DNA from: Legionella donaldsonii
Lineage (GTDB): Bacteria; Pseudomonadota; Gammaproteobacteria; Legionellales; Legionellaceae
DNA: 64,000 nt
Reading direction: 5' to 3'
Assembly (NCBI RefSeq): GCF_900452385.1
Contig: NZ_UGOA01000001.1
Coordinates: 481,501-545,500 of the forward strand
Under the pieces are notes generated by a model. The model ran no database searches. It saw only the letters and a list, made by a program, of their open reading frames with translations, and was not told the origin of the DNA. The position numbers and the translations under genes are program-made. Shown here piece after piece: positions 1 through 64,000 of this stretch (positions are counted from its first letter, which is position 1; every line of letters begins with the position of its first letter).

Positions 1-870
1 GTTGGTTTTATTACGCATACTATGAATGCGAAGACCGTGCTGCGTTAATACCGAAAAAACCTCATTCAGTGACCAATTATTATCGACGCGTAATTCAAAG
101 GTATAGTTATCAACCAGGTTTGTCACGAAAGGTTCTATCACCGGCAACTCCTCGATGGGGCTTTCTGTATTGAATACAAAGGTTTGATGCCTTAACGTTT
201 TTAAGAGAGCATTCATCGAGGTGTTTTCAACAATGCTGCCCTGGTCAATAATGGCGATATGTTTACAAAGCTGCTCGGCCTCTTCGAGATAATGGGTCGT
301 GAGAATAATCGTTGTTCCCTGTTTATTCGTTTGAGTTAAAAATTCCCACATACTCCGACGAATTTCTATATCCACGCCTGCAGTAGGCTCATCAAGGATT
401 AAAACCTTGGGTTGATGAATCAAGGCTCGGGCAATCATGAGCCGGCGTTTCATCCCACCGGATAAGTGGCGCACAATCGAGTTCCGTTTATCCCATAGGC
501 CAAGTTGTTTCAATAAAGCTTGGGCATGGGGTTTCGCCTGGGCGCGTGTTATTCCATAATAGCCGGCTTGACTGATTAAGATCTGCTCGCAGGTTTCAAA
601 AATATTAAGGTTAAATTCCTGAGGGACTAATCCCAGGCAGGATTTAGCCAACTCGGGTTTTTCATCCAGATCATGACCATAGATATGGATACTGCCCGAG
701 GTTTTTGTCAGTAAGGTGGTTATTAAACCGATGGTGGTCGATTTTCCTGCCCCATTAGCACCCAGCAACGCAAAAAAATCACCGGCCTTGACTCTTAAAT
801 CAATGCCTTTTAAGGCTTCGACACCATTCGCATACGTTTTACGCAGCTGGTTAATTTCTAGGGCGTACAT
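1..870 (-). CDS. ABC transporter ATP-binding protein (3' part outside window)
   Basis: ATPase of an ABC-2 type exporter (CcmA/YadG/NatA-like); it would energise a permease expected beyond the left edge. Read on the minus strand from an ATG at 868-870, the frame stays open to base 1, so the C-terminus is missing. Visible motifs in order: Walker A GANGAGKST, Q-loop region LVPQEF, signature HLSGGMKRR, Walker B VLILDEPTAGVD, and the switch histidine in ILTTHYLEEAEQL. The HYLEEAE wording and the 'DEPTAGVD' form are typical of the DrrA/NodI-like branch. The substrate cannot be told from the ATPase alone. Confidence 0.93.
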   Translation of the reverse strand, partial: MYALEINQLRKTYANGVEALKGIDLRVKAGDFFALLGANGAGKSTTIGLITTLLTKTSGSIHIYGHDLDEKPELAKSCLGLVPQEFNLNIFETCEQILISQAGYYGITRAQAKPHAQALLKQLGLWDKRNSIVRHLSGGMKRRLMIARALIHQPKVLILDEPTAGVDIEIRRSMWEFLTQTNKQGTTIILTTHYLEEAEQLCKHIAIIDQGSIVENTSMNALLKTLRHQTFVFNTESPIEELPVIEPFVTNLVDNYTFELRVDNNWSLNEVFSVLTQHGLRIHSMRNKTN

Positions 871-1031
871 AAGAATCTTTGGCAAGCAAATCTCTATTAT
901 ACACAAGAAGTTGGTTATGAATAATTAGAGAGTAATTTCTTTAGGGATTTTGTTTGAAGATTGGTCCGGATTGCTTCGCTAACCCTTGCAAAGACGGTAT
1001 TTTCAATGTTGTCCGTACAGGCATTGAATCA

Positions 1032-1673
1032 TTACGTGACTAAGGACATCGACCGTGTCTTCATCCAACCAGTTATGCTATAGCGGGTTTGTCGGGTTGG
1101 GCAAACCTCGTGGGGTAGTTCACTGTTAAAACAGACAAACCGGTTCCCACAAGGAAGAATTGACGTGATGAGCTGATCGTTCAGCCCATAAAGGTTTAAT
1201 TCTCCAGCAAAGGACTCTTGCCAGTCAGCATTAAGATAATAAACACAAGAAATCCGCCGCTCTTTGGTTGTCGCGAATTGATCAACGTGTTTTTTATAGA
1301 AAGCCCCCGGTTGGTAAATAGCAAAATGGGTTTCAAAGTCGACCAGGCCTAGAAATAGCGTTTGATTCAGCCTGTCTGCCAGCAGGTTAATTTTATTGAA
1401 ATAGGCCTTGATGGATTGATTGGCAGACTCTTCATCTAACCAGCAGATTTGGTCGTTACGAATGGCGATGTGATGGCCAGCTCCGAATTGACGGCCTATT
1501 TTTGCACTTTTGAATTGGCCCTTCGCGTGCATCTCGTTAGCGATGGCACGCAGCGTTTGATAATCCTCGAGAGGAAGAAAATTATCAATAATATGGAAGC
1601 CCTGGGTACAGATCTCATTTTCCAGTTGGTCGGTAATAATCAACGGTTGTCTACAAGCGGTTGAGGGTAGCAA
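1032..1673 (-). CDS. 2OG-Fe(II) oxygenase (prolyl 4-hydroxylase / SM-20-like)
   Basis: 213 residues. The iron facial triad is visible as HVD in KKHVDQF (about residue 133) and the distal His in LPHEV (about 187), followed by the 2-oxoglutarate-binding Arg in TRYSITGW. The family hydroxylates protein or small-molecule substrates using Fe(II), O2 and 2-oxoglutarate; the substrate is unknown here. The only start that fits the N-terminus is TTG at 1671-1673: a stop lies two codons upstream and the next Met is about 49 residues in. No good ribosome binding site is seen, so the start is uncertain. The gene ends about 160 bp from the ABC gene; that interval holds nothing recognisable. Confidence 0.85.
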   Translation of the reverse strand: MLPSTACRQPLIITDQLENEICTQGFHIIDNFLPLEDYQTLRAIANEMHAKGQFKSAKIGRQFGAGHHIAIRNDQICWLDEESANQSIKAYFNKINLLADRLNQTLFLGLVDFETHFAIYQPGAFYKKHVDQFATTKERRISCVYYLNADWQESFAGELNLYGLNDQLITSILPCGNRFVCFNSELPHEVCPTRQTRYSITGWMKTRSMSLVT

Positions 1674-1842
1674 ATTTTAATCGATGTTGGCTGAAAAATA
1701 CACGCCTACCTGTTGGGTGATAGAAATTGATACCTCGTTGATGTTTGTTTTTCTCCGTTTGCCATTTTTAAAAAGCGAACACTTTATGAGGGAATTATGA
1801 TAAAATTTTGCCCATTTCTATTTAACTCCAATAAGAATTCCC

Positions 1843-3753
1843 GTGAAAAAGACAATTTCCCTCAAAACAGTTTCGCAGATACACCAAGCCATTCTCAAAT
1901 CAAATCATATCTCAGAAGCTGAAAATAAACTTGGTGTTAGCGTGGTACTGGCGGCCTTCCTTAGAAAAGCAGCCGATTATAAGGGATTTACCTTGTCTTT
2001 TGAGACCTTATCAACACTCAGCATAGAAAAAGCCAAAGAGCTATTTGGTAGTGATTACGATAAACCGGTAATTCTAAAACAAGGATCAGTAAGCGATTAT
2101 AGTCTGCAAGAGATTCATGTGCTGGCAACGAATGATAAAGATAAAAGTCTATCTTCCCTGGCATTCGAATTAGGATTAGGCCGTGACAGCCTGAAACGAG
2201 GCTTGGCTCGTTATCAATACAACGGCCGTGCCCTTACCTTTAATCTTTTAAAGACAATTAGTCTGGAAGAGGCACCAACACTCTTTGGTGACTCTTATAC
2301 GGTAAAATTTTCAAAACCCAAAAAAGCCTCCGCTCCTACCTGGCGGCAGGTTCATTCTATGCTCGCCGATTGTCGAGCGATTGATGATGCAGTTGTAGCA
2401 TTAGGTGTCAGCATTCACAGTTTACAAATTTCTTTATCCAAGTTTCGTTACAACGGAGAGAAGCTTCGCTTGATAGACCTCAAAACAATGTCTGTGGGCT
2501 CAGCTGAACAGGAAGTATTTAAAGATTTTTATGATAAACCACATACAACGGGTAACAAATTAAACAAAGAAGTGGATTTAGCCACTATGTGGCAGGCTAT
2601 TCTCAGGAAAAAGACGCTAACCGGGGCAGCAGGGGAAATTGGTATTTATCCTAACTATTTAACCAAGCGTTTAAAGGGGCTGCATGTAGATGGCATAAAA
2701 CTCACTGTCCAGCTAATTATAGACAACCCAAAATTAATAGATACCCCGCGCTTTATGTTAGAAAACTGTCTGAAATTAGAGCAATATAATGATTTGCAAT
2801 TAGCTATTTATTCCCCGCAAGCCGCACGAGAAATCCTAAAAGCAGCCATGTCCCTACTCCAATTACAACGGGAACAAATTTGGATAATAGAAACAGCTCC
2901 TCAGCCAACTTTAATCATACCCACCTTAAATCCCGCCGAGACTCATGTCATCCTCCTGGAGCATTTTAAACGCAAAGAATTCCTTGCCAATGATGTAGAA
3001 GGAATAGAAGAGAGTTCTTTTTCGCCTCCTATATTGGAAACCAGCGAGCAACAAAGCGCTGTGCCGCCTTTTCCTGCTGGTTCACCAGATGCCACCGCAA
3101 TGTTTTTTTCTCAGGCCCAGGCAAGCCCCGATGGAGAAGCAGGTGCTCCTGATACCGTTGAAACCGAATCAGAATTTCAAACGGTAAGAATAGGCTCTTT
3201 TACTCTTCCTGTACTCGAATTGAGAAGGCAATACAGCCCTACTTTCTTCAGCAATCCTAGCCCTTCAGAAAGAGGAGAGGAGCCTTTGGCAGCAGAAGAG
3301 CCAGATGCTCCCTTGGAAACTCAAACCAATTATTCCATGATGCAATTATTGGCTGAAAGGTATCGTTCAGGTCATGCAAGAGTAGAAGGATCCTGTTTAA
3401 TCTTTTCAATCGATGAAAACTTAAGGGAACCAATGTATCGAGCACTTGCCGAGACTCACACGCTGGCGCTTTTTAATTTGACAATCATACCGCAACAAGA
3501 AACGGTCATTTTGAAATTAGCAGAGCCTAATGACGATGAAGCCAGAGATATTTTTTCTTGCTTTGGTGAAGTGCTCGCTACTTCCTACATGAGTCAAAAC
3601 GAAAAACCCAAGAGGGAAAACGAAGAACCCAAAGCATTGCAACCGAAACGTTCGGCTGCAAATAATGAGGATGGTAAAAAGAAGTCCCGCTTGGAAGAGG
3701 AAAGTTGCCTGGAAGAGGAGTGTTTCTATGAAAGCTTGCCTCGCCCATTCTAG
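1843..3753 (+). CDS. Orphan protein with four HTH-like tandem repeats; effector candidate
   Basis: 636 residues from a GTG start; no other in-frame start explains the first repeat. I do not recognise the family. Residues about 9-75, 87-155, 166-233 and 246-296 are four copies of one unit with a period near 79: a first helix, then LGVSxxxLxxxL (HTH-like turn), then YNGxxLTxxxLKTxS and LFGxxYDKP. The copies are well diverged at the DNA level. Residues about 300-475 are mixed and partly low-complexity; 480-560 look like a small alpha/beta domain; the last 60 residues are highly charged with KKK and poly-Glu runs. No signal peptide or membrane helix is seen. Convergent with the photolyase gene. 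A nucleic-acid-binding or scaffold role is only a guess; Dot/Icm effector status is inference from genome type and orphan repeats. Confidence 0.85.
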   Translation: MKKTISLKTVSQIHQAILKSNHISEAENKLGVSVVLAAFLRKAADYKGFTLSFETLSTLSIEKAKELFGSDYDKPVILKQGSVSDYSLQEIHVLATNDKDKSLSSLAFELGLGRDSLKRGLARYQYNGRALTFNLLKTISLEEAPTLFGDSYTVKFSKPKKASAPTWRQVHSMLADCRAIDDAVVALGVSIHSLQISLSKFRYNGEKLRLIDLKTMSVGSAEQEVFKDFYDKPHTTGNKLNKEVDLATMWQAILRKKTLTGAAGEIGIYPNYLTKRLKGLHVDGIKLTVQLIIDNPKLIDTPRFMLENCLKLEQYNDLQLAIYSPQAAREILKAAMSLLQLQREQIWIIETAPQPTLIIPTLNPAETHVILLEHFKRKEFLANDVEGIEESSFSPPILETSEQQSAVPPFPAGSPDATAMFFSQAQASPDGEAGAPDTVETESEFQTVRIGSFTLPVLELRRQYSPTFFSNPSPSERGEEPLAAEEPDAPLETQTNYSMMQLLAERYRSGHARVEGSCLIFSIDENLREPMYRALAETHTLALFNLTIIPQQETVILKLAEPNDDEARDIFSCFGEVLATSYMSQNEKPKRENEEPKALQPKRSAANNEDGKKKSRLEEESCLEEECFYESLPRPF

Positions 3754-3790
3754 TTCCCATTCTTAACAATGCTTTAGCTGGTTTATTTGC

Positions 3791-5200
3791 CTAATTGCTT
3801 TGGAGCATTTTATAAAGACTGAGTGCATTTTCTCTGGCTTGATCATGATCAACGATTGGTTTTGGGTACTTCTTGCCAATTAAGCCCGTGACGGGTTGCG
3901 GCGCTAACCAGGGTTGATGGATCCATTCGCTTGGCAGTTTTGCAAGTTCTGGCACCCATTGCCGGATATAGTTTCCCTGAGGATCAAATTTTTTACTTTG
4001 GAGGATGGGATTAAAAATGCGGAAGTAGGGGGCCGCATCAGCACCGCTTCCCGCTACCCATTGCCAACTGGCAGAGTTATTTGCCAAATCTGCGTCCAGC
4101 AGGGTATCTAAAAACCAGGCGGCACCCTGTCGCCAGTCAATCATTAAATCTTTCGTCAGAAAGGAAGCAACAATCATACGGACACGATTATGCATATAGC
4201 CCGTTTGCCATAGCTCACGCATCCCGGCATCAATAATGGGATATCCCGTCATGCCCTGCTGCCAGCAATGTAGGCCGCTGTCGTCGATTTGCCAGGGAAA
4301 ATCGTTAAATTCGGATTTAAAATTGCTATGGGGAAGTTCTGGAAAATGATAAAGCAAATGATAGGAAAATTCCCGCCAACCCAGTTCTGCTAAAAAACGG
4401 TCTATTGACGCTGAATCGATATCCTTCGCAAATTGCGCTTGTTTTAATGTTCTCCAGAGATGCCAGGGGCTCATTTCACCAAAATGAAGATGGGGGGATA
4501 ACCTGGAAGTGCTATCCAGCTCGGGAATATCACGTGAGGTTTGGTAACCGTTTAGGGCGTTATTGAGAAAATGATCCAATCGTTTTTGCGCACCGTCCTC
4601 TCCCGGTTGCCAATAGGTATGAAAAGCCGCCGCCCAGTTTGGTTTTTCAGGTAATAAATTCCAGTCTTGCAAGGGTTCGCTATCAAGAGGCGGGGTGGAG
4701 GGGTGGCCTTGTTTAATCATGGGCTCTGGGATATTCATTGCTGTGAGGCAATGCCGCCAGAACGGTGTAAACACCTTGAAATACCCCCCGCTTTTGTTTT
4801 TGATGGTCCAAGGCTCATTAAGCAGGCTACCATTAGAGCTTAGGACGTTAATCCCTTGCCCGCCCAGCGTTTTCTTGATCAAGCTATCACGCTGGATTGC
4901 AGAAGGTTCATAGCATCGATTCCAATAGACTGTATCGACTTGAAACTCCTGGCTTAGCTGAGAAAGGATGTCTATTGCTTTGCCGCGACGAAGCAATAAT
5001 GTTAGGCCCTGCTTTTGCAGGCTTTCTTCCAGGGCCAGCAAACTATGGTGCAGCCACCATTTTTGAGCGCTGCCCAGGAGGGTTTGGTCATCCAGAATAT
5101 AAAGCGGAATGACGACAGGGTGATTATTGCAAGCCGAGATAAAGGCGGGATTATCATGACAACGTAAATCCTGTCTAAACCAAATAATTGCTGCAGACAT
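3791..5200 (-). CDS. phrB: Deoxyribodipyrimidine photolyase
   Basis: 469-residue class I CPD photolyase that repairs UV cyclobutane pyrimidine dimers in DNA using FADH- and an antenna chromophore. The N-terminal Rossmann domain begins AAIIWFRQDLRCHDNPA; the FAD-binding domain carries WREFSYHLLYHFPEL and the hallmark SWQWVAGSGADAAPYFRIFN. An upstream in-frame ATG at 5213-5215 would add MKGLS, but the Shine-Dalgarno GAAAGGG lies inside that extension and is well placed for the ATG at 5198-5200, which I take as start. It is divergent from the DUF523-DUF1722 gene, whose E. coli counterpart ybgA also neighbours phr, so a shared DNA-damage or stress context is plausible. Confidence 0.96.
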   Translation of the reverse strand: MSAAIIWFRQDLRCHDNPAFISACNNHPVVIPLYILDDQTLLGSAQKWWLHHSLLALEESLQKQGLTLLLRRGKAIDILSQLSQEFQVDTVYWNRCYEPSAIQRDSLIKKTLGGQGINVLSSNGSLLNEPWTIKNKSGGYFKVFTPFWRHCLTAMNIPEPMIKQGHPSTPPLDSEPLQDWNLLPEKPNWAAAFHTYWQPGEDGAQKRLDHFLNNALNGYQTSRDIPELDSTSRLSPHLHFGEMSPWHLWRTLKQAQFAKDIDSASIDRFLAELGWREFSYHLLYHFPELPHSNFKSEFNDFPWQIDDSGLHCWQQGMTGYPIIDAGMRELWQTGYMHNRVRMIVASFLTKDLMIDWRQGAAWFLDTLLDADLANNSASWQWVAGSGADAAPYFRIFNPILQSKKFDPQGNYIRQWVPELAKLPSEWIHQPWLAPQPVTGLIGKKYPKPIVDHDQARENALSLYKMLQSN

Positions 5201-5280
5201 TGATAACCCTTTCATTATTTTATAACGTTACAGATTATCACAGTTGTTAATGCTTTAAACGGTAAGCAATAGGAAAGAAT

Positions 5281-6228
5281 ATGAAAAAGCGGATTCTGCT
5301 CGGGGTTTCTTCTTGTCTTCTTGGTGAGAAAGTTCGCTTTGATGGGGGACACAAGCGTGATAATTATATCTGTGATCTCCTTTCCCATTATGTTGATTTT
5401 CTACCTGTTTGTCCGGAAGTGGCTATTGGTATGGGTATACCCAGACCGGCTATCCGTTTGATTGGCGAGGCTGGTTCTCCGCGCCTGGTGGAGGTCAAAA
5501 ATCACCAACGCGATTATACGCAGCCGATGCTGGACTTTGCCCATGAGACGATGAAGACACTCACTACGATTAGTGGTTATATTTTAAAGAGCAAGTCACC
5601 TACCTGCGGTTTAAAGCGGGTGAAAATTTACCGGGGAAAAGAGCAGGCGCCGCTATTAGGGGAAGGTTTATATGCCAGTGTATTGAAAAAGACATTTCCC
5701 TATTTGCCCATTGAAGAAGAAGGGCGATTAAATGACGCGAAGATTCGGGAAAATTTTATCGAAAGGCTTTTTATTTACCATGACTGGCAAGTCACCATGG
5801 AGCCTGGTTTTACCGGGAAGGAGTTAATTAACTTTCACACCCGTCATAAGTTAACCTTAATGGCTCATCACCCGCATAAAAGCCGGGAGCTGGGGCGCCT
5901 GGTCGGTACACTGGATAAAGAGAATGGCTCGACGTTAATGCTTGAGTACCTGCAAGGTTTGATGACCATTTTAAGCTTTATTGCAACGCCCGCCAAGCAT
6001 GCCAATGTCCTGCAACACTGTTTGGGGTATTTCAAAAAGGTCTTAAGTGCACAAGATAAACAAGAATTACTGAACACGATTACTAATTATCAACGCGGGC
6101 TTTTGCCGTTAATTGTGCCTATCACGTTATTAAAACACCATCTAAGCCACCATCCACAACCCTATCTGGAAATGCAGAGCTATTTGTCTCCTTATCCTGA
6201 AGAGCTAATGCTACGCAATCACATCTAA
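5281..6228 (+). CDS. DUF523-DUF1722 two-domain protein (YbgA-like C-terminus)
   Basis: 315 residues. Residues about 1-150 are DUF523 with its conserved cysteines (SSCLLG, VCPEV, SPTCG), a domain related to the Fe-S thiouracil desulfidase TudS; residues about 155-310 are DUF1722, the YbgA domain, with HKLTLMAHHP and a Tyr/Leu-rich helical tail. The start ATG has a good GGAAAG site. It sits 80 bp from the oppositely transcribed photolyase, the same pairing seen in many proteobacteria. The three cysteines could hold an iron-sulfur cluster; a role in nucleobase repair or salvage is inferred from TudS and the photolyase neighbour, not shown. Confidence 0.93.
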   Translation: MKKRILLGVSSCLLGEKVRFDGGHKRDNYICDLLSHYVDFLPVCPEVAIGMGIPRPAIRLIGEAGSPRLVEVKNHQRDYTQPMLDFAHETMKTLTTISGYILKSKSPTCGLKRVKIYRGKEQAPLLGEGLYASVLKKTFPYLPIEEEGRLNDAKIRENFIERLFIYHDWQVTMEPGFTGKELINFHTRHKLTLMAHHPHKSRELGRLVGTLDKENGSTLMLEYLQGLMTILSFIATPAKHANVLQHCLGYFKKVLSAQDKQELLNTITNYQRGLLPLIVPITLLKHHLSHHPQPYLEMQSYLSPYPEELMLRNHI

Positions 6229-6254
6229 ACATCCTGCCCATAGCAACGTATTTG

Positions 6255-6280
6255 GTAGCCCGGTTGCGCGCAACCGGGTT
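6255..6280. terminator. Perfect GC-rich palindrome between convergent genes
   Basis: CCCGGTTGCGCGCAACCGGG at 6259-6278 is a perfect 20-bp palindrome flanked by GTAG and TTTCCCG. It lies between the 3' ends of the DUF523-DUF1722 gene and the receiver gene, so it may end transcription from both sides, but there is no clean T-run. It may equally be a copy of a dispersed REP-like element, since a longer GTAGCC-type palindrome occurs at 11013-11076. Confidence 0.5.
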
Positions 6281-6295
6281 TCCCGATTTAAAATT

Positions 6296-6658
6296 CTAAT
6301 GAACCAACGCATTTTCCACGGCTTGCCGCAGCATCGTCGGCAAAATTGGCTTGATGTAGATATGGTTTGCCCCCAAAGCCAAACACTGTTGCCCCAAGGG
6401 TTCGTCGACATGGGCTGAAATGACAATGATAGTGGTATCCTTATGCAAAGGATTCGCACGAATCAATGGCAGGATTTCCTCGCCTCGCTTATCCGGTAAT
6501 CCCAGGTCCAGAAGGATGCAATTAAAGAATTGGTTGGTCAGTGTTTCCAATGCTTGCTGCGCTGTTTCTGCCAACGTTAATTGATAGTCGTTGCTCAATA
6601 ATGAACGGTATATTTGCTGGCAAATGAAATTGTCTTCAATGATTAATAATTGTGTCAT
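6296..6658 (-). CDS. Stand-alone response regulator receiver (CheY-like)
   Basis: 120-residue receiver domain with no output domain. Acidic pocket IIEDN, phosphoacceptor Asp in ILLDLGLPD, conserved Ser/Thr region VISAHVDEP and Lys in YIKPI are all present. An in-frame ATG at 6671-6673 would add five residues, but the AAAAGGA ribosome site lies right after it and fits the ATG at 6656-6658. No kinase is adjacent; the next gene upstream on the same strand is a LuxR-type regulator about 130 bp away, with a small ACGGCG/CGCCGT hairpin (6707-6726) between them. Likely acts by protein contact within a phosphorelay; the hybrid kinase at 60.4 kb has a similar receiver, but no partner can be assigned. 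Confidence 0.93.
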   Translation of the reverse strand: MTQLLIIEDNFICQQIYRSLLSNDYQLTLAETAQQALETLTNQFFNCILLDLGLPDKRGEEILPLIRANPLHKDTTIIVISAHVDEPLGQQCLALGANHIYIKPILPTMLRQAVENALVH

Positions 6659-6787
6659 GATTGTCCTTTTCATAATCTGTTGTAAAAACGGTCATTTAAT
6701 CCGGTTACGGCGCTTCCTCACGCCGTCCTCTTATTCTCCCGTGCCTCCTTTACGCGAAGGCGGTGAATCTCCGGTTTCCCACCTGCC

Positions 6788-7180
6788 TTAAGCAGGCGAT
6801 CCGATTTCCCCATAACGTATACCTTTAGCTATCGCTTCTGCAATGTTTTTACACGCCAGTTTTTGAAAAATGTTATTGCGATGCCACACCACCTGCCGTT
6901 CCGACAAGGCAAAAAAGGTGGCAATCTCTTTAATACTTTTCCCTATAGACGATAAATACAAACACTGCTGCTCACGTTTGGTTAAACGTCCATCGATACA
7001 AAGCGGCCGCTGCACCCACGCCAGTGACAACAAGGTCTGCACTTCAGCAAGCTGCTTGTTGGTAGGATTTGGATTACCCAAATAATTTAAGTAATCTTTC
7101 GCAAAGGCTTTAAAAAACTGGTTTTGTTTCGCTGTATAGTAATGAATAAAATCTTGTTTGTTAATCCTCTTAGGTTCCAT
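6788..7180 (-). CDS. LuxR-type HTH transcriptional regulator
   Basis: 130 residues. The C-terminal half (about 66-130) is a LuxR/GerE helix-turn-helix: LTKREQQCLYL, then GKSIKEIA, ALSERQVVWHRNNIFQKL. The N-terminal 65 residues are short and contain no autoinducer-binding or receiver domain that I can identify. The start is the ATG at 7178-7180 with GGAGAA six bases upstream; an earlier in-frame TTG overlaps that ribosome site and is rejected. Legionella genomes carry many small LuxR-HTH proteins linked to life-cycle control; target and signal are unknown here. Confidence 0.88.
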   Translation of the reverse strand: MEPKRINKQDFIHYYTAKQNQFFKAFAKDYLNYLGNPNPTNKQLAEVQTLLSLAWVQRPLCIDGRLTKREQQCLYLSSIGKSIKEIATFFALSERQVVWHRNNIFQKLACKNIAEAIAKGIRYGEIGSPA

Positions 7181-7189
7181 GTTTTTCTC

Positions 7190-7244
7190 CAACGTAGGTT
7201 GGGCGTCTCACCCAAAACGTGTCGGGTCAAGACCCGACCTGCAT
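7190..7244. repeat. Palindromic repeat of the GTAGGTTGGG type, copy 1
   Basis: Begins ACGTAGGTTGGGCG and contains the near-perfect palindrome GTCGGGTCAAGACCCGAC followed by CTGCAT. A second copy with the same order (TAGGTTGGGTG, then GGTCGGGC/GACCCGACC, then CTGCAT) lies at 32344-32388. It abuts the start region of the LuxR-type gene. Looks like a dispersed REP/MITE-like element; no transposase is nearby. Confidence 0.6.
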
Positions 7245-7835
7245 TAAAAAGAACACGAGCAAGAGGCGCGACTGTTCCTACCCGTGCAGTGAGTATTGGA
7301 AACAATAGTGTTCGTTTAGCAATTCACCTGCGCAAATAGCTAACAAAACCTAAAGGTCACGTCGAAAAAAGGGGGATTTTATGTCGTTTCTTACGAAGGA
7401 AACGTTGAAAAAAGGAATGCAAATGAAATAACATGACATCAGCCATAATTTATCTCCGAATAGATTGTGGTCAGCTGGTAGCGGGGGAGTGCCATCCCTC
7501 CTATCAGCGCTTTTAGTGCATTTAAACTTAAAACGCGTTTCAATCTTATTTTATTCCGCGGTGAGTTGCAACTGGAAAATGGATGTGTTTTCAGGGGCTC
7601 ACTGTGGAAGTCCAAATCCGTTACTTCATGCTAATAAGAACTCTTGGTGTAATACACTGGTCTGGTTTGCTTAAGTGTCATTCTTCTTTGGAGAGTCAAT
7701 TTAGTAGTTAAAACTATGGATGATAGAGAGGGGCGGTAACTAAAACGGGGAATTAAGCAACTTTGAATAAACTTTTGGGTGTTTGAGGATTGACGGTGCC
7801 CGAGGAGGGCACCTAATTTGGTTAAATTTTCATAG
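7245..7835. other. Gene-poor stretch with one strong hairpin
   Basis: No convincing gene in either strand. The only clear structure is GGTGCCC (7795-7801), a five-base loop and GGGCACC (7807-7813), followed by an AT-rich run on the plus strand. It sits just past the stop of the membrane protein gene at 7836, so it may act as its terminator although the U-run is on the wrong side for that gene. Confidence 0.5.
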
Positions 7836-9419
7836 TTAAGTCATGACTGGTAATCGATGAGTTAATTCACTGCCGATAGGCCTCTCCGTATCATTAGTAA
7901 CGCTGATGTCCGAAGCGAGCGTTTTAGATGGCTTATCAAAAAGTCTATAAACTCCGTTTATATCAGATTGTTTTTCGTTTGAGGCGTTTTTCTTATAGGT
8001 GCTCTCTATCTGATAAGTCATATACCCAGCTGTGACTAATAAAGCCAGAGGCCATGAAAATGCCGCTATAGTAATGACAAAAGCTGGTCCTGCAGTATTA
8101 TAAGCCAATCTTTTCCAAAACTCATTGTAGGCTTGACTAGATTGATTTGTCAGCTGCTTCATTAAGCTACGATGCTCGTCACTATCTTCAATAGCACCGT
8201 TGGCTATTTCACGTTGAATGGCAATAGTTGATTTCGCATAATTCTTGTATTCATCAGCAGTAGCATAGAGGCCATTACCAAGCATGCTTAAAACAGCAAG
8301 TCCCAATCCACCCGAAAGGACAAGTGATGCTCCAAAGCCTGCGACAATAAGGCTTGCAGCCAGGATGTTGGCAGCATAATATGCACTTTGTGCTTCCCAC
8401 TCGTCATTTAGCATATCAATCTGTCTTTGAACAACAGTAAGTTGTGTAGATTGAGCAGGCAATGTTAATAAATCCCTTTCTTCTACCAACTCTGAGAGGC
8501 GATGTTTGTATTTTCGAGCCTCAAACAACCATTGTGCAGTTAGAAGTGCGGCATCAAACGCTAAAAAGACTAAGGTGGCATTATTAGCTGCGGTATCTGA
8601 GATATGGAATTGTTTATTATAATTAGTCAGTAAATTGACCGTTCCCCATACGGCATCATTGAGCATGCTAAAGCCACGTTTCTCCATTTCCTGGATAAAG
8701 ACTTGCTCGCTCGATAACTCATTGCCAAGCTGGGCTTCAACGATATACCTGGTCATTGTGACGAGATCAATCATAAACCGCAGAGCATAGATACCAACAC
8801 TTAAAACATACAGAACGGGTTGAGGCTTCTCCAGCATTTTTAGAAAATCATTGGGGTTATAGTGAGGCCCTTCCTTGATATTTAATCGGTTTAAATAATC
8901 AGCAAAGCCGTTGGCTTGAAGGAAGGCCACCATCTCTTTGACAAGACCGCGACAATAAATCCAATAGATACGATAGGAATTCACAAGAGAAAGATTGCCT
9001 CTTAATTGAGAGGAGCTACTTAACGAACTTCTTAATCCATAAAGACTATGAGCCAATTTATTTCCAATAAATGATGACGTAATTGGTGGCACATTGGTTT
9101 TACCGGCCTTTGAATTTGGATTTCTAAATGAATCAATTTCTTTTTTCTTGCTTTGGAGGTCGTCTAATTTTTCTCGAACATAATAAATTTGATAGTAAGC
9201 AATCATCAAATCACACAATTCAGCCATATACTCTACGGCATCATTGTTGCGATCATTTTCCCACTTCTTTTTATTAGAAATAAACAATTGATACAGCGAT
9301 GAAAACTCGGCGTCAAGCTCATTTAAACTAAAATCATCTGTTTTAAAATTGAAAGCAGAGTCAGTTTTTTTCTCTTTTTTAAAGAAGTTATTTTTAATTT
9401 GCTTTAGCTGAGGAGCCAT
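7836..9419 (-). CDS. Orphan multi-helix membrane protein; Dot/Icm effector candidate
   Basis: 527 residues, family not recognised. There is no N-terminal signal peptide; the first 60 residues are polar and Lys-rich. Residues about 75-105 look coiled (REKLDDLQSKKKEIDS). Hydrophobic segments lie near residues 205-225 (VLYVLSVGIYALRFMIDL), 285-300, a long hairpin near 355-385 (ILAASLIVAGFGASLVLSGG) and another near 445-470 (AFVITIAAFSWPLALLV). The C-terminal 40 residues are polar and disordered. Internal membrane hairpins with cytosolic-looking ends and a short polar tail are common in secreted Legionella effectors. The upstream region carries a PmrA-like tandem site at 9470-9489, which supports, but does not prove, effector status. 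Start has AAGG eight bases upstream. Confidence 0.85.
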   Translation of the reverse strand: MAPQLKQIKNNFFKKEKKTDSAFNFKTDDFSLNELDAEFSSLYQLFISNKKKWENDRNNDAVEYMAELCDLMIAYYQIYYVREKLDDLQSKKKEIDSFRNPNSKAGKTNVPPITSSFIGNKLAHSLYGLRSSLSSSSQLRGNLSLVNSYRIYWIYCRGLVKEMVAFLQANGFADYLNRLNIKEGPHYNPNDFLKMLEKPQPVLYVLSVGIYALRFMIDLVTMTRYIVEAQLGNELSSEQVFIQEMEKRGFSMLNDAVWGTVNLLTNYNKQFHISDTAANNATLVFLAFDAALLTAQWLFEARKYKHRLSELVEERDLLTLPAQSTQLTVVQRQIDMLNDEWEAQSAYYAANILAASLIVAGFGASLVLSGGLGLAVLSMLGNGLYATADEYKNYAKSTIAIQREIANGAIEDSDEHRSLMKQLTNQSSQAYNEFWKRLAYNTAGPAFVITIAAFSWPLALLVTAGYMTYQIESTYKKNASNEKQSDINGVYRLFDKPSKTLASDISVTNDTERPIGSELTHRLPVMT

Positions 9420-9456
9420 ATAATTACCTTATTTCTAATGAATCGATGGTCTATTA

Positions 9457-9489
9457 GTTTTATCAATCAATTATTAAGGAATTATTAAA
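9457..9489 (-). promoter_or_regulatory. PmrA-like tandem box and -10 for the 7836-9419 gene
   Basis: On the minus strand the site reads TTTAATAAT-TC-CTTAATAAT (9489 down to 9470). It fits the tandem pattern cTTAATatT-N2-cTTAATatT that I recall as published for PmrA at icm/dot and effector genes. Seven bases after the box is TAAAAC (9462-9457), usable as -10. The same seven-base spacing is seen at the second box in this window (38343). Located 50-70 bp upstream of the start codon. Confidence 0.7.
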
Positions 9490-9825
9490 AAATGAGCACA
9501 GTGAAGATAATTTTTCTACTTTTTTAAGATTTACTCGCGTCAGCGCATTATTATTGCCATTTTATTATCAAGTTCATGTCAGAAGTGCAAAAACCGAACA
9601 GGCCAAACAAAAAGATTGACTAAATTTTTAAATTTCTTTCAGAAGAAGGGGGATATGATCAGGTTGGCAATTGGATGCCAGCAGTTAGTAAACAATTTCA
9701 ACACTCATTGTGCAGTACCATCTCAGAGAAAACAGGGAACCCCTACCATGTGCCTAAGCGTACTGTAACAAGAAGAGGTATACATGGGGGGCTGTATCAC
9801 TATCCTTGTTACTATCTAGAATCTT
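9490..9825. other. Intergenic stretch without a supported gene
   Basis: Lies between the PmrA-like box and the end of the GAF-GGDEF gene. A 38-codon frame from the ATG at 9657 has a good AAGAAGGGGG site, but it shows no recognisable motif, so I do not call it. No hairpin with a T-run was seen. Confidence 0.4.
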
Positions 9826-10788
9826 CTATCTAGCTTTTCCTTGTTTATCCTCGTACATTGCTGTATCGGCCTCTTGAAGCATTTCGTCTATTGACTTATC
9901 AGTATCATATGAAAAATGAGCGACCCCAGTACTGTATTCAATATTGTAGGGTTTGTGCAAGGTAGTATTCGCATTTTTAATATTTGTCTTAAAACGTTTT
10001 AAAATAGTGTTAATTTCATTGTCATCGCAATCGACCAACATAGTGACAAATTCATCCCCGCCGAGTCGAGCTATCACATCACACTCTCGAAAAGACTCAA
10101 GCATGATTTGTGCAAACAGTGTTAACACAAAATCACCCTCATGATGTCCATATTTATCGTTGATTATTTTAAATTTGTTCAAATCAAATAATAAGAAAGC
10201 CATCGGCTTTTTATGTCTTCGGCAAATTTTCATGGTGTGGTCGGCCAATGTTAAAAATCCCCGCCTGTTAGAAATCATCGTCAACTCATCCAATGTGGCT
10301 AATTGTATCGATTTAATTTCTTGCTCTATCATCCCACCTAAATCCTTGAGCAGCTGCTGGTCCTCATCATTCATTTCTCGTGGATTAGAATCTATAAGAC
10401 ATAAAGTGCCTAAAACTATCCCTTGCCTAAGTTTCAAAGGATAGCCTGCATAAAAGCGTATATTTGGGTGATTTATTACTAAGGGGTTATCAATAAAACG
10501 GACATCTTCAAGCGTGTTTGGTATGATAAATAAGCCCTCTTGATTAATAGCATGACCACAAAAAGAAATTTCCCTAGACGTTTCAGAAGCATCGATTCCC
10601 TGCGCAGATTTAAACCACTGGCGATTTTCGTCGACTAAACTCACTAATGAAATCGAGACGCCAAACAATCTTTTAGCCATTCGTGTAACACGATCAAATC
10701 TTTCTTCGTGGGAGCTATCGAGAATTTGTAGTGCTCTTAAGGCATGTAAGCGCTCAGCTTCATTCTTTGGTAATTTAGGCTTTATCAT
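9826..10788 (-). CDS. GAF-GGDEF diguanylate cyclase (paralogue 1)
   Basis: 320 residues. GAF sensor domain at about 20-155 with the FCGHAI and LCLIDSNPR motifs, then a GGDEF domain from about 165 with the signature RLGGDEF intact near residue 243. Expected to make cyclic di-GMP from two GTP. There is no membrane segment, so it is cytosolic. No RxxD-type inhibitory site is obvious five residues before the signature. It is a close architectural paralogue of the gene at 18125-19090 (same DE..ERFDR(I/V)TR start and SNRRGFL linker). Start ATG has AAGGA upstream. An EAL-domain protein at 20.8 kb gives the window both synthesis and breakdown activities. Confidence 0.95.
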   Translation of the reverse strand: MIKPKLPKNEAERLHALRALQILDSSHEERFDRVTRMAKRLFGVSISLVSLVDENRQWFKSAQGIDASETSREISFCGHAINQEGLFIIPNTLEDVRFIDNPLVINHPNIRFYAGYPLKLRQGIVLGTLCLIDSNPREMNDEDQQLLKDLGGMIEQEIKSIQLATLDELTMISNRRGFLTLADHTMKICRRHKKPMAFLLFDLNKFKIINDKYGHHEGDFVLTLFAQIMLESFRECDVIARLGGDEFVTMLVDCDDNEINTILKRFKTNIKNANTTLHKPYNIEYSTGVAHFSYDTDKSIDEMLQEADTAMYEDKQGKAR

Positions 10789-11012
10789 TTAAATATCCTT
10801 ATATAAATGTCATATTTAAACGCCTATAGCAAAAACTTTAAATCAGCGGGGTAGTAACTGATGATTTATAGTGAAATCAGTTACAAATTTATTGTGCTTC
10901 TTTTATCCAAAACAATCAAATTAAGTATACTTAAAAACCTTCAATACAACAAATCACACATCTATACTAGGCATCGTTATATATGGATCCAGGACGGGAT
11001 GCAAAAAGTAAA
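10789..11012. other. AT-rich intergenic stretch
   Basis: Upstream region of the GAF-GGDEF gene; it runs into two repeat elements at 11013-11076 and 11231-11285 before the next gene ends at 11410. No coding frame with support. Confidence 0.4.
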
Positions 11013-11076
11013 CGTAGCCTGGGTGGAGGTCTGCAGGGTCGTAAACCGGGTTTCACTTTGTTTCACCCAGGCTACT
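11013..11076. repeat. GTAGCCTGGGTG palindromic element
   Basis: GTAGCCTGGGTG at 11013-11024 is repeated inverted as CACCCAGGCTAC at 11065-11076, with 40 bases between. This large inverted repeat in a gene-free stretch resembles a MITE or REP-type element; the terminal GTAGCC also begins the palindrome at 6256. Confidence 0.6.
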
Positions 11077-11230
11077 TGCTATCACCTTCCCAAGCGACTT
11101 ATTTAAAAATTGCTCATACTTTGGGAGGTTCTTATATATCGCTCGGGAAAATCCCTTAAATAAAGCCAGACTGAGTAAATACGGAATTCACGTTTAGAAA
11201 ATATCATGCAATGTATGAGTCATTGTGCAA

Positions 11231-11285
11231 ATGGGGGGAGGGCTTGAGTTTTGATTGTTGAATACAAGATTCAAGCCCTGACCCC
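11231..11285 (-). repeat. GGGCTTGA palindromic 3' element, copy 1
   Basis: Arms GGGCTTGA (11240-11247) and TCAAGCCC (11271-11278), extended outward by GGGG and CCCC. Read on the minus strand its loop is TTGTATTCAACAATCA, the same orientation-specific loop as other copies in this window. It lies about 125 bp after the stop of the minus-strand hydrolase-OsmC gene, so it is in the same sense as that gene. Confidence 0.75.
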
Positions 11286-11409
11286 GGGGTTGGTGTTTTT
11301 GGCAAAGACATATTCCTTTTGTTAAAGGAATATATTTATTTTACGATAACTGCAGTTATCACATTTACTCTATCTGCTTTTTGTTTAACGGTTTTTTCAT
11401 GCGTCATCC

Positions 11410-12621
11410 TTAGTATTCAATCTTTGTTTTTATGTTGATTTTTTGGCTTAATGTTTTATGTACTGGACAACGATCGGCAATCTGCTCGAGACGTTCTTTC
11501 TGTAAATTGGATAAGTTACCTTTAACAGTGACGGTGCGTTTAATTGTTTCCATATAACCTGTAGAGTCATCACACTCATCACAATCCTTTTGATGCAGGC
11601 GCGCATGGGAAAGCTCAACCTGGACAGAGTCCAATGGCCATTGGTTTTTATTGGCAACAAGACGAATGGTCATTGCTGTACAAGCACCCAGGGCAGCCAG
11701 AAGATGCTCATAAGGATCGGGACCGAGGTTTTGTCCACCGGCTTGTTCTGGTTCATCCGCTAACCACTGGTGATCGTCGCTGTAGACTCGTTGTGTAAAC
11801 ATGTGGTCCTTTTCCTCAACGACAACATGGCCCTCATCAACTGATTTAGACTGTTTTTCTTCCGCTGGCAAGTTAACAAGATATCGGCTTGCCCAGGCAG
11901 TGATTACTTTAGCAGCATACTGAGCGTCTTCTTGCCGACCCAATAAATGATCGGCTTTATCCAGACTAATAAAACTTTTAGGGTGAGCGGCTGCTTTATA
12001 GAGTTTTTCTGCCTCATCAATGGATACGATTTTATCAATGGGTGAATGCATAATCAGTAAGGCCTTACCTTTAGTGCTTTTAATCGTTTGCTGATATTGA
12101 TCAATATCCTCAAGAAACTGTTTTTTAATTGAAAACTGCTTTGGGCCCAGGTGGACTTTGGCACTGCCTTTGTTTTCTATTTCAGTCAAATCAGCAGAAA
12201 AATGTTCTTTGACATGGTGTGCCGTTGCGGGTGCGCCAATGGTCGCAACCGCCTGGACTTCTTTAATCTGTTTTGCAGCCAGCAAAACCGCAGCGCCACC
12301 CAGGCTATGACCTATAAGCATGACGGGTGCTTGATACTCATTCCGTAAAAAATCAGCCGCTGCAACTAAATCGTCTACATTAGACGAAAAGTTTGTTTCA
12401 GAAAAATTCCCTTCACTACGCCCAAGGCCAGTAAAATCAAAGCGCAATACGGCAAATCCATTTAGGGCCAGCTCTTTGGAGATGCTTCGTGCTGCTGCTA
12501 TGTCTTTCCCACAGGTAAAACAGTGTGCGAATAGCACATAGCCGAAGCATTCACTTACAGGTAGCTCAAGCTTACCTTCAAGTTTTATATTGTTACTGTA
12601 AAAATAAATAGTTTTTTGCAT
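11410..12621 (-). CDS. Alpha/beta hydrolase-OsmC fusion protein
   Basis: 403 residues. Residues about 1-255 form an alpha/beta hydrolase: oxyanion region FAHCFTCGKD, nucleophile elbow GHSLGG, acid in HSPIDKIV and His in KADHLLG. Residues about 270-403 are an OsmC/Ohr-like domain with HQWLADEP, GACTAMTIRLVA and DRCPVHKTL; the two cysteines in GACTA and DRCPVH match the peroxidatic and resolving positions of the family. Such fusions are known in proteobacteria; OsmC domains reduce organic hydroperoxides and the hydrolase part may release or detoxify ester substrates. Start ATG has a good AAGGAAA site. Confidence 0.94.
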   Translation of the reverse strand: MQKTIYFYSNNIKLEGKLELPVSECFGYVLFAHCFTCGKDIAAARSISKELALNGFAVLRFDFTGLGRSEGNFSETNFSSNVDDLVAAADFLRNEYQAPVMLIGHSLGGAAVLLAAKQIKEVQAVATIGAPATAHHVKEHFSADLTEIENKGSAKVHLGPKQFSIKKQFLEDIDQYQQTIKSTKGKALLIMHSPIDKIVSIDEAEKLYKAAAHPKSFISLDKADHLLGRQEDAQYAAKVITAWASRYLVNLPAEEKQSKSVDEGHVVVEEKDHMFTQRVYSDDHQWLADEPEQAGGQNLGPDPYEHLLAALGACTAMTIRLVANKNQWPLDSVQVELSHARLHQKDCDECDDSTGYMETIKRTVTVKGNLSNLQKERLEQIADRCPVHKTLSQKINIKTKIEY

Positions 12622-13259
12622 AGAATTTCCTTATTAAACTTATCTTCCCTGGAGTACTTTTCTGGCTCGATAGATTAATACAAATGCCTTCGTTTATGCT
12701 ACTTTGAGCATGTCGCATATTTCATCAAAAGACAATTGTTCAAAAGAGGTCATCGAGCTGTATTTCTGAGGATGAAAGCAAATTATAGGCTTTCACGAAT
12801 TGAAAGCATCATGAACGAATTAATAAACTATCACGGCTTATCAAGTTAGATACCGATGCTATCAACATTACGCGGATAGTTTTTCCCTTTTTTCTGTAAA
12901 AACGTAATTATTTTGCTCAAACTGAAATAATCTTTTGCAACGGACCGGGCTGTTTTATAAGATTAGGATTTAAACTTAGGCAAGAGTAACAGGTGACCTT
13001 TAAGTTAATTGCTTGATGGATGGTTCACCGATTGTTCTTCCCGCTTACGGCAGGAGAGCGTTAAGCTCAGCATGATTGGGTCTATTGACCGATGTGTTCA
13101 ATTACGAGATAATATGAATCTTTTATAACCAATCTGGTGTTTTAGTTTCTTTTTTGCCACCTAACGAAAGCCACACCTTTTAGAGCAATTTTGTTAAGAA
13201 AATGAAATACGTAATCAATGCAATAAGTATTTGCATTCTTAGCCATAAGTGGAGACATC
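12622..13259. other. 638-bp intergenic stretch, nothing recognised
   Basis: No frame with a plausible start, ribosome site and length in either strand, and no strong hairpin or repeat. It contains the upstream regions of the divergent hydrolase-OsmC gene and LRR gene. No PmrA-like site was seen. Confidence 0.5.
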
Positions 13260-14177
13260 ATGCAATTAAGTCCTGGCGGCCAAACCCTGATTAGAGTGAG
13301 TGAGAGTGATATTGTCGATGGTTCTTGTCAAATTCCTGCCGGTATTACAGCCATTGGTAGTGCAGCATTTTATGGGTGTGTCAACTTAAAAGCGCTAAGC
13401 CTTCCTGCTGGGATCACAGCAATTAATGCTGCAGCATTTCTTGACTGTATCCACTTAAAAACGATAACCCTTCCTGTTGGGGTCACAGCAATTGGTGCTA
13501 CAGCATTTGGGGGCTGTAGGAGTTTAGAAGTGATAACACTTCCTGCTGGGGTTACGGCCATTGGTGGTGCGGCATTTTCTGGGTGTGCCAACTTAAAAAT
13601 GCTAACACTTCCTGCTGGGGTCAGAAGCATTGGTGATAGTGCATTTCTTCGTTGCAACAGCTTAGCCTTAATTATCATCGCTAGCGATGATGAGACTGAG
13701 ATAGCGCGAATAACTCACTTACTACCTGAAGAATTAAGAAGCAAAGTTATCTCCAAGAGTTTATTGGATGAGATTACTCACTTTCAGGAGCGACAATTAG
13801 CCAGGCTTCTATCCACACCCCAAACCAATCGTCTTTATCGTTTCTTTCATGATAATAACCTGTTTATGTCTAAACTTGTGGAAAAAAATGAAGCTGGACA
13901 AGTAATAAAGAAAGCGTGTATTAAGTTGCCAGACGATATATTTTGGCATATCAATGAGCAGGCAGTTGGTGCTAATCCTTATTACCAACAGGCACACGTT
14001 GCTATTAAGCGTGAACCCCTGCCTAAAACAACACAGGCGTTTGAGCGCTATAAAGAGCGCCTGGACGAGCTAGTCATGCAGTACATTGTAAAAGCCATGG
14101 AACAGGCACAGCGTTTCATGCCTAAAACGCCTGGCGGCGCTAACGAAGAGGTTACTGTGTGCGCCCCCGCTGTTTGA
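13260..14177 (+). CDS. BspA-type leucine-rich repeat protein; effector candidate
   Basis: 305 residues without signal peptide. Residues 29-143 are five tandem 23-residue LRR_5 (BspA/Treponema-type) units of form (I/V)TAIGxxAFxGCxxLKxxxLPAG; the corresponding DNA is a diverged 69-bp tandem repeat. Residues about 150-305 form a helical C-terminal region (ERQLARLLSTPQTNRLYRFF) that I do not recognise. Lack of a secretion signal, LRR content and a unique tail fit a translocated Dot/Icm protein, but this is inference. Start ATG has GTGGAGA upstream. Confidence 0.88.
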   Translation: MQLSPGGQTLIRVSESDIVDGSCQIPAGITAIGSAAFYGCVNLKALSLPAGITAINAAAFLDCIHLKTITLPVGVTAIGATAFGGCRSLEVITLPAGVTAIGGAAFSGCANLKMLTLPAGVRSIGDSAFLRCNSLALIIIASDDETEIARITHLLPEELRSKVISKSLLDEITHFQERQLARLLSTPQTNRLYRFFHDNNLFMSKLVEKNEAGQVIKKACIKLPDDIFWHINEQAVGANPYYQQAHVAIKREPLPKTTQAFERYKERLDELVMQYIVKAMEQAQRFMPKTPGGANEEVTVCAPAV

Positions 14178-14597
14178 TTACGTTAGAAGGACTCGCGAAA
14201 AAGAGTAGCATTAGCCTAAATTGATGCTTTGAAGAGAGCAGGTTAATGCGCGGCGCTAGCAAACATAATAAGTCGATAATCAGACCTAATGATATAACCG
14301 TGTAGAACGTTAGATTAAGGCCATTAATGGCCTATAGGAGGCTGTCTGGGAAAAGGGTTATGATCTGTATTAAGCATAAGTAAGCTGTCAGCTTTATGGC
14401 CGTTAGCACACAGTTTCTCACTGATTTTTAGCAGTAAAATACTATGTTTGTTTTTAATAATAACAATTAAGAACTGTAGCATTGAAATAATAGTTGTTGC
14501 TGATCTAAGAATATTTGCAACGATAAAAAACAACCCCATCTATAATCCTCGCATCATTAGACCAGATGCGAGGAGCCTATTTAGTATTAACGGTAAT
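14178..14597. other. Intergenic stretch with a 9-bp stem hairpin
   Basis: Contains CCTCGCATC (14547-14555) and GATGCGAGG (14565-14573) with a nine-base loop, just past the stop of the PepSY gene, so it may end that transcript. A hydrophobic 71-codon frame (14324-14539, minus) lies here; it has a weak GAGG site, no recognisable family, and I give it only low weight. Confidence 0.45.
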
Positions 14598-14849
14598 TTA
14601 ATCGTTATCTTCTTTAGAAAGCTTACCGGTTGTTGCATCGATTTTTACCTCAAATTTCTTACCTTGAGCATCTCGGCCTTTAACTTCCCATTGACCATGT
14701 TCAAATTCAATTTTTCGGATATTTGTATATCCTGCTTTCTCAGCGGCCGAAAGCGCTTGTTGAATACTTACTTTGGGTTGAGATGAGCTTGCAAAAGCAG
14801 CGGAACATAAAAAAGCTATTGATGATAGAAAAATTGTTTTTATTTTCAT
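14598..14849 (-). CDS. Small periplasmic PepSY-domain protein
   Basis: 83 residues. A clear Sec signal peptide (positive start, SSIAFLCSAAFASS, cleavage near AFA-SS) is followed by one PepSY domain: ISIQQALSAAEKAGY-like helix (here VSIQQALSAAEKAGY), then WEVKGRDAQGKKFEVKID and TGKLSKED. PepSY proteins of this size occur in the periplasm and are often linked to metal or redox sensing. The neighbouring MFS gene is on the same strand about 80 bp upstream, but a joint transcript is only possible, not shown. Confidence 0.92.
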   Translation of the reverse strand: MKIKTIFLSSIAFLCSAAFASSSQPKVSIQQALSAAEKAGYTNIRKIEFEHGQWEVKGRDAQGKKFEVKIDATTGKLSKEDND

Positions 14850-14927
14850 ATTGGATCACGCAATCGTTGGGAATTTAAAAATTAACATTTAATCATTATT
14901 CTGTAAATAAAGGTGTTTAGATAAGGT

Positions 14928-16127
14928 TTATAAATAGTAGTTTAAATGAATACGACGAGCAGCAAGTCCAATAAGAGCAATAACACAAAAGCAAGCCCCC
15001 ATATAGAATGTAAAAGATGGGCTGGCGTATTCCCACAAAAATCCAGCTAGCATGCTGGCTACCAGCATCATTAACCCACTTGCTAAATTAAAAAATCCAT
15101 AGGCAGTACCACGTAAATCGATAGGTGAAACATCGGCTATCATCGCAGCCAATAAACCTTGAGTCATGCCCATGTGTATCCCCCAAAGAGAAGCACCTAC
15201 CATAACAGCTATCCACTGATTAATTGCAAGCAGTATATCGGCAACCATTAAGACCAATAGGCCTATTATTAACAGCCTGGAATGACTCATGTTATCAGCA
15301 AGTTTGCCGAATGGATAAGCAGAAACAGCATAAAAGAAACTCATGATAACCATTACAAACGGTGCTGCAGCAATTGACATCCCAACATTCATTGCACGTA
15401 ACACAAGAAACGCTTCACTAAAGCGGGCAAGGGTGAAAATTGCTCCAATTGCAACAAGCCACCAATAAGCCCTACCTAAACGAGATAAATTTTGACGCTG
15501 AAGCGGATTGATGCGCTTTTTATTCGGCTTCTGGATTTTTGGTTCAGTTACCCCAACAATAAGGAGTAAAACAGATAAAACTCCAGGAATGACTGCAATC
15601 CAGAATACTGCTCGGAAATGATTAGCAAAAAATACCATCAATCCGCCTGCTAATAAAGGACCCAGTACTGCACCTATTGTATCCAGTGATTGACGAAGCC
15701 CAAATGAACTGCCCCTTAGATGACAGGGTGCAATATCAGCAACCAGTGCATCACGAGGAGCACCTCTGATCCCTTTTCCTACTCTATCGAGTACTCGGGC
15801 ACATAAAACAACACCACTGGTCGGTGCTAAGGCAAACAATGGTTTTGATAAAGCACCCAATGCATAGCCAATAACAGCGAGCGCTTTTCTTTTACCTAAA
15901 TAATCACTCAATATACCTGAAAAAATTTTCACAATAAGTGCTGTGGATTCTCCTACCCCTTCAATGACACCAATTGTAAAGGTGCTTGCACCTAAGGTAG
16001 TTGTTAAAAATAATGGCAATAAGCTATGAATAATTTCTGATGAAATATCCATTAGCATGCTGACAAATCCTAAAATCCAGATGCTTATCGGAATCTGTGA
16101 TAAAACAGAATTTGATTTATTATTCAT
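14928..16127 (-). CDS. MFS transporter
   Basis: 399 residues with about 12 membrane helices. The cytoplasmic loop 2-3 motif is SGILSDYLGKRKAL, and the loop DRVGKGIRGAPRDALVAD marks a common MFS branch of proteobacterial exporters of unknown substrate. The second half contains the matching FGKLADNMSHSR loop. Start ATG at 16125-16127 has a poor ribosome site. The PepSY gene follows on the same strand. Confidence 0.93.
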   Translation of the reverse strand: MNNKSNSVLSQIPISIWILGFVSMLMDISSEIIHSLLPLFLTTTLGASTFTIGVIEGVGESTALIVKIFSGILSDYLGKRKALAVIGYALGALSKPLFALAPTSGVVLCARVLDRVGKGIRGAPRDALVADIAPCHLRGSSFGLRQSLDTIGAVLGPLLAGGLMVFFANHFRAVFWIAVIPGVLSVLLLIVGVTEPKIQKPNKKRINPLQRQNLSRLGRAYWWLVAIGAIFTLARFSEAFLVLRAMNVGMSIAAAPFVMVIMSFFYAVSAYPFGKLADNMSHSRLLIIGLLVLMVADILLAINQWIAVMVGASLWGIHMGMTQGLLAAMIADVSPIDLRGTAYGFFNLASGLMMLVASMLAGFLWEYASPSFTFYMGACFCVIALIGLAARRIHLNYYL

Positions 16128-16411
16128 GGTGAGTACATGGTTTCAGTTATTTATTTATAACACTCAGCGAAACAAAACGTCGATTTTTTTAGTCGAATCT
16201 CGATTTAAGCATGTAACAATCTATTAAAACTTAGCCCCCTTTGGATGTCAGCCACAACTCTATGATAGGAGGGAAGTTTCCCTTCATCGTTTATGCGCTC
16301 TCTCTTTTCTGCTATGGGTGTTGAGAAATTAGGTGGTGTTGCTTAATACGCTGCATTATATTTATAACGTTAACAGGGCTGTGACATTACCCAAAATATC
16401 TGGGAGATATT

Positions 16412-17206
16412 ATGGAAATTATTTTACCTGATCGAGTGAAGCTTCATTATGATCAAGCAGGTTCTGGCCATCCGACGTTTATTTTTGTACATGGTGGTGG
16501 TGCAGATACATCACATCTTGCGCCCCAATTTAATTTTTTTTCTGCTTATGGTACGGCTATCAATATAGATTTAAGAGGATATGGAAAAAGCGATAAACCA
16601 AGAAAATATGGGACTATTGAGCAATATGCCGAAGATATAGCACATCTTTGCCAGCATTTGGATATTAAAAACCCCATATTGATTGGCCATAGCATGGGTG
16701 GCATGGTCGCTGTAGAATTTGCAGCCAAATATCCATTGCTTCCTTTAGCTATTGTTTTAATCAGTTCTGGAGTATTGTTTCCTAAGGCAGCCTTGGACGA
16801 CGAAGAAAATGTTCTTCGAGGTCTTAAAAGCCCCACTTATCGTACCGCCATTCAAAAACTGATTGACCAAATTTGCCTACCGTCTGATCAGTTTAAATCT
16901 CATATAGAAGACACTTTTTTTGCAATTTCACAAGCTCAATGGATCTCACATTTTGAGACAATGTTTGCTTGGAATAAAATAGCCCCTAATCGTGTAAAAA
17001 CTTGTAAATTACCCATGTTATACATTGAAGATAGTGGTGGATGCTATAGTGATTTAACTCTTTTTTCAAAGCTTTGCCCTCAACTAATTATCGGCAAGGT
17101 TGTGGGTGCAGGCCACTTTCCGACCTTAGAGGTGCCCGACCAAGTGAATAGCATGATAGCGCATTTTGTAAAAATATATATTACGAACAGAGGTCTATTA
17201 AAATAG
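16412..17206 (+). CDS. Alpha/beta hydrolase
   Basis: 264 residues. HGGGADTSH oxyanion loop, DLRGYGKSDKP, nucleophile elbow GHSMGGMVA (Ser about 94), acid region LYIEDSGG, and catalytic His in GAGHFPTLEVPDQVN. The pattern fits small esterases or C-C bond hydrolases such as 3-oxoadipate enol-lactonase-like proteins; the substrate is unknown. No signal peptide. Start ATG has GGGAGA upstream. Confidence 0.92.
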   Translation: MEIILPDRVKLHYDQAGSGHPTFIFVHGGGADTSHLAPQFNFFSAYGTAINIDLRGYGKSDKPRKYGTIEQYAEDIAHLCQHLDIKNPILIGHSMGGMVAVEFAAKYPLLPLAIVLISSGVLFPKAALDDEENVLRGLKSPTYRTAIQKLIDQICLPSDQFKSHIEDTFFAISQAQWISHFETMFAWNKIAPNRVKTCKLPMLYIEDSGGCYSDLTLFSKLCPQLIIGKVVGAGHFPTLEVPDQVNSMIAHFVKIYITNRGLLK

Positions 17207-17258
17207 TTAGTCAATTAACAGGATATTGCCTCACGCTGTATACCACACTTGCCAATAA

Positions 17259-17402
17259 TTCACACAAAAGAGCAATATTTCCAGATTAGAAAGGGGGGCA
17301 ATAAACCCTGGTTGGAAAACGTTGCAAAATTATGCTCGCGCTTGTGGGTTTGAAAGTTCGGTAAAGGTTAACGATTTAAATTCAGAACGCCATAGAACAT
17401 AA
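17259..17402 (+). pseudogene. XRE-family repressor/antitoxin remnant
   Basis: The open frame 17259-17399 reads as the second half of a Cro/CI helix-turn-helix: KSNISRLERGAINPGWKTL followed by QNYARACGF and a short tail, ending at TAA 17400. The SNISRLERG and P.WKTLQ.YA.A.G pattern is characteristic of HigA/HipB-like XRE antitoxins. There is no start codon and the first HTH helices are missing (stop just upstream), so this is a 5'-truncated relic. No toxin partner is seen nearby. Confidence 0.65.
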
Positions 17403-17434
17403 ATGACAATTTCTGATTATTATGGAGCAACATT

Positions 17435-17989
17435 TCATTGAGGGTTAATGGATCTTCGCTGCCAAGCTTCTTTCGATAGCTCCCATACTTCGTGCTCTTT
17501 AAAGACAGGATCTACAACTTTAGCTGGTTTGATATATAACAATCGAGCTCCCATTTTATCTTTAATTCGATGAGATGGGCCATTACCTACGGCATTGGTG
17601 AAAACCATTTTTTCAAACCCCAGGACGTCAAAAGCGTAGTTTGTAATAGGAACTAACGCTTCTGTCATAATGCCTCGACCCCAAAATTTCTTGCCTAACC
17701 AAAATCCACGGTTATCTGGATTCGCTATGCGCCTCAGTTCAATAGCACCTATCAATTCGCCAGGTGATTTTTGGAGAAATATACCCCATAGCCATCTTTC
17801 TTTACCTAAATAAGGAATGATTTCTTGGTTTAAATAATCCCGAACACCTTCAGCAGGGTATGGCCATGGCACAGAGGCAGTTAAATATCTTATGACCTCA
17901 TAATCTATGAAATATTTTTCATAGTTTGGTAAATCCGCCTCAGTCATTTCACGAAGAATCAAGCGCTCAGTTTTAAACGTTGGGATCAT
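17435..17989 (-). CDS. GNAT acetyltransferase, RimJ/RimL-like
   Basis: 184 residues. TERLILREMTEADLPNY start, GAIELRRI, the acetyl-CoA loop region GFWLGKKFWGRGIMTEAL and the late VFTNAVGNGPSHRIKDKMG strand-helix are typical of the RimJ/RimL/YdaF branch, which acetylates protein N-termini or small amines. The start chosen is the ATG at 17987-17989 with GGAAAG upstream; a TTG four codons earlier overlaps that site. Confidence 0.93.
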   Translation of the reverse strand: MIPTFKTERLILREMTEADLPNYEKYFIDYEVIRYLTASVPWPYPAEGVRDYLNQEIIPYLGKERWLWGIFLQKSPGELIGAIELRRIANPDNRGFWLGKKFWGRGIMTEALVPITNYAFDVLGFEKMVFTNAVGNGPSHRIKDKMGARLLYIKPAKVVDPVFKEHEVWELSKEAWQRRSINPQ

Positions 17990-18124
17990 GTTACTTTCCA
18001 ATTAATGATGAGTATAAATAAGCGATAGAGTGTAGCTTGGAAATTTTTAAAACCTGACCAATTTATTCGATTTCGCGCTAAACGCCAAACAACCAAAAGG
18101 TCGCCAAGAGGAGCAATTGAATAT

Positions 18125-19090
18125 CTATAAGGAATCTCGAAGACTACTATTTCCTCTTTTAGAAACATACATGTCAGAATCAGCAAGAGCCATCATATCT
18201 CCAAGTGTTTGATGCTGTTTGGGATCATATTGGATTACACCCACACTGAATTGGATTGTATAATCGTTTGTTGTTGCAGATTTTAATGAATCTTTTAAGC
18301 GTTGAATAATACCAGATACATCTTTTTGGTTTAGTCCGGAACAAAATACACAAAACTCGTCACCACCTAAACGTGCGATTACGTCATAATAGCGAAAGTT
18401 TTGGAGAAGACAGTTTGCGAAAATTTTTAATACGTTGTCACCTTCCGCATGCCCGAATTGATCATTGATGGACTTAAATTGATCTAAATCAAAAAATAAT
18501 AAAGTGAAAAGCTGATTTTGACGTTGGCACTTTTGAAATAAATAGGAAGCTAGCTTTAAAAATCCCCTACGGTTAGATAACCCGGTTAACTCGTCAGTCA
18601 TAGAGAGCTGTAATTGCTCCAAATCCATTTCGACCATTTGAGCAAGATCGTAAATCACATTAGGGTCAACTTCATTTCTTGCTCTAGGCTTATTATCAAT
18701 TAAGCAAATCACACCTACATTATATCCTTTGATTTTTAAAGGACAGCCTAAATAAAATCTGAAATTGGGTTTCCCCACGACAAAAGGATTATCATGAAAT
18801 CGCTCATCTTTGGTTGCATCTTCAACGACCATAATTTCATCTGAAAGAATCACATGGCCACAGAATGATGTCTTTCTCGCGGCTTCTTTTATGTCAAAAC
18901 CTTGTGTAGATTTCATCCATTGGCGCTCTGCCTCTAGAAATGAGATAACAGAAATGGGAACTTCAAAAAGCTTGCATGCAATACGTGTTATTCTATCGAA
19001 GCGTTCCTCTTGTTCAGTATCAAGTATTCGTAATTTATAGAGAGTCGCCAAGCGTTTGGCTTCATTTTCAGGTATGTCTGGAGGAATCAT
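18125..19090 (-). CDS. GAF-GGDEF diguanylate cyclase (paralogue 2)
   Basis: 321 residues; GAF domain (about 15-150) with SFCGHVI and VICLIDNKPRAR, then GGDEF domain with the intact signature RLGGDEFC near residue 239 and the SNRRGFLKLA linker. Cytosolic cyclic di-GMP synthase by family. It matches the 9826-10788 protein along its whole length, which suggests duplication within the genome. The ATG at 19088-19090 is preferred; an upstream in-frame ATT extension is not a believable start. The last residues (SKRGNSSLRDSL) differ from the paralogue. Confidence 0.95.
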   Translation of the reverse strand: MIPPDIPENEAKRLATLYKLRILDTEQEERFDRITRIACKLFEVPISVISFLEAERQWMKSTQGFDIKEAARKTSFCGHVILSDEIMVVEDATKDERFHDNPFVVGKPNFRFYLGCPLKIKGYNVGVICLIDNKPRARNEVDPNVIYDLAQMVEMDLEQLQLSMTDELTGLSNRRGFLKLASYLFQKCQRQNQLFTLLFFDLDQFKSINDQFGHAEGDNVLKIFANCLLQNFRYYDVIARLGGDEFCVFCSGLNQKDVSGIIQRLKDSLKSATTNDYTIQFSVGVIQYDPKQHQTLGDMMALADSDMYVSKRGNSSLRDSL

Positions 19091-19197
19091 ATTGTCTCTG
19101 CAAATCAATGTAAAATATCCATATAAAACATTATAGTTGCCCTTTCGGGTATCGACAGGAAAGGGGAAAAATTTTTATTAACACCCGAATATAAATG

Positions 19198-19266
19198 GGC
19201 AGGGCTTGTGTAAAACGGGTTAGGGCTTAAAGCTTGTATTCAATAATCAAAAATTAAGCCCTGCCT
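19198..19266 (+). repeat. GGGCTTGA palindromic 3' element, copy 2
   Basis: Arms GGGCTTAA (19223-19230) and TTAAGCCC (19254-19261) with loop TTGTATTCAATAATCA, flanked by an additional GGGCAGGGCTTG on the left and CTGCC on the right. It lies immediately after the stop of the double-glycine peptide gene (minus strand) and before the GAF-GGDEF gene, but its loop reads in plus orientation. Confidence 0.7.
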
Positions 19267-19295
19267 GAGATTTTCCTACTTGTACAAAGAACCTA

Positions 19296-19454
19296 TTATG
19301 TTTTTTTAGTTGTACCTGCTGGTCTTAAACAGTAAGGTGGAGGATTGGGATTAGTTGTTGAACAATTACCTCCCGCAACTTTATTTAATTCTTTAGTGGA
19401 TAGTTTTTTACCTTGTTTTAGAGGTTTTTCTGATTTGAGTGATTTTCTATTCAT
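19296..19454 (-). CDS. Double-glycine leader peptide, bacteriocin-like precursor A
   Basis: 52 residues. The first 29 form a Lys-rich leader ending KKLSTKELNKVAGG, the ELxxVxGG pattern cut by C39 peptidases of ABC exporters. The 23-residue core that follows begins NCSTTNPNPPPYC, is proline-rich and holds two Cys eleven apart, so a disulfide or other crosslink is possible. Start is the ATG at 19452-19454 with GTGGAG seven bases upstream; an earlier TTG frame is not needed. No processing transporter or immunity gene is adjacent. Two further double-glycine peptides lie at 28.3 and 53.7 kb. Function (bacteriocin, signal, other) is open. Confidence 0.75.
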   Translation of the reverse strand: MNRKSLKSEKPLKQGKKLSTKELNKVAGGNCSTTNPNPPPYCLRPAGTTKKT

Positions 19455-19593
19455 AGCAAACTCCACACGGCAGTTCAAAGACAATATTCAGTTGTTACTG
19501 TATAATTTTAGTACATATCAGTATCTTTAACATTATTGGTTTGGTATGAGGGTATATCCATCAGAGGTAGGGCATGACTTGGTAGATAATTAG

Positions 19594-19916
19594 AATCCTG
19601 TCAAGAAAAGCAGGGGATATCTGGAACAAAGATCTCCTCAAAAAGATGAACGACTATTCATTCCACGTTACCGGACATGGTTACAAGACCTAAATATTTA
19701 TCGGATTTGCGAAAGAGTTTTAAAGCAAGAGTTGGCTTTTTTGCCTGAACACGAAAAATTTGAATTTAATCCACATAAATTAAGGCATACTTTCTTGAAG
19801 AAAAGTCACTGATAAACAGGGGGGCACGTTGCCCGGGAATTAAGTGGAAATATGCCCATTAAAGTTAGGCCAAGCCTGAGATGCAGGCGACCATAGAACG
19901 TCTTTTCGAAGGTTAA
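19594..19916 (+). pseudogene. Tyrosine recombinase (integrase) remnant
   Basis: The open frame 19594-19812 reads as the C-terminal catalytic part of a phage-type integrase: SPQKDERLFIPRYRTW, IYRICERVLK, then the hallmark HKLRHTFLKK (catalytic HxLR). Beyond it, other frames continue the family: VTDKQGG, then RELSGNMPIK, then ATIERLFEG ending at TAA 19914-19916, so at least two frameshifts are present. The N-terminal half and catalytic Tyr context are lost. It marks an old integration event, beside the DUF2892 gene and a serine recombinase remnant. Confidence 0.72.
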
Positions 19917-19945
19917 ACAGTTGATTAGCTCACAGGAGAGGTAAG

Positions 19946-20149
19946 ATGAGATTTATATGTAATATAGATAAAACAGATCGCATAAACCGGATAATAATTG
20001 GTTTAGCACTGTGTATTGCGGCACTGTTTGGAATGGGAAAATATTTTTATATTGCATTAGGACTGGTATTGATCATAGAGGGCATTGTTGGCTGGTGCTC
20101 TATCCCCTATCTGCTAGGCAAGGTCAAGCGACTGTTCTTAAGACAATAA
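19946..20149 (+). CDS. DUF2892 small inner-membrane protein
   Basis: 67 residues: N-terminal DKTDRINRIIIG, two membrane helices (IGLALCIAALFGMGKYFYIA and LGLVLIIEGIVGWCSIPYLLG). This matches the DUF2892 (YgaP transmembrane) family, often linked to rhodanese proteins in sulfur handling. The start ATG follows a strong AGGAGAGG site. It is boxed in by recombinase relics on both sides, so it may be cargo of a decayed mobile element. Confidence 0.9.
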   Translation: MRFICNIDKTDRINRIIIGLALCIAALFGMGKYFYIALGLVLIIEGIVGWCSIPYLLGKVKRLFLRQ

Positions 20150-20235
20150 AAGAACGAACTCTTGCTGGTCTTGAAGCTGCTCAGGGGGCGGCAAAGAGGG
20201 TGTGGGGAAGACTACCATTGTTTAACGAGTCCTAA
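20146..20235 (+). pseudogene. Serine recombinase (invertase/resolvase) C-terminal remnant
   Basis: Starting within the last codon of the DUF2892 gene, a frame reads IKERTLAGLEAAQGAAKR and VWGRLP before a stop at 20233. The ERTLAGLxAA segment is the conserved end of the catalytic domain and start of the E-helix region of Hin/Tn3-type serine recombinases (ERTxAGLxAARxxGRxGGR). Only about 28 codons remain. Short, so moderate confidence, but the motif is distinctive. Confidence 0.5.
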
Positions 20236-20293
20236 AGATTGGTAGAACGTCTGTTCGACGCACATTATTGTTAGATAATAAGGAATCATTTAA

Positions 20294-20716
20294 ATGGGTT
20301 ATCAATTAGAGATTATTACGGACACGTCATTGATGGAGGAGCAGAATAAAGTTGTTCGAGAGGGCATCATTAGTTTCAATGAGCCATTTATAGGCAGTAA
20401 ACCAAAAAGATTTTCAGTTTATGCTAAAGACAAAAATCAGATAATAGGCGGGGCTATTGTTTATGCTCATGCAACGTCAATTTATATCGATGTCCTGTGG
20501 GTAGACAATCACTATCGAGGCTCAGGTATTGGGACAGATTTATTAAATGCTGTCGAACAAGAAGCCTTGAAGAGAAACATTAGCGAATCAACTTTAGACA
20601 CATTTTCTTTTCAAGCTGAAGAATTTTATTTAAAACAAGGGTATACCCATTTGGGAACTATTAAAGATTACTTAGAAGGTTATGACCGTATTTATTTAAG
20701 AAAAAAACTGAGATGA
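20294..20716 (+). CDS. GNAT acetyltransferase
   Basis: 140 residues with a GNAT fold pattern: strand IIGGAIVYAHATSIYIDVLWV, the acetyl-CoA loop HYRGSGIGTDLLNAVEQEA, and the C-terminal SFQAEEFYLKQGYTHLG. Small cytosolic N-acetyltransferase of unknown substrate. Start ATG follows AAGGAATC. Different branch from the RimJ/RimL-like gene at 17.4 kb. Confidence 0.92.
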   Translation: MGYQLEIITDTSLMEEQNKVVREGIISFNEPFIGSKPKRFSVYAKDKNQIIGGAIVYAHATSIYIDVLWVDNHYRGSGIGTDLLNAVEQEALKRNISESTLDTFSFQAEEFYLKQGYTHLGTIKDYLEGYDRIYLRKKLR

Positions 20717-20814
20717 AACCAATGAGAGTGGGTTAATTAAAATAACCATGATGACCTCCAATACTGTTTATATCGTGAACAGGAGCCTTTTTACCAGGAT
20801 CCCAGTCCGGGGGC

Positions 20815-20848
20815 AAAGGGGTTCCTCATGATAACTAATGCCCCTTTT
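20815..20848. terminator. Hairpin between convergent genes
   Basis: AAAGGGG (20815-20821) pairs with CCCCTTTT (20841-20848), the right arm touching the end of the EAL gene. Followed on the plus strand by an AT-rich stretch; it could terminate the GNAT transcript and, because of the A/T flanks, also the EAL transcript. Confidence 0.5.
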
Positions 20849-21617
20849 AATCAGTTAAACTCCAGTTAGTTACTTTAGGAAGACACTCAAATCCTGGACT
20901 TGCAAAATAATAACCTTGCATGAGTGAAATTCCATTTTCTTTAAACCACCGAGCTTCTGCGGCTGTTTCTATACCTTCAGCAATAATTTTTATGTTGAGT
21001 AGATTTACAGTTAAAATAATTCCTTTAACCATAGCTTGTGTTACTGGGTTAGAATTAATATTACGAACCAATTTAATATCAATTTTAATGAAATTCGGTT
21101 GAAAATCAGAAAGCAACCCAAGACCGGCATATCCCGCACCAAAGTCGTCAATGGCAGTTGCAAAACCCCGGTTTTGATAATACTGAAAAATAGTAAGTAA
21201 CTTTTTGGGATCATGAATTTGTTCACTTTCAGTCACTTCGAAAATAATTTTTCCTAAGGGAAAATGTGCTTTTTCTGCGGCGGCTATAGTAGTTCTTATA
21301 CATAGTTCAGGTGAGTAAATTGCATTTGGTAAAAAATTAATTGAAATACATTCCTTCATTCCAAGTTTTTGAGCAAGAAAAATACTTCGTATACGGCATT
21401 CTTGATCAAATCGATAACGATTTGTATCGTTAACTTTAGAAAGAATCTCTTCTGCCCCTTCTCCTTTTAATCCTCGAACTAAGGCCTCGTATGCAAAAAT
21501 TTCTTCTTTATTAACATCAACGATGGGTTGAAAAGCGAAGGTAAAATCAAATTTGAGATTAGTTTCACATAATCCACAGGCAGGATTTAGTTGATCCTTT
21601 AAAGTCCTTTTTTTCAA
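20847..21617 (-). CDS. EAL-domain cyclic di-GMP phosphodiesterase
   Basis: 256 residues, a single EAL domain. Catalytic and metal-binding motifs are intact: AYEALVRG, SINFLPNAIY, FEVTESEQI, AIDDFGAGYAGLG, FIKIDIKLVRNI, IAEGIET and MQGYYFASP. The short Cys-containing N-terminus (CGLCE) is reminiscent of small stand-alone EAL proteins. Breaks down cyclic di-GMP to pGpG. The start is TTG at 21615-21617 with AAAAGGA eight bases upstream; no Met is available nearby. Functionally opposes the two GAF-GGDEF proteins in this window. Confidence 0.95.
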   Translation of the reverse strand: MKKRTLKDQLNPACGLCETNLKFDFTFAFQPIVDVNKEEIFAYEALVRGLKGEGAEEILSKVNDTNRYRFDQECRIRSIFLAQKLGMKECISINFLPNAIYSPELCIRTTIAAAEKAHFPLGKIIFEVTESEQIHDPKKLLTIFQYYQNRGFATAIDDFGAGYAGLGLLSDFQPNFIKIDIKLVRNINSNPVTQAMVKGIILTVNLLNIKIIAEGIETAAEARWFKENGISLMQGYYFASPGFECLPKVTNWSLTD

Positions 21618-22172
21618 AATTAGTTCCTTTTAGGCCTAGAATTTACGTAGCTTATAGGGTTCTTTGCTTTTTACCACGGCATTTAATTGTTTGAGTCCCT
21701 GATTACCAAAATAGGTATGACCCTAATCACTATAATGTCTAAAGAAAAGTTCTGACAGACATTTTACAGGACTTTTTTCGGTTAAAAAAAGTATGGCCAA
21801 AAAATCGGCTTTAAAATCGGATATCGTTTCAATTCTGGCTTTATATCCAAAAGCCTAAAGTTTTGAAACTTAATTAGCTGCCTTATTCACCATTCTCAAT
21901 ATAATTCGCTGCAAAATTTGCGATTAATATCTACTTCTGCACCGGGTCGTTATATTGACTAAAAAGCTAATGATTTTTTATCAAAGTCTTGGTCTGATTT
22001 TATAAATAACTCTCCTTTTGGCCCTGTGTGTACGTAGACCAAATCCATTGAGTAGAGAAGCTTTGAAAGAGGCGCCTTATTTATGGGATTCCAGTCCAAG
22101 CGTATGCTTGTCAAGGGCACAATCGTGACTGTAACATAGAGGACGGCTTCATTCTATTTGTTAAAGACTTAT
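21618..22172. other. 555-bp intergenic stretch, nothing recognised
   Basis: No supported gene. The longest clean small frame (ATG at 22048 to 21959, minus, 29 codons) shows no family or ribosome site. No strong hairpin was seen. Holds the divergent upstream regions of the EAL gene and the HlyIII gene. Confidence 0.45.
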
Positions 22173-22826
22173 ATGGCTTGGATTAAGCTGGATACATCAC
22201 AAACCAGGGCCGAAGAAATCGGTAATGCCTCAACTCATGCGATTGGAGCATTATTAAGTTTAGTCGCCCTTATTTTATTAACTCTATTTGCTGCCTATCA
22301 AAATGACAGCTTGAAAATAGTATCAAGTATTGTTTTTGGTTGTACTTTACTCTTGATGTATGTGTGCTCTACCGTTTATCACAGTATGACGGATCCAAAA
22401 ATAAAACATTTATTCCGTATCTTGGATCATGCGTCAATCTATTTGCTAATAGCTGGAAGTTACACACCATTTTTGTTAGTGACGCTTAATGGCTCTCTAG
22501 GATGGACCATATTCACCATTATGTGGTCTTTCGCTTTAGTTGGAATATTATTCAAATGGTTTTTTGTTCATAAATTTGACCTGCTTTCTACACTAATTTA
22601 TCTTTTGATGGGTTGGATGGCTTTGATCCTTATAAAACCTCTTTATCAATTATTGCCGCCAGGGGGATTAACCTATATCGTAGCAGGAGGTTTATGTTAT
22701 ACGGTTGGTGTTATTTTCTATATTTGGGAGCGATTGATATTTAGTCACGTGCTTTGGCATTTGTTTGTCTTATCGGGGAGTATTTGCCATTTCTTTGCAG
22801 TATTATTTTATGTGATCATTGTTTAG
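22173..22826 (+). CDS. Hemolysin III / PAQR family membrane protein
   Basis: 217 residues, seven membrane helices. The N-terminal RAEEIGNASTHAIGA, STVYHSM..P, LDHASIYLLIAGSYTPF and the C-terminal HVLWHLFVLSGSICHF carry the conserved metal-site histidines of the HlyIII/PAQR (YqfA) family. Family members sit in the inner membrane; despite the name a haemolytic role is doubtful. I start at the ATG at 22173; an earlier TTG adds five residues without better support. Confidence 0.94.
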   Translation: MAWIKLDTSQTRAEEIGNASTHAIGALLSLVALILLTLFAAYQNDSLKIVSSIVFGCTLLLMYVCSTVYHSMTDPKIKHLFRILDHASIYLLIAGSYTPFLLVTLNGSLGWTIFTIMWSFALVGILFKWFFVHKFDLLSTLIYLLMGWMALILIKPLYQLLPPGGLTYIVAGGLCYTVGVIFYIWERLIFSHVLWHLFVLSGSICHFFAVLFYVIIV

Positions 22827-22847
22827 TACATTGTACAATAAATGATA

Positions 22848-22877
22848 ACTACTACATCACCAAGGTAATGTAGTAGT
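22848..22877. terminator. 10-bp stem hairpin between convergent genes
   Basis: ACTACTACAT (22848-22857) and ATGTAGTAGT (22868-22877) form a perfect stem between the 3' ends of the HlyIII gene and the cold-shock gene. A-run on the plus side after the stem; plausible shared terminator. Confidence 0.5.
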
Positions 22878-22892
22878 AAAAAATGCCTCTCG

Positions 22893-23102
22893 TTAAAGAG
22901 CCATTATATTCTGTGCTTGAGGACCTTTAGCCCCTTGCGTTACAACGAATTGCACTCGCTGTCCCTCAGTAAGCGTTTTAAAACCAGAACTTACAATCTC
23001 TTTAAAGTGGGCAAATACATCTGGGCCAGACTCTTGTTCAATAAAACCAAATCCCTTCGCTTCGTTAAACCACTTCACAATCCCATTTACTGTTGTAGAC
23101 AT
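22893..23102 (-). CDS. Cold-shock domain protein (CspA family)
   Basis: 69 residues: [19 protein letters not shown] with RNP1 KGFGFI and RNP2 VFAHF, then [11 protein letters not shown] and GPQAQNI. Single OB-fold that binds single-stranded RNA and DNA as a chaperone. The ribosome site AAAGGATA is well placed. The 480-bp region upstream could hold a long 5' leader typical of cold-shock genes, but I see no conserved cold box. Confidence 0.97.
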
Positions 23103-23584
23103 GTGTATATCCTTTAATTTTTTATTAAAATGCCTTTAATAGGCGAAAGTAGCTGGAAACAGGTCAGCAATAAAACTACAGTACGAGGGATTAAATGAAT
23201 AAAACGACGATTTGGAGAATGTAAAAAAGACATTTTTCTAGCTGAGGTAATAGTAGTACTATTTGTGTTAACAAGCTAGCTTTATTTTTTACGACGATTA
23301 AATTAAATAGCTTCAAAAGGTGGAGGCGTCAGCAAAGACTTCCTCCTTGATGCAAAATCGACAAAGGTCAAATCGCACAATCAGCTGGATTAGAGAAGGA
23401 ATACTTATCCTTCTATAAAACACAGAAAATGATACTTGCGGTATATCCACAAAATTTTATTCTGATTCCTTTGTAGAAATTGAGGGCAGGGTAGCCAAAG
23501 CCCAATCTACATTTAAACGAACAAATGGATAGGGCTTGCAATGTTAAGTTATTCAGTAACGCTATCATGAGCTATATTCGCCCA
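23103..23584. other. 482-bp intergenic stretch, nothing recognised
   Basis: Contains the cold-shock gene leader and the 3' flank of the large solenoid gene. A run with GGGCAGGG and ATAGGGCTTG near 23483-23540 resembles half of the palindromic 3' element but does not pair well. No coding frame with support. Confidence 0.45.
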
Positions 23585-26500
23585 CTAAGGTTTATTGTCG
23601 GGGCTCTCATTGGGTTGTTGTGTTTTAATTTCATCAGGTTGATTGGCAACTTCCTTTTTAATCTCGTCTAATTTGTCCTCACTTGAGGTTCGAAATACAC
23701 GAAAGTCCCAACTACCAGTCGTTCCTCTTTTGTACAACGCCAGACAAGCAGGAATGATTCCTGCGCTCACAAGAGCTAAACCAAGCTTAGCTAAGATATC
23801 CCTCCATTCGCTATAATTTTGTAAGTCGCCTCGTGCCCCAGAAATAGCAACGTCACAGCGTCTCTTAAAAGCACTAGAATTCTTAGGATTAGATAAATAG
23901 GCCTTTCTTGCGTCGAGAAGGTTTGTGTGGAGCTTTTCGGTAGCCTCTGAGGCCTTCGTTTGTTTATACTGATCAAATTCTCTTTTCTTAGTTTGCAGAT
24001 CCACTAGCAGCTGATCAAAACCCCTAAGTTGTTTTTTTAATGTTTCACGGGCATTAACTGCATTTCTTGAGTTATCGCTTAAGTATTCAAGTATATCGCT
24101 CAAGTCCTGTTCTGATTTAACCTGATTATGAACCTGTTCGTGGTTAGCTTCATAAACAGTAGTGCGCTGCTCTGGACTTAGGAATTCAAGTATATCACGG
24201 AAGTCTTTGGCCGATTTAATCAGTTGAGGAACCAGGTTTTTGCAAGCATTATTAACCTCCGTGCGTTGGTCTGGACTTAAGAATTCAAGCACATTGCGAA
24301 AGTCTTCGGCCGATTTAATCAGGTGGGGAGCCTGGTCTTTGCATGCGCTGTAAACCGCAGTACGTTTATCTTGGGTTAAAAGTTTAAGATCCTCAAGGAA
24401 GTTATAGCTTGATTCAAACCATTGAGGAAGTTGTTTTTTAACATGCTCACTAGAAAGAACCTCAGTGCACTGCTCCGTGCTTAACATAGTAATTACAATA
24501 TACAAGTCCTTGGCAGATTTAATCAGTTGAGGAATATGGTCTTTGTAGATCCTATAAATAAGAGGATGTTTCTCTAAAGGTAACTCTTGAAGCACACGAT
24601 ACAAGTCCTGAACTGAATGAATTAGTTGAGGTAATCGTGTTTTTAGCTCCTTATCAGAAAGAACCTCGTTGCACTGGTCCAGGCTAAGGCGAGAAATGGC
24701 ACGCCTCAAGTCATAATCTGATTTAATCAATCGAGGGATTATGTTTTTGCAATCGTTATAAAGGCTAGTTTGCTGGTCTTCACTTAAGTATGACATTACC
24801 TCAAACAATTCATGGACTCTTGTAATCCACTGAGGAAGTTTGGCTTTGAAGGCCTCATAAAGAGCAGAGCGCCTTGTTTCATCTAAGCGTTGAAGAATGA
24901 TATTAAAGTAAATAGGAAGATTACTATTATCGCTAAGCCGAGATTTCATTGTCTCATTAGAAAGAATTTCAACACACTTCTCTGGGCTTAGGAACTTAAG
25001 CAAAGTAAACAAATCCTGGCTTGATTGAATCAGTCCCGGAATTTTGTCTTTATAGACTACTTCATAAACTGGAGTAAATTGCTCTGGACTTAAGCCTTTA
25101 AATGCATCAACGAGTTCTTGGGACGATTCAACGGTTGGAAGTTGGCTTTTTAATTTCTCACTAGAAAGAATCTCAGCACATTGCTTAGGATCTAAGCAAT
25201 GCAGGACCTCAGCGAGGTTTTGGACTGATTTAATCAGTTGGAGGATTTGGTCTTTACAGGCGTCATAAACAGAAATAAATTGCACTGGACCTAAGATTTT
25301 AAATACAGCAGCGAAGTCATTAACTGTTTTGATCAGTTGGGGAATTTGATCTTTACAGGCTTCATAAACAGCAGGATGCTGCTCTGGCTCTATGTTTCTA
25401 AACAAGCTTCGCAGATCTCTAATTGTCCTGAGAATTCCTGGGAGTTCTTTTTTTAATAGCTCACTAGAAAGAACGATAGTGCTCTGCTCAGGACTTAAAC
25501 TGCAAATTAAATCACTCAAGCCTTCAACGCGTCGATTTGATTTAGTCATCAGTTGAGGTAATTGGCTATCGAATGCCTTAACAACAATCTGAGAGCGCTC
25601 GCTATCTAAGGATATAAGTAAGGAAGCAAAGTCTTGTGGGTGAGTCAATAATTTGGGGCCAATCTTTAGCGCTAGTGCATTGAGCAAGGCTTCTAATTTT
25701 GCAGGGGGTGTTTCAATACAAAAAATGACTAATTCCTCAACAGTTTCGAAACAGCCATTGATTTGATTCAAAACATCATCAGTGCAAACCTCCCTAATTT
25801 CATTTGGAGTTAAAGTAATAATTAGCGGTAAATCAGCTTTGTTTTTAATGGCTATCTGAATATTTAGTTCCTTAATTAATGCTGCTCCAATCTCTACGTT
25901 CTCAGAGCCCTCATAAGGTTTTATTGCCTTTGGAGATGTTAGTTCCCCCTCGGATTTCATCATTCCTTTGAACCCTGTGGCCTCTTTAGAGTCAAGAGCG
26001 CTTAGAGCGGAAATAAAGTCACTTCTAGCGGTATTAAATGTTTTTTCGAGGCCCTCGATTAGCTTTGCTTTGCTTTCACCACTAATAGAAATCGCACTTA
26101 ATTCAATTTCATGACCTCTTATAGCGTTTTCAGATCCTTGCCGGCGGGTAGCCAAACAAGTCTCCAGATTCTCTGTCGCATTGAGGTTTTTTGTCCAATC
26201 AGAGGCAAGCTCAAGGAGTTTATCGATTTCTTGCTTAATACTGGCAGGAATCTTCGCTTTCAGTTCGCCGAGGGCATTGTAGTACTCCATGAAACGGGTA
26301 ATTGCCGCATACGCGCCTTGTCCGGCATTTTCTTCCTTACCAACCCCATGAACACTGTTGAAATAAAGTTGGCGATTGAGTTCACGCAAATGCCCCAACA
26401 AATTGCTTTTGTCAGACAAAGCTGTTTCATAGTTTGTTTTGGCCTCAAGCAGTTCTTTTGCTAATGAAGAATGCTCTGCAAAACGATTATATTCTGCAGC

Positions 26501-27148
26501 AACTACAAGGGTCATGTTTCCAGGGATTTTATAATCATAATAGGGATTGCTTAGAGAGTTGGCGGAACTACTGGATACATCTAGCTCGGTGAGCAAATGC
26601 ACCGGAAGTAAGTAGAAGCCTTTACCACTAATAATATGTGTTTTCAAAATCTTGTGGATATCAACATCCTGCCATCTTTGAGTAGTAGGATCGTAGGTAG
26701 GATATAAATCAGGATAAGTTTCAACCACAGATTCTGTACTTACGGTAGGCATTAACACATGGATAACACCCACCAACTCTATATTTTTTCTAGGTTTGCC
26801 AGTGTTGATTTCTGCTGTATTTTTCTCATTAACTACCCAGGTTGCGAGATCACAAAGTAGACGAGTCACGCCACTATCCGGTTGCGCTGTGTAAGGAACA
26901 GCTTTTCCCTCATTAATACGTGTCCAGTTTTCTGCAAAAAATTGAGGAAGGGCTTTCATTAGATAATCAGCGCTACTTTCCTGGTCGTTTGCCAAAAGAG
27001 TCTCTAATCTTTCGAGAGTTTTTAGGGAGTCAGCATTAATTACTTTATCTTTTAATGAAAGAGAGGCGTCATTGCGAGCTTCAAAGGCTTCCCTTAGAGA
27101 CTTGATACGCGTGCTTAATTCTTGATGAATAGTGGTTGAATCGAACAT
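23585..27148 (-). CDS. 1187-residue helical-repeat (solenoid) protein; effector candidate
   Basis: N-terminal domain (about 1-430) of unknown type with alpha-helical, coiled-coil-prone segments, then about 15-17 tandem repeats from about residue 430 to 1030. Two alternating repeat lengths are visible: 33 residues, form L(S/T)PEQRTxVYxACKDQ then IPQLIKSAxDFxxVLEF, and 35 residues with VLSSExLKxxLP in place of VYxACKDQIP. Each looks like a helix pair, so an elongated alpha-solenoid is expected. Near the C-terminus one hydrophobic segment (LGLALVSAGIIPACLALY) is followed by a charged tail ending PDNKP. No signal peptide. I recall similar LSPEQRTAV-type repeats in annotated Legionella proteins but cannot verify this. 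Effector status is inference. Start ATG has TTGGAAA upstream. Confidence 0.9.
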   Translation of the reverse strand: MFDSTTIHQELSTRIKSLREAFEARNDASLSLKDKVINADSLKTLERLETLLANDQESSADYLMKALPQFFAENWTRINEGKAVPYTAQPDSGVTRLLCDLATWVVNEKNTAEINTGKPRKNIELVGVIHVLMPTVSTESVVETYPDLYPTYDPTTQRWQDVDIHKILKTHIISGKGFYLLPVHLLTELDVSSSSANSLSNPYYDYKIPGNMTLVVAAEYNRFAEHSSLAKELLEAKTNYETALSDKSNLLGHLRELNRQLYFNSVHGVGKEENAGQGAYAAITRFMEYYNALGELKAKIPASIKQEIDKLLELASDWTKNLNATENLETCLATRRQGSENAIRGHEIELSAISISGESKAKLIEGLEKTFNTARSDFISALSALDSKEATGFKGMMKSEGELTSPKAIKPYEGSENVEIGAALIKELNIQIAIKNKADLPLIITLTPNEIREVCTDDVLNQINGCFETVEELVIFCIETPPAKLEALLNALALKIGPKLLTHPQDFASLLISLDSERSQIVVKAFDSQLPQLMTKSNRRVEGLSDLICSLSPEQSTIVLSSELLKKELPGILRTIRDLRSLFRNIEPEQHPAVYEACKDQIPQLIKTVNDFAAVFKILGPVQFISVYDACKDQILQLIKSVQNLAEVLHCLDPKQCAEILSSEKLKSQLPTVESSQELVDAFKGLSPEQFTPVYEVVYKDKIPGLIQSSQDLFTLLKFLSPEKCVEILSNETMKSRLSDNSNLPIYFNIILQRLDETRRSALYEAFKAKLPQWITRVHELFEVMSYLSEDQQTSLYNDCKNIIPRLIKSDYDLRRAISRLSLDQCNEVLSDKELKTRLPQLIHSVQDLYRVLQELPLEKHPLIYRIYKDHIPQLIKSAKDLYIVITMLSTEQCTEVLSSEHVKKQLPQWFESSYNFLEDLKLLTQDKRTAVYSACKDQAPHLIKSAEDFRNVLEFLSPDQRTEVNNACKNLVPQLIKSAKDFRDILEFLSPEQRTTVYEANHEQVHNQVKSEQDLSDILEYLSDNSRNAVNARETLKKQLRGFDQLLVDLQTKKREFDQYKQTKASEATEKLHTNLLDARKAYLSNPKNSSAFKRRCDVAISGARGDLQNYSEWRDILAKLGLALVSAGIIPACLALYKRGTTGSWDFRVFRTSSEDKLDEIKKEVANQPDEIKTQQPNESPDNKP

Positions 27149-27510
27149 AAAATTTCCAAATAGAACACATTGTGTCCATTATTTTATCAATTACAAATCG
27201 AAATGACAGAGAATATTAGGAATAGCTTGTTTCCAAAAAGGAATAGCTGTGTAATTTCAACGAAGGTTATCGATGAGCGCGGATTAAGTCTTTTTAGAGG
27301 TAAGAACAAAGCTTAATTTTACCGACGATAGAGATTTTTATACTAAGCAATTATGAGAGATGCGTAGTGAAATAATTAGTGCGATGAAAACTTATAACGA
27401 CGACAAAGTAGCCAGTAAAATGACACCCACTGAGGTGAAAAGCCTTTCCCTCTGAAAATCCTGTGTACGCACCTATTGTTGAGAATTACCCCTCGACGAG
27501 GTGAGAAACA
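27149..27510. other. Intergenic stretch, nothing recognised
   Basis: Upstream region of the solenoid gene; no PmrA-like tandem site and no supported small gene. The following 27511-27714 holds a palindromic element and the 3' flank of the GFA gene. Confidence 0.4.
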
Positions 27511-27563
27511 TAAATAGGGCCAGTGCTTGAATTTTGATTTTCTACAAGCACTGGCTCTATTTA
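27511..27563. repeat. Long palindrome, divergent copy of the 3' element
   Basis: TAAATAGGGCCAGTGCTTG (27511-27529) pairs with CAAGCACTGGCTCTATTTA (27545-27563), a 19-bp stem with one G-T pair and loop AATTTTGATTTTCTA. The TGCTTGAATTTTG left arm resembles the GGGCTTGAATTTTG family, but the loop differs. Located downstream of the GFA gene; strong enough to act as a bidirectional terminator. Confidence 0.6.
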
Positions 27564-27714
27564 TTCTCAATCAAAGGTAATATTGCATCAATGGATTAGA
27601 GAATTATCAGTCATAGATAATCAGATTGCTTTAGTAGCCAGTTCGGTTTTCACCCAATTATGGCGGAGACGGGTCTGTAGACGAACTGACAAATTTGTGC
27701 GGTAGTTGGTCTAT

Positions 27715-28131
27715 TCAAATTTTGTCGGGCTTGGGTAACTCATCAAATCGTTTCAAGTCTGCTAACTGGTCTTCCCAAGCCGAACGACTGGCAAAATAAA
27801 TATGGGCAGTTGGCTCCAAAGAGCTATCGTTATCCAGTGATCCTGCAGGTAAAACGACCTGTGAATTGTCTTCCTGTCGAGGAAGCGGGCTTCCACAAAG
27901 AGTGCAAAATGCACGTTGCTTCCTTGTTCCCTTCAACGCGAAATAAGTGATATTGTTTTCACCACTTTCCCATACCAATAGAGCGTTGCTAAAGAAAATA
28001 TTGGCTCCGTGGATGGTACCTGTTTCTTTTCTACATCGACTACAATGACATAAATACATCGCTTTCGGTTTTTCTCCGGTGATGACATACCGACAAGAGC
28101 CACACAAACATTCACCTGCATATTGATTCAT
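27715..28131 (-). CDS. GFA/CENP-V zinc-domain protein
   Basis: 138 residues. Zinc ligands of the glutathione-dependent formaldehyde-activating (GFA) fold are visible: CLCGSCRY, LCHCSRCRK and FCTLCGSPL. Also HIYFASRSAW near the C-terminus, common in the family. Many members have no proven enzyme activity. Start is the ATG at 28129-28131; a TTG nine codons earlier would place the ribosome site inside the gene. Confidence 0.93.
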   Translation of the reverse strand: MNQYAGECLCGSCRYVITGEKPKAMYLCHCSRCRKETGTIHGANIFFSNALLVWESGENNITYFALKGTRKQRAFCTLCGSPLPRQEDNSQVVLPAGSLDNDSSLEPTAHIYFASRSAWEDQLADLKRFDELPKPDKI

Positions 28132-28286
28132 TATCAAAACTCCCAAATTCTCAAGCAAAAATCCCCTTAAGTATACTTCTCTAAAAGTTAAAAAATAGAG
28201 AAACGTGAAGCATTAAAGCCAGCCCCTATGTTCGCCGCTGAGTTCTCTCTTGAGGATGGACTTCTCAACTTGGTCTAAATTTGAGC

Positions 28287-28319
28287 TATTATTAAAAAAA
28301 TACCTTCTTTGCTATAGGA
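28287..28319 (+). promoter_or_regulatory. Conserved upstream block of double-glycine peptide B
   Basis: TATTAT-TAAAAAAATACC-TTCTTTGCTATAGGA immediately before the peptide gene. The same block, with small changes, precedes peptide C at 53824-53856 on the minus strand (TATGAT-TAAAAAATACC-TTTCTTTTTATAGGA). The first hexamer could be a -10 box, and AGGA is the ribosome site. No good -35 is seen. Confidence 0.6.
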
Positions 28320-28326
28320 AAAAAAT

Positions 28327-28503
28327 ATGAAAGAGTCTCCAAAGAATCCTTCTAAAAATAAGAAAATCGTTAAAAACGAGGATTTAAAAAATATTTCTGG
28401 AGGGGGTTTAAAAGATGCATTCAATCCACCTGGACACAATGAAGATTTGCCTGATCCTGGTGATGAGCTTCGTCGTAAACTTAAAGAGGCGCTTAACCGT
28501 TAA
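28327..28503 (+). CDS. Double-glycine leader peptide, bacteriocin-like precursor B
   Basis: 58 residues. Leader of 26 residues, Lys/Asn-rich, ending NEDLKNISGG; core of 32 residues starting GLKDAFNPPG, with DLPDPGDELRRKL and ALNR at the end. The core has no Cys and is amphipathic at its C-terminus. AGGAAAA ribosome site seven bases upstream. The leader is clearly related to that of peptide C (MKxSxKxPSKN start and KxEDLKNISGG end), while the cores differ except for a D-PDD/GDE-R-NR pattern near the end. No transporter or immunity gene adjacent; the neighbours are the GFA gene and a secreted Asp-box protein. Confidence 0.8.
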   Translation: MKESPKNPSKNKKIVKNEDLKNISGGGLKDAFNPPGHNEDLPDPGDELRRKLKEALNR

Positions 28504-28560
28504 TAGCATGAATTATTTTAAATAGGCACAGGAAATTTCGACTATCGCAGCTTCATGGTA

Positions 28561-28602
28561 AAGGCTTGAGTTTTGTATTTAATCATCAAAACTCAGCCCC
28601 TA
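28561..28602 (+). repeat. GGGCTTGA palindromic 3' element, copy 3
   Basis: Left arm GGCTTGAGTTTTG (28563-28575), loop TATTTAATCAT, right arm CAAAACTCAGCC (28587-28598) with one slip. Plus orientation, about 60 bp after the stop of double-glycine peptide B on the same strand. Confidence 0.75.
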
Positions 28603-28797
28603 GTGGAAATCACGATAGCTTAGGCCGTATTTGCAATATCACTGGACACCTTGCAGCATTAGAACTTCATAAAAATGACGTCATTTGAAATCGGTTGGAT
28701 TTTTAGATATTTACTGCGCTATAAAAAATGCGCATTATAGCTTACTCTTTATTTTTGCAATACAGCCTGAAATACTACCCGTAAATGGATTTTACCC

Positions 28798-30222
28798 ATG
28801 CGAAAACCAGTTACAATAACTATTGCACTAGTTATTTTGTTTTTTTTAAACAATGCCTACACAGGTATCCCATTATGGACTGTTATACCTGATCCGAATT
28901 ACCCGACTAGTCTCTATCTCACTTCTATGAGTAAAGCAAATGTCGTCTATACCATCACCAACAAATCACACAAAACACATACGTTGGCGATGCAACCCAT
29001 TCGAGGGGTAACCCAAATTACTTCAGGGGATAATTGTTCGAGTGTATTCACTTTAGCGTATCAAAAATCTTGTACACTGAGCTTATTAATTAATGGCAAT
29101 CTTTTGACAGGTAATATACACGGTGGACCTGTTGTTTGTGAGCAGGGAGGTACATTTGAGTGCTATCAACCCAGTTTTCCCAATGTTTTGAATATTACCT
29201 TTATCCCTATTGCAAGGTATCTAATTACGCCTGTAGCAGGTGTAAATGGGGCAATTAATCCTGATAATCCGCAGACAGTACTCGCTGGAAGGAGCTTAAC
29301 GTTTACTGCCAGGCCAAACTCCGGATATCAGGTTGATCAATGGTTGGTAGATGGCGGTATCGTTCAAAAGGGAGGAAGTACTTTTACCTTGGCGCAGATT
29401 GATACCAATCATACCGTAGAAGCGACCTTTACCAGAAGCGGCACACTCTTTGCTGGCACAGCCGGTGGAGACGTTTATTTTTCACTAGATAATGGCTTAA
29501 ATTGGAATACGGCAACAACTCCCTCACCTGGATTTTCAGTCAACAGTGTCTTTGCAACACCGAATACACTTTATGCAGGTAGTGCGGATGGTAAAGTCTA
29601 CTACTCGACTAATAATGGCGTTACGTGGAATGCAACTGCAGCCGTTCCAGGTGGAACAGCGGTAAAAAGTGTCTTTATTACCTCCATCGGCAATGTCTTA
29701 ACTATTTATACCGGCACCCAAGACGGGCATGTGTATTATTCTATTGATGGAATAACCTGGAATGCAACAACTAATCCGGGGGCTGGCGCAGTCAATAGCC
29801 TTTTTATTACCCCTGGAAATACGCTCTATGTAGGAAGTAATGATGGTAACGCTTATTATTCTACCGATAACGGTACTAATTGGATTCAAATTACAGGGCC
29901 TGAATCCAACTTATCTGTCCCCATCCAAAATATTTTTGCGGTCAATAATCAGCTGTATGTCAATATTCGCAAAATTTCCTCCAACAGTACCTTACCAGCC
30001 GGAACGGTTGATTTTGAATACACCTACACAAGTAATAGTTTGACGAATACCAACCCTACATGGAATTTATTATCGCAAATAACGTACACCTTATTTGTCA
30101 ATGCAGATGCCAGTGCAATTTATGCTGGCACGCAAGATGGCTATATATTCTCATTAACCACAGGCGATGAGCTGGGATTTATTACCTATAGCCCTATCTC
30201 CAGCTTATTTTTTATAAGTTAA
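28798..30222 (+). CDS. Secreted Asp-box (BNR-like) beta-propeller protein 1
   Basis: 474 residues with a signal peptide (ITIALVILFFLNNAYTG). Residues about 25-140 are a Cys-containing domain (WTVIPD, YTITNKS, SCTLSLLINGNL, FECY) that also begins the protein at 35.8 kb. Residues about 145-215 look like a divergent InlB/bacterial repeat (GAINPDNPQTVLAGRSLTF and VEATFTR). From about 220 on, repeated Asp-box units appear: SLDNGLNW, STNNGVTW, SIDGITW, STDNGTNW, each within LYAGSxDGxVYYS. The fold is expected to be a beta-propeller that binds ligands outside the cell. The S53 protease gene starts 17 bp later, so the two are probably co-transcribed. Confidence 0.88.
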   Translation: MRKPVTITIALVILFFLNNAYTGIPLWTVIPDPNYPTSLYLTSMSKANVVYTITNKSHKTHTLAMQPIRGVTQITSGDNCSSVFTLAYQKSCTLSLLINGNLLTGNIHGGPVVCEQGGTFECYQPSFPNVLNITFIPIARYLITPVAGVNGAINPDNPQTVLAGRSLTFTARPNSGYQVDQWLVDGGIVQKGGSTFTLAQIDTNHTVEATFTRSGTLFAGTAGGDVYFSLDNGLNWNTATTPSPGFSVNSVFATPNTLYAGSADGKVYYSTNNGVTWNATAAVPGGTAVKSVFITSIGNVLTIYTGTQDGHVYYSIDGITWNATTNPGAGAVNSLFITPGNTLYVGSNDGNAYYSTDNGTNWIQITGPESNLSVPIQNIFAVNNQLYVNIRKISSNSTLPAGTVDFEYTYTSNSLTNTNPTWNLLSQITYTLFVNADASAIYAGTQDGYIFSLTTGDELGFITYSPISSLFFIS

Positions 30223-30238
30223 TCCAGGGAACTCTTTC

Positions 30239-32179
30239 ATGACAAAACTTAAATTTTTGTTGCCATTGGGGTTTATTGTTATGACTTCCTTTGCGGCTCA
30301 AACAACGACTTTAGTCAGTTTACCTAACCCTGGGGCACAGTTACTTAATAAAGCCCGCTTAATTAAGGGGGCTGCAGCAGACACTCAATTCTCATTGAAT
30401 GTTTGGTTAAAATTACGTAACAAACAAGACCTGGATCAATTGGTTCAGGATGTTTATGATCCTAAGAGTCCACGTTACCAGCAGTTTTTAACGCGCGCTC
30501 TTTTTGAAGAAAAATTTGCACCCGGCCAAGAAGCAGAAGAAAAGGTATCTCATTTTTTTCTGAATCATGGGATGCAGGCCAAAATAGTGAATCACAGTAT
30601 TCGTGTCACAGGTTCTGCGGCACAAATTGAACAGGCCTTGCATGTGCAAATGAACTACTATCGCTATAAGCATAAAGTTTTTCACGCCAATGTAGGCACC
30701 CCGAGACTAATACCCGAGATTGCTCAATATGTGGCTGAAATTACAGGGCTAAATACCATACCCGAATTTCAGGAAAACATCGGTCATGCTAAAACGGAAA
30801 CTCAAAGTACAACTCATGATTTAAATTTCCTCGAGAATAATTTCATCCCTACCGCACTCCCTACTACTATTTCCTTACAAGGATTTTCTGGTGCCAATCT
30901 ACGAAAAACGTATAACGTAGGTAATATTCCTAAAATTAATGGAGTACGTTTAAATGGCTCCGGACAAACGTTAATCATTGTCGATAAATGCGGTACCAAT
31001 GGGCCTGCACAAATCTTAAGTGATGCGAATCAGTATTTTAAGATGAATGACATCGCTCCTTTTATCATTTCTGGCCCTGCAAAAAATTTTGCAATCGTGA
31101 ATCCTGATGGAAGTCCTTTTACAAATTGTCCAAACGCATCCTCGTTCAGCAGAGAGATTGTCCTGGATATTGAAGCGTCACATACCATCGCCTCAGGAGA
31201 TAATACCGTTTTGGTTTTAGGTACTGATCAGCGAACTACTTTAATGGATGTCATTAATACCCTAATACAGAATAATTATACTATTGCCGGTTTTACCAAT
31301 GCGTATGTAATATCGAATAGTTGGAGCAGCCCTGAAAGCTTTGATGCGGCACTTGAATCAAGTTTACAGCTTGCTGCCGCTGCGGGAATTAGTATTAACT
31401 TTTCTTCAGGTGACTGTGGTGATAATACCTATACCAATGCAGGCAAATGTAATGGCTCGTGGCCTTCAGCCCCGACTGTCGATTATCCGTCAAGTTCAGC
31501 CTATGTTACAGCCGTTGGCGCAACCGCTTTGTTTGTCGACAATCATTACAATTATGCTTTTGAAACCGTTTGGGGAACTGTGGAATCGGTCGGTGGGGTA
31601 TTATCATACACCGGAGGAACCGGTGGCGGAATTAGTCAATTTTATGGGCCAGTTCCCTGGCAAAGTTCGATTAGCAGTTTTACCGCAGGAGGTTATGGCG
31701 TTATAAATAATTTTGGCAACCGTCGTGCTTTGCCAGATGTTGCCATGTTAGGTGATCCTCGTACAGGTTTATTGATTATTGCTAATGGGACACAAGTACA
31801 AGATGGCGGTACCAGTTTAGCGTGTCCCTTATTCTCTGCAACGCTGGTATTAGTGAATCAGGCACGCAGCCTTCTCAATAAGGCCACACCCATTGGTCAA
31901 GCAGCACCTTATTTATATCAGCAAAATAATCTTTTATTAGCCAACAGGGCAATTAATCTTATTATTCCACCGAGCCTAATGATTAATGGCGCTACTCAAC
32001 CCCCTTCAACATTAATACATAATACACCCGCTCCCGCTTCGTCATTTACAATTGCTAATGTGACCTTTGGCTGGGATTCGTCTCTAACACTTGAGCCAGA
32101 AAATCAATTTTGGAATGATGGAGTAGGCGTGGGCTCGCCGAATATCCCTAATTTTGTAATGGCCATGGCCAATATGTAA
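30239..32179 (+). CDS. S53 family serine-carboxyl peptidase (sedolisin/kumamolisin-like)
   Basis: 646 residues. Signal peptide (KFLLPLGFIVMTSFAAQ), then an N-terminal activation domain (about 45-190: YDPKSPRYQQFLT, VTGSAAQIEQALHV) and the catalytic domain. Catalytic Glu and Asp in EIVLDIEAS (about 305-310), oxyanion Asp in SSGDCGDN (about 391) and nucleophile Ser in GGTSLACP (about 525) are all present; the end carries the Ca-site-like WNDGVGVGSPN. An acid-active secreted endopeptidase by family. The 17-bp gap to the Asp-box protein suggests one operon, and the propeller protein might be a partner or a substrate-binding accessory. Confidence 0.95.
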   Translation: MTKLKFLLPLGFIVMTSFAAQTTTLVSLPNPGAQLLNKARLIKGAAADTQFSLNVWLKLRNKQDLDQLVQDVYDPKSPRYQQFLTRALFEEKFAPGQEAEEKVSHFFLNHGMQAKIVNHSIRVTGSAAQIEQALHVQMNYYRYKHKVFHANVGTPRLIPEIAQYVAEITGLNTIPEFQENIGHAKTETQSTTHDLNFLENNFIPTALPTTISLQGFSGANLRKTYNVGNIPKINGVRLNGSGQTLIIVDKCGTNGPAQILSDANQYFKMNDIAPFIISGPAKNFAIVNPDGSPFTNCPNASSFSREIVLDIEASHTIASGDNTVLVLGTDQRTTLMDVINTLIQNNYTIAGFTNAYVISNSWSSPESFDAALESSLQLAAAAGISINFSSGDCGDNTYTNAGKCNGSWPSAPTVDYPSSSAYVTAVGATALFVDNHYNYAFETVWGTVESVGGVLSYTGGTGGGISQFYGPVPWQSSISSFTAGGYGVINNFGNRRALPDVAMLGDPRTGLLIIANGTQVQDGGTSLACPLFSATLVLVNQARSLLNKATPIGQAAPYLYQQNNLLLANRAINLIIPPSLMINGATQPPSTLIHNTPAPASSFTIANVTFGWDSSLTLEPENQFWNDGVGVGSPNIPNFVMAMANM

Positions 32180-32196
32180 TGGATTGATAATGTAGA

Positions 32197-32236
32197 AAGG
32201 GCTTGAATTTTGTATTTAACCATCAAAACCAAAGTC
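32197..32236 (+). repeat. GGGCTTGA palindromic 3' element, copy 4
   Basis: AAGGGCTTGAATTTTG then TATTTAACCAT then CAAAAC and a decayed right arm (AAAGTCCTGT). Plus orientation, 18 bp after the stop of the S53 peptidase on the same strand. Confidence 0.7.
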
Positions 32237-32343
32237 CTGTACCCATCGTTTTGAAAAGCATGCAGCAACCTTCCAAATGTGAAGTATATATAACGATAAA
32301 ATTACCGATGTGATACGGTGCTCCGAGCTTGGGAGTAACAAAA

Positions 32344-32388
32344 TAGGTTGGGTGATAAGGTCGGGCACAGGACCCGACCGATACTGCA
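32344..32388. repeat. Palindromic repeat of the GTAGGTTGGG type, copy 2
   Basis: TAGGTTGGGTGATAA then GGTCGGGC-ACAG-GACCCGACC and CTGCAT, the same order as copy 1 at 7190-7244. Directly abuts the stop codon of the RasGEF-like gene. Confidence 0.6.
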
Positions 32389-34377
32389 TCAAGCAAGAAT
32401 GGCTGTTTTCAGAATTGGACCTTCGTCTACGCTGCTTTTTTCTCTCAGCACTGGCGCATAGAGCAATGAGTAACGGCAGCGCAAAAATCGAGAAGCATGA
32501 GAGCCTGGGTTCTCTATATGGGAAGGCTCTTCCTCTTGTGAAGGATTTGATAAGTCCTTAAACACCCTTACTTCCTCATTAAACGCATTTAAAAACTTTA
32601 AAAAATTAGCAGAAAATTGACAGGTTTCCGACAATTGACTAATTTTTTCCAGTTCCGCTATGATGAGGCTAATTTGCTCAGGATCAGCATTCTTGTCATT
32701 GAATCTTGCTGCACACGCAAATTCAACCTTGAGTTTATATAATCTTGCATAAAGGTTGCTTTCCAAATGCTGCATTTTAATTTGCTTGAAATCCAGAATT
32801 TCAAGTTTTTCAATCAGCAGATTGGCACGCTTTAACAAGGAGGTATTTTTTTCGTTGTTCGAAAACCCTTTCAATGTATCAACCAACGCCTCTTTTTCTC
32901 GATCTAATTTTCCAAGCTCATGGTTCTCCTTTTCCCAATCAATGACATAATTCTCGTCCATTTCAAACGCTTCCTGATTTCTATCCTTTAGAAAACCTGA
33001 AACATTATTGAGCACGGAGTCAGTGAGGGCTTTAATGGAATCTTGCAGTAGTTGCTGACGCATGTTCGGTTGATTAGTGGCGCTGGCACTATTAAGCACT
33101 TTGCCAAATTTAACGGGTTTTGCCGGTTTTAATTCGTTATTGGTAGGCTCTAACAATTGACTTCTTTCATAACCGTCGTCGGAATCATAAGGGGCAACGG
33201 GCGTTTTCAACCTTTCTCTTAACAAGTCATTAAGTGGCGCGTCAATTTCTTCTGATAGGCGGAAAGTGCTGCGATCATCTTGCAATCGCTTGAAAATGTG
33301 CATTATTTTCCGTCCGCCGCCTGTCCTCCTGGTCATTTCTTCGCGCTTCTCATCTTTGCTTTTTAACTCAGATACGGTTTTATTACCATCTTCCAGGAAC
33401 GTGACATCGCGCTGTATTAGAGGCATGGCAGGAATGACCGCTTGTTGGGCATTGAATATTGGTTTTAAGGCCTGACTGACAAGTAGCTCGTTAGACATTT
33501 TGTCCAAGGCGTCCTGACATTCCGGTGATAAACTGGCAAAAGTTTTCTTTAAACGGCCAATTTCGCTGCGTGAAAAAACGGATAAAATAGCATGGCAACC
33601 GGAGTAATCTTTGAGCTCGTCAAATAGATAATGGGCTACCCAAATCCAGCGCTCAATGATAATGGCTCTTTCTTCAATTGAATTGGCATCCAAAATAAGC
33701 CTTCCCACATAATCAGCCAAATTATTGTATTGGGCAGTATTGGCCACAATGCCGGGGGAACTCTTGAAAGCCCAGGGAGAAAATAATTCCGACGCTCGAA
33801 TGTTTAAAAATAATTCTTGATCAATCCTTGCGATGGTTTGCGCGTAACGTATGACAACTTGCTTATTTAAATTTCCTACTTTGGCTGCAAAAATAGGGTT
33901 TGTTCTGATTTTGCTTTTCACTGCAGGATTCATAAGAAAGTCATTAAACGCTTGAAGGTCTAAGTTATTTGCCTTGAATCGGCTGATTAATTTTTTAAGG
34001 AGCTCGACGGGATTATGTTCGTCTTTGATTTGTTTCCTTTTGATGCTTATTTGATCAAATAGAGGTTTGCAATCGGGCGGTGCGGCTTGGAACGCTGCAA
34101 CAAAACCCCTATTAAATTTTTCAAAAGTTTGCTTGCCCTTTGGGGTGTAATTAGCTTGCTTTAATGTATTATAGGTTTCTGCCATTTCTTTATACATGGC
34201 CGCGAGTGCTATTTGTTCCTTTTTAACCCGTTTTTGCAGACTATCTAATTCGTTCAGACTAGAAATTTCGGGAAGTTTTTTGCTGAGGTATGCGTTTAGA
34301 CTCTCGTATTTTTCCAGGTACTTTGCCTGGTATTCAGAAAGTGCAGTAATATGTCGTTTCATTTGCGTTTTCTTCAT
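32389..34377 (-). CDS. RasGEF-domain protein; Dot/Icm effector candidate
   Basis: 662 residues, no signal peptide. Residues about 195-335 match the catalytic core of CDC25-type Ras guanine nucleotide exchange factors: ERAIIIERWIWVAHYLFDEL, then SVFSRSEIGRLKKTFASL, NAQQAVIPAMPLIQRDVTFL and DGNKT. These align with R..W..VA..L, L.S..I.RLK.TW..L and (I)P.L...L.DL.F...GN in eukaryotic RasGEFs. The flanks are helical and charged (coiled segment near 490-540). A RasGEF-domain effector (LegG2) is known in L. pneumophila; this one is longer and I cannot say if it is orthologous. It would act on a host small GTPase, by inference. Plus-strand frames over its 3' end are shadows. Confidence 0.8.
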   Translation of the reverse strand: MKKTQMKRHITALSEYQAKYLEKYESLNAYLSKKLPEISSLNELDSLQKRVKKEQIALAAMYKEMAETYNTLKQANYTPKGKQTFEKFNRGFVAAFQAAPPDCKPLFDQISIKRKQIKDEHNPVELLKKLISRFKANNLDLQAFNDFLMNPAVKSKIRTNPIFAAKVGNLNKQVVIRYAQTIARIDQELFLNIRASELFSPWAFKSSPGIVANTAQYNNLADYVGRLILDANSIEERAIIIERWIWVAHYLFDELKDYSGCHAILSVFSRSEIGRLKKTFASLSPECQDALDKMSNELLVSQALKPIFNAQQAVIPAMPLIQRDVTFLEDGNKTVSELKSKDEKREEMTRRTGGGRKIMHIFKRLQDDRSTFRLSEEIDAPLNDLLRERLKTPVAPYDSDDGYERSQLLEPTNNELKPAKPVKFGKVLNSASATNQPNMRQQLLQDSIKALTDSVLNNVSGFLKDRNQEAFEMDENYVIDWEKENHELGKLDREKEALVDTLKGFSNNEKNTSLLKRANLLIEKLEILDFKQIKMQHLESNLYARLYKLKVEFACAARFNDKNADPEQISLIIAELEKISQLSETCQFSANFLKFLNAFNEEVRVFKDLSNPSQEEEPSHIENPGSHASRFLRCRYSLLYAPVLREKSSVDEGPILKTAILA

Positions 34378-34831
34378 CGGCTACCTCTTGTTTTTGTAGT
34401 TAAAACTTAATGTATAGTTGTACAGTAAGGTATGGCATGCTCCCTTGCAAAAACCTGCTTGAATTATACTCGATTAATTTATAAAGGGTATCTATCCATG
34501 CGAGAATAAAATATTATTTTGGTTGTCTAAATTTCTTTTCCTAAAACCCGTAACCGGGAATACGGCGACTTGTAGCAGAAATCTTTCGAAATTAGAGGCC
34601 TGTCAAGTGACAATTGAGAGCAAATGGGGGTAGGGTTTAGACTATTAATCCCGTTAAATAGCTTAAAAAAGCTGAGTCTGGAATAGATAATTTTTCAACC
34701 TATCTTGTTCCCATCAGCCGCAGCTTTTCCACATAACCTATGTGATTATTCTACAATTTCTGTTACCTTTTAGCTTGTATTATCCATGTCAATATGGAAA
34801 ACGATTACTACATTATCAAGTTATTTAAAGG
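34378..34831. other. 454-bp intergenic stretch, nothing recognised
   Basis: Divergent upstream regions of the RasGEF-like gene and the barrel gene. GGGGTAGGGTTTAG near 34625 resembles a decayed left arm of the palindromic element, but no right arm was found. No PmrA-like tandem site. Confidence 0.45.
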
Positions 34832-35662
34832 ATGAAGAAATTGATAAAAAATAAATATGGGCTTCTCTTGGCTTTCGGATTAACTTCGATTGTAGTCCAA
34901 TCCAGTATTGCTGGTGTGTCAACAGTAAAAAAGCAGACTGTATGGAAAGATCAAGTGGAAAAAACGGAAAGTAGGGTCTGGAAGCCGCTTGTCGCTTTTT
35001 CTGCTGGAGCAGCTTTTAGTAACAAAATAGGTCGTTCAGAATTTATTCCTATTAGAGATCCTATTGAGGATCAATTTTTTAGTTACGCTGCAGACCGTTC
35101 AACGCAAGGGAAATTTATTTATGGCGCGTCTTTGGGAATAGAATTCTTATTAAATCCCAAATGGTCTTTACAGACGAATGTGAGTTATTATCAACCTATG
35201 AAGTTTCATGCCCATGGTATAGTGACGCAGGGAGTGGATACACTATCAGTCGATTCCTTTTCTTATACGTATGATATCCAGGTGCGACAGGTATTATTTG
35301 AAAGCAAACTATTATATAACTGGCTCTACCGCTCAATGTCTTTTTATCCTTATGTTTCAGCCGGTATCGGGGTGGGGTTGAATTCAGCCAGAAATTACAA
35401 TGTCAATATTGTTCCTCCATTCACTACCTTTAGTAATCAATTCACGAATGAGCGAAATACGTCTTTTTCTTACAAAGTAGGTCTGGGTGTTGATTATGAG
35501 GTGGCTAATCATGTTCGAGTAGGTGTTGGCTATCGGTTTGCCGACTTTGGCAGAGTTCAACTTGGAAATGCTTCAATTAATCAAGTTCCGACATTAAATA
35601 ATTTATCACAGTCTCATTTATATACCAATGAAGTATTGGGACAAATAACCGTGGTGATTTAA
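34832..35662 (+). CDS. Outer-membrane beta-barrel protein
   Basis: 276 residues with signal peptide (LLLAFGLTSIVVQSSIAG). The mature part shows alternating amphipathic strands with aromatic girdles: FSAGAAFSNKIG, IYGASLGIEFLL, SLQTNVSYYQPM, SFYPYVSAGIGVGLNSA, SFSYKVGLGVDYEV, VRVGVGYRFADFG, and LGQITVVI at the end. This fits a small OmpA-like/Opa-type eight-strand barrel. The ATG used directly follows AAAGG; the TTG three codons later has better spacing, so the exact start is open. Confidence 0.87.
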   Translation: MKKLIKNKYGLLLAFGLTSIVVQSSIAGVSTVKKQTVWKDQVEKTESRVWKPLVAFSAGAAFSNKIGRSEFIPIRDPIEDQFFSYAADRSTQGKFIYGASLGIEFLLNPKWSLQTNVSYYQPMKFHAHGIVTQGVDTLSVDSFSYTYDIQVRQVLFESKLLYNWLYRSMSFYPYVSAGIGVGLNSARNYNVNIVPPFTTFSNQFTNERNTSFSYKVGLGVDYEVANHVRVGVGYRFADFGRVQLGNASINQVPTLNNLSQSHLYTNEVLGQITVVI

Positions 35663-35786
35663 ACGAATCTGGAAAATTTATTGATTTAATGATGACAGGC
35701 TTATTTCCACTTTAGAGATAGGCTTGGTACTGAAATAACGAAATCTCTGTTTCATTTGATAACATAACTAACTCAAAGGATGAGTA

Positions 35787-37430
35787 ATGAAATACAACGC
35801 TTGTTTTTATTCGATTGGTTTGGCAGGATTTTTGGTGTCGATGACGAGTCATGCCCTACCTTTCACGATTATTCCTCAAGGGACTTTACCTACATCAGTT
35901 AGCCGAGGAGGAAGTGTTGATGCGGCCTATACTGTGACGAATAATACGTTAACAACTCGTGTTAATAATTTTGTGAGATGGTTTCCTCCGAATGTGACTC
36001 AAGTGCTTGATCCGACCGATCCAACCGTTTGTACGAGACAGTTTACTTTAGGGCCACATAATTCGGTTAACCAAAGTTGCACCTTAAAGCTAACTATATC
36101 GGGTGTGGTAAATGGTAATGATCCTGATCCTACGCATCATTTATTCGTTTGTTTTCCCGGAGGAAAAACCTGTGCGGGCCCGACACCGGCTAATTCATTA
36201 AATGTGAGTGAAGCGAGTAATGGCCAAAGTCCCACCCGGCTTTCTACAGCGGTAGGGGGATATCAAGTTGGTGCGGATAACTTTCCTCTTGCGTATACCA
36301 GTAGTGACAATGGAGCGACGTGGACTGCCTCAGTGCCTCCTACTACAGGTCTTCTGGGAGTAACTTTCTATTTTGGTGTCGGGTGTAATGGAACGTTTTG
36401 TTCAGCAGTTGGTTTTTATGTGGATGGTTCTGGAGTCCAACTTCCGGTTTCCTCTTCAAGTTCAGATAGCGGCGTTACCTGGAGTGATCCCTATTTTCTT
36501 TCAGTAAATGGTCTTCCTCCTGCTGGGCCAGGTAGTCAAACTTATACTCCAGCTATTAGTTGCTCTGGCAGTAAATGCTCTGCTGTGGGCTTCTATGAAG
36601 AGCTTGGAGGTTCTCATAAGCCACTTACTTATTCCAGCTCTGATAACGGTGTTACCTGGTCACAACCCTATACTCCTTCGACAGCCGGTTTGCCAGCGTT
36701 ACAAAACCACTTTTTGGGTACTGTCAGCTGTACTGGTACGAATTGCACCGCTGCTGGCTTCTACAATACCGTATTAAATCAACGCCAGCCTTTAGTTTAT
36801 CGCAGTACTGATAATGGGGTGAGCTGGTCGGCACCAATTATCCCTTCTGTGGCAAGCTTACCGGTTGGTAATAGCAATCCTAAAATACTTGGGATAAGTT
36901 GCTCTGGAAATAATTGTACGACTATAGGGCAATTTGATGATCCTGTTAACTCGATTCCATTCACCTATTTAAGCTCTGATGGTGGACTGACCTGGTCTGC
37001 TGCGCATGTACTATCTATAGCGGCTCTTCCCGCGGGAAATCAGGGGGCAACACTTAATTCGATCAGTTGTGTAGGAAATAATTGTGTTGCAGTAGGATAT
37101 TATGTTGATAATGCGACTAACAGACAATCGGTTTATTATACGAGTGCCGATCGAGGGGTGACCTGGTCTCAAGCCTTATTTCCACCCACAACAGATATTC
37201 CCCTTACTGCCACAGATACAGCCTTATACAGTACTTCTTGCATTAATAATACTTGCTCTGCAGTAGGTTCTTATAATATAGGTGTTACAACATTTCCTTT
37301 AACGTATTATAGCGTTGATAACGGCGCAACATGGACCATTTTTTTACCAAGCTTACCCTCCACTCCTGGCACTATTTCCGGTGGTCTTTTTGGTGTAGGT
37401 GGCTCACAAAGTGGTGTTTTACTCACCTAG
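35787..37430 (+). CDS. Secreted Asp-box protein 2 with Cys-pair blades
   Basis: 547 residues; signal peptide ends near SHALP. The N-terminal domain (about 25-150: FTIIPQGTLPTS, AAYTVTN, SCTLKLTISG, FPGGKTC) is shared with the 28.8-kb protein. Then a run of Asp-box units: SSDNGATW, SSDSGVTW, SSDNGVTW, STDNGVSW, SSDGGLTW, SADRGVTW, SVDNGATW, seven in all, most alternating with a Cys-pair motif of the form SCSGxxCxAVGxY. Seven units suggest a seven-bladed beta-propeller stabilised by one disulfide per blade. No catalytic sialidase residues are apparent. Good AAAGGA ribosome site. Function unknown. Confidence 0.88.
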   Translation: MKYNACFYSIGLAGFLVSMTSHALPFTIIPQGTLPTSVSRGGSVDAAYTVTNNTLTTRVNNFVRWFPPNVTQVLDPTDPTVCTRQFTLGPHNSVNQSCTLKLTISGVVNGNDPDPTHHLFVCFPGGKTCAGPTPANSLNVSEASNGQSPTRLSTAVGGYQVGADNFPLAYTSSDNGATWTASVPPTTGLLGVTFYFGVGCNGTFCSAVGFYVDGSGVQLPVSSSSSDSGVTWSDPYFLSVNGLPPAGPGSQTYTPAISCSGSKCSAVGFYEELGGSHKPLTYSSSDNGVTWSQPYTPSTAGLPALQNHFLGTVSCTGTNCTAAGFYNTVLNQRQPLVYRSTDNGVSWSAPIIPSVASLPVGNSNPKILGISCSGNNCTTIGQFDDPVNSIPFTYLSSDGGLTWSAAHVLSIAALPAGNQGATLNSISCVGNNCVAVGYYVDNATNRQSVYYTSADRGVTWSQALFPPTTDIPLTATDTALYSTSCINNTCSAVGSYNIGVTTFPLTYYSVDNGATWTIFLPSLPSTPGTISGGLFGVGGSQSGVLLT

Positions 37431-37463
37431 TGATTATCCATTAGCCGGTTTTCTTCGGTGAGG

Positions 37464-37507
37464 TCAGGGCTTGAAGGTTGTATCCATGATCAAAGTTCAA
37501 GCCCTGA
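37464..37507 (+). repeat. GGGCTTGA palindromic 3' element, copy 5 (best stem)
   Basis: TCAGGGCTTGAA (37464-37475) and TTCAAGCCCTGA (37496-37507) form a perfect 12-bp stem; loop GGTTGTATCCATGATCAAAG keeps the TTGTAT and ATCA landmarks. Plus orientation, 34 bp after the stop of the secreted Asp-box protein on the same strand. Confidence 0.8.
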
Positions 37508-37576
37508 TCCCATTGCACTGGAAATCCAATTCCCAAATAAGTTGCCCTGTCCGTTCGATGGCCTGCTGCCCCGCAA

Positions 37577-38191
37577 CTAATAACTTAAAGCCAGCCTTTT
37601 TTCCTGGGGCATATCTTCAACGACATTTATAGTATTTTTCAGGGTATTGAATACGTAAATCGCGGTGGGGATGACCATTGAGCATATAAGGGTTGTTGCA
37701 ATTGGAGTACCTAGCATGGTTGCTACTGCGGTTAACGAGCCTAATTCGATTAAAAAATTTGATGTATCTTTCAAAAAAGATCTAATTCTTGGGTTTTCTT
37801 CTAAAAAAGTCCTCAATGAAATCCTGCGTTATAACCTGTGGAAAAGCGCCCAAGAAATAGAGTTTGATAATACCTTACGAATATTAGTAATTTCTTCCTC
37901 TGACAAATCCCCATCTTTAATTAACGGAAGAAGAAGTAAATAAGAATCATTTAATTCTTAAAACAATTCTTTCTCACCGTCCTTATCAGGGTGATACTTT
38001 AAAGCCGCTTTTTTATACTGGCTTTTCAAATTTTTTAAATCAAAATTTTCAGGACCAAAAAGTTCAATTATTCTTTCAAATTTCTTTGGCATATTGAGTT
38101 TATCGCTATCACTTATAAGTAGCACATTATAACCTACAAAAATGATTAGCACAGGCGCAACTAGAGGGTCAGGCCATGAATATCCCGTCAA
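37577..38191 (-). pseudogene. J-domain membrane protein gene with two in-frame TAA codons
   Basis: One continuous reading frame is cut by TAA at 37958-37960 and again about 43 codons later, just before RRISLRTFLEENP. First piece (from a TTG at 38191): a membrane helix (APVLIIFVGYNVLLI), then the J-domain NLKSQYKKAALKYHPDKDG with the HPD triad. Directly after the first TAA the frame continues ELNDSYLLLLPLIKDGDLS, the expected end of a J-domain. The third piece (37577-37816) adds TSNFLIELGSLTAVATMLG and a second membrane helix. Without stops it would be about 204 residues. There are no frameshifts, so the decay looks recent. The HPD shows it once drove an Hsp70 partner. Start is poor (TTG, no ribosome site), so the true 5' end may also be lost. 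Confidence 0.7.
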
Positions 38192-38286
38192 ATCGTTGCA
38201 TGATCAAAATTTGCCCATCCCATAAACTGTATTGAATCGTAGTTGATAGGGCCACTTGTCCGGCTAACCGTACCGCAACCATAGCC

Positions 38287-38305
38287 AAAATCAAGCCTTG
38301 ACCAC
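38287..38305. repeat. Half copy of the palindromic 3' element
   Basis: AAAATCAAGCCTTGACCAC matches the right arm and flank of the GGGCTTGA element; the left arm is not present. Lies between the J-domain relic and the PmrA-like box. Confidence 0.45.
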
Positions 38306-38342
38306 AGGGTACTGGTTACTGAGCTCACTCTTCTCTGAAATT

Positions 38343-38375
38343 CTTAATTTTCCCTTAATGATGCCTAGATATAGT
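38343..38375 (+). promoter_or_regulatory. PmrA-like tandem box and -10 for the IQM-like gene
   Basis: CTTAATTTT-CC-CTTAATGAT (38343-38362) fits the tandem pattern cTTAATatT-N2-cTTAATatT recalled for PmrA, with both TTAAT cores exact. Seven bases later TATAGT (38370-38375) is a good -10. Located 35-67 bp before the GTG start. The same arrangement and spacing precede the 7836-9419 gene. Confidence 0.75.
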
Positions 38376-38409
38376 GTTCCCTAAAGCAGAGTATCAGGCG
38401 AAGTAATTA

Positions 38410-39261
38410 GTGAAATCATCTAAAGGCATTAACAGGTTAATAAAGCTCGATAAAGACTATAAAGACGAGAAAAAAGCAGAGCGACTAATTTCGAGTTTTT
38501 GGCAAGAAGTGGAAAACACCGATTTAAAGGATCAATCTTATTTTCAAAATCAAATTCACGCATTAAAACCTTATTATTTTTCACCCATAAAGCAATCGAA
38601 TTGCATCATCACAATTAACCAGGAAGGAAAATTTATTAATAAGAAAGGCGAGTTCCTTGATGGCCGATATATTTTTATAGTTAATAAGGATAAGCAAATC
38701 ATTGGATTGCCAGCCAATCCAAGGTTACATCATTCGTTCCTGGCTAATGGCAAAAGGGTAAGGGGTTCGGGATACATGGTTTTTGAGAATGGAAGTTTAA
38801 AGGGCATTGATAATGATAGCGGGCACTATAAACCTACAATTAAACAAATGTATGAGCTTTTATTTTATGTTGCGAAGAAAGTTCACAATCAAGTTACGTT
38901 TACCGATTATAGCCATCAAGAGGACAATTTTTTTTATAAATTTAACTTAAAACAGATGATCAGTTCTATCAAAAGAGACGGATATGACTTTGAACTGCTG
39001 AAGGATAGTGCTGTAAAAATTAGACCTGATGTAGTTCGGTTAGCTAGAACGGATATAATGAGTGAGCGCCTTGCGTACGTAGAAAAAAATATCGCTCAAT
39101 TAAGATATAATTTAAATGCACGGCTGAGTGAGAATGACCGTTTCGATGAACCTGTTTATCACTATGTGAGTCTAGCCGAAGACAGTGATAACCAAGCCAG
39201 TGATAAAGAAAATTCTGATATTGAAGGTTTGATGGCTATAACCAGTGGGGGAAGGCGTTAA
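38410..39261 (+). CDS. IQM-like (SGHYxPT) protein; strong Dot/Icm effector candidate
   Basis: 283 residues from a GTG start. The middle part reads RLHHSFLANGKRVRGSGY, then FENGSLKGIDNDSGHYKPT (about residues 125-143) and a following helix, YELLFYV. This order, HSSFL-G, a Gly-rich turn, G-L--I---SGHY-PT then a helix, is the C-terminal signature I know from plant calmodulin-binding IQM proteins, where it reads HSSFLSGG and SGHYLPTEDNF. No IQ motif is visible here. The N-terminus is helical and Lys-rich; the C-terminus is acidic (SDNQASDKENSDIEG) with a short GGRR end, a common look for Dot/Icm signals. A PmrA-like promoter precedes it. The biochemical role is unknown. Confidence 0.85.
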   Translation: MKSSKGINRLIKLDKDYKDEKKAERLISSFWQEVENTDLKDQSYFQNQIHALKPYYFSPIKQSNCIITINQEGKFINKKGEFLDGRYIFIVNKDKQIIGLPANPRLHHSFLANGKRVRGSGYMVFENGSLKGIDNDSGHYKPTIKQMYELLFYVAKKVHNQVTFTDYSHQEDNFFYKFNLKQMISSIKRDGYDFELLKDSAVKIRPDVVRLARTDIMSERLAYVEKNIAQLRYNLNARLSENDRFDEPVYHYVSLAEDSDNQASDKENSDIEGLMAITSGGRR

Positions 39262-39369
39262 TACACTGCTTAATTAGGAGTCGACTGTTCGAATAATGTT
39301 CATAGCAGTATGATCGGCCAGCCAGCTTGGCCGTCATTGAGCATTGCGTAATCAAGGTTTACTTAAGAC

Positions 39370-40641
39370 CTATAAAGTATCTTTAAATGTTTCTTTCATG
39401 CAAAAAACAACCAGCAACATGACCAGGCCTGAAAACATCAGATAAAAACCAGGTGCTATTATTGTCCCTGTTATTTTGATGAGATAGGTTGCAACGAGTG
39501 GCGCAGTGCCGCCAAAAATAGCATTCGATAAATTATAGGGCAAGGACATGGCGGTGTAGCGTATTTTTGTTGAAAACATTTCAACTAAGGCGGCAGGAAC
39601 AGCCCCGTAACAGAGTGAAATTAATATCGCAAACGCAATTTGAGTCAGCAGAGCAGAATAAAAGGTTCCGCGCGTCATGAGTAAAAATAAGGGATAAGAG
39701 AACAGGAAAATGGAAATAGCACCACTTGCCAAAATAGGTCTTCTTCCGAATTTATCCGATAAATGTCCGACCCAAGGGATAACAAATAATATAATAACCA
39801 TACTAATTGAATTAATAATTAATGCGGTATGAAGGGAAAACCTCATATAAATTGTGAGGTAAGTGGACAAATATACAAAACACAAATAGAAACCCATCGC
39901 AGGTAAAAACACAAGTAATGTCGCTTTTAAAAGATTTAATGGATGCTCGCGAAAAGAGTCTAGCAAAGGATGCTTGGCTGTATTGCCCGTTTGTTGAAGT
40001 TTTATAAAATTAGGTGTTTCAGGCATTCGTAAACGAAGATATAAACCAACGGCTCCTAATACAACGCTAAACAAAAAAGGAAATCGCCATGCAATTTCTG
40101 CGTAGGCTGTGTGTTCGGACAAAATACCCGTCAATGCTGCAACGGTCGATCCTAAAAGTAATCCTGCAAAGGCACTAAACATGACTAGGCTGCCATACAT
40201 TCCACGTTTCTTGGAAGGAGCGTGCTCCAGAATATAAACAATAGAACCAGAAAACTCTCCGCCTACGGCTAATCCTTGTAATAAGCGACAAGCGCATAAA
40301 AGAATGCCGGCCCAAATGCCAATTTGGGCATGAGTGGGCAACAGTCCCATAATGACTGTTGATACGGCCATTAAAATAACCGACGTTGCTAAGGTTTTTT
40401 TACGTCCATACCGATCCCCAAAATGGCCGAAAATAATAGCCCCTATAGGACGCATTAAAAATCCAACGGCAAACACTCCGAATGTTTTAATAAAGGCTGT
40501 TGTTTGATTATCTGTTGGAAAAAACAGGGCAGAGATTACTGAGGCAAAATAACCATATAAAGAAAAATCATACCATTCAAGAAGATTACCAATCATCCCT
40601 GGAATAAGGACTTTATTATTTTTAGACGGTAAATCAACCAT
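39370..40641 (-). CDS. MFS transporter of the metabolite:H+ symporter (MHS/ProP-like) family
   Basis: 423 residues, 12 membrane helices. GNLLEWYDFSLYGYFA in helix 1, MRPIGAIIFGHFGDRYGRK in helix 2-3 loop and LQGLAVGGEFSGS in helix 4-5 are the standard MHS-family signatures (ProP, ShiA, KgtP). Imports an osmolyte or organic acid by proton symport; substrate unknown. The ATG at 40639-40641 has AGGGAG six bases upstream; an upstream ATG would add MLLGQGAN around that site and is rejected. Confidence 0.95.
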   Translation of the reverse strand: MVDLPSKNNKVLIPGMIGNLLEWYDFSLYGYFASVISALFFPTDNQTTAFIKTFGVFAVGFLMRPIGAIIFGHFGDRYGRKKTLATSVILMAVSTVIMGLLPTHAQIGIWAGILLCACRLLQGLAVGGEFSGSIVYILEHAPSKKRGMYGSLVMFSAFAGLLLGSTVAALTGILSEHTAYAEIAWRFPFLFSVVLGAVGLYLRLRMPETPNFIKLQQTGNTAKHPLLDSFREHPLNLLKATLLVFLPAMGFYLCFVYLSTYLTIYMRFSLHTALIINSISMVIILFVIPWVGHLSDKFGRRPILASGAISIFLFSYPLFLLMTRGTFYSALLTQIAFAILISLCYGAVPAALVEMFSTKIRYTAMSLPYNLSNAIFGGTAPLVATYLIKITGTIIAPGFYLMFSGLVMLLVVFCMKETFKDTL

Positions 40642-41000
40642 ATTAGCTCCCTGGCCAAGAAGCATTTTTCGTCTTCATGAGGAGGACAATATTGTTACAT
40701 CATATTGTATTAAAAGGATATTCTTGTCAAACAGCAGAAAATCTCCTCCAAGCCTACTGTCCTTTGTTTTAAAGAGTAGCGTCAATTTGACTCTCAGTGT
40801 TAAATTTCTCTGTTTCGAATTTAATGAGGTTAACTAAGCGTCCTAAAAGATACCAAAATCTGGGGTTATAGCCGCATGTTCTTGTTTTTTTGGATTAACT
40901 TTTATTTTGCGAAGGTGTTCCAGGTGACTCTATAGTTTTGTTTGCAGCAGGATGCGGTTATAATTCACCTAGTTGTCCATTTTTTTTGCAAAAAGATAGC
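40642..41000. other. Intergenic stretch, nothing recognised
   Basis: Divergent upstream region. A TTTAATGAGGTTAACT run near 40822 resembles a TTAAT repeat but the spacing does not fit a PmrA tandem box. No small gene supported. Confidence 0.4.
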
Positions 41001-41029
41001 TTGTCATATATTATGAGCATAGATATAAC
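41001..41029 (+). promoter_or_regulatory. Sigma-70-type promoter for the 789-residue orphan gene
   Basis: TTGTCA (41001-41006), a 17-bp spacer, then TATAAC (41024-41029). The start codon of the gene is at 41046, leaving a very short leader with the GAAGAAG ribosome site. Both hexamers match 5 of 6 consensus positions. Confidence 0.6.
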
Positions 41030-41045
41030 CAATTAAGAAGAAGAA

Positions 41046-43415
41046 ATGCCAACGCAACTTTGGGATACTTTTCATGCTAAATTTCCAATATTTGCATACG
41101 AGCCAGCAGAAAAAATTAAATTCCCCGCCTATGAAAAATCGTCAATCCAATATAATGATAGCCAAGCGATAAAGAAAGAAGTCATTAAAAATGCTTTTAA
41201 GGAGTTAAGCGAGGGTAAGGGTTTGCTAAAACAACGTACCCGGGTATCCGATCAACTATCTGGATTTAAGTTTTTTGCAAATCAACTCAACCTGGAAGAA
41301 ATCAAGGAAATTTTAGCTCATGCGGCTAAAAACAATAAACTCAATACGGACATTGTTCGCTTTACTTTTTCAAGTAGTTTAATAGAGGTGGCTATTGAAG
41401 ATCTCAAGAAAGAGAATGTTCTTCAAGACAAGCATATTAAGCGCTTGATTGAATTGAGAGAACAATATAAACCTGAGCAACATGAGTTATTTAAAAGTTT
41501 AAACTTTCAAAAAATACATCAATTAGTAAAAATTTTGAGAGAGGGGCAGTTAACTAGCCTGGAATTTAAAGAATTATTCGAAGACCCGCAATTTCCCCAT
41601 ATGGTACTAAAGTTAATGGATTCCAAGTTGGGAAAAGGGATAAACTATTCACAATTATTTACTATGCTTGAATTGCATCAAGCAGTAAACCCTCGAAAAT
41701 CACAGGGTAAAGAATATAAACAATCATTTAGTGACGACGAGAGTCGCTCCTTACCGATTTATCAAATTTTAGATGAGTCAGGCAATTTTACTCGAGAAGC
41801 AAGACAATATTTTCTTCCCGCGCTCACCAGTAAAAAAGGTCCCCCGTTAAATGAAGAGGATTTGAAAGAAATGATTTCAAAATTACCTCGATCAGAGCAA
41901 ATTTTTTACCGATTAAAGCGGGGTACACAGGGCTCACTGGGTCATGCTATTGATACAGAGGGAGCTTTTTATTATTCGGATAAGAACGATAAGCTTAATT
42001 TTATGGAGCCTTCTTGTGGGGTAAGAAATGCTTTAGGCCTACTCCGTTACGGCGCAGATTATGCCCCTGTAATCCCACAACTTGGCCCTAAGACTATGGC
42101 TATGGTGCACAATGCTCTTAAAGGGGGGTATCGAGTCGGCCAAATGTGTATTGGCTCCAGTTTAACAAAAGGTTTTTCGCCTGCTGAAGTTCATCTTTCA
42201 GAAAATGAAACTTTTTTCACGATATTTAAGCACGATGTTTATCATAGTGAAGTCGTTTCACCGATACCCGAATATTGCCGAAAGGGCTTGCTTAAGATGA
42301 TCGAGGTTGTTTTTGATGGTGCTAAGTTGCCACAGTCCAGCTGGACAAAACAATTGTGGTATTGGGCGGACGCAGATTATCGATTTTTTAAGATGACCAA
42401 AGAAGCTAGAAATTGGCTGAGAGATGTACCGCCAGATCAATTAAGTCCAATGGAACAGTTTTGTGTAATGTTGGATACCCGACAAACGAGTGGAATGAGT
42501 ACCTATGGGGGCTTGATCGAAAATAATCGATTGGGGTCTACCGAAGGAATTCTCGTTCTATTAGATATGGTTGAGCATCCCAAAAAATGGAAAGAGGAGA
42601 TTGGATTAGATCCGGATGATTTTCCCGATGGTAGTAGGGAACCATTCAATGTTTTGCATGTTCCTCAAAATTATAAAGAGGTATATCGACGGTTAAAAGA
42701 TACTGCTATGGCAATTCCTGGTTTTTTTGCCAGGGGCAAAGCGGAACAAGTCTTTTTAATTCAAATCCTGGAAGCTTTTCCTGAATTGGAACATAACTTA
42801 GGTAAATTAGCAGCGTTTTCGTCACTACTTCAAAAACAGGATGTATTTAATTACATAAAATTATTACCCACGACCCCAACTGCTGCAATAAAGAAAGACT
42901 CAGAGTTGTTGAAAAACAGGAATGGTCTTGTTTTAGCTATAAATGGGCAATATAACGAGCATCAATTAGTTGGGTTAAGAAATCTCTTTATGAACACAAT
43001 GAATAATCTAAGTGTTCTGGATAATATGAATAAGGCAGAATTATCCCGACAAATAACATTTTATAGAGAGTCACACAATAAAATTACGGATTTTATTAGC
43101 AATATAAAAGGTGCAGGGTATTCTGACCCTATACTTAATGGTCTAATAACTCAACAAGAAAAAAATCTAAAAAGTGGAATTCTAGATTATGCTTCTATTA
43201 TGGAAATTCAACGATATTTGTTAAAAATAACTGAAAAAAAATTGGGTTTTAGCCTATTCAGAGGCAAAAATGAAGTACTTGCTTTAGAGTTCGCCCAGAA
43301 ATGGCTGCCAGAGATTAACACGCTGATAGAATACCTGAACAGCGCCGCAAGTAATGTTTATTCAGAAACTCATCAATCAGATATTGATATTTCAGGTTTA
43401 TTCACAAACAAATAA
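41046..43415 (+). CDS. 789-residue orphan protein; effector candidate
   Basis: Cytosolic-looking protein with no signal peptide or membrane helix. I do not recognise a domain. Residues about 1-280 are helical (many E/K). A central region (about 280-480) is richer in strands and Cys/Gly: QGSLGHAIDTEGAFYYS, GYRVGQMCIGSSLTKGF, FTIFKHDVYHSEVVSP and a WADADYRFF segment; the H-D-x-x-H pattern in KHDVYHSE could be a metal or catalytic site, but this is only a guess. Residues about 560-789 are helical again and end ISGLFTNK. GAAGAAG ribosome site. Large size, orphan status and company of other effector-like genes suggest a translocated protein. Confidence 0.85.
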   Translation: MPTQLWDTFHAKFPIFAYEPAEKIKFPAYEKSSIQYNDSQAIKKEVIKNAFKELSEGKGLLKQRTRVSDQLSGFKFFANQLNLEEIKEILAHAAKNNKLNTDIVRFTFSSSLIEVAIEDLKKENVLQDKHIKRLIELREQYKPEQHELFKSLNFQKIHQLVKILREGQLTSLEFKELFEDPQFPHMVLKLMDSKLGKGINYSQLFTMLELHQAVNPRKSQGKEYKQSFSDDESRSLPIYQILDESGNFTREARQYFLPALTSKKGPPLNEEDLKEMISKLPRSEQIFYRLKRGTQGSLGHAIDTEGAFYYSDKNDKLNFMEPSCGVRNALGLLRYGADYAPVIPQLGPKTMAMVHNALKGGYRVGQMCIGSSLTKGFSPAEVHLSENETFFTIFKHDVYHSEVVSPIPEYCRKGLLKMIEVVFDGAKLPQSSWTKQLWYWADADYRFFKMTKEARNWLRDVPPDQLSPMEQFCVMLDTRQTSGMSTYGGLIENNRLGSTEGILVLLDMVEHPKKWKEEIGLDPDDFPDGSREPFNVLHVPQNYKEVYRRLKDTAMAIPGFFARGKAEQVFLIQILEAFPELEHNLGKLAAFSSLLQKQDVFNYIKLLPTTPTAAIKKDSELLKNRNGLVLAINGQYNEHQLVGLRNLFMNTMNNLSVLDNMNKAELSRQITFYRESHNKITDFISNIKGAGYSDPILNGLITQQEKNLKSGILDYASIMEIQRYLLKITEKKLGFSLFRGKNEVLALEFAQKWLPEINTLIEYLNSAASNVYSETHQSDIDISGLFTNK

Positions 43416-43449
43416 TTACCTTGGGCATGCTAATGATTTAGGGGAAGGC

Positions 43450-43477
43450 CTTCAATCAAAAATTCAAGCCCTGCCCC
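43450..43477. repeat. Half copy of the palindromic 3' element
   Basis: ATCAAAAATTCAAGCCCTGCCCC is the right arm of the element with its usual CTGCCCC flank; the left side is decayed to AAGGCCTTCA. About 35 bp past the stop of the 789-residue gene. Confidence 0.5.
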
Positions 43478-43502
43478 AAAAAAGAAGATTTTTCAAAGAG
43501 TT

Positions 43503-45671
43503 TTAATTAAGGGTCAATCCCTGCAATTCCTTATCCATAGTATTCAGTTCTTGCTCCTCTGCCGTTATCTCACGTGAGAAGAAGCCGAAGTTGCCTACTA
43601 ACCGGCTGATAGTATTACAAAGTCGAGTAATAGAGGTGATGTTGGCAAATATTTCTGACCAGCTGGAATTCTCTGCTAATAAAGGTTTTTCCCCTGCACA
43701 AGCCCTGTGGCACTTCTGTTTAAATTGCTCCCCGTCTATTATCTTGGCAATAAAAAAATCATGACCTGCTGACAACAAAGCGTCATGCAGTTTGATAGCT
43801 CGATCTCTGGCTTCTTTGCCAGTGGTCATATCAATGAGTCTCGTGTTAATTCTAAATAAAACGTCTTTAAATTTTTCTTCTGCAAGTGCTAAAGGAGCAG
43901 CTACAGGATTAGTTTCCTGCGCAGGGGTTTCACTCTCATTCCCAAGCTCGTCAGGCAACGCCTCCTCAATTACTTCATTCCCAAGCTCAGCAGCCAATTC
44001 CTGAATTACCTCCTCTTCATTGGCAGTGGCATTATGAGCCACATATTTTTTTATACCTTGGATCACCTTCGCATGAGTTTCATAGCATGGTGTCAGAATT
44101 AATTTCTCCTCTCTTTTATCTCGAGAGAGTACGCTGATTACAGGAAGACCCCTCAAATATAATTCATCGAACTCATACACATAGCTAAACATTCCATTTT
44201 CTGGCCAACATAGTAATTCTTGGCTGGCCAAACGACATCTCAAATCGTAATTGACTTGCTCAGTATCAACAACAACATTGATATGAGTAAGGGGCTGTTT
44301 GAAGCAATTTAGCTTATCGACAATTGTTTCAAAACGTTTTAAATCATTGGCTAATGTATGTTCCACATCAACAAGTTCGATATAGGAAACCCTTTTTTCA
44401 GCCCTAACCAGCCCGGATTGATTATTCGCTGCGATAGCAGCTAGAAGAATTTCAAAGTTGGGATGATTAATAACGTTAGAATTTAACCGCAACCGCCTTA
44501 TACCAACGTTTTTCTCAAGAATACGGGCTAAAGTCGTGAAAAACATTTCTGTAGCTTCTAACTGAGATAAATCCAGGCAAATGATACTCGTATTATCTTG
44601 CAAAGATACCTCTAATAAAGCCAAATTGCATGGCGGTAAAGAAAGCGTTTGCAACTTGCAACCTTTAACCTTTAAGACTTCTGCTAATCGTTTTATTTGC
44701 TCATCGGTTACTGCAGTATCACAACTGAAATTTCTAAGATAAGTAGCAGATGCTGTTTGGGTTGGAGCTTCACTCTTTTTCGCCTTAGCATCGGAGCGGA
44801 TTTTATCCAGCGCGTTATCAAATAATGCCTCCAAATACAATCTTATAATTTCATCCCTTATGCTAAACAGATCAATTACCTTGGCATTCAGTGGTATTTT
44901 ACCAATCAATTTTTGTTGAATTTCAACAGGAAGTTCCTCGGGACTAATTAGAAATTGACAACCTCGGGCAGCGGCTTGCTCATCCTCTACCAAACGATAA
45001 AGTTGTCTTAACGTAAAATGTTCCAAGAGCAAGTGAGTATTTCTTGCATCAATTAAAAGAATGGTTCCATTTCTAACAATGCTTAAAATGGCTTCAAATA
45101 CTTTATCATCATGTTTTTTAAATAATGGGATAGCTCGAATAATTAGGGCTTCAAGATCTGCCTTTGAAGCAATGGCGAGCAGGAGATCATGGGGAAGATT
45201 GGTTTTTGTCTGTGTTCTTCGGCGATGGAAAGGCATAGGTGCTCGTCTCAGTGTAGGTTTTCCCTCTGAAACGATATTTATCAATTCGTTATTGTTTGAT
45301 AAGTTTAATGTCCTGATAGAGTGGGCTGATTTGATTAACGGCAGTAACGATTTAACCGGAAGGTCAATTTCACTTAAATCCAGCTCTTCCCAGACCGGAT
45401 TACCAGATAGTAGCTTTGTCATCCACTCTGCAAATTTAGTAGTATTTTGCGGGGAAGTCACTGCGTAATTGATTTTTAATTTTTTGAACTGTCTTATCTG
45501 ATGCTGAATAGATGGGTCATCTTTTTCTAGGTCGCTATCTACAATGGTTATCCAACAAAGGCCATCTTTATCTGCCTTTTCCAGGGTTTGAAGGTGTAAG
45601 GGCATTGCTTTTCTCTTATTATTGACAACTAATCGTAAGGTGGGCTCACTAATGATTTTTTCAGTTTTCAC
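43503..45671 (-). CDS. Large protein with RI-type leucine-rich repeats; effector candidate
   Basis: 722 residues from a GTG start. Two LRR zones: about 95-135 (WEELDLSEIDLPVKSLLPLI and SIRTLNLSNNNEL) and about 340-420 (CKLQTLSLPPCNLALLEV, SIICLDLSQLEA, GIRRLRLNSNVINHPNFEIL), of the longer ribonuclease-inhibitor type found in Legionella Leg/L effectors. Between them is a mixed region; the C-terminal third includes an acidic, Ala/Glu-rich segment (EEVIQELAAELGNEV) and ends QELNTMDKELQGLTLN. No signal peptide. The role, probably host-protein binding, is inferred. Convergent with the 41046 gene, whose half-repeat lies between them. Confidence 0.85.
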   Translation of the reverse strand: MKTEKIISEPTLRLVVNNKRKAMPLHLQTLEKADKDGLCWITIVDSDLEKDDPSIQHQIRQFKKLKINYAVTSPQNTTKFAEWMTKLLSGNPVWEELDLSEIDLPVKSLLPLIKSAHSIRTLNLSNNNELINIVSEGKPTLRRAPMPFHRRRTQTKTNLPHDLLLAIASKADLEALIIRAIPLFKKHDDKVFEAILSIVRNGTILLIDARNTHLLLEHFTLRQLYRLVEDEQAAARGCQFLISPEELPVEIQQKLIGKIPLNAKVIDLFSIRDEIIRLYLEALFDNALDKIRSDAKAKKSEAPTQTASATYLRNFSCDTAVTDEQIKRLAEVLKVKGCKLQTLSLPPCNLALLEVSLQDNTSIICLDLSQLEATEMFFTTLARILEKNVGIRRLRLNSNVINHPNFEILLAAIAANNQSGLVRAEKRVSYIELVDVEHTLANDLKRFETIVDKLNCFKQPLTHINVVVDTEQVNYDLRCRLASQELLCWPENGMFSYVYEFDELYLRGLPVISVLSRDKREEKLILTPCYETHAKVIQGIKKYVAHNATANEEEVIQELAAELGNEVIEEALPDELGNESETPAQETNPVAAPLALAEEKFKDVLFRINTRLIDMTTGKEARDRAIKLHDALLSAGHDFFIAKIIDGEQFKQKCHRACAGEKPLLAENSSWSEIFANITSITRLCNTISRLVGNFGFFSREITAEEQELNTMDKELQGLTLN

Positions 45672-45788
45672 AAAGTGAGCAACTAAAGAAATTTTAATCC
45701 ACTGTTGACTATATTAAAACATCATTCTATGCGCAAAAATAGTATTTTCCAGACAATAATGAGGGCCGAAATTAATTTTTACCGTTGC

Positions 45789-45810
45789 ACAAAATTCAAG
45801 CCTTGACCCA
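45789..45810. repeat. Half copy of the palindromic 3' element
   Basis: ACAAAATTCAAGCCTTGACCC matches the right arm and flank of the element; no left arm is seen. About 25 bp past the stop of the small acidic gene (minus strand). Confidence 0.45.
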
Positions 45811-45834
45811 TAGTTCACTTATCATCATTCAAAG

Positions 45835-46083
45835 CTAACGCTCATCCAGTTCATCCAATAGTTTTGCAAACTCAGGATTCAAATCAATAGAGAAACCTGA
45901 CCATTCTTTAGGTTCCGGGTATTGTTTTAAATAAGCAGCTTTTTGCTCTTCAGTCAGTGCATACCAAAAAGGACGCCAAACATAGTCCATCCAGGGCTGA
46001 CCAGCCTCTCGCCAAAAAAAATCAAGGGGGCCGAATTCTGGATAGAGAATCCAGGGTGGTTCAATCATTTCCGTTTCTTTCAT
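45835..46083 (-). CDS. Small Trp-rich hypothetical protein
   Basis: 82 residues, acidic, unusually rich in Trp, Pro and Phe (PPWILYPEFGPLDFFWREAG, WMDYVWRPFWYALTEE). No signal peptide or recognised family. Two possible starts, the ATG at 46081-46083 and one five codons later; neither has a clear ribosome site. The composition and lack of low-complexity runs make a chance frame unlikely. Confidence 0.65.
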   Translation of the reverse strand: MKETEMIEPPWILYPEFGPLDFFWREAGQPWMDYVWRPFWYALTEEQKAAYLKQYPEPKEWSGFSIDLNPEFAKLLDELDER

Positions 46084-46337
46084 ATCAATTTATTTAAATG
46101 GGGTATCAATTGTAACGGATGAGTGTCTCTTCTTACAGACGGGATAATATGGCTGCCAAAGAAGCGTCCAATTCATTACCCCCGCTCTTATAAAGACATC
46201 AGGGGGAGGGATTTTCGCTCCCAGGGGATATGAAGAGTTGAATTAATTTGCAATACAAATTTGAAATTTTGATTTATTCTAAAATCCCTTATCTCCATCT
46301 ATACTGAAAAAAGAGATAAAATTAAAATGGTATTGTT

Positions 46338-47756
46338 ATGCCTCTAAATAGAAAAGTTAAAGACTTTACAGACTCGACAGAGTCGTTTCAGCGCGTATTG
46401 GCAGGGAAAGTGACTGTCCAGGATTTTTTTACCAAGCCGGAATTTGCTGAAGACAAAGAAAAATTCATGAGTATCTATAAAGAAGCTATAGGAGAGCGTT
46501 CTACGGATAGCCTTTTTAACGATGAAAGTGTAGCGGCAGCCTGGATTGCCAAGCTCAGATTTAATCAGGAGATGAGTGATGAGCAGTTTACAAAACTCAT
46601 TAATCGCTCCGAAGAAATTTTTAAAGGCAATTTTGATCATTTAAACTTGACTTCAATTACCCCAGAAGAAAATGATAACTGCGCGATTATGTGGGGCATT
46701 GAGGCGTTAAACGGAATTCAAGCCTTTGACTCCGGCGCAACCCGTGTCCGTTTACCAGAAGGAGTCGCGCCTAAAATAGTCAAAGCATTAGAGGATGGCG
46801 GTGCCTTTGCCAGGGATAGTACCCATGCGACTGGCACGAAACTGGTCGATAAGGGGTTAGGCAAAGATATCGCGCAAGAATCTATGAGGGCCTTCACTCC
46901 CAGGGGAATGGGCGCTCTACTGGTTGTTCCCACTTCCCCAGATGGAAGTGGTACGATGGTCAAAACCCCCGACGCTCGTCTCAGCCCACATATAAAAAAG
47001 GGGGATTATGATTTACTTTTAAAACGGGAAGACTATGGTTTCAACGATTCCATCACGCATAGCCTTGTCCATTCAAAAGTTGGTTTTTTAAATCATCTAA
47101 GAGAAATCAGAAACCAATATCAAGAAGGAATAGCTCTGATTAGAAAAAAATCAGATCTTGCGAAAGATGCCGAAGCAATCCATGGAAAGGGTCCTCAAAT
47201 TCATAGAAAAGAGCATTTAAGTGAACTGAAAGGACAGTCCAAGACTTTAATCGATATCCTTGAGGCAGGAAAAGAACAGGGATTATTTAGTGATTTTACA
47301 ACTAAATGGACTATCCGCATAAAATGGCCTCCTTTTGAGAAAAAAATCGTATCAGCCGATCCGAACAGCCGGAAAGGGGTAGGGGATTTTTTACATCAAA
47401 TAGCTGAAGCTGAAAAAGAAAATCCCGAATTTAAAGAAAAAAATAAGGAAAACCTGAGCAAAGTCAGAGGGTTATTACAACAAGCGGAAGAATTGCGCTC
47501 GGGTCCTTTTGAACGGTGTCGTGAAGGCAACGAAGTATTGGTAAACTGTCAGTCAGGTAAAGCGCTATTAGCTGATCCCATTGCCAAAAGTACCGATAAC
47601 AAACCTGTTAATAGAGAAAAACTGGTTAAAGTCGGGATGGTATCGGAAACTGATCCTGAACTTAGTATGGAAAAGCAAAAAAGTCTGAGAGATTCGTTGA
47701 GGGATTTTAAAGGAGATCAGGAGAAAGTTTCTGATACCCCTCAAAACCGTTTTTAG
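46338..47756 (+). CDS. 472-residue orphan protein; effector candidate
   Basis: No signal peptide or membrane helix. I do not recognise the family. The N-terminal 100 residues are helical; residues about 110-230 form a mixed alpha/beta region (NDNCAIMWGIEALNG, ATRVRLPEGVAPKIVKAL, GMGALLVVPTSPDGSGTMV); 240-410 is largely helical and charged; FERCREGNEVLVNCQSGKAL precedes a polar tail with ELSMEKQKS and SDTPQNRF at the end. A -10-like TATACT occurs at 46300-46305, but no matching -35. Effector status is inference from context and the E/S/P-rich C-terminus. Confidence 0.85.
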   Translation: MPLNRKVKDFTDSTESFQRVLAGKVTVQDFFTKPEFAEDKEKFMSIYKEAIGERSTDSLFNDESVAAAWIAKLRFNQEMSDEQFTKLINRSEEIFKGNFDHLNLTSITPEENDNCAIMWGIEALNGIQAFDSGATRVRLPEGVAPKIVKALEDGGAFARDSTHATGTKLVDKGLGKDIAQESMRAFTPRGMGALLVVPTSPDGSGTMVKTPDARLSPHIKKGDYDLLLKREDYGFNDSITHSLVHSKVGFLNHLREIRNQYQEGIALIRKKSDLAKDAEAIHGKGPQIHRKEHLSELKGQSKTLIDILEAGKEQGLFSDFTTKWTIRIKWPPFEKKIVSADPNSRKGVGDFLHQIAEAEKENPEFKEKNKENLSKVRGLLQQAEELRSGPFERCREGNEVLVNCQSGKALLADPIAKSTDNKPVNREKLVKVGMVSETDPELSMEKQKSLRDSLRDFKGDQEKVSDTPQNRF

Positions 47757-47774
47757 AACTATTCATACTAATGC

Positions 47775-47825
47775 GGGGCGGGGCTTGAGTCTTTGTATTC
47801 AATAATGCCAACTCAAGCCCTGCTC
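47775..47825 (+). repeat. GGGCTTGA palindromic 3' element, copy 6
   Basis: GGGCTTGAGT (47781-47790) and ACTCAAGCCC (47811-47820), perfect 10-bp stem, loop CTTTGTATTCAATAATGCCA; GGGGCG before and TGCTCT after. Plus orientation, 24 bp past the stop of the 472-residue gene on the same strand. Confidence 0.8.
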
Positions 47826-47961
47826 TATCTATTCAGAGCTTAAAATGAGCAATGATAGGTGACAAAAGGACACAATTCGCTGTTAAAATTGACCATCCAT
47901 GAGTTTTGTAGCTTATATATTTTGGCCAGATTGAATACCAAAAACGTCACATTTTTCTGTA

Positions 47962-49164
47962 TTATTGCCTAATGAAGACTCCTTCATGGATCAAAGAGCT
48001 GGGATACAGGATTACTTCATCGCCTGACTCTAAACCACTCTCTATGACTGCCAGATCCGGATTATGGTGTTTAATCATTATTCTCTTCTTATAAGCTCTG
48101 TCCCCTTTCACAACATAAACCGCCCAGTTTTCTTCATCCCTAAATAAAGCACTCATAGGCACCACAGGAGAATGAGCCGACTCAAAAAGAACAATTTCTA
48201 CATCTACCCGATAACCGTCTCCAAGATTCTTCCATAATTCGTAGGGTGTTGTTATATCAATAATGACATTGACCCGCTGCTCTTCTATTCCAAGCGCTGA
48301 TATTTTCGTATAACCACTTGGTTCAACAACGCGTACACGGCCTTCCAACGGATAAGCCCCTCCCCACCGTCTTATGATTACTTTTGCATGAGGTGGAATT
48401 TGTGCCGCATCCTCGCTTAATATATCGGCGACGATCTCAAGACCTACAACATTAGCAATGTCCATAATTTTTGTACCAGGCTCAACGGTGGTTTCACTTT
48501 TTTCGATAACTCTCAAAATTGACCCAGTGACAGGAGAATGAATCTCGACCTTCTCTTGGTGATTCATTGTCTTGATATCGGTTCCCGAAAGTGATGCTTT
48601 AACTTTTAAAATGTAATGCTCTGCTGCATGTAACTTACGTAATACGGCATTATATTCTTTCTGTCTCAATTGATATTCCAATTGAGTATGTTCTAATTCT
48701 GTTTCCGAAACGAAGCCCTTTTTAGCCAATGGTTCCTTTCTTTTCAAATCCGATTCGGCGGTCTTAAGTGCTGCTTCAGCACGAATCGACTCTGCTTTTG
48801 CCTGTTCATATAACGCCTCAGCCGTACCTAACTCTTGCTCTAACTCTTGCCTGGCTCGAATATCAAGCAAAACTGGGATTTTTGGCCTTATAGTAGCAAT
48901 TACCTCATCCTTTTTTACTTTATCGCCTTCAAGCCAATTGATGCGTATAAGTTCACCTGAAACCGGAGAAACAATCGTGTATATTTTTATCGCGCGTGTT
49001 TTTGCATCATCTTCAATATACTGAACAAAGTGATCGTACTTTACTTTTGCTGTTTCAACCGGGATGCCTTTATGAGAAAGGATCCAGAGGATAACACCAA
49101 AAACGACAATGATTGCCAGTGAATATCCGATTAGTTTTTTCAAATTCAGGTTCATTATCTTCAT
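47962..49164 (-). CDS. HlyD-family periplasmic adaptor of an ABC exporter
   Basis: 400 residues. N-terminal membrane anchor (LIGYSLAIIVVFGVILWIL), a biotinyl-lipoyl region (SPVSGELIRINWLEGDKV), a long coiled-coil hairpin (about 105-190, rich in A/E/L/Q), second lipoyl half (EIHSPVTGSILRVIE) and beta-barrel. Bridges the inner-membrane ABC pump to an outer-membrane factor. Its ATG overlaps the TAA of the permease gene by one base (TAATG), so the two are translationally coupled; it is the last gene of a three-gene operon with no TolC-like gene present. Confidence 0.95.
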   Translation of the reverse strand: MKIMNLNLKKLIGYSLAIIVVFGVILWILSHKGIPVETAKVKYDHFVQYIEDDAKTRAIKIYTIVSPVSGELIRINWLEGDKVKKDEVIATIRPKIPVLLDIRARQELEQELGTAEALYEQAKAESIRAEAALKTAESDLKRKEPLAKKGFVSETELEHTQLEYQLRQKEYNAVLRKLHAAEHYILKVKASLSGTDIKTMNHQEKVEIHSPVTGSILRVIEKSETTVEPGTKIMDIANVVGLEIVADILSEDAAQIPPHAKVIIRRWGGAYPLEGRVRVVEPSGYTKISALGIEEQRVNVIIDITTPYELWKNLGDGYRVDVEIVLFESAHSPVVPMSALFRDEENWAVYVVKGDRAYKKRIMIKHHNPDLAVIESGLESGDEVILYPSSLIHEGVFIRQ

Positions 49165-51527
49165 TAGTCTGTTACCTTTAAGACAGAGGTCAAATTCAGA
49201 TGGCTTGCTTTACGCTGAATAATATAAAAACTAATTAAACTGGCAAAAAATATAACCATAATTGAGATAATATAAGTTTTAAGCTCTATAACAAATGGAA
49301 TCTTAAACCAATCGGTTTGCATTAGGTGCAGTATAGACCAGGACAACAGGTACCCTGTGATTAATCCTAAAGGGATAGCAAGTACCATTTCAAACAGGTG
49401 ATTTAAAATAAGTAACGTTGATACTTCCCCCTGAGTAAATCCTAAAACTTGTAATGTAGTTAACTCTCTTGCTCTTTCTGCCAGGGTAATACTCGCATTA
49501 TTATAAACGACGCTAACCGCAATAATAATGGCAAAACCTGCAAGAATAGTTGTAAATACAAGGATATGTTTCGCAAAGGTTTCTTCAAATGTCTTAATGA
49601 TCGATGTTTTAAAAGTAATGGTGCCTATCTTGGGTATTTCTTTTACCTTTTTATACAAATTTTTGATATTTTTTGTGTCTACAGTAATAGCTGCTGTGTT
49701 GATTAACCGATCCTCATTTAATAAATGATTAAGTGCTTCAATTTCCATATAAGCAAACATTCCTACATAGTCATTTATAATTCCTTGTACTTTCAATTGA
49801 GTTTTTGCTTTGTTCCCTTCAAGTAGTTCAACCTCAAGCTTATCACCAATAGCCAAATGCAGTCGTTCTGCTAACCCTTCGCTGATTAACAAGGCATGTT
49901 TGGGAATATTCATTCGATTAAGATTTTTGTCTAATAATAGTTTCAGTTTGTTATTTTCAGGGATACCAAACACCGAGGACAATTCACTTCGATGTTGGTA
50001 GGTTAGTCGAGCAGGTACAACACGATAACCTTCGCTATTGGTGACCCCCACAATTTTGTTCAACTCCATTAAAGCTATTTTATTAACGGGATTAATAAAG
50101 CTGACGGCAGCCTGTTCACGTTGCGCCATTATAAATTGAGTATTTATGAGATAACGTATAGCGTCTTGCCAAAATAATCCTAGTATTACGATAGCCATTG
50201 CTAATGCAATACCTACGCAGGTCAATATTGTGCGTAAAAAATGGCGGAAAATGTACCGGGAAACCATTTTTATACTACTGGGAAGCCGGGAAAAAAAGTG
50301 AAATTTTTCAAGGATAGTTGCTCGATACATCATAGGGGTTGGCGGTTTCATCGCTACAGCAGGCATAAGATTTATTACCTGACGAATTGCTCGCAATGCC
50401 CCCAGAATAGCAGCTAAAAAACAAAATAAGACTCCAATGATGGCTGCAAGGTAGGAAAAAACATAGGGGAATTTAGGGAATCTAAAATAGTCGGTATATA
50501 GATTGGTCATTAAGTTACCAAACCATGCGCCTAATGACACCCCCCCAAGTGCTCCAATAAAAATAATAATCAGGATTATTTTAATATAATGATAGGCAAT
50601 AGCTAAATCACGGTAACCTAAAGCCTTTAACGTTGCTATTTGCTCGCGCTCTTTACTTATTAAACGCCCTGTCACTAAATTTAATAAAAATGCTGCCACT
50701 ATTAAAAAAACAGGGGGGATATAGGTCGCAATAATTTTTTGCTGTTTTATTTCATTCGTTATAAAGCGATCGGATATCTGATCTTTGCGTGTATAGCTAA
50801 TAGTTAAACCATAAGAATGAAAAATTCTTTCTAATTGAGTTATTACAAATTGTTCTGAGGTATGTGGTGCAAGTTTAATATTAATATCATTAAAAGCATC
50901 CTGCATTCCAAATGCAGCACTTAACGCCTTTCGATTCATCCAAAAAACACCAAAATGCCGATTGTCTGGAAGCAAATCCTCCCCTCGGATGGCATATACA
51001 TACTCGGGTGACAAAACAATACCTACAATTTTTAGCTTTTCTCTATACTCATTTAATAAGGCAATAATACTATCACCAGGTTTTAAATTATGACTCTTTG
51101 CAAAACTTTCATTGACTACTATTTCATCCGGACGATTCTTATCTGGCAGCCTTCCCTGGTATAAAAATAATTGATTAAGAGCAGATGTTTTATCAGATAT
51201 TGATATAAAACGGCCTACAGCCGGTTCAGGCATCCAAGGTAAGTCAAGCACGACATCTTCTACAATCCGGGTTTCCACCTGGGCGACCCCCGAAATTTCT
51301 GTTATACGCTTTTCTAAATAGTTCGGTGCTCTTTCCAATGAGGCAAATACATCCGCAAAATGATAATTTGAATAAAAATCCTGTTGCGCGTTTTTCAAAG
51401 ACACATAGGTATTAACTGATGCGAGTAAGACACTCACTCCACTGCAAACCACCAGGGCGATAGTAATAATTTGACTTTTTAGTTTGATAACATCACGCCA
51501 TAATTTTTTGTTTAATACCGTTACCAT
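49164..51527 (-). CDS. FtsX/MacB-type ABC permease
   Basis: 787 residues with two FtsX-like permease units: TM1 near residue 15-40 ([19 protein letters not shown]), periplasmic domain, helices near 265-385 ([19 protein letters not shown]), a second unit starting near 435 ([18 protein letters not shown]) with its periplasmic domain and three C-terminal helices. This two-unit layout matches exporters paired with HlyD adaptors (ABC3 permease), which move lipids, peptides or lipoproteins rather than sugars. The first seven bases overlap the end of the ATPase gene (51521-51527). Confidence 0.95.
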
Positions 51528-52231
51528 TCTAATTCTTCTGGCTTTCGCTTGGATTTATTTTTTAATATTTTACTGATTGAACCATCGGCTATATGAATGA
51601 CTCGATCAGCCATCTCACTGATCACGATATTATGAGTAATAATCACTACGGTGGTATTCAGCCTCTTATTAGCTAAGGCAAGGGTTCCTAAAACAATTTT
51701 ACCGGTTTCACAATCAAGTGCTCCTGTAGGCTCATCGCATAGAAGAACATCTGGATTCTTGGCTATAGCTCGAGCTATTGCAACGCGCTGTTGTTCTCCT
51801 CCAGATAATTGCGAAGGGAAATGGTTCATGCGATTTTCCAAACCAAGTAATTTAATTGCGTCTTCAGGATGCATGGGATTATCTGCAATTTCGGTAACAA
51901 TAGAAACATTCTCTAAAGCAGTCAGGTTGGAAATCAGATTATAAAATTGAAAAACAAATCCTATATGCTCGCGTCGATATCGGGTTAAATCATGTTGACT
52001 CGATGAAGTGATAATATGATCTTTGTAAATTACTTCACCAGACGAGGGGACATCCAAGCCCCCTATAATATTTAAGAGCGTAGACTTACCACTGCCAGAG
52101 GGCCCTAAAAATACGACCAGTTCTCCTTGATATAAGTCAAGGCTAACGCATCGCAATGCATGGATAACGACTTCACCCATTAAATAGGTTTTAGTTAAAT
52201 TTCGAATAATAAATGCTGGAATGTGTGACAT
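51521..52231 (-). CDS. LolD/MacB-type ABC ATPase
   Basis: 236 residues. Walker [10 protein letters not shown], signature [14 protein letters not shown], Walker [13 protein letters not shown] and switch His in [17 protein letters not shown]. The [14 protein letters not shown] and DEPTGALD forms are typical of the LolD/MacB/FtsE branch. First gene of the operon ATPase-permease-adaptor, transcribed leftward. No C39 peptidase domain is present, so it cannot by itself trim the double-glycine peptides. Confidence 0.96.
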
Positions 52232-52510
52232 TAAAAATCCATTTATCAGTGAGTATTCTCTTTAGGGTTCCCTACTAATTGTAAACATTTGTATCAAATT
52301 GTTGGTTGTTAATTGCATTTAATTACAATCTGAATAGAGTTTGCAAAATTAGTCAATTATTCAAGGCAAAATGACGATACCTACGACTATATAGAATATA
52401 CTGCTACGAGTTCAATCCAGTCTATTTGCAGATGGTAAGAGGGCGGTGTTGCCTTAGGTCAATGACCCTATCGGCTTAAACCATAGAGCTGTTTGGTTTT
52501 GGAGAATAAA
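52232..52510. other. Intergenic stretch, nothing recognised
   Basis: Divergent upstream region between the ABC operon and the 230-residue gene; the inner part carries a hairpin repeat at 52511-52556. No small gene supported. Confidence 0.4.
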
Positions 52511-52556
52511 TACCCTGATTACACTATGCGCCATCAAGGCTTTGGTGGCGCATAGC
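52511..52556. repeat. GATTACRCTATGC hairpin repeat, copy 1
   Basis: CTATGCGCCATC (52524-52535) and GGTGGCGCATAG (52544-52555) form a near-perfect 12-bp stem with loop AAGGCTTT; preceded by TACCCTGATTACA. A decayed copy with the same order lies at 57151-57190. Confidence 0.6.
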
Positions 52557-52694
52557 CCGCAAACAGCCTCCTTTTTGAAAACTAACAGCCATCCATCTTT
52601 TCATTTTTTTTACAAAGTTTACAAATCAGTTGCATTCATTCCTTAATCATTCCTGGTTATTATGTAAAGGATTTTTACTAAATAGGAGTTGATA

Positions 52695-53387
52695 ATGGGT
52701 CTGTTGAAAACTGCAAAAGAAGGTTTAAACAGTTTATTAGGCGGTGCTAAAGTTACGCTCGACGAAACTTCAAGCGGCCTAAAAAGTTCCGTTGAAAGTT
52801 TTATTGGTGATATCGTAATTAGAAGCACTTTCAATCGCGCAAAAACTGGTATTTTAAGTATCTTGAGTGAAGACAGTCCTTCTCCTGCAAGGCTTGCGAA
52901 AAAATCAGAACCTACTACTGATGCTCTTCCCACGGTCCCTGCTGTAACAAGCAGTAATGATTTAATGGCCAGGTTAATGGGTAATTTCTCTGAGCCCTTA
53001 GCACAAGCTGCCAAAAAAATGGCTGTGCAATTTGATGACACGCTTACCAATGTAGGTGATGAGATCACCAGGGGTTTAAAGCGTACCATTAAATCAAAGG
53101 TTGAAAGCATTCAAGCGGATGATGTAGTGAATGGTCTTTCCCAATTCCTTAACGGTTCTTTACAAAAATTGAGCGGGGAAGAAGGGGTTCAAGATAAAAA
53201 AGAAGGTGAAAATTCAACGTTCAATCTCAATGGAACTATCCAAATGTTTGGATGGGTCTTAATGTCTGTCGGAACGTTGTTGCTGGCTGGCGGCTTAAAT
53301 CAGGGAATTTTAAACCCCGCACCTGTTCAACCTGTACCCGTTCAACCTGAACCCGTTCAAGAAGAAGCGCCAAGATTCTCCTGCTAA
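52695..53387 (+). CDS. 230-residue helical protein with one C-terminal membrane segment
   Basis: Helical, low-hydrophobicity N-terminal part with SSGLKSSVESFIGDI and a DDTLTNVGDEITRGLKRTIK segment. A single membrane helix (MFGWVLMSVGTLLLAGGL) near residue 195 is followed by a Pro/Val/Gln tail of PVQP-type repeats (QPVPVQPEPVQEEAPRFSC) ending in Cys. This looks like a C-terminal anchor with a short tail. No recognised family. The ATG at 52695 has AGGAG six bases upstream; a TTG two codons earlier overlaps that site. Candidate effector or envelope protein; not assigned. Confidence 0.8.
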   Translation: MGLLKTAKEGLNSLLGGAKVTLDETSSGLKSSVESFIGDIVIRSTFNRAKTGILSILSEDSPSPARLAKKSEPTTDALPTVPAVTSSNDLMARLMGNFSEPLAQAAKKMAVQFDDTLTNVGDEITRGLKRTIKSKVESIQADDVVNGLSQFLNGSLQKLSGEEGVQDKKEGENSTFNLNGTIQMFGWVLMSVGTLLLAGGLNQGILNPAPVQPVPVQPEPVQEEAPRFSC

Positions 53388-53393
53388 TTCCAC

Positions 53394-53464
53394 AGGGTCA
53401 AGTCCCCCATAAAATGGATTTTAGGTGAAAATAAAAATTATTATTGATTTGACCCTAATTTTTC
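53394..53464 (+). terminator. AGGGTCAA hairpin with T-run
   Basis: AGGGTCAA (53394-53401) and TTGACCCT (53449-53456) form an 8-bp stem with a long AT-rich loop, followed by AATTTTTC on the plus strand. Located seven bases after the stop of the 230-residue gene; likely its terminator. Shares TCAAGTCCCC flavour with the palindromic element but is not the same loop. Confidence 0.5.
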
Positions 53465-53647
53465 GAATGAACACTCAGATAAGCCAAAACCAGTTCACTT
53501 GATGTTGTCAAGCAAATGCATGTACTCAGTTAATCAATGTTCTGCATACTAGTTCAAATTGATTTGGATTTGCTACAGGTTGTCCTGGCCCTCCGGAACT
53601 TGCTCTTTTCACTGCTATAAATCGTTAACTCCAACTCACCTCTCTTT

Positions 53648-53815
53648 TCATTCCTTCCTATTCTTTTTATGCTCATCGAAGAAACGTATAATATCATCTG
53701 GATCAAGTTTAAGGTCGGGAAACCGTTGTGTGCCTCCGGAAATATTCTTTAAATCCTCTTTTTTTACAGTTTCTTTATTTCTATTTTTTGAAGGTTGTTT
53801 TGAAGACTTTTTCAT
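53648..53815 (-). CDS. Double-glycine leader peptide, bacteriocin-like precursor C
   Basis: 55 residues, too short for ordinary gene finders. Leader of 28 residues starting MKKSSKQPSKN and ending KKEDLKNISGG; core of 27 residues starting TQRFPDLKLDPDD, ending DEHKKNRKE. No Cys. The leader is about two-thirds identical to that of peptide B, while the cores differ apart from a DL-DPDD-R-NR-type pattern. The 5' block (53824-53856) is also shared with peptide B. The ribosome site AGGA is nine bases upstream. It lies near an ABC exporter operon, but that exporter lacks a C39 peptidase and is divergent from the gene between them. Confidence 0.8.
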   Translation of the reverse strand: MKKSSKQPSKNRNKETVKKEDLKNISGGTQRFPDLKLDPDDIIRFFDEHKKNRKE

Positions 53816-53823
53816 GATGTTGT

Positions 53824-53856
53824 CCTATAAAAAGAAAGGTATTTTTTAATCATAGT
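53824..53856 (-). promoter_or_regulatory. Conserved upstream block of double-glycine peptide C
   Basis: On the minus strand CTATGATTAAAAAATACC then TTTCTTTTTATAGGA. Matches the block before peptide B at 28287-28319 with few changes over about 33 bases, including the TAT(T/G)AT hexamer at its start and TATAGGA at its end. Confidence 0.6.
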
Positions 53857-53923
53857 CTATATTCAACAAAGGCTGAGGCACTGGCCGCAATCGAGGTGCA
53901 CCTCTAGCAAGTTTTTGAGGCAT

Positions 53924-54529
53924 TCATCGTTTAAAATAATTCAAAACTCGGGAAGCGAATTTTATAACTTTAAATTCACGGGCTTTAAATACGGGGTCAA
54001 TAGGCGTTTGGAAGAGATGATTGGTGTAATTGGATAAGGTTTTTGCAGCGATAGCCAGTACAAGGTCAAGAATTTGTTTTTCCTGATACCCGGCATGAAT
54101 AAATTCTTCCACGCTTTTTGGCGAAGGGTTTCCGCGTGACCATAACATTTCGCGCGTAAACTCAATCAGTGTTTGCATTTTTTGATCAGGGACAGGGTTA
54201 TCATTTCGTATAGCATCGACTGTGTCCTGGGGAACTTTTGCCTGAAATTCGGCAGCAGTGGAATGGGCAGCGACACAATAATCACAGCCATTTTCATAAC
54301 TGATGACCAAAAAAATAATTTGTTGTTCAGCGGCTGAAAAACCTGAATGCCTGGTGAAATTATTATAAGCGTCCAAATAGGTTTGTAAAATTTCAGGGGC
54401 ATTGGCCATCGCCCTGAATAAATTGGGAATCATTTTTGCCTCAGTTTGAGAGCGCTCAAAAAGATCCTTAACCCAATCGGAAGAGGCTTTTTCAACGAGG
54501 GTTGCTTTCATGGTGTATTTTTCTGTCAT
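53924..54529 (-). CDS. AhpD-like / carboxymuconolactone decarboxylase-family protein
   Basis: 201 residues, all-helical. The catalytic AhpD motif ENGCDYCVAAH (ExxxCxxCxxxH) is intact, indicating thiol-disulfide alkylhydroperoxidase-type chemistry rather than decarboxylation. The extended N-terminus and C-terminus fit the uncharacterised 'peroxidase-related' branch. I start at the ATG at 54527-54529, six bases after AAGGGA; the ATG two codons earlier directly abuts that site. Confidence 0.94.
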   Translation of the reverse strand: MTEKYTMKATLVEKASSDWVKDLFERSQTEAKMIPNLFRAMANAPEILQTYLDAYNNFTRHSGFSAAEQQIIFLVISYENGCDYCVAAHSTAAEFQAKVPQDTVDAIRNDNPVPDQKMQTLIEFTREMLWSRGNPSPKSVEEFIHAGYQEKQILDLVLAIAAKTLSNYTNHLFQTPIDPVFKAREFKVIKFASRVLNYFKR

Positions 54530-54680
54530 ATCCATTCCCTTATTTAAGACACAAAAACCTGAAATTTATTAGCAAGGAAGGCAGACTACTCTATTATCAT
54601 GCCTGAAAGGGGTGATAATATTATCACCTCCCACACTCTCTATATTTAATGATAGCGTATCCTAACTGAGAGATAATGAC

Positions 54681-55325
54681 ATGGATGACAAAATTGTTCT
54701 AACCGGGTTGATTGGTTTAGTTGCGGCTGTTTTGGTTGGTACTGGAGAATTCTTACTTCACTTTACCAATCAGGGCTATGATTCCAAAATTCCTTATCAT
54801 TTTATGCTGGATATTTCTCGCAATCGCTTAACGGTCGGCCATTTTATTGCTGTATTAGCGGCGCCGTTGTATTTGGTTGGGTTTTGGCATCTTTATAAAA
54901 TGCTGGAGCCTGCGGGCGGTAATTTACCTTTAATTACGACCATGGTTATTGGTTATGGCTTTATAATGGGAATAATCTGGATAGGTTCACGGGCAATGAT
55001 TGGCTCTATTATTCAATCTAAAATTGGCCCATCCGATTTAGCTGCCCTCATTCAATCGTATCAACTCTATGATGAATCCTTACTGCAAATTATTCGTTTT
55101 ACCACCTTACTGGGGTCAGCAGGCTTTATTTACCTGGTCTTGAATGGCAATACCGCTTATCCGAACTGGATGTGGGTTTTTAATCCCATCTTCTTATTAG
55201 TATCGGTCTTTTTAATTTATTTGATTATACCTGCGGTTGGAAAGTACATCATGCCTATTGCTATGAACGTGACCTACACCATTTTTTTCGCACTTTCAAC
55301 CTACATTGCGTTTAGACTCAGATAA
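54681..55325 (+). CDS. Multi-pass membrane protein (DUF6796-like)
   Basis: 214 residues, about six membrane helices: LIGLVAAVLVGTGEFLLHF, LTVGHFIAVLAAPLYLVGFW, ITTMVIGYGFIMGIIWIGS, then three more near the C-terminus. The GEFLLHF and F-N-D-S loop recall the DUF6796 family; no function is known. The ATG follows GAGATAATGAC. Convergent with the CRTAC1-like gene. Confidence 0.85.
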   Translation: MDDKIVLTGLIGLVAAVLVGTGEFLLHFTNQGYDSKIPYHFMLDISRNRLTVGHFIAVLAAPLYLVGFWHLYKMLEPAGGNLPLITTMVIGYGFIMGIIWIGSRAMIGSIIQSKIGPSDLAALIQSYQLYDESLLQIIRFTTLLGSAGFIYLVLNGNTAYPNWMWVFNPIFLLVSVFLIYLIIPAVGKYIMPIAMNVTYTIFFALSTYIAFRLR

Positions 55326-55334
55326 CAAAATCGA

Positions 55335-55366
55335 ATGGATTCTGAACCAGATGATTCAGAATCCAT
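55335..55366. terminator. Perfect 12-bp stem hairpin between convergent genes
   Basis: ATGGATTCTGAA (55335-55346) and TTCAGAATCCAT (55355-55366), eight-base loop. Sits 9 bp past the membrane protein stop and 32 bp past the CRTAC1-like stop; likely shared terminator, without a clear T-run. Confidence 0.55.
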
Positions 55367-55398
55367 TGCATATAGAAGACAAAAGGATGTAAAAATTA

Positions 55399-57030
55399 TT
55401 ACATGGGAGACTCAGCCATCTCAAACTTAATCGTGCTGTTTATTGCAGGTGCTGAAATAATTTTTTCCTTGCCATTCATGTAATTTACCGTGAGCGACTC
55501 AACTTGTTGTTCGTTACCCAAACCAAAGAAAATTTGATTTCCCTGATAAGCGCATAAGCCTTGGGTAGGCACAAAAAACCGTGTTAACGTTTTGCCGTTT
55601 GTTAGTTTTAATTTTAAAACTGCCCCAAGTGCCTCTGGTGCATTAGGCATAATAACCTTGATATAATTATTATTTCCGCCCTGGTTAATAAATGCTTTCA
55701 AGGGACCCGCTAAATTGGTATAAACCAGATCAGCATAGCCGTTTCCACTGAAATCAGTACTCAATGGTGAAATGGCATAATAAGGATCTTCAGCGTTTGC
55801 CTGTTTTTCAATGGATGCATAGGTGTTATTGGGCAATTCCTTTAAAACGCGTCCGGGTAAGCGGAAAATCCAGTGTAGAGGAAACTGGACATAATTTTGG
55901 GCGATTACCAAATCTTGTTTGCCGTCGTTGGCGAAATCCTGAAAGAGAACGCCCCAGCCAAATTCGTAATCGGCAGTTTTAGTTTGTTTGGCCACGTCTT
56001 CAAATTGAAAATTGCCGCGATTCGCCAGAAAAATATTGTCCCTTAATAAGTACTGATTTTTGTTCAAATCGCCGCGTACAATGAAATTTGGAGGGGTTGA
56101 ACCGATATTCCACCAATAAAAAGGACCTATGTTACTAAAGAACAAATCGGGAAGCCCGTTGTTGTCATAATCGCCCACTGCAATACCCATGGGATAGGAG
56201 TAGACAGCCGAGGTGGGGTTGGGCATATTCTTAAAGGTTAAATTACCCATATTTTTATAAGTCCTGACTTGGCCGGTATCGTGTGCAACCACCAGGTCAA
56301 GTTCATTATCCCCATCTAAATCAACAAAGACGCCCTGAAACGTATTATGAATATAATCAAGTCCGGCTGCATCGGTTATATCGGTAAATGTATTGTCGCC
56401 ATTGTTTTTTAAAAGCAGGCTTTTAGCGCCATAGTTTTTCTTATTAAATATCGTTTGACCTTCTACATAAGCCGGTTTCAGGTACATTGCAATGTAAAGA
56501 TCAACCGTTCCTTTTTTCTGTAAATCGGCATGTGCAATAGAGATAGGAGCGAATCGTTCATCAATCGCGATATCAAGCTTCTTAACAGTAAAGACTCCTT
56601 GATTATTTTCATAAAAATAAATACCGCTGTCTCTGGCTACAAAGAGGTCGGGTAATTGATTCCCCGTTGCATCGACGGCGACGACGGCGTAGGTGGTATC
56701 ATTGGCTGGTTTGGTTAATCCGGCTTCGTTCGATACATCGATAAACTGGTTATTTCGATAAACAAACAATTTATCGGGCTGATTATAGCCGCCGCCTGCA
56801 AACAAATATTGTTCTCCCTTGCCAAGAAGATCGAAAATAGCTGCTCCCATAAATGGAAGGGAGTGATTCTTGTCATATTGATGAGTAAAACCCACATCCA
56901 CTTCCTTAAAGTGAGGAGTAGATTCGGTATAGGTTTGCTCCGGGTAGGGGTTGGTAGGCCAGGTAATTTTACGGAAAGTAATGGCGAGAACAAGAATGAT
57001 TAGGAGAGTGAAAATAATTTTCAAGATCAT
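55399..57030 (-). CDS. CRTAC1/FG-GAP-repeat surface protein
   Basis: 543 residues with an N-terminal membrane anchor (FTLLIILVLAITF). Repeated FG-GAP/VCBS blades with calcium-loop motifs: DATGNQLPDLFVARDSG, VDLDGDNELDLVVAHDTG, GDYDNNGLPDLFFSNIGP, DFANDGKQDLVIAQNY, DFSGNGYADLVYTNLAG. The C-terminal GNQIFFGLGNEQQVESLTVN is an ASPIC/UnbV-like segment. Fits the CRTAC1 family: an extracytoplasmic beta-propeller, role unknown. Confidence 0.9.
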   Translation of the reverse strand: MILKIIFTLLIILVLAITFRKITWPTNPYPEQTYTESTPHFKEVDVGFTHQYDKNHSLPFMGAAIFDLLGKGEQYLFAGGGYNQPDKLFVYRNNQFIDVSNEAGLTKPANDTTYAVVAVDATGNQLPDLFVARDSGIYFYENNQGVFTVKKLDIAIDERFAPISIAHADLQKKGTVDLYIAMYLKPAYVEGQTIFNKKNYGAKSLLLKNNGDNTFTDITDAAGLDYIHNTFQGVFVDLDGDNELDLVVAHDTGQVRTYKNMGNLTFKNMPNPTSAVYSYPMGIAVGDYDNNGLPDLFFSNIGPFYWWNIGSTPPNFIVRGDLNKNQYLLRDNIFLANRGNFQFEDVAKQTKTADYEFGWGVLFQDFANDGKQDLVIAQNYVQFPLHWIFRLPGRVLKELPNNTYASIEKQANAEDPYYAISPLSTDFSGNGYADLVYTNLAGPLKAFINQGGNNNYIKVIMPNAPEALGAVLKLKLTNGKTLTRFFVPTQGLCAYQGNQIFFGLGNEQQVESLTVNYMNGKEKIISAPAINSTIKFEMAESPM

Positions 57031-57150
57031 TTCAAGATCCTTCTACTTAGATCTAACTATGTAAATCTTAGTATTTAATGGAAAAAAATCAAATCAATAA
57101 TCGTTGGCAATCTGGAGAATAACCCAGGGTAGTTTAGTTGTGGAAATGAA

Positions 57151-57190
57151 TAGCTTGATTACGCTATGCTTCAGCAAGGCTTTGGGTGGA
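57151..57190. repeat. GATTACRCTATGC hairpin repeat, copy 2 (decayed)
   Basis: TAGCTTGATTACGCTATGC then TTCAGCAAGGCTTTGGGTGG; same order as copy 1 at 52511-52556 but the right arm no longer pairs. Confidence 0.5.
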
Positions 57191-57205
57191 CACGATGAAA
57201 ATTTT

Positions 57206-57249
57206 GGAGGAGGGCTTGAATTTTCCGCCCCGATTCAAGCTTTGTCCCC
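57206..57249. repeat. GGGCTTGA palindromic 3' element, copy 7
   Basis: GCTTGAAT (57214-57221) and ATTCAAGC (57233-57240) with GGAGGAG before and TTTGTCCCCC after. The loop is shortened (TTTCCGCCCCG) so orientation cannot be read. 14 bp past the stop of the CPBP protease gene (minus strand). Confidence 0.65.
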
Positions 57250-57262
57250 CTGATTTGTTCGA

Positions 57263-58093
57263 TTAGGGATGGGGTACTTTCATCAAGAGGTTCTCGTTAT
57301 ACTCCCCATCAGAACTCTTATGCGTGCTACTCACTAATCCCTTCCAAACTACGATCAAAACGACTCCCCAGAAAACAATATTTAAAACCCCAGCTTCACC
57401 CGCCATATAAATGTAATAAGGGTTTTTCACATTGAATTGATAGGAACAGATTTGCCAAGTGGCATTAGAGGCCGAGTGGAATAGGACGCACGGCCATAGG
57501 CTTTGGCTTTTCCAGCGGATCCAGCCTATTGCAAAGGACATTAGTACTATTGTGACTGTAAACAGTAAGGTGTTTATCAATAAATTGCCTTCTTCGTAAT
57601 AGGTGCCAGGAAAGATAAAGATAAAATGCCAAACAGCCCAGGTGATTCCAGTAAGAAAGAGGCCAGGTCGTAAGCCAAATAAGTTGATGAGCTTTGGTTG
57701 TAAAAACCCTCTCCACCCTATCTCTTCAGTCATTGCCCAAAGCAGAGGCCACATGAACATGAATAAAAAGGTGTGATAAATGACAGTATATGCGGGTAGT
57801 TTTAAATCCAATGAGAAATACCCTAAACGAGTTGCCAGTAGATAACTGGTTACAATCGCGGCAGCGGGTAAACTAATAGCAATGAGGTACCATTGCACGT
57901 TACCCAAGTTAAAAAGACCTAGCTCTTTAAATCCCACCATTTTCTGTCTAGACAAGAGAATCAGGCCTAGTACTACTACGGCAGGGGCAGCTTGTGAAAG
58001 CGCATTCGCTAAAATAGAGTTTGAACTGGTTAATAAAAAAGTTAATACGAAGGTCGTTACCGTAAAAGCGCTTATAATTTTTAGTTGATTCAT
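57263..58093 (-). CDS. CPBP-family intramembrane metalloprotease (CAAX protease-like)
   Basis: 276 residues, about eight membrane helices. Motif 1 MTEEIGWRGFLQ (EExxxR), motif 2 WAVWHFIFIF (His) and motif 3 HSASNATWQ are intact. Members process prenylated or peptide substrates; bacterial ones are linked to bacteriocin immunity or maturation in Firmicutes. No bacteriocin-like gene lies next to it (nearest is 3.4 kb away), so a link is speculative. Start ATG has CGGAGA upstream. Confidence 0.94.
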   Translation of the reverse strand: MNQLKIISAFTVTTFVLTFLLTSSNSILANALSQAAPAVVVLGLILLSRQKMVGFKELGLFNLGNVQWYLIAISLPAAAIVTSYLLATRLGYFSLDLKLPAYTVIYHTFLFMFMWPLLWAMTEEIGWRGFLQPKLINLFGLRPGLFLTGITWAVWHFIFIFPGTYYEEGNLLINTLLFTVTIVLMSFAIGWIRWKSQSLWPCVLFHSASNATWQICSYQFNVKNPYYIYMAGEAGVLNIVFWGVVLIVVWKGLVSSTHKSSDGEYNENLLMKVPHP

Positions 58094-58355
58094 GAATTCT
58101 CCGGACTCACATTCGATTAATTCAAGCTAAGAGAGCAAGGATTAACGCTCTGTAGTGATTCCTGAAAACAGTGGCTTTTTCCGGATAATCACCGCAAAGT
58201 AATAAGATTATTGAGCATTTTTGGGGTTTTTAAATGCACGTTATAAGTGCTGATAGAAGGAACGGCAATCAACTACCAGCTGACTACAATTAAACTGCGC
58301 TCATACTAGACGATTTCGCGTCTATTTTTCAATGGCTAGTTGGCAAGAAAACTCG
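58094..58355. other. Intergenic with a small hairpin
   Basis: TAGACG (58307-58312) and CGTCTA (58319-58324), six-base loop, then TTTTT on the plus strand: terminator-like, but no plus-strand gene ends here; perhaps it serves the ankyrin-like gene whose stop is 30 bp away on the other strand. Confidence 0.4.
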
Positions 58356-59513
58356 TTATTTCCTCTGTGTTATCCCCATGCTTGCAGTTTGGGTGCGAAT
58401 TTCTTGCATCAGTAACCGACGTTCATACGATTGATTTTTAGCAAAAAAAGTATACAAAGAGGCATTATTTGCTTTATCGGCCGAGGTAGTTACTACAAAA
58501 TCATGCAAGAAACCAATATCGCGCTCACTCCTACACCATGCACCGACTGGCATATCGGGCACCAGTAAATTTAAACCATTCGCAATTAATATCTTCATGG
58601 TTTGCTCGGTATACTCTGTTTTCCTTAAAGAAAAAAGGGGGGGTAATCCTTTCCTATTGGGGCTATTAAGGTAGGGGCGCATTAGTTTATGTCCCAATAG
58701 CTCCGGAACGTGTAATTGTTTAGATGCAAGGACATGATGCATGATAGTGTCACCAAATGTATTGATGCAGGCAAGCGGTAAATGCTTGCCTTGTACGCTA
58801 TTGAGCAGAGCAATTAAAATATCAGGACTATTAATACAAGTTAAACTGGATTCGTTATATTTTTCTGGATCATAGGCAAATACGTCACATCCCTCACTAA
58901 TGAGGTAATTGAGTGTTGAATAATCGTAGTGTTTATCATAACTACTCTTGATAAGCCATTGATCTCCAATACGGTAGCCGTAGGGCGCTTGATAGACAAC
59001 TAATCGATGATTAATTTGTAATTTAAGTAATAGTGTTTCTATAGTCGGCGGTTCTTTGTTTGCGACAAAAAATAGAAGTGCCAGCAAAATATCAACGTGA
59101 GTTTTGAATGGATCAAATGACTCCGGTGTTGGAAACAAAATTTTTAAGGCAAGCCACTGTTTCTCAATTAATTGAGGTGAACTATTTGTATTAGTCGTTA
59201 GCAAGCAGGGCCCTAACAACCCTTTTTGTAAGAGCGTTTGACGGACTTCCGAACTATTGATTAAGGCGCTGATATCGCGATCATCGCGATACAAAAGAAA
59301 CTCATCAATTAACGCTCTACACCATACATCGCTTTCATGACGATTTTGGATAAGCTTGGCTATCTTATTAATTGGCTCCTTTTTGACTACCTCTTTTATT
59401 TTATTTTTGTCGTATGGTGTTAATTCATCTTTTCCAAACATTATCATTCCATGAATAAAACAGGCATTATAGAAAGTTGGCTGGTGAATAGAAACGGCAG
59501 GACTAACTCTCAT
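58356..59513 (-). CDS. Ankyrin-repeat-like protein; effector candidate
   Basis: 385 residues, no signal peptide. Ankyrin-like helix-loop-helix units are visible in the second half: LNYLISEGCDVFAYDP, SPDILIALLN, NTFGDTIMHHVLASKQ, LNSPNRKGLPPLFSLRKTE and MKILIANGLNLLVPD, so probably three to four degenerate repeats at about residues 200-335. The N-terminal 190 residues are helical with no recognised domain. Two starts are possible: the ATG at 59511 with no ribosome site, or MFGKDEL about 24 codons later with GGA seven bases upstream. Ankyrin proteins are a large Legionella effector class; placement there is inference. Confidence 0.8.
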   Translation of the reverse strand: MRVSPAVSIHQPTFYNACFIHGMIMFGKDELTPYDKNKIKEVVKKEPINKIAKLIQNRHESDVWCRALIDEFLLYRDDRDISALINSSEVRQTLLQKGLLGPCLLTTNTNSSPQLIEKQWLALKILFPTPESFDPFKTHVDILLALLFFVANKEPPTIETLLLKLQINHRLVVYQAPYGYRIGDQWLIKSSYDKHYDYSTLNYLISEGCDVFAYDPEKYNESSLTCINSPDILIALLNSVQGKHLPLACINTFGDTIMHHVLASKQLHVPELLGHKLMRPYLNSPNRKGLPPLFSLRKTEYTEQTMKILIANGLNLLVPDMPVGAWCRSERDIGFLHDFVVTTSADKANNASLYTFFAKNQSYERRLLMQEIRTQTASMGITQRK

Positions 59514-59604
59514 GGATACAATAATGAAAACAGTAAATTGGTAGAGGGAGTAACAATGAGATTAACAGGCAAAGATGTCATGCATGCCAATACCACGCAA
59601 TAAC

Positions 59605-60327
59605 TCATCTTTTACCTACTGGCATTATATAAAGAGGGGTTTCTTCTTTAGGAAGTGCAAGTATTGCTCTAAAAGCGGGCTCATCCAAAGCCCCTATGAT
59701 AACGGTTCCAAGCCCTAGAGCGGTGACTTGTAAGCACACGTTTTGTGCCGCATGTCCAATTTCCATATGCACATATTGCTTGCCGCGATTGCCATATTTC
59801 TTTGTAGTTCTGGCATACACAGCAGTCATTACTAGATTAACTGGTGCAAATTTTATCGCATTTTGCTGCAGAGCGGCTGCTGTTAACGCGGTTCGCTTAT
59901 CGCCTTTGACCATGAGTTGTAGCGCATGTTCTGCTGGTAAATAATGATAGACCCCCGTCGGTAAACCACGAACGTTGCCACTAACCAAGTAAATTTCCAA
60001 GGGGTACAATGCACCTGCGGAAGGTGCTGTACGAAATCCCTCTGGCGAAGTGATACCTTGTGCCGCCCAGAGTAATTGTGATACTTGCTGCAACGTTATA
60101 GCATCCTCTTTATATTGTCTTATCGACCGGCGCTGTTTGAGTGCTTGTTCAAGGGAGGTGGTACTGTCATAAAGGGGGGCGGGCAATTTTATTTTGGTCT
60201 CAGCGGTCACTCGTGAGGAAGGACTTGGTTTATTAATCTCTGGTATAAACAGACTTAAAATCATCATTCCCGCAATGACAAAGAATAGTATCCAAAGCTT
60301 TTTCCTTGAACTATTAGTCCAGTGCAT
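59605..60327 (-). CDS. Membrane-anchored SagB-type nitroreductase-fold protein
   Basis: 240 residues. N-terminal anchor (KLWILFFVIAGMMILSLF), then a SagB/ThcOx-like flavin oxidoreductase domain: SLEQALKQRRSIRQY, LSQLLWAAQGI-type helix, RTAPSAGALYPLEIYLVSG, GVYHYLPAEHAL, MEIGHAAQNVCLQVTALGL and MPVGKR. SagB domains bind FMN and in thiazole/oxazole peptide pathways dehydrogenate azolines, but stand-alone anchored versions like this are common and uncharacterised. No YcaO cyclase is in the window. Good AAGGGAAA ribosome site. Confidence 0.92.
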   Translation of the reverse strand: MHWTNSSRKKLWILFFVIAGMMILSLFIPEINKPSPSSRVTAETKIKLPAPLYDSTTSLEQALKQRRSIRQYKEDAITLQQVSQLLWAAQGITSPEGFRTAPSAGALYPLEIYLVSGNVRGLPTGVYHYLPAEHALQLMVKGDKRTALTAAALQQNAIKFAPVNLVMTAVYARTTKKYGNRGKQYVHMEIGHAAQNVCLQVTALGLGTVIIGALDEPAFRAILALPKEETPLYIMPVGKR

Positions 60328-60436
60328 ATCTATTTCCCTTAGATGATGTTGTCAGCAAAATCTGAAATATTATTGCCTTGACTTATTTTTGACAGACGAC
60401 TGACCAATTAACCGCCTGTAAAACACGCCCTCGTGT

Positions 60437-62836
60437 TCACAAACTCACATGATTTTCTTGCGCTAACCATTCTTTGATTTCACGCTGAGAATCGTTAATC
60501 ACCTGAATTAATTGATGGTATAATTGTTCTAGCTTGTGAGTGTGGCCCGCTTTATGATAACGCTCTAAATACTGACAAGCATATTTAAGTCGAATTGTTC
60601 CACAATAAACTGCGCCGCTTTTAAGCTTATGGGCTAAATCTTCAATCTTATCCCAGTTTTGCTCATTATAGGCGCTTTGAATTTTTAGTGAATCTCCAGG
60701 AAGTTCCTGATTTAACATCAATGAAAGCAACTCTCGAAGTACATCTTCATTACCAAGATTAGTTATACCTGTTTCCAGATCAAACAGTGGATAATGATCT
60801 AGAAGAAAGAGTTCGTCTTCTGTTTCAGGCAAATCGACGCCTAACGTTTTAGTTTTTTGTATGTTGCATGATTTAATAAATTGATTGATTACCGTTTGTA
60901 ATGTTGCTAATTGAATTGGTTTACTGATGACCATATTCATGCCTGCCTGTAAGGATTCTGGCTTGGCAGCTATTAAGCCATGTGCGGTTAAGCCGACAAT
61001 AGGGATAGAGGGTAGACTATTGTCAGTTTCCCACTTGCGGATGGCTCGAGCTAACTCGTTACCTGACATGCCAGGTAAGCCAATATCCGTAAGAATTAAA
61101 TCAAAATGTTGAGAGGTAGCTAGTTTAAAGGCTTTTTCACCATCCGTCGCTGAAACAAAGCGACAACCCGTTTGTTGCGTAATGGTTTCTACAATTTTCA
61201 AAGCAATTAAATTGTCTTCTACCAATAAGAGGTAAGGCGAGTCGCTATCAGCGGGCAGCTCTAAACTAGAGTTTGAGGGTTGAATGTTGATCGGTTCTTT
61301 TGAAGAGGAGGTATTGGCAGGTTGAATAGGCTCAGAAATAACGGCATCTTCTTTTTTTCCGATAGCCATCGATAAGGTGAAATAAAAGGTAGTTCCCTTT
61401 CCTTCCTCGCTTTCTAATTGAATTTTGCCGCCTAGAAGAGAAACGTACTTTTCAACAATGTGTAATCCCACGCCATGGCCATGATATTCTCCTTTATAAG
61501 AAGGGGAGATGCGATAAAATCGTTCAAAAACCTTGGATTGTAATTCTTTAGGAATACCAGTGCCTGTATCCGTGATTCTAAAATCAAGCTCTATGCGTTC
61601 ATTAGTCTTTGAACGCTGGGAAATGCCTATTAGGACGCGTCCATTTTCTGTAAATTTTATTGCGTTACCCACTAAGTTAAGTAGAATCCGGTGTAATTTA
61701 AACCGATCTGAGACAAGAAACTGAGGGATTTGTTGATCAATTTTCACCTCTAAATTTAAGTTTTTCTGGTAGATCATAGGCTGTTCCAGCCGAACAATAC
61801 CTTCAATACTTTGGCGAAGATCGAACGTTTCCTGATGGATATCTTCTTCACTGACCTGTTCAGCAGAAACGACATCTAAAACGCCATTAAGTAATTTTAA
61901 TAATTGCTCACCACTTTCATTAACCCAACGTGCATACTGTTTTTCTTGAGGATTACCGGCACCTTCTTCCAGGAACTTGGACATCCCAATAATACCACTT
62001 AAGGGTGTACGGATATCATGACTCATGTTTGCTATAAATTCTGTTTTTGCCTGATTAGCCGTCTCGGCTAATAGTCTCGCTTCTTTTAAAGCCGTGATAT
62101 CGACCGAAATTCCTGCAACCCCCACTACTTTACCTGTATTATCTCGCAGTGGGACGCGACTTGTTAAAAGGTTTAACACGGTATTGTTAATATGAGGAAT
62201 AGGGGGATCTTCAATACCAAAAATGGGCTGACCTGTCGTCATAACGTGTAGATCATCATTTTTTAATTTTTCAGCAAGACCATTAGGCCAATTGCATAAC
62301 ACTGCAAGCTCCTCATAGGATTTTCCTTTGAACTGCTCACGAGTCATGTTTAGCATAGATAATACATTTTGGTTGCAGCCTAACATTAAGCAATCTTTAT
62401 CCATCCAGTAAACATTACACGGCATATTCTCAATAAGGGTTTCCAAGCGAAATATTTCGTTATGCTGTTTTTTAATTTCATAATTAGTTGTTTGCAAAAT
62501 TAGGAAATTGGTATCATTAATTTTGATTCGCTCAATAAGCCATGTCAGACTGAGTTCCTCTCCTGCATTCGCGGGAATGGAGTGAATTAAGTTCGCGCCC
62601 AAAAAACGCTGCCAGTCCTGTTTGGAAAAACAATTTTTAGTAGATTGAAGACAGAATTCATTAAACGATTTACCTAGCGCTTCCGCTGCTGGGCAATTAA
62701 ATAATTTTTCAGCTATGGGATTATAAATCACAATCCTCGATTCATGGTCTAAAAGAATGATGGCTTCCTGACTATGCGCCACGAGAAACTGCGCGAGTTG
62801 ATTATGAATAATTAAGTCGTTGTGATCGATTTTCAC
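60437..62836 (-). CDS. Hybrid histidine kinase (PAS-PAS-HisKA-HATPase-REC-HPt)
   Basis: 799 residues. Two PAS domains (about 15-120 and 135-255), then HisKA with phosphoacceptor His in ANMSHDIRTPLSGIIG (about 274), HATPase with GNAIKFTENG, ITDTGTGIP and YHGHGVGLHIV, a receiver with Asp in LILTDIGLPGMSG (about 583) and SKPI Lys, and a C-terminal HPt with AHKLKSGAVYCG (His about 735). Such ArcB/LuxN-type architecture passes phosphate internally to HPt and on to an external regulator, perhaps a stand-alone receiver such as the one at 6.3 kb. No membrane segment, so it is cytosolic. Starts at GTG 62836, divergent from the synthetase gene. Confidence 0.96.
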   Translation of the reverse strand: MKIDHNDLIIHNQLAQFLVAHSQEAIILLDHESRIVIYNPIAEKLFNCPAAEALGKSFNEFCLQSTKNCFSKQDWQRFLGANLIHSIPANAGEELSLTWLIERIKINDTNFLILQTTNYEIKKQHNEIFRLETLIENMPCNVYWMDKDCLMLGCNQNVLSMLNMTREQFKGKSYEELAVLCNWPNGLAEKLKNDDLHVMTTGQPIFGIEDPPIPHINNTVLNLLTSRVPLRDNTGKVVGVAGISVDITALKEARLLAETANQAKTEFIANMSHDIRTPLSGIIGMSKFLEEGAGNPQEKQYARWVNESGEQLLKLLNGVLDVVSAEQVSEEDIHQETFDLRQSIEGIVRLEQPMIYQKNLNLEVKIDQQIPQFLVSDRFKLHRILLNLVGNAIKFTENGRVLIGISQRSKTNERIELDFRITDTGTGIPKELQSKVFERFYRISPSYKGEYHGHGVGLHIVEKYVSLLGGKIQLESEEGKGTTFYFTLSMAIGKKEDAVISEPIQPANTSSSKEPINIQPSNSSLELPADSDSPYLLLVEDNLIALKIVETITQQTGCRFVSATDGEKAFKLATSQHFDLILTDIGLPGMSGNELARAIRKWETDNSLPSIPIVGLTAHGLIAAKPESLQAGMNMVISKPIQLATLQTVINQFIKSCNIQKTKTLGVDLPETEDELFLLDHYPLFDLETGITNLGNEDVLRELLSLMLNQELPGDSLKIQSAYNEQNWDKIEDLAHKLKSGAVYCGTIRLKYACQYLERYHKAGHTHKLEQLYHQLIQVINDSQREIKEWLAQENHVSL

Positions 62837-62953
62837 GCTAGTATGTTATCCTTATGCCATTTTGGTAAGTAACAAAGTAATAAGTACTCGGAGTTTTCCT
62901 GGTAATCAATTTATTGTATTTCTTTTGAATTATATACCATTGAGGATCCTAAT

Positions 62954-64000
62954 ATGGAGATAACCACCTGCCTTATTGGTGAAGATAGTTTAGTTATTCA
63001 GTGTGGTGATCAACTTTTATCTCGCAATCATCGCATACACTTGGTTATTTCGCCACTGCACAGTGTTCAAGAGTGGGCTGAAGAACATGGAATTTCCTGG
63101 ATCGCCAGTATTGATAAGCTTGCAAATATCGAGCCTTTTCAGGTTGATTATTTGTTCAGTATTGTGAATAGTCGCATTTTATCAAAATCAATTCGAAATT
63201 TAGCCCGCTGTTATGCCATTAACTATCATGATTCACTTTTACCTAAATTTGCAGGTCTGAATTCTACCTCCTGGGCACTTGTTCACAACGAAAAAGAGCA
63301 TGGTGTCACCTGGCATATCATGAATGACAAGATTGATGAGGGGGAGATTGTTTATCAACAGTCCTTGCCAATCCATCCTAATGATACGGTGCTTACATTA
63401 AATTTGCGTTGTTATGAAAATGCGATTTCATCCTTTACTCAGATGATTAAGCTTATCGAAGCCGGTTTGCTTGCACCTAGAAAGCAAGTGCTTGATAAGC
63501 GGAGTTATTTTGCTGCAAATCATCATTTACCGTGTTTTGGATTTATTGATTGGCGGCTTTTTTCAGCCAAAACGATTGAGCGCATCACGCGAGCTTTATC
63601 CATTCAAAAATATAGTAATCATGTTGGCACCTTAAAATTACTGGCAGACAGGGACTACGCGATTGTTTCCCAGGTTGAACTGGTAAGCGCTCCCAACACC
63701 GCTGAGAATAAATTAGGTACAATCCTGGCTATTGAAGAAAACGGCCTTGTAGTTAGCACAGTAGGTCAACCCATTAAATTTGTTGAATTACTCTCCTTGG
63801 CAGGTGAGCCAATTTCAATTAAAGATTGGGTCAATAGTCATGGCCTGCAAGTTGGGCAAGTCTTACCTTACTACAGGGTAAAAGATATAGAAGCGCAAAG
63901 GAAATACCACAGCTCTGCATTAGCTAACGAGCGCTATTGGATTAGTAAAATAAAAGCGATATCTGAGCATAATACTTTTAATCTACAGCGTCTCAAACAA
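62954..64000 (+). CDS. Formyltransferase-headed nonribosomal peptide synthetase (3' part outside window)
   Basis: 349 codons, open to the edge. Residues about 1-170 are a formyltransferase (Fmt/PurN-like) with AINYHDSLLPKFAGL (catalytic Asn and His) and HIMNDKIDEGEIVY (Asp); residues about 185-300 resemble the Fmt C-terminal OB domain (KLGTILAIEENGLVVSTVGQ). From about 310 the sequence (YHSSALANERYWISKIKAIS) looks like the beginning of a condensation-like domain. This layout is known in synthetases that start with an N-formylated residue or formylate a side chain. The GAGGA site is ten bases before the ATG. The divergent hybrid kinase 118 bp away could regulate it. The later adenylation and carrier domains must lie beyond the window. 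Confidence 0.82.
   Translation, partial: MEITTCLIGEDSLVIQCGDQLLSRNHRIHLVISPLHSVQEWAEEHGISWIASIDKLANIEPFQVDYLFSIVNSRILSKSIRNLARCYAINYHDSLLPKFAGLNSTSWALVHNEKEHGVTWHIMNDKIDEGEIVYQQSLPIHPNDTVLTLNLRCYENAISSFTQMIKLIEAGLLAPRKQVLDKRSYFAANHHLPCFGFIDWRLFSAKTIERITRALSIQKYSNHVGTLKLLADRDYAIVSQVELVSAPNTAENKLGTILAIEENGLVVSTVGQPIKFVELLSLAGEPISIKDWVNSHGLQVGQVLPYYRVKDIEAQRKYHSSALANERYWISKIKAISEHNTFNLQRLKQ

What the first reader, a model, noticed from the sequence alone, without database searches (positions are those of the whole stretch)
53648..53856. Double-glycine leader peptide C, paralogue of B
A 55-residue minus-strand frame reads MKKSSKQPSKN... KKEDLKNISGG followed by an acidic/basic core. The leader and about 33 bp of upstream sequence match peptide B. 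With peptide A this makes three dispersed precursor genes in 64 kb, which suggests a larger family served by one distant processing exporter: a candidate undescribed peptide secretion system.
Basis: partly seen in the sequence, partly recalled or inferred. Interest (0 to 1): 0.85.

Follow-up and report, generated by a model that had tools for sequence, protein, structure and literature searches.

The report
Scattered export-tagged peptide family in Legionella
This small gene is one of about a dozen scattered through a Legionella genome that share the same kind of removable tag, and often the same kind of switch, but carry different payloads; an export machine of a type already described in the genus probably cuts off the tag and secretes the payload.

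Summary
Peptide C (window 53648-53815, minus strand, 55 aa) has a 28-residue double-glycine leader that matches peptide B's, as do about 40 bases upstream. The genome is a Legionella close to L. feeleii. A leader profile built from nine of its peptides finds those nine and four more, scattered over the chromosome. A complete NHLM-type exporter (C39-peptidase ABC protein, second ABC protein, HlyD adaptor, each above its NCBIfam cut-off) lies 2.3 Mb from C in contig coordinates, with two family members flanking it. Across 112 Legionellaceae genomes, two or more leader matches occur in 12 of 16 with a TIGR03796 match over the cut-off, 3 of 19 with a weaker match, 0 of 77 without. Over ten ortholog pairs leader and core are under purifying selection (dN/dS 0.20, 0.27). 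A sigma-S-like -10 element precedes 60 of 89 members, 9 of 89 control genes and 0 of 10 precursors of a second leader class. Cores are hydrophilic, rich in Pro and Arg. Such exporters were named in Legionella in 2020 (LB2SS/LB3SS); I found no report of their substrates. Verdict: a new short-leader, dispersed substrate family for a known exporter class. Cleavage, export and function are inferred.

The parts
53648..53815 (-). Peptide C precursor, 55 aa
   Evidence: ORF listing; leader-profile match E 2.4e-12 (it is one of the profile's own rows); ortholog with core changes in G006
53732..53815 (-). Leader of C, 28 aa, ending DLKNISGG
   Evidence: leader alignment and position counts: L at -7, I/L/V/M at -12, GG at -2/-1
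53651..53731 (-). Core of C, 27 aa (TQRFPDLKLDPDDIIRFFDEHKKNRKE), expected mature peptide
   Evidence: follows GG; falls in a single-linkage core group of 21 sequences from 9 genomes, which also holds B
53848..53855 (-). CTATGATT, sigma-S-like extended -10 element of C
   Evidence: element shared by most of the family at about -39
53823..53826 (-). AGGA, ribosome-binding site of C
   Evidence: read directly
28327..28503 (+). Peptide B precursor, 58 aa
28286..28293 (+). CTATTATT, -10-like element of B
19296..19454 (-). Peptide A precursor, 52 aa; no CTATDVT element found upstream

Best explanation
C is the precursor of a small secreted peptide. Its 28-residue leader is recognised by the C39 peptidase domain of the NHLM-type ABC exporter at G000:C1 2.811-2.817 Mb; the domain cuts after Gly-Gly and the 27-residue core leaves the cell through ABC transporter, HlyD adaptor and a TolC-type channel. 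C belongs to a set of at least 13 precursors scattered over the chromosome. They share the leader class and mostly a sigma-S-like -10 element, so one exporter would release a cocktail of different peptides, probably when growth slows. The cores are hydrophilic, often Pro- and Arg-rich, mostly without Cys and probably unmodified. My best guess for their role, at about 0.45, is action on neighbouring microbes as an atypical bacteriocin-like mixture. Shown by computation: gene family, selection, shared promoter element, exporter presence, co-occurrence. Inferred: cleavage, export, sigma-S control, target. The confidence given is for the family, export and promoter part.
For: 13 leader matches in this genome, 4 of them not among the profile's rows. 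Exporter trio above NCBIfam cut-offs, with Cys24, His97 and a following Asp where C39 peptidases have them (roles recalled). Family members flank the exporter in G000 and G006, and one or more lie beside it in G022, G066, G075, G089 and G115. One member precedes HlyD by 93 bases in G000 and G006 and by 87 in G022, G075 and G089. Two or more leader matches in 12 of 16, 3 of 19 and 0 of 77 genomes; Fisher p 4e-12 for 12/16 against 0/77. dN/dS over ten ortholog pairs 0.20 (leader) and 0.27 (core); rough Fisher p 3e-8 and 2e-6. Element CTATDVT in 60 of 89 members against 9 of 89 control genes and 0 of 10 graspetide-type precursors. It resembles the sigma-S -10 consensus KCTAYRCTTAA quoted in PMC5650638. 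TolC-type proteins: 10 matches, 3 over the cut-off. Pro and Arg each 2.6 times background in 71 non-redundant cores.
Against: No immunity partner found: no neighbour family of 60 aa or more within 1.6 kb recurs at more than 2 of G000's 13 loci (smaller proteins not examined). Cores lack the hydrophobic, Gly-rich look of class II microcins (comparison recalled). 4 of 16 genomes with an over-cut-off exporter have fewer than two leader matches. 3 of 13 members here, A among them, lack the element in the form tested, and only 17 of 89 members fit the stricter CTAYRMTTAA. The most Pro/Arg-rich core of this genome had no PDB match (chains of 20 residues or more only). The co-occurrence and selection tests ignore shared ancestry. 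No expression or secretion data were available.
Confidence: 0.72

Rival explanations
1. Same export route, but the peptides are signals or act on the protozoan host rather than on competing bacteria.
For: No recurrent immunity neighbour; cores under purifying selection over ten pairs and some core types recurring across species; the sigma-S-like element would fit the post-exponential stage (recalled).
Against: Nine to thirteen different precursors in each of seven genomes is many for a signal set; no receptor-like family recurs nearby.
Confidence: 0.27
2. The cores are modified by an enzyme encoded elsewhere (a RiPP) before export by the NHLM exporter.
For: NHLM exporters elsewhere are linked to modified NHLP and Nif11 peptides (PMC2887384, passages); residues such as Ser, Thr, Asp and Lys are available.
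Against: No maturation enzyme recognised among the ORFs of the 20-kb exporter stretch (by reading; not every ORF was scanned); 61 of 71 non-redundant cores have no Cys. Genome-wide enzyme searches were not run.
Confidence: 0.15
3. The leaders are served by the second strong C39 exporter of this genome (G000:C1 at 701 kb, graspetide-type locus), not by the NHLM exporter.
For: That locus's leaders also end in E-L-x-x-V-S-G-G.
Against: Its two precursors carry a different leader class; 10 of 10 precursors of that class from related genomes lack the promoter element; genomes such as G001, G015 and G034 have that class but no match of this family.
Confidence: 0.06
4. Decaying or chance ORFs that resemble leaders.
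For: Short frames lying between unrelated genes; C alone has too few changes to show selection.
Against: Pooled dN/dS well below 1 in leader and core; a promoter element that played no part in choosing the set; outside G000 and G008, only one stop-containing match in 321 genomes of the class.
Confidence: 0.02

Closest known systems
NHLM/NHLP export systems (TIGR03794, TIGR03796, TIGR03797; PMC2887384, passages read)
   Same: Complete three-protein exporter above all three cut-offs; several paralogous precursors per genome; precursors distant from the exporter; variable cores after Gly-Gly
   Different: Leaders of 22-32 residues instead of an average GG position of 83 (NHLP) or 70 (N11P); no NHLP leader over the cut-off in 22 genus genomes; no modification enzyme recognised beside the exporter; shared sigma-S-like element
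LB2SS and LB3SS of Legionella (PMC6959600; abstract, passages and section 7 read)
   Same: NHLP-type exporter in the same genus; LB2SS has two ABC proteins at one locus
   Different: The text I read names the exporters and no substrates for them. Which of the two this exporter is was not determined
Class II bacteriocin / microcin double-glycine precursors (TIGR01847, TIGR03949, ComC)
   Same: Leader length and spacing: hydrophobic at -4, -7 and -12, Gly-Gly at the cut
   Different: Only sub-threshold matches; hydrophilic, often Pro/Arg-rich cores; scattered genes without a recurrent immunity neighbour of 60 aa or more
Prochlorosins (recalled; abstract start of PMC10783134 seen in a listing)
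   Same: Many diverse cores behind one leader type, many unlinked (recalled)
   Different: Nif11-type leaders and lanthionine modification by ProcM-type enzymes
Animal proline-rich antimicrobial peptides (recalled)
   Same: Some cores here, such as HHERPIQLPRPPRPHIPREE, are short and Pro/Arg-rich
   Different: Resemblance by eye only; no PDB match; 13 of 71 cores reach 20% Pro

Membership tests
NHLM/NHLP export system | C39-peptidase ABC protein TIGR03796 above cut-off | tested here: met
   909.6 bits against 853.3
NHLM/NHLP export system | Second ABC protein TIGR03797 above cut-off | tested here: met
   780.8 bits against 709.4
NHLM/NHLP export system | HlyD-like protein TIGR03794 above cut-off | tested here: met
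   273.2 bits against 156.2
NHLP precursor family (TIGR03793) | Nitrile-hydratase-like leader over the cut-off | tested here: not met
   No match in G000 at E 0.1; 0 of 22 genus genomes over the cut-off, 5 of 22 with weaker matches; leader here is 28 aa
Double-glycine peptide (C39 substrate) | Gly-Gly with hydrophobic residues at -4, -7 and -12 | tested here: met
   97%, 100% and 100% of 102 unique leaders (the set was chosen with a leader profile, and the rule is recalled)
Double-glycine peptide (C39 substrate) | Cleavage after Gly-Gly by the C39 domain | not testable with these tools
   needs mass data or a bench assay
Curated bacteriocin families (TIGR01847, TIGR03949, ComC) | Score over the curated cut-off | tested here: not met
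   C: no NCBIfam match; B, A and one exporter-adjacent peptide only sub-threshold
Bacteriocin | Inhibits bacteria; producer immunity gene nearby | tested here: inconclusive
   no neighbour family of 60 aa or more recurs at more than 2 of 13 loci; activity not testable here
Sigma-S promoter | KCTAYRCTTAA-type -10 | tested here: inconclusive
   looser CTATDVT 60/89 against 9/89 controls, CTAYNNTTA 39/89 against 3/89, strict CTAYRMTTAA 17/89 against 1/89; dependence on RpoS not tested

The most novel reading that the evidence does not exclude
Some Legionella species release a growth-phase-timed cocktail of about a dozen unlinked, unmodified peptides, many Pro/Arg-rich, through one NHLM exporter. 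Part of this cocktail would act inside target cells, in the manner of proline-rich antimicrobial peptides, rather than by making pores.
Probability: 0.15. Interest if true: 0.85.

Novelty: new variant of a known kind. Interest (0 to 1): 0.66.

Why it matters
It gives candidate substrates to an exporter class that was named in Legionella without any in the text I read, and shows a set of secreted-peptide genes for which the curated family libraries scanned here have no over-threshold match. The leader profile and promoter element make the set easy to list in any genome, so its products, timing and targets become testable.

Tried and rejected
Rejected: chance ORF (selection, promoter element). 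Linkage of C to its neighbours: the adjacent carboxymuconolactone decarboxylase-like gene is in 2 of 22 genus genomes at E 1e-30; of 12 loci with family members from six genomes compared with the window, the two from G006 show shared gene order, and the other ten show one weak ABC match (27%) and one 46% match to a gene at 63 kb. Plasmid carriage (no match). PDB relatives (none; seven weak matches, best E 0.22). The PrAMP reading was kept only as the novel case.

Limits of the counts. The profile A1 was built from nine peptides of this genome, so 9 of G000's 13 matches are its own rows; without G000 the co-occurrence is 11 of 15. Profile A2 holds rows from G000, G008 and other genomes of the family, so the informative part is the absence elsewhere. 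I take the 112 genomes to be the same draw; genomes without a match are only partly listed there. One search gave 127 matches: I left out 4 in open frames of 117 aa or more before typing the table, 1 (878-aa frame) had no fetched locus, and 10 of the remaining 122 were set aside as graspetide-type by a regular expression of mine, leaving 112 from 17 genomes. The counts 12/16, 3/19 and 0/77 use all 127. The threshold (E 1e-150) lies close to the score of this genome's graspetide exporter (1e-143), so some of the 19 weaker genomes may hold only that type. The promoter logo was aligned on CTAYNNT, so those positions are fixed by construction; control genes are from this genome only, with uncurated ATG starts. 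One search printed 40 of 49 neighbour clusters with three or more loci; one search checked all. Ten of the 13 members have an ortholog in G006; three could not enter the selection test. Six of the 24 core groups are only G000-G006 pairs.

Full report
What is there. The minus-strand frame at 53648-53815 codes for 55 residues, MKKSSKQPSKNRNKETVKKEDLKNISGG followed by TQRFPDLKLDPDDIIRFFDEHKKNRKE. Peptide B is at 28327-28503 (+) and peptide A at 19296-19454 (-). B and C leaders are 77% identical, and their last 40 upstream bases align almost throughout.

The family. A search of the window's own genome (G000, 3.6 Mb) with C gave six matches, itself included. A profile of nine leaders from this genome gave 13: the nine and four more. 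They lie at 0.50, 0.51, 0.54, 1.04, 1.23, 2.18, 2.73, 2.81, 2.82, 2.88 (two), 3.24 and 3.30 Mb. A degenerate DNA pattern for the cleavage motif, which does not use the profile, gave 13 hits against 1 for the reversed pattern; 9 of those 13 are family members, two are precursors of another class and two are neither. In 321 genomes drawn from the class, a broader leader profile (with rows from G000 and G008 among others) matched only G000, G008 and one frame broken by a stop.

The exporter. The Pfam C39 peptidase model gives five matches in this genome, four over the cut-off. Two of the five lie in one three-gene set at 2.811-2.817 Mb: TIGR03794, TIGR03796 and TIGR03797, each above its curated cut-off. 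Family members stand on both sides of it. One precedes HlyD by 93 bases on the same strand in G000 and G006, and by 87 bases in G022, G075 and G089; G115 has three members beside its exporter. The 20-kb stretches around the exporters of L. jamestowniensis and three others of the seven Legionella loci were scanned too: L026, L028, L029 and L030 show such peptides, L027, L031 and L032 do not. The other strong C39 exporter of this genome, at 0.70 Mb, sits with two ATP-grasp maturase-like genes (sub-cut-off matches to MvdC/MvdD-type models) and two precursors with another leader class, so it looks like a separate graspetide system.

Co-occurrence. Of 112 Legionellaceae genomes, 16 have a TIGR03796 match over the cut-off, 19 a weaker one at E 1e-150 or better, and 77 none. 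Two or more leader matches occur in 12 of 16, 3 of 19 and 0 of 77; Fisher p for the first against the last is 4e-12, with no correction for relatedness. The four over-cut-off genomes below two matches are G031, G037, G063 and G072. Eight of the 77 have one match each: six are of the graspetide class, one lies in a 229-aa frame, and one (G086) looks like a member.

Selection. Ten ortholog pairs between G000 and G006 (L. feeleii, by contig number, length and coordinates) give dN/dS 0.20 for leaders and 0.27 for cores, from 25 non-synonymous and 28 synonymous, and 30.5 and 30.5 differences. A rough Fisher test on site counts gives p 3e-8 and 2e-6. Pairs vary: the cores of B and of the 1.23-Mb peptide have 10 non-synonymous changes each, and C has too few changes to judge alone.

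Cores. Of 112 precursors, 87 fall into 24 core groups of two or more by single linkage and 25 are single. Six groups are only G000-G006 pairs; others reach four to nine genomes. B and C fall in one group of 21 from 9 genomes; many of its members share a run like DPDEIRRILDER or DEIERLIRQGIK. In 71 non-redundant cores Pro is 11.2% and Arg 11.4%, both 4.3% in the background; 13 of 71 have at least 20% Pro, against 0.4% of 25-residue background windows; all 71 have negative mean hydropathy. Ten of 71 contain Cys. The cores look like soluble, extended peptides more than pore formers (inference).

Promoter. Upstream of 72 of 89 non-redundant members lies CTAYNNT, at a median of 39 bases before the start; around it the profile reads roughly TTTGAACTAT(A/G)CTTAAA. 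CTATDVT between -60 and -15 occurs in 60 of 89 members, 10 of 13 in G000, and in 9 of 89 control genes of this genome; stricter forms give 39 against 3 and 17 against 1. In shuffled upstream sequence it is rare (mean 4.5 of 86). None of 10 graspetide-type precursors has it. It resembles the sigma-S -10 consensus KCTAYRCTTAA credited to Weber 2005 in PMC5650638 (passage). Transcription starts are not mapped.

Neighbours. Among 841 ORFs of 60 aa or more within 1.6 kb of the 112 genes, no family is found at more than 2 of G000's 13 loci, and those pairs are either generic ABC proteins or the two members that lie 1.2 kb apart. The gene beside C, a carboxymuconolactone decarboxylase-like protein, is in 2 of 22 genus genomes.

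Prior art. PMC6959600 (abstract, passages, section 7) names NHLP-type exporters LB2SS and LB3SS, in 9 and 11 of 45 Legionella species. PMC2887384 (passages) describes the exporter class, its long-leader precursors and their distance from export genes. PMC5126622 (passages) reports bacteriocin clusters in Legionella from antiSMASH. Searches for the peptide family in print listed no paper that I recognised as describing it; the library is open-licence only, and I read few of the listed papers. No Pfam family over the cut-off matches A, B or C, and no NCBIfam family over the cut-off matches B or C (A was not scanned there).

Conclusion. C is very probably a real precursor in a scattered family that is most likely exported and trimmed by the NHLM-type exporter. 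The function of the released peptides is open; a mixture aimed at neighbouring microbes is my first guess at about 0.45, signalling or host-directed action second at about 0.27.

Noticed in passing
L014 4289-11286 (G000:C1 about 696-703 kb): Graspetide-like locus: two ATP-grasp maturase-like genes, two short precursors, HlyD-like adaptor and a C39 ABC exporter.
   Followed up: partly
window 52689-53387 (+): 232-aa ORF next to C, 97% identical in G006, with no Pfam family over the cut-off and a hydrophobic stretch near its end.
   Followed up: partly
L154, L160, L188, L176, L198, L204 and exporter loci of G022, G066, G075, G089: A UmuC-like gene (name recalled from sequence) lies beside or near peptide genes of different core groups at 10 loci in 8 genomes; reason unknown.
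   Followed up: no
window 19296-19454 (-), and L013 12669-12902 (-): Two family cores of this genome carry two Cys each, unlike most; they might form a disulfide or be modified.
   Followed up: no
G000:C1:2093881-2095092 and 2102937-2104148: Two TolC-family genes with identical scores 9 kb apart, a likely recent duplication.
   Followed up: no
G098, G103, G108 loci (L123, L126, L127, L208-L215): A divergent branch of the family, several with Lys-rich C-terminal tails, in genomes whose TIGR03796 match is below the cut-off.
   Followed up: partly
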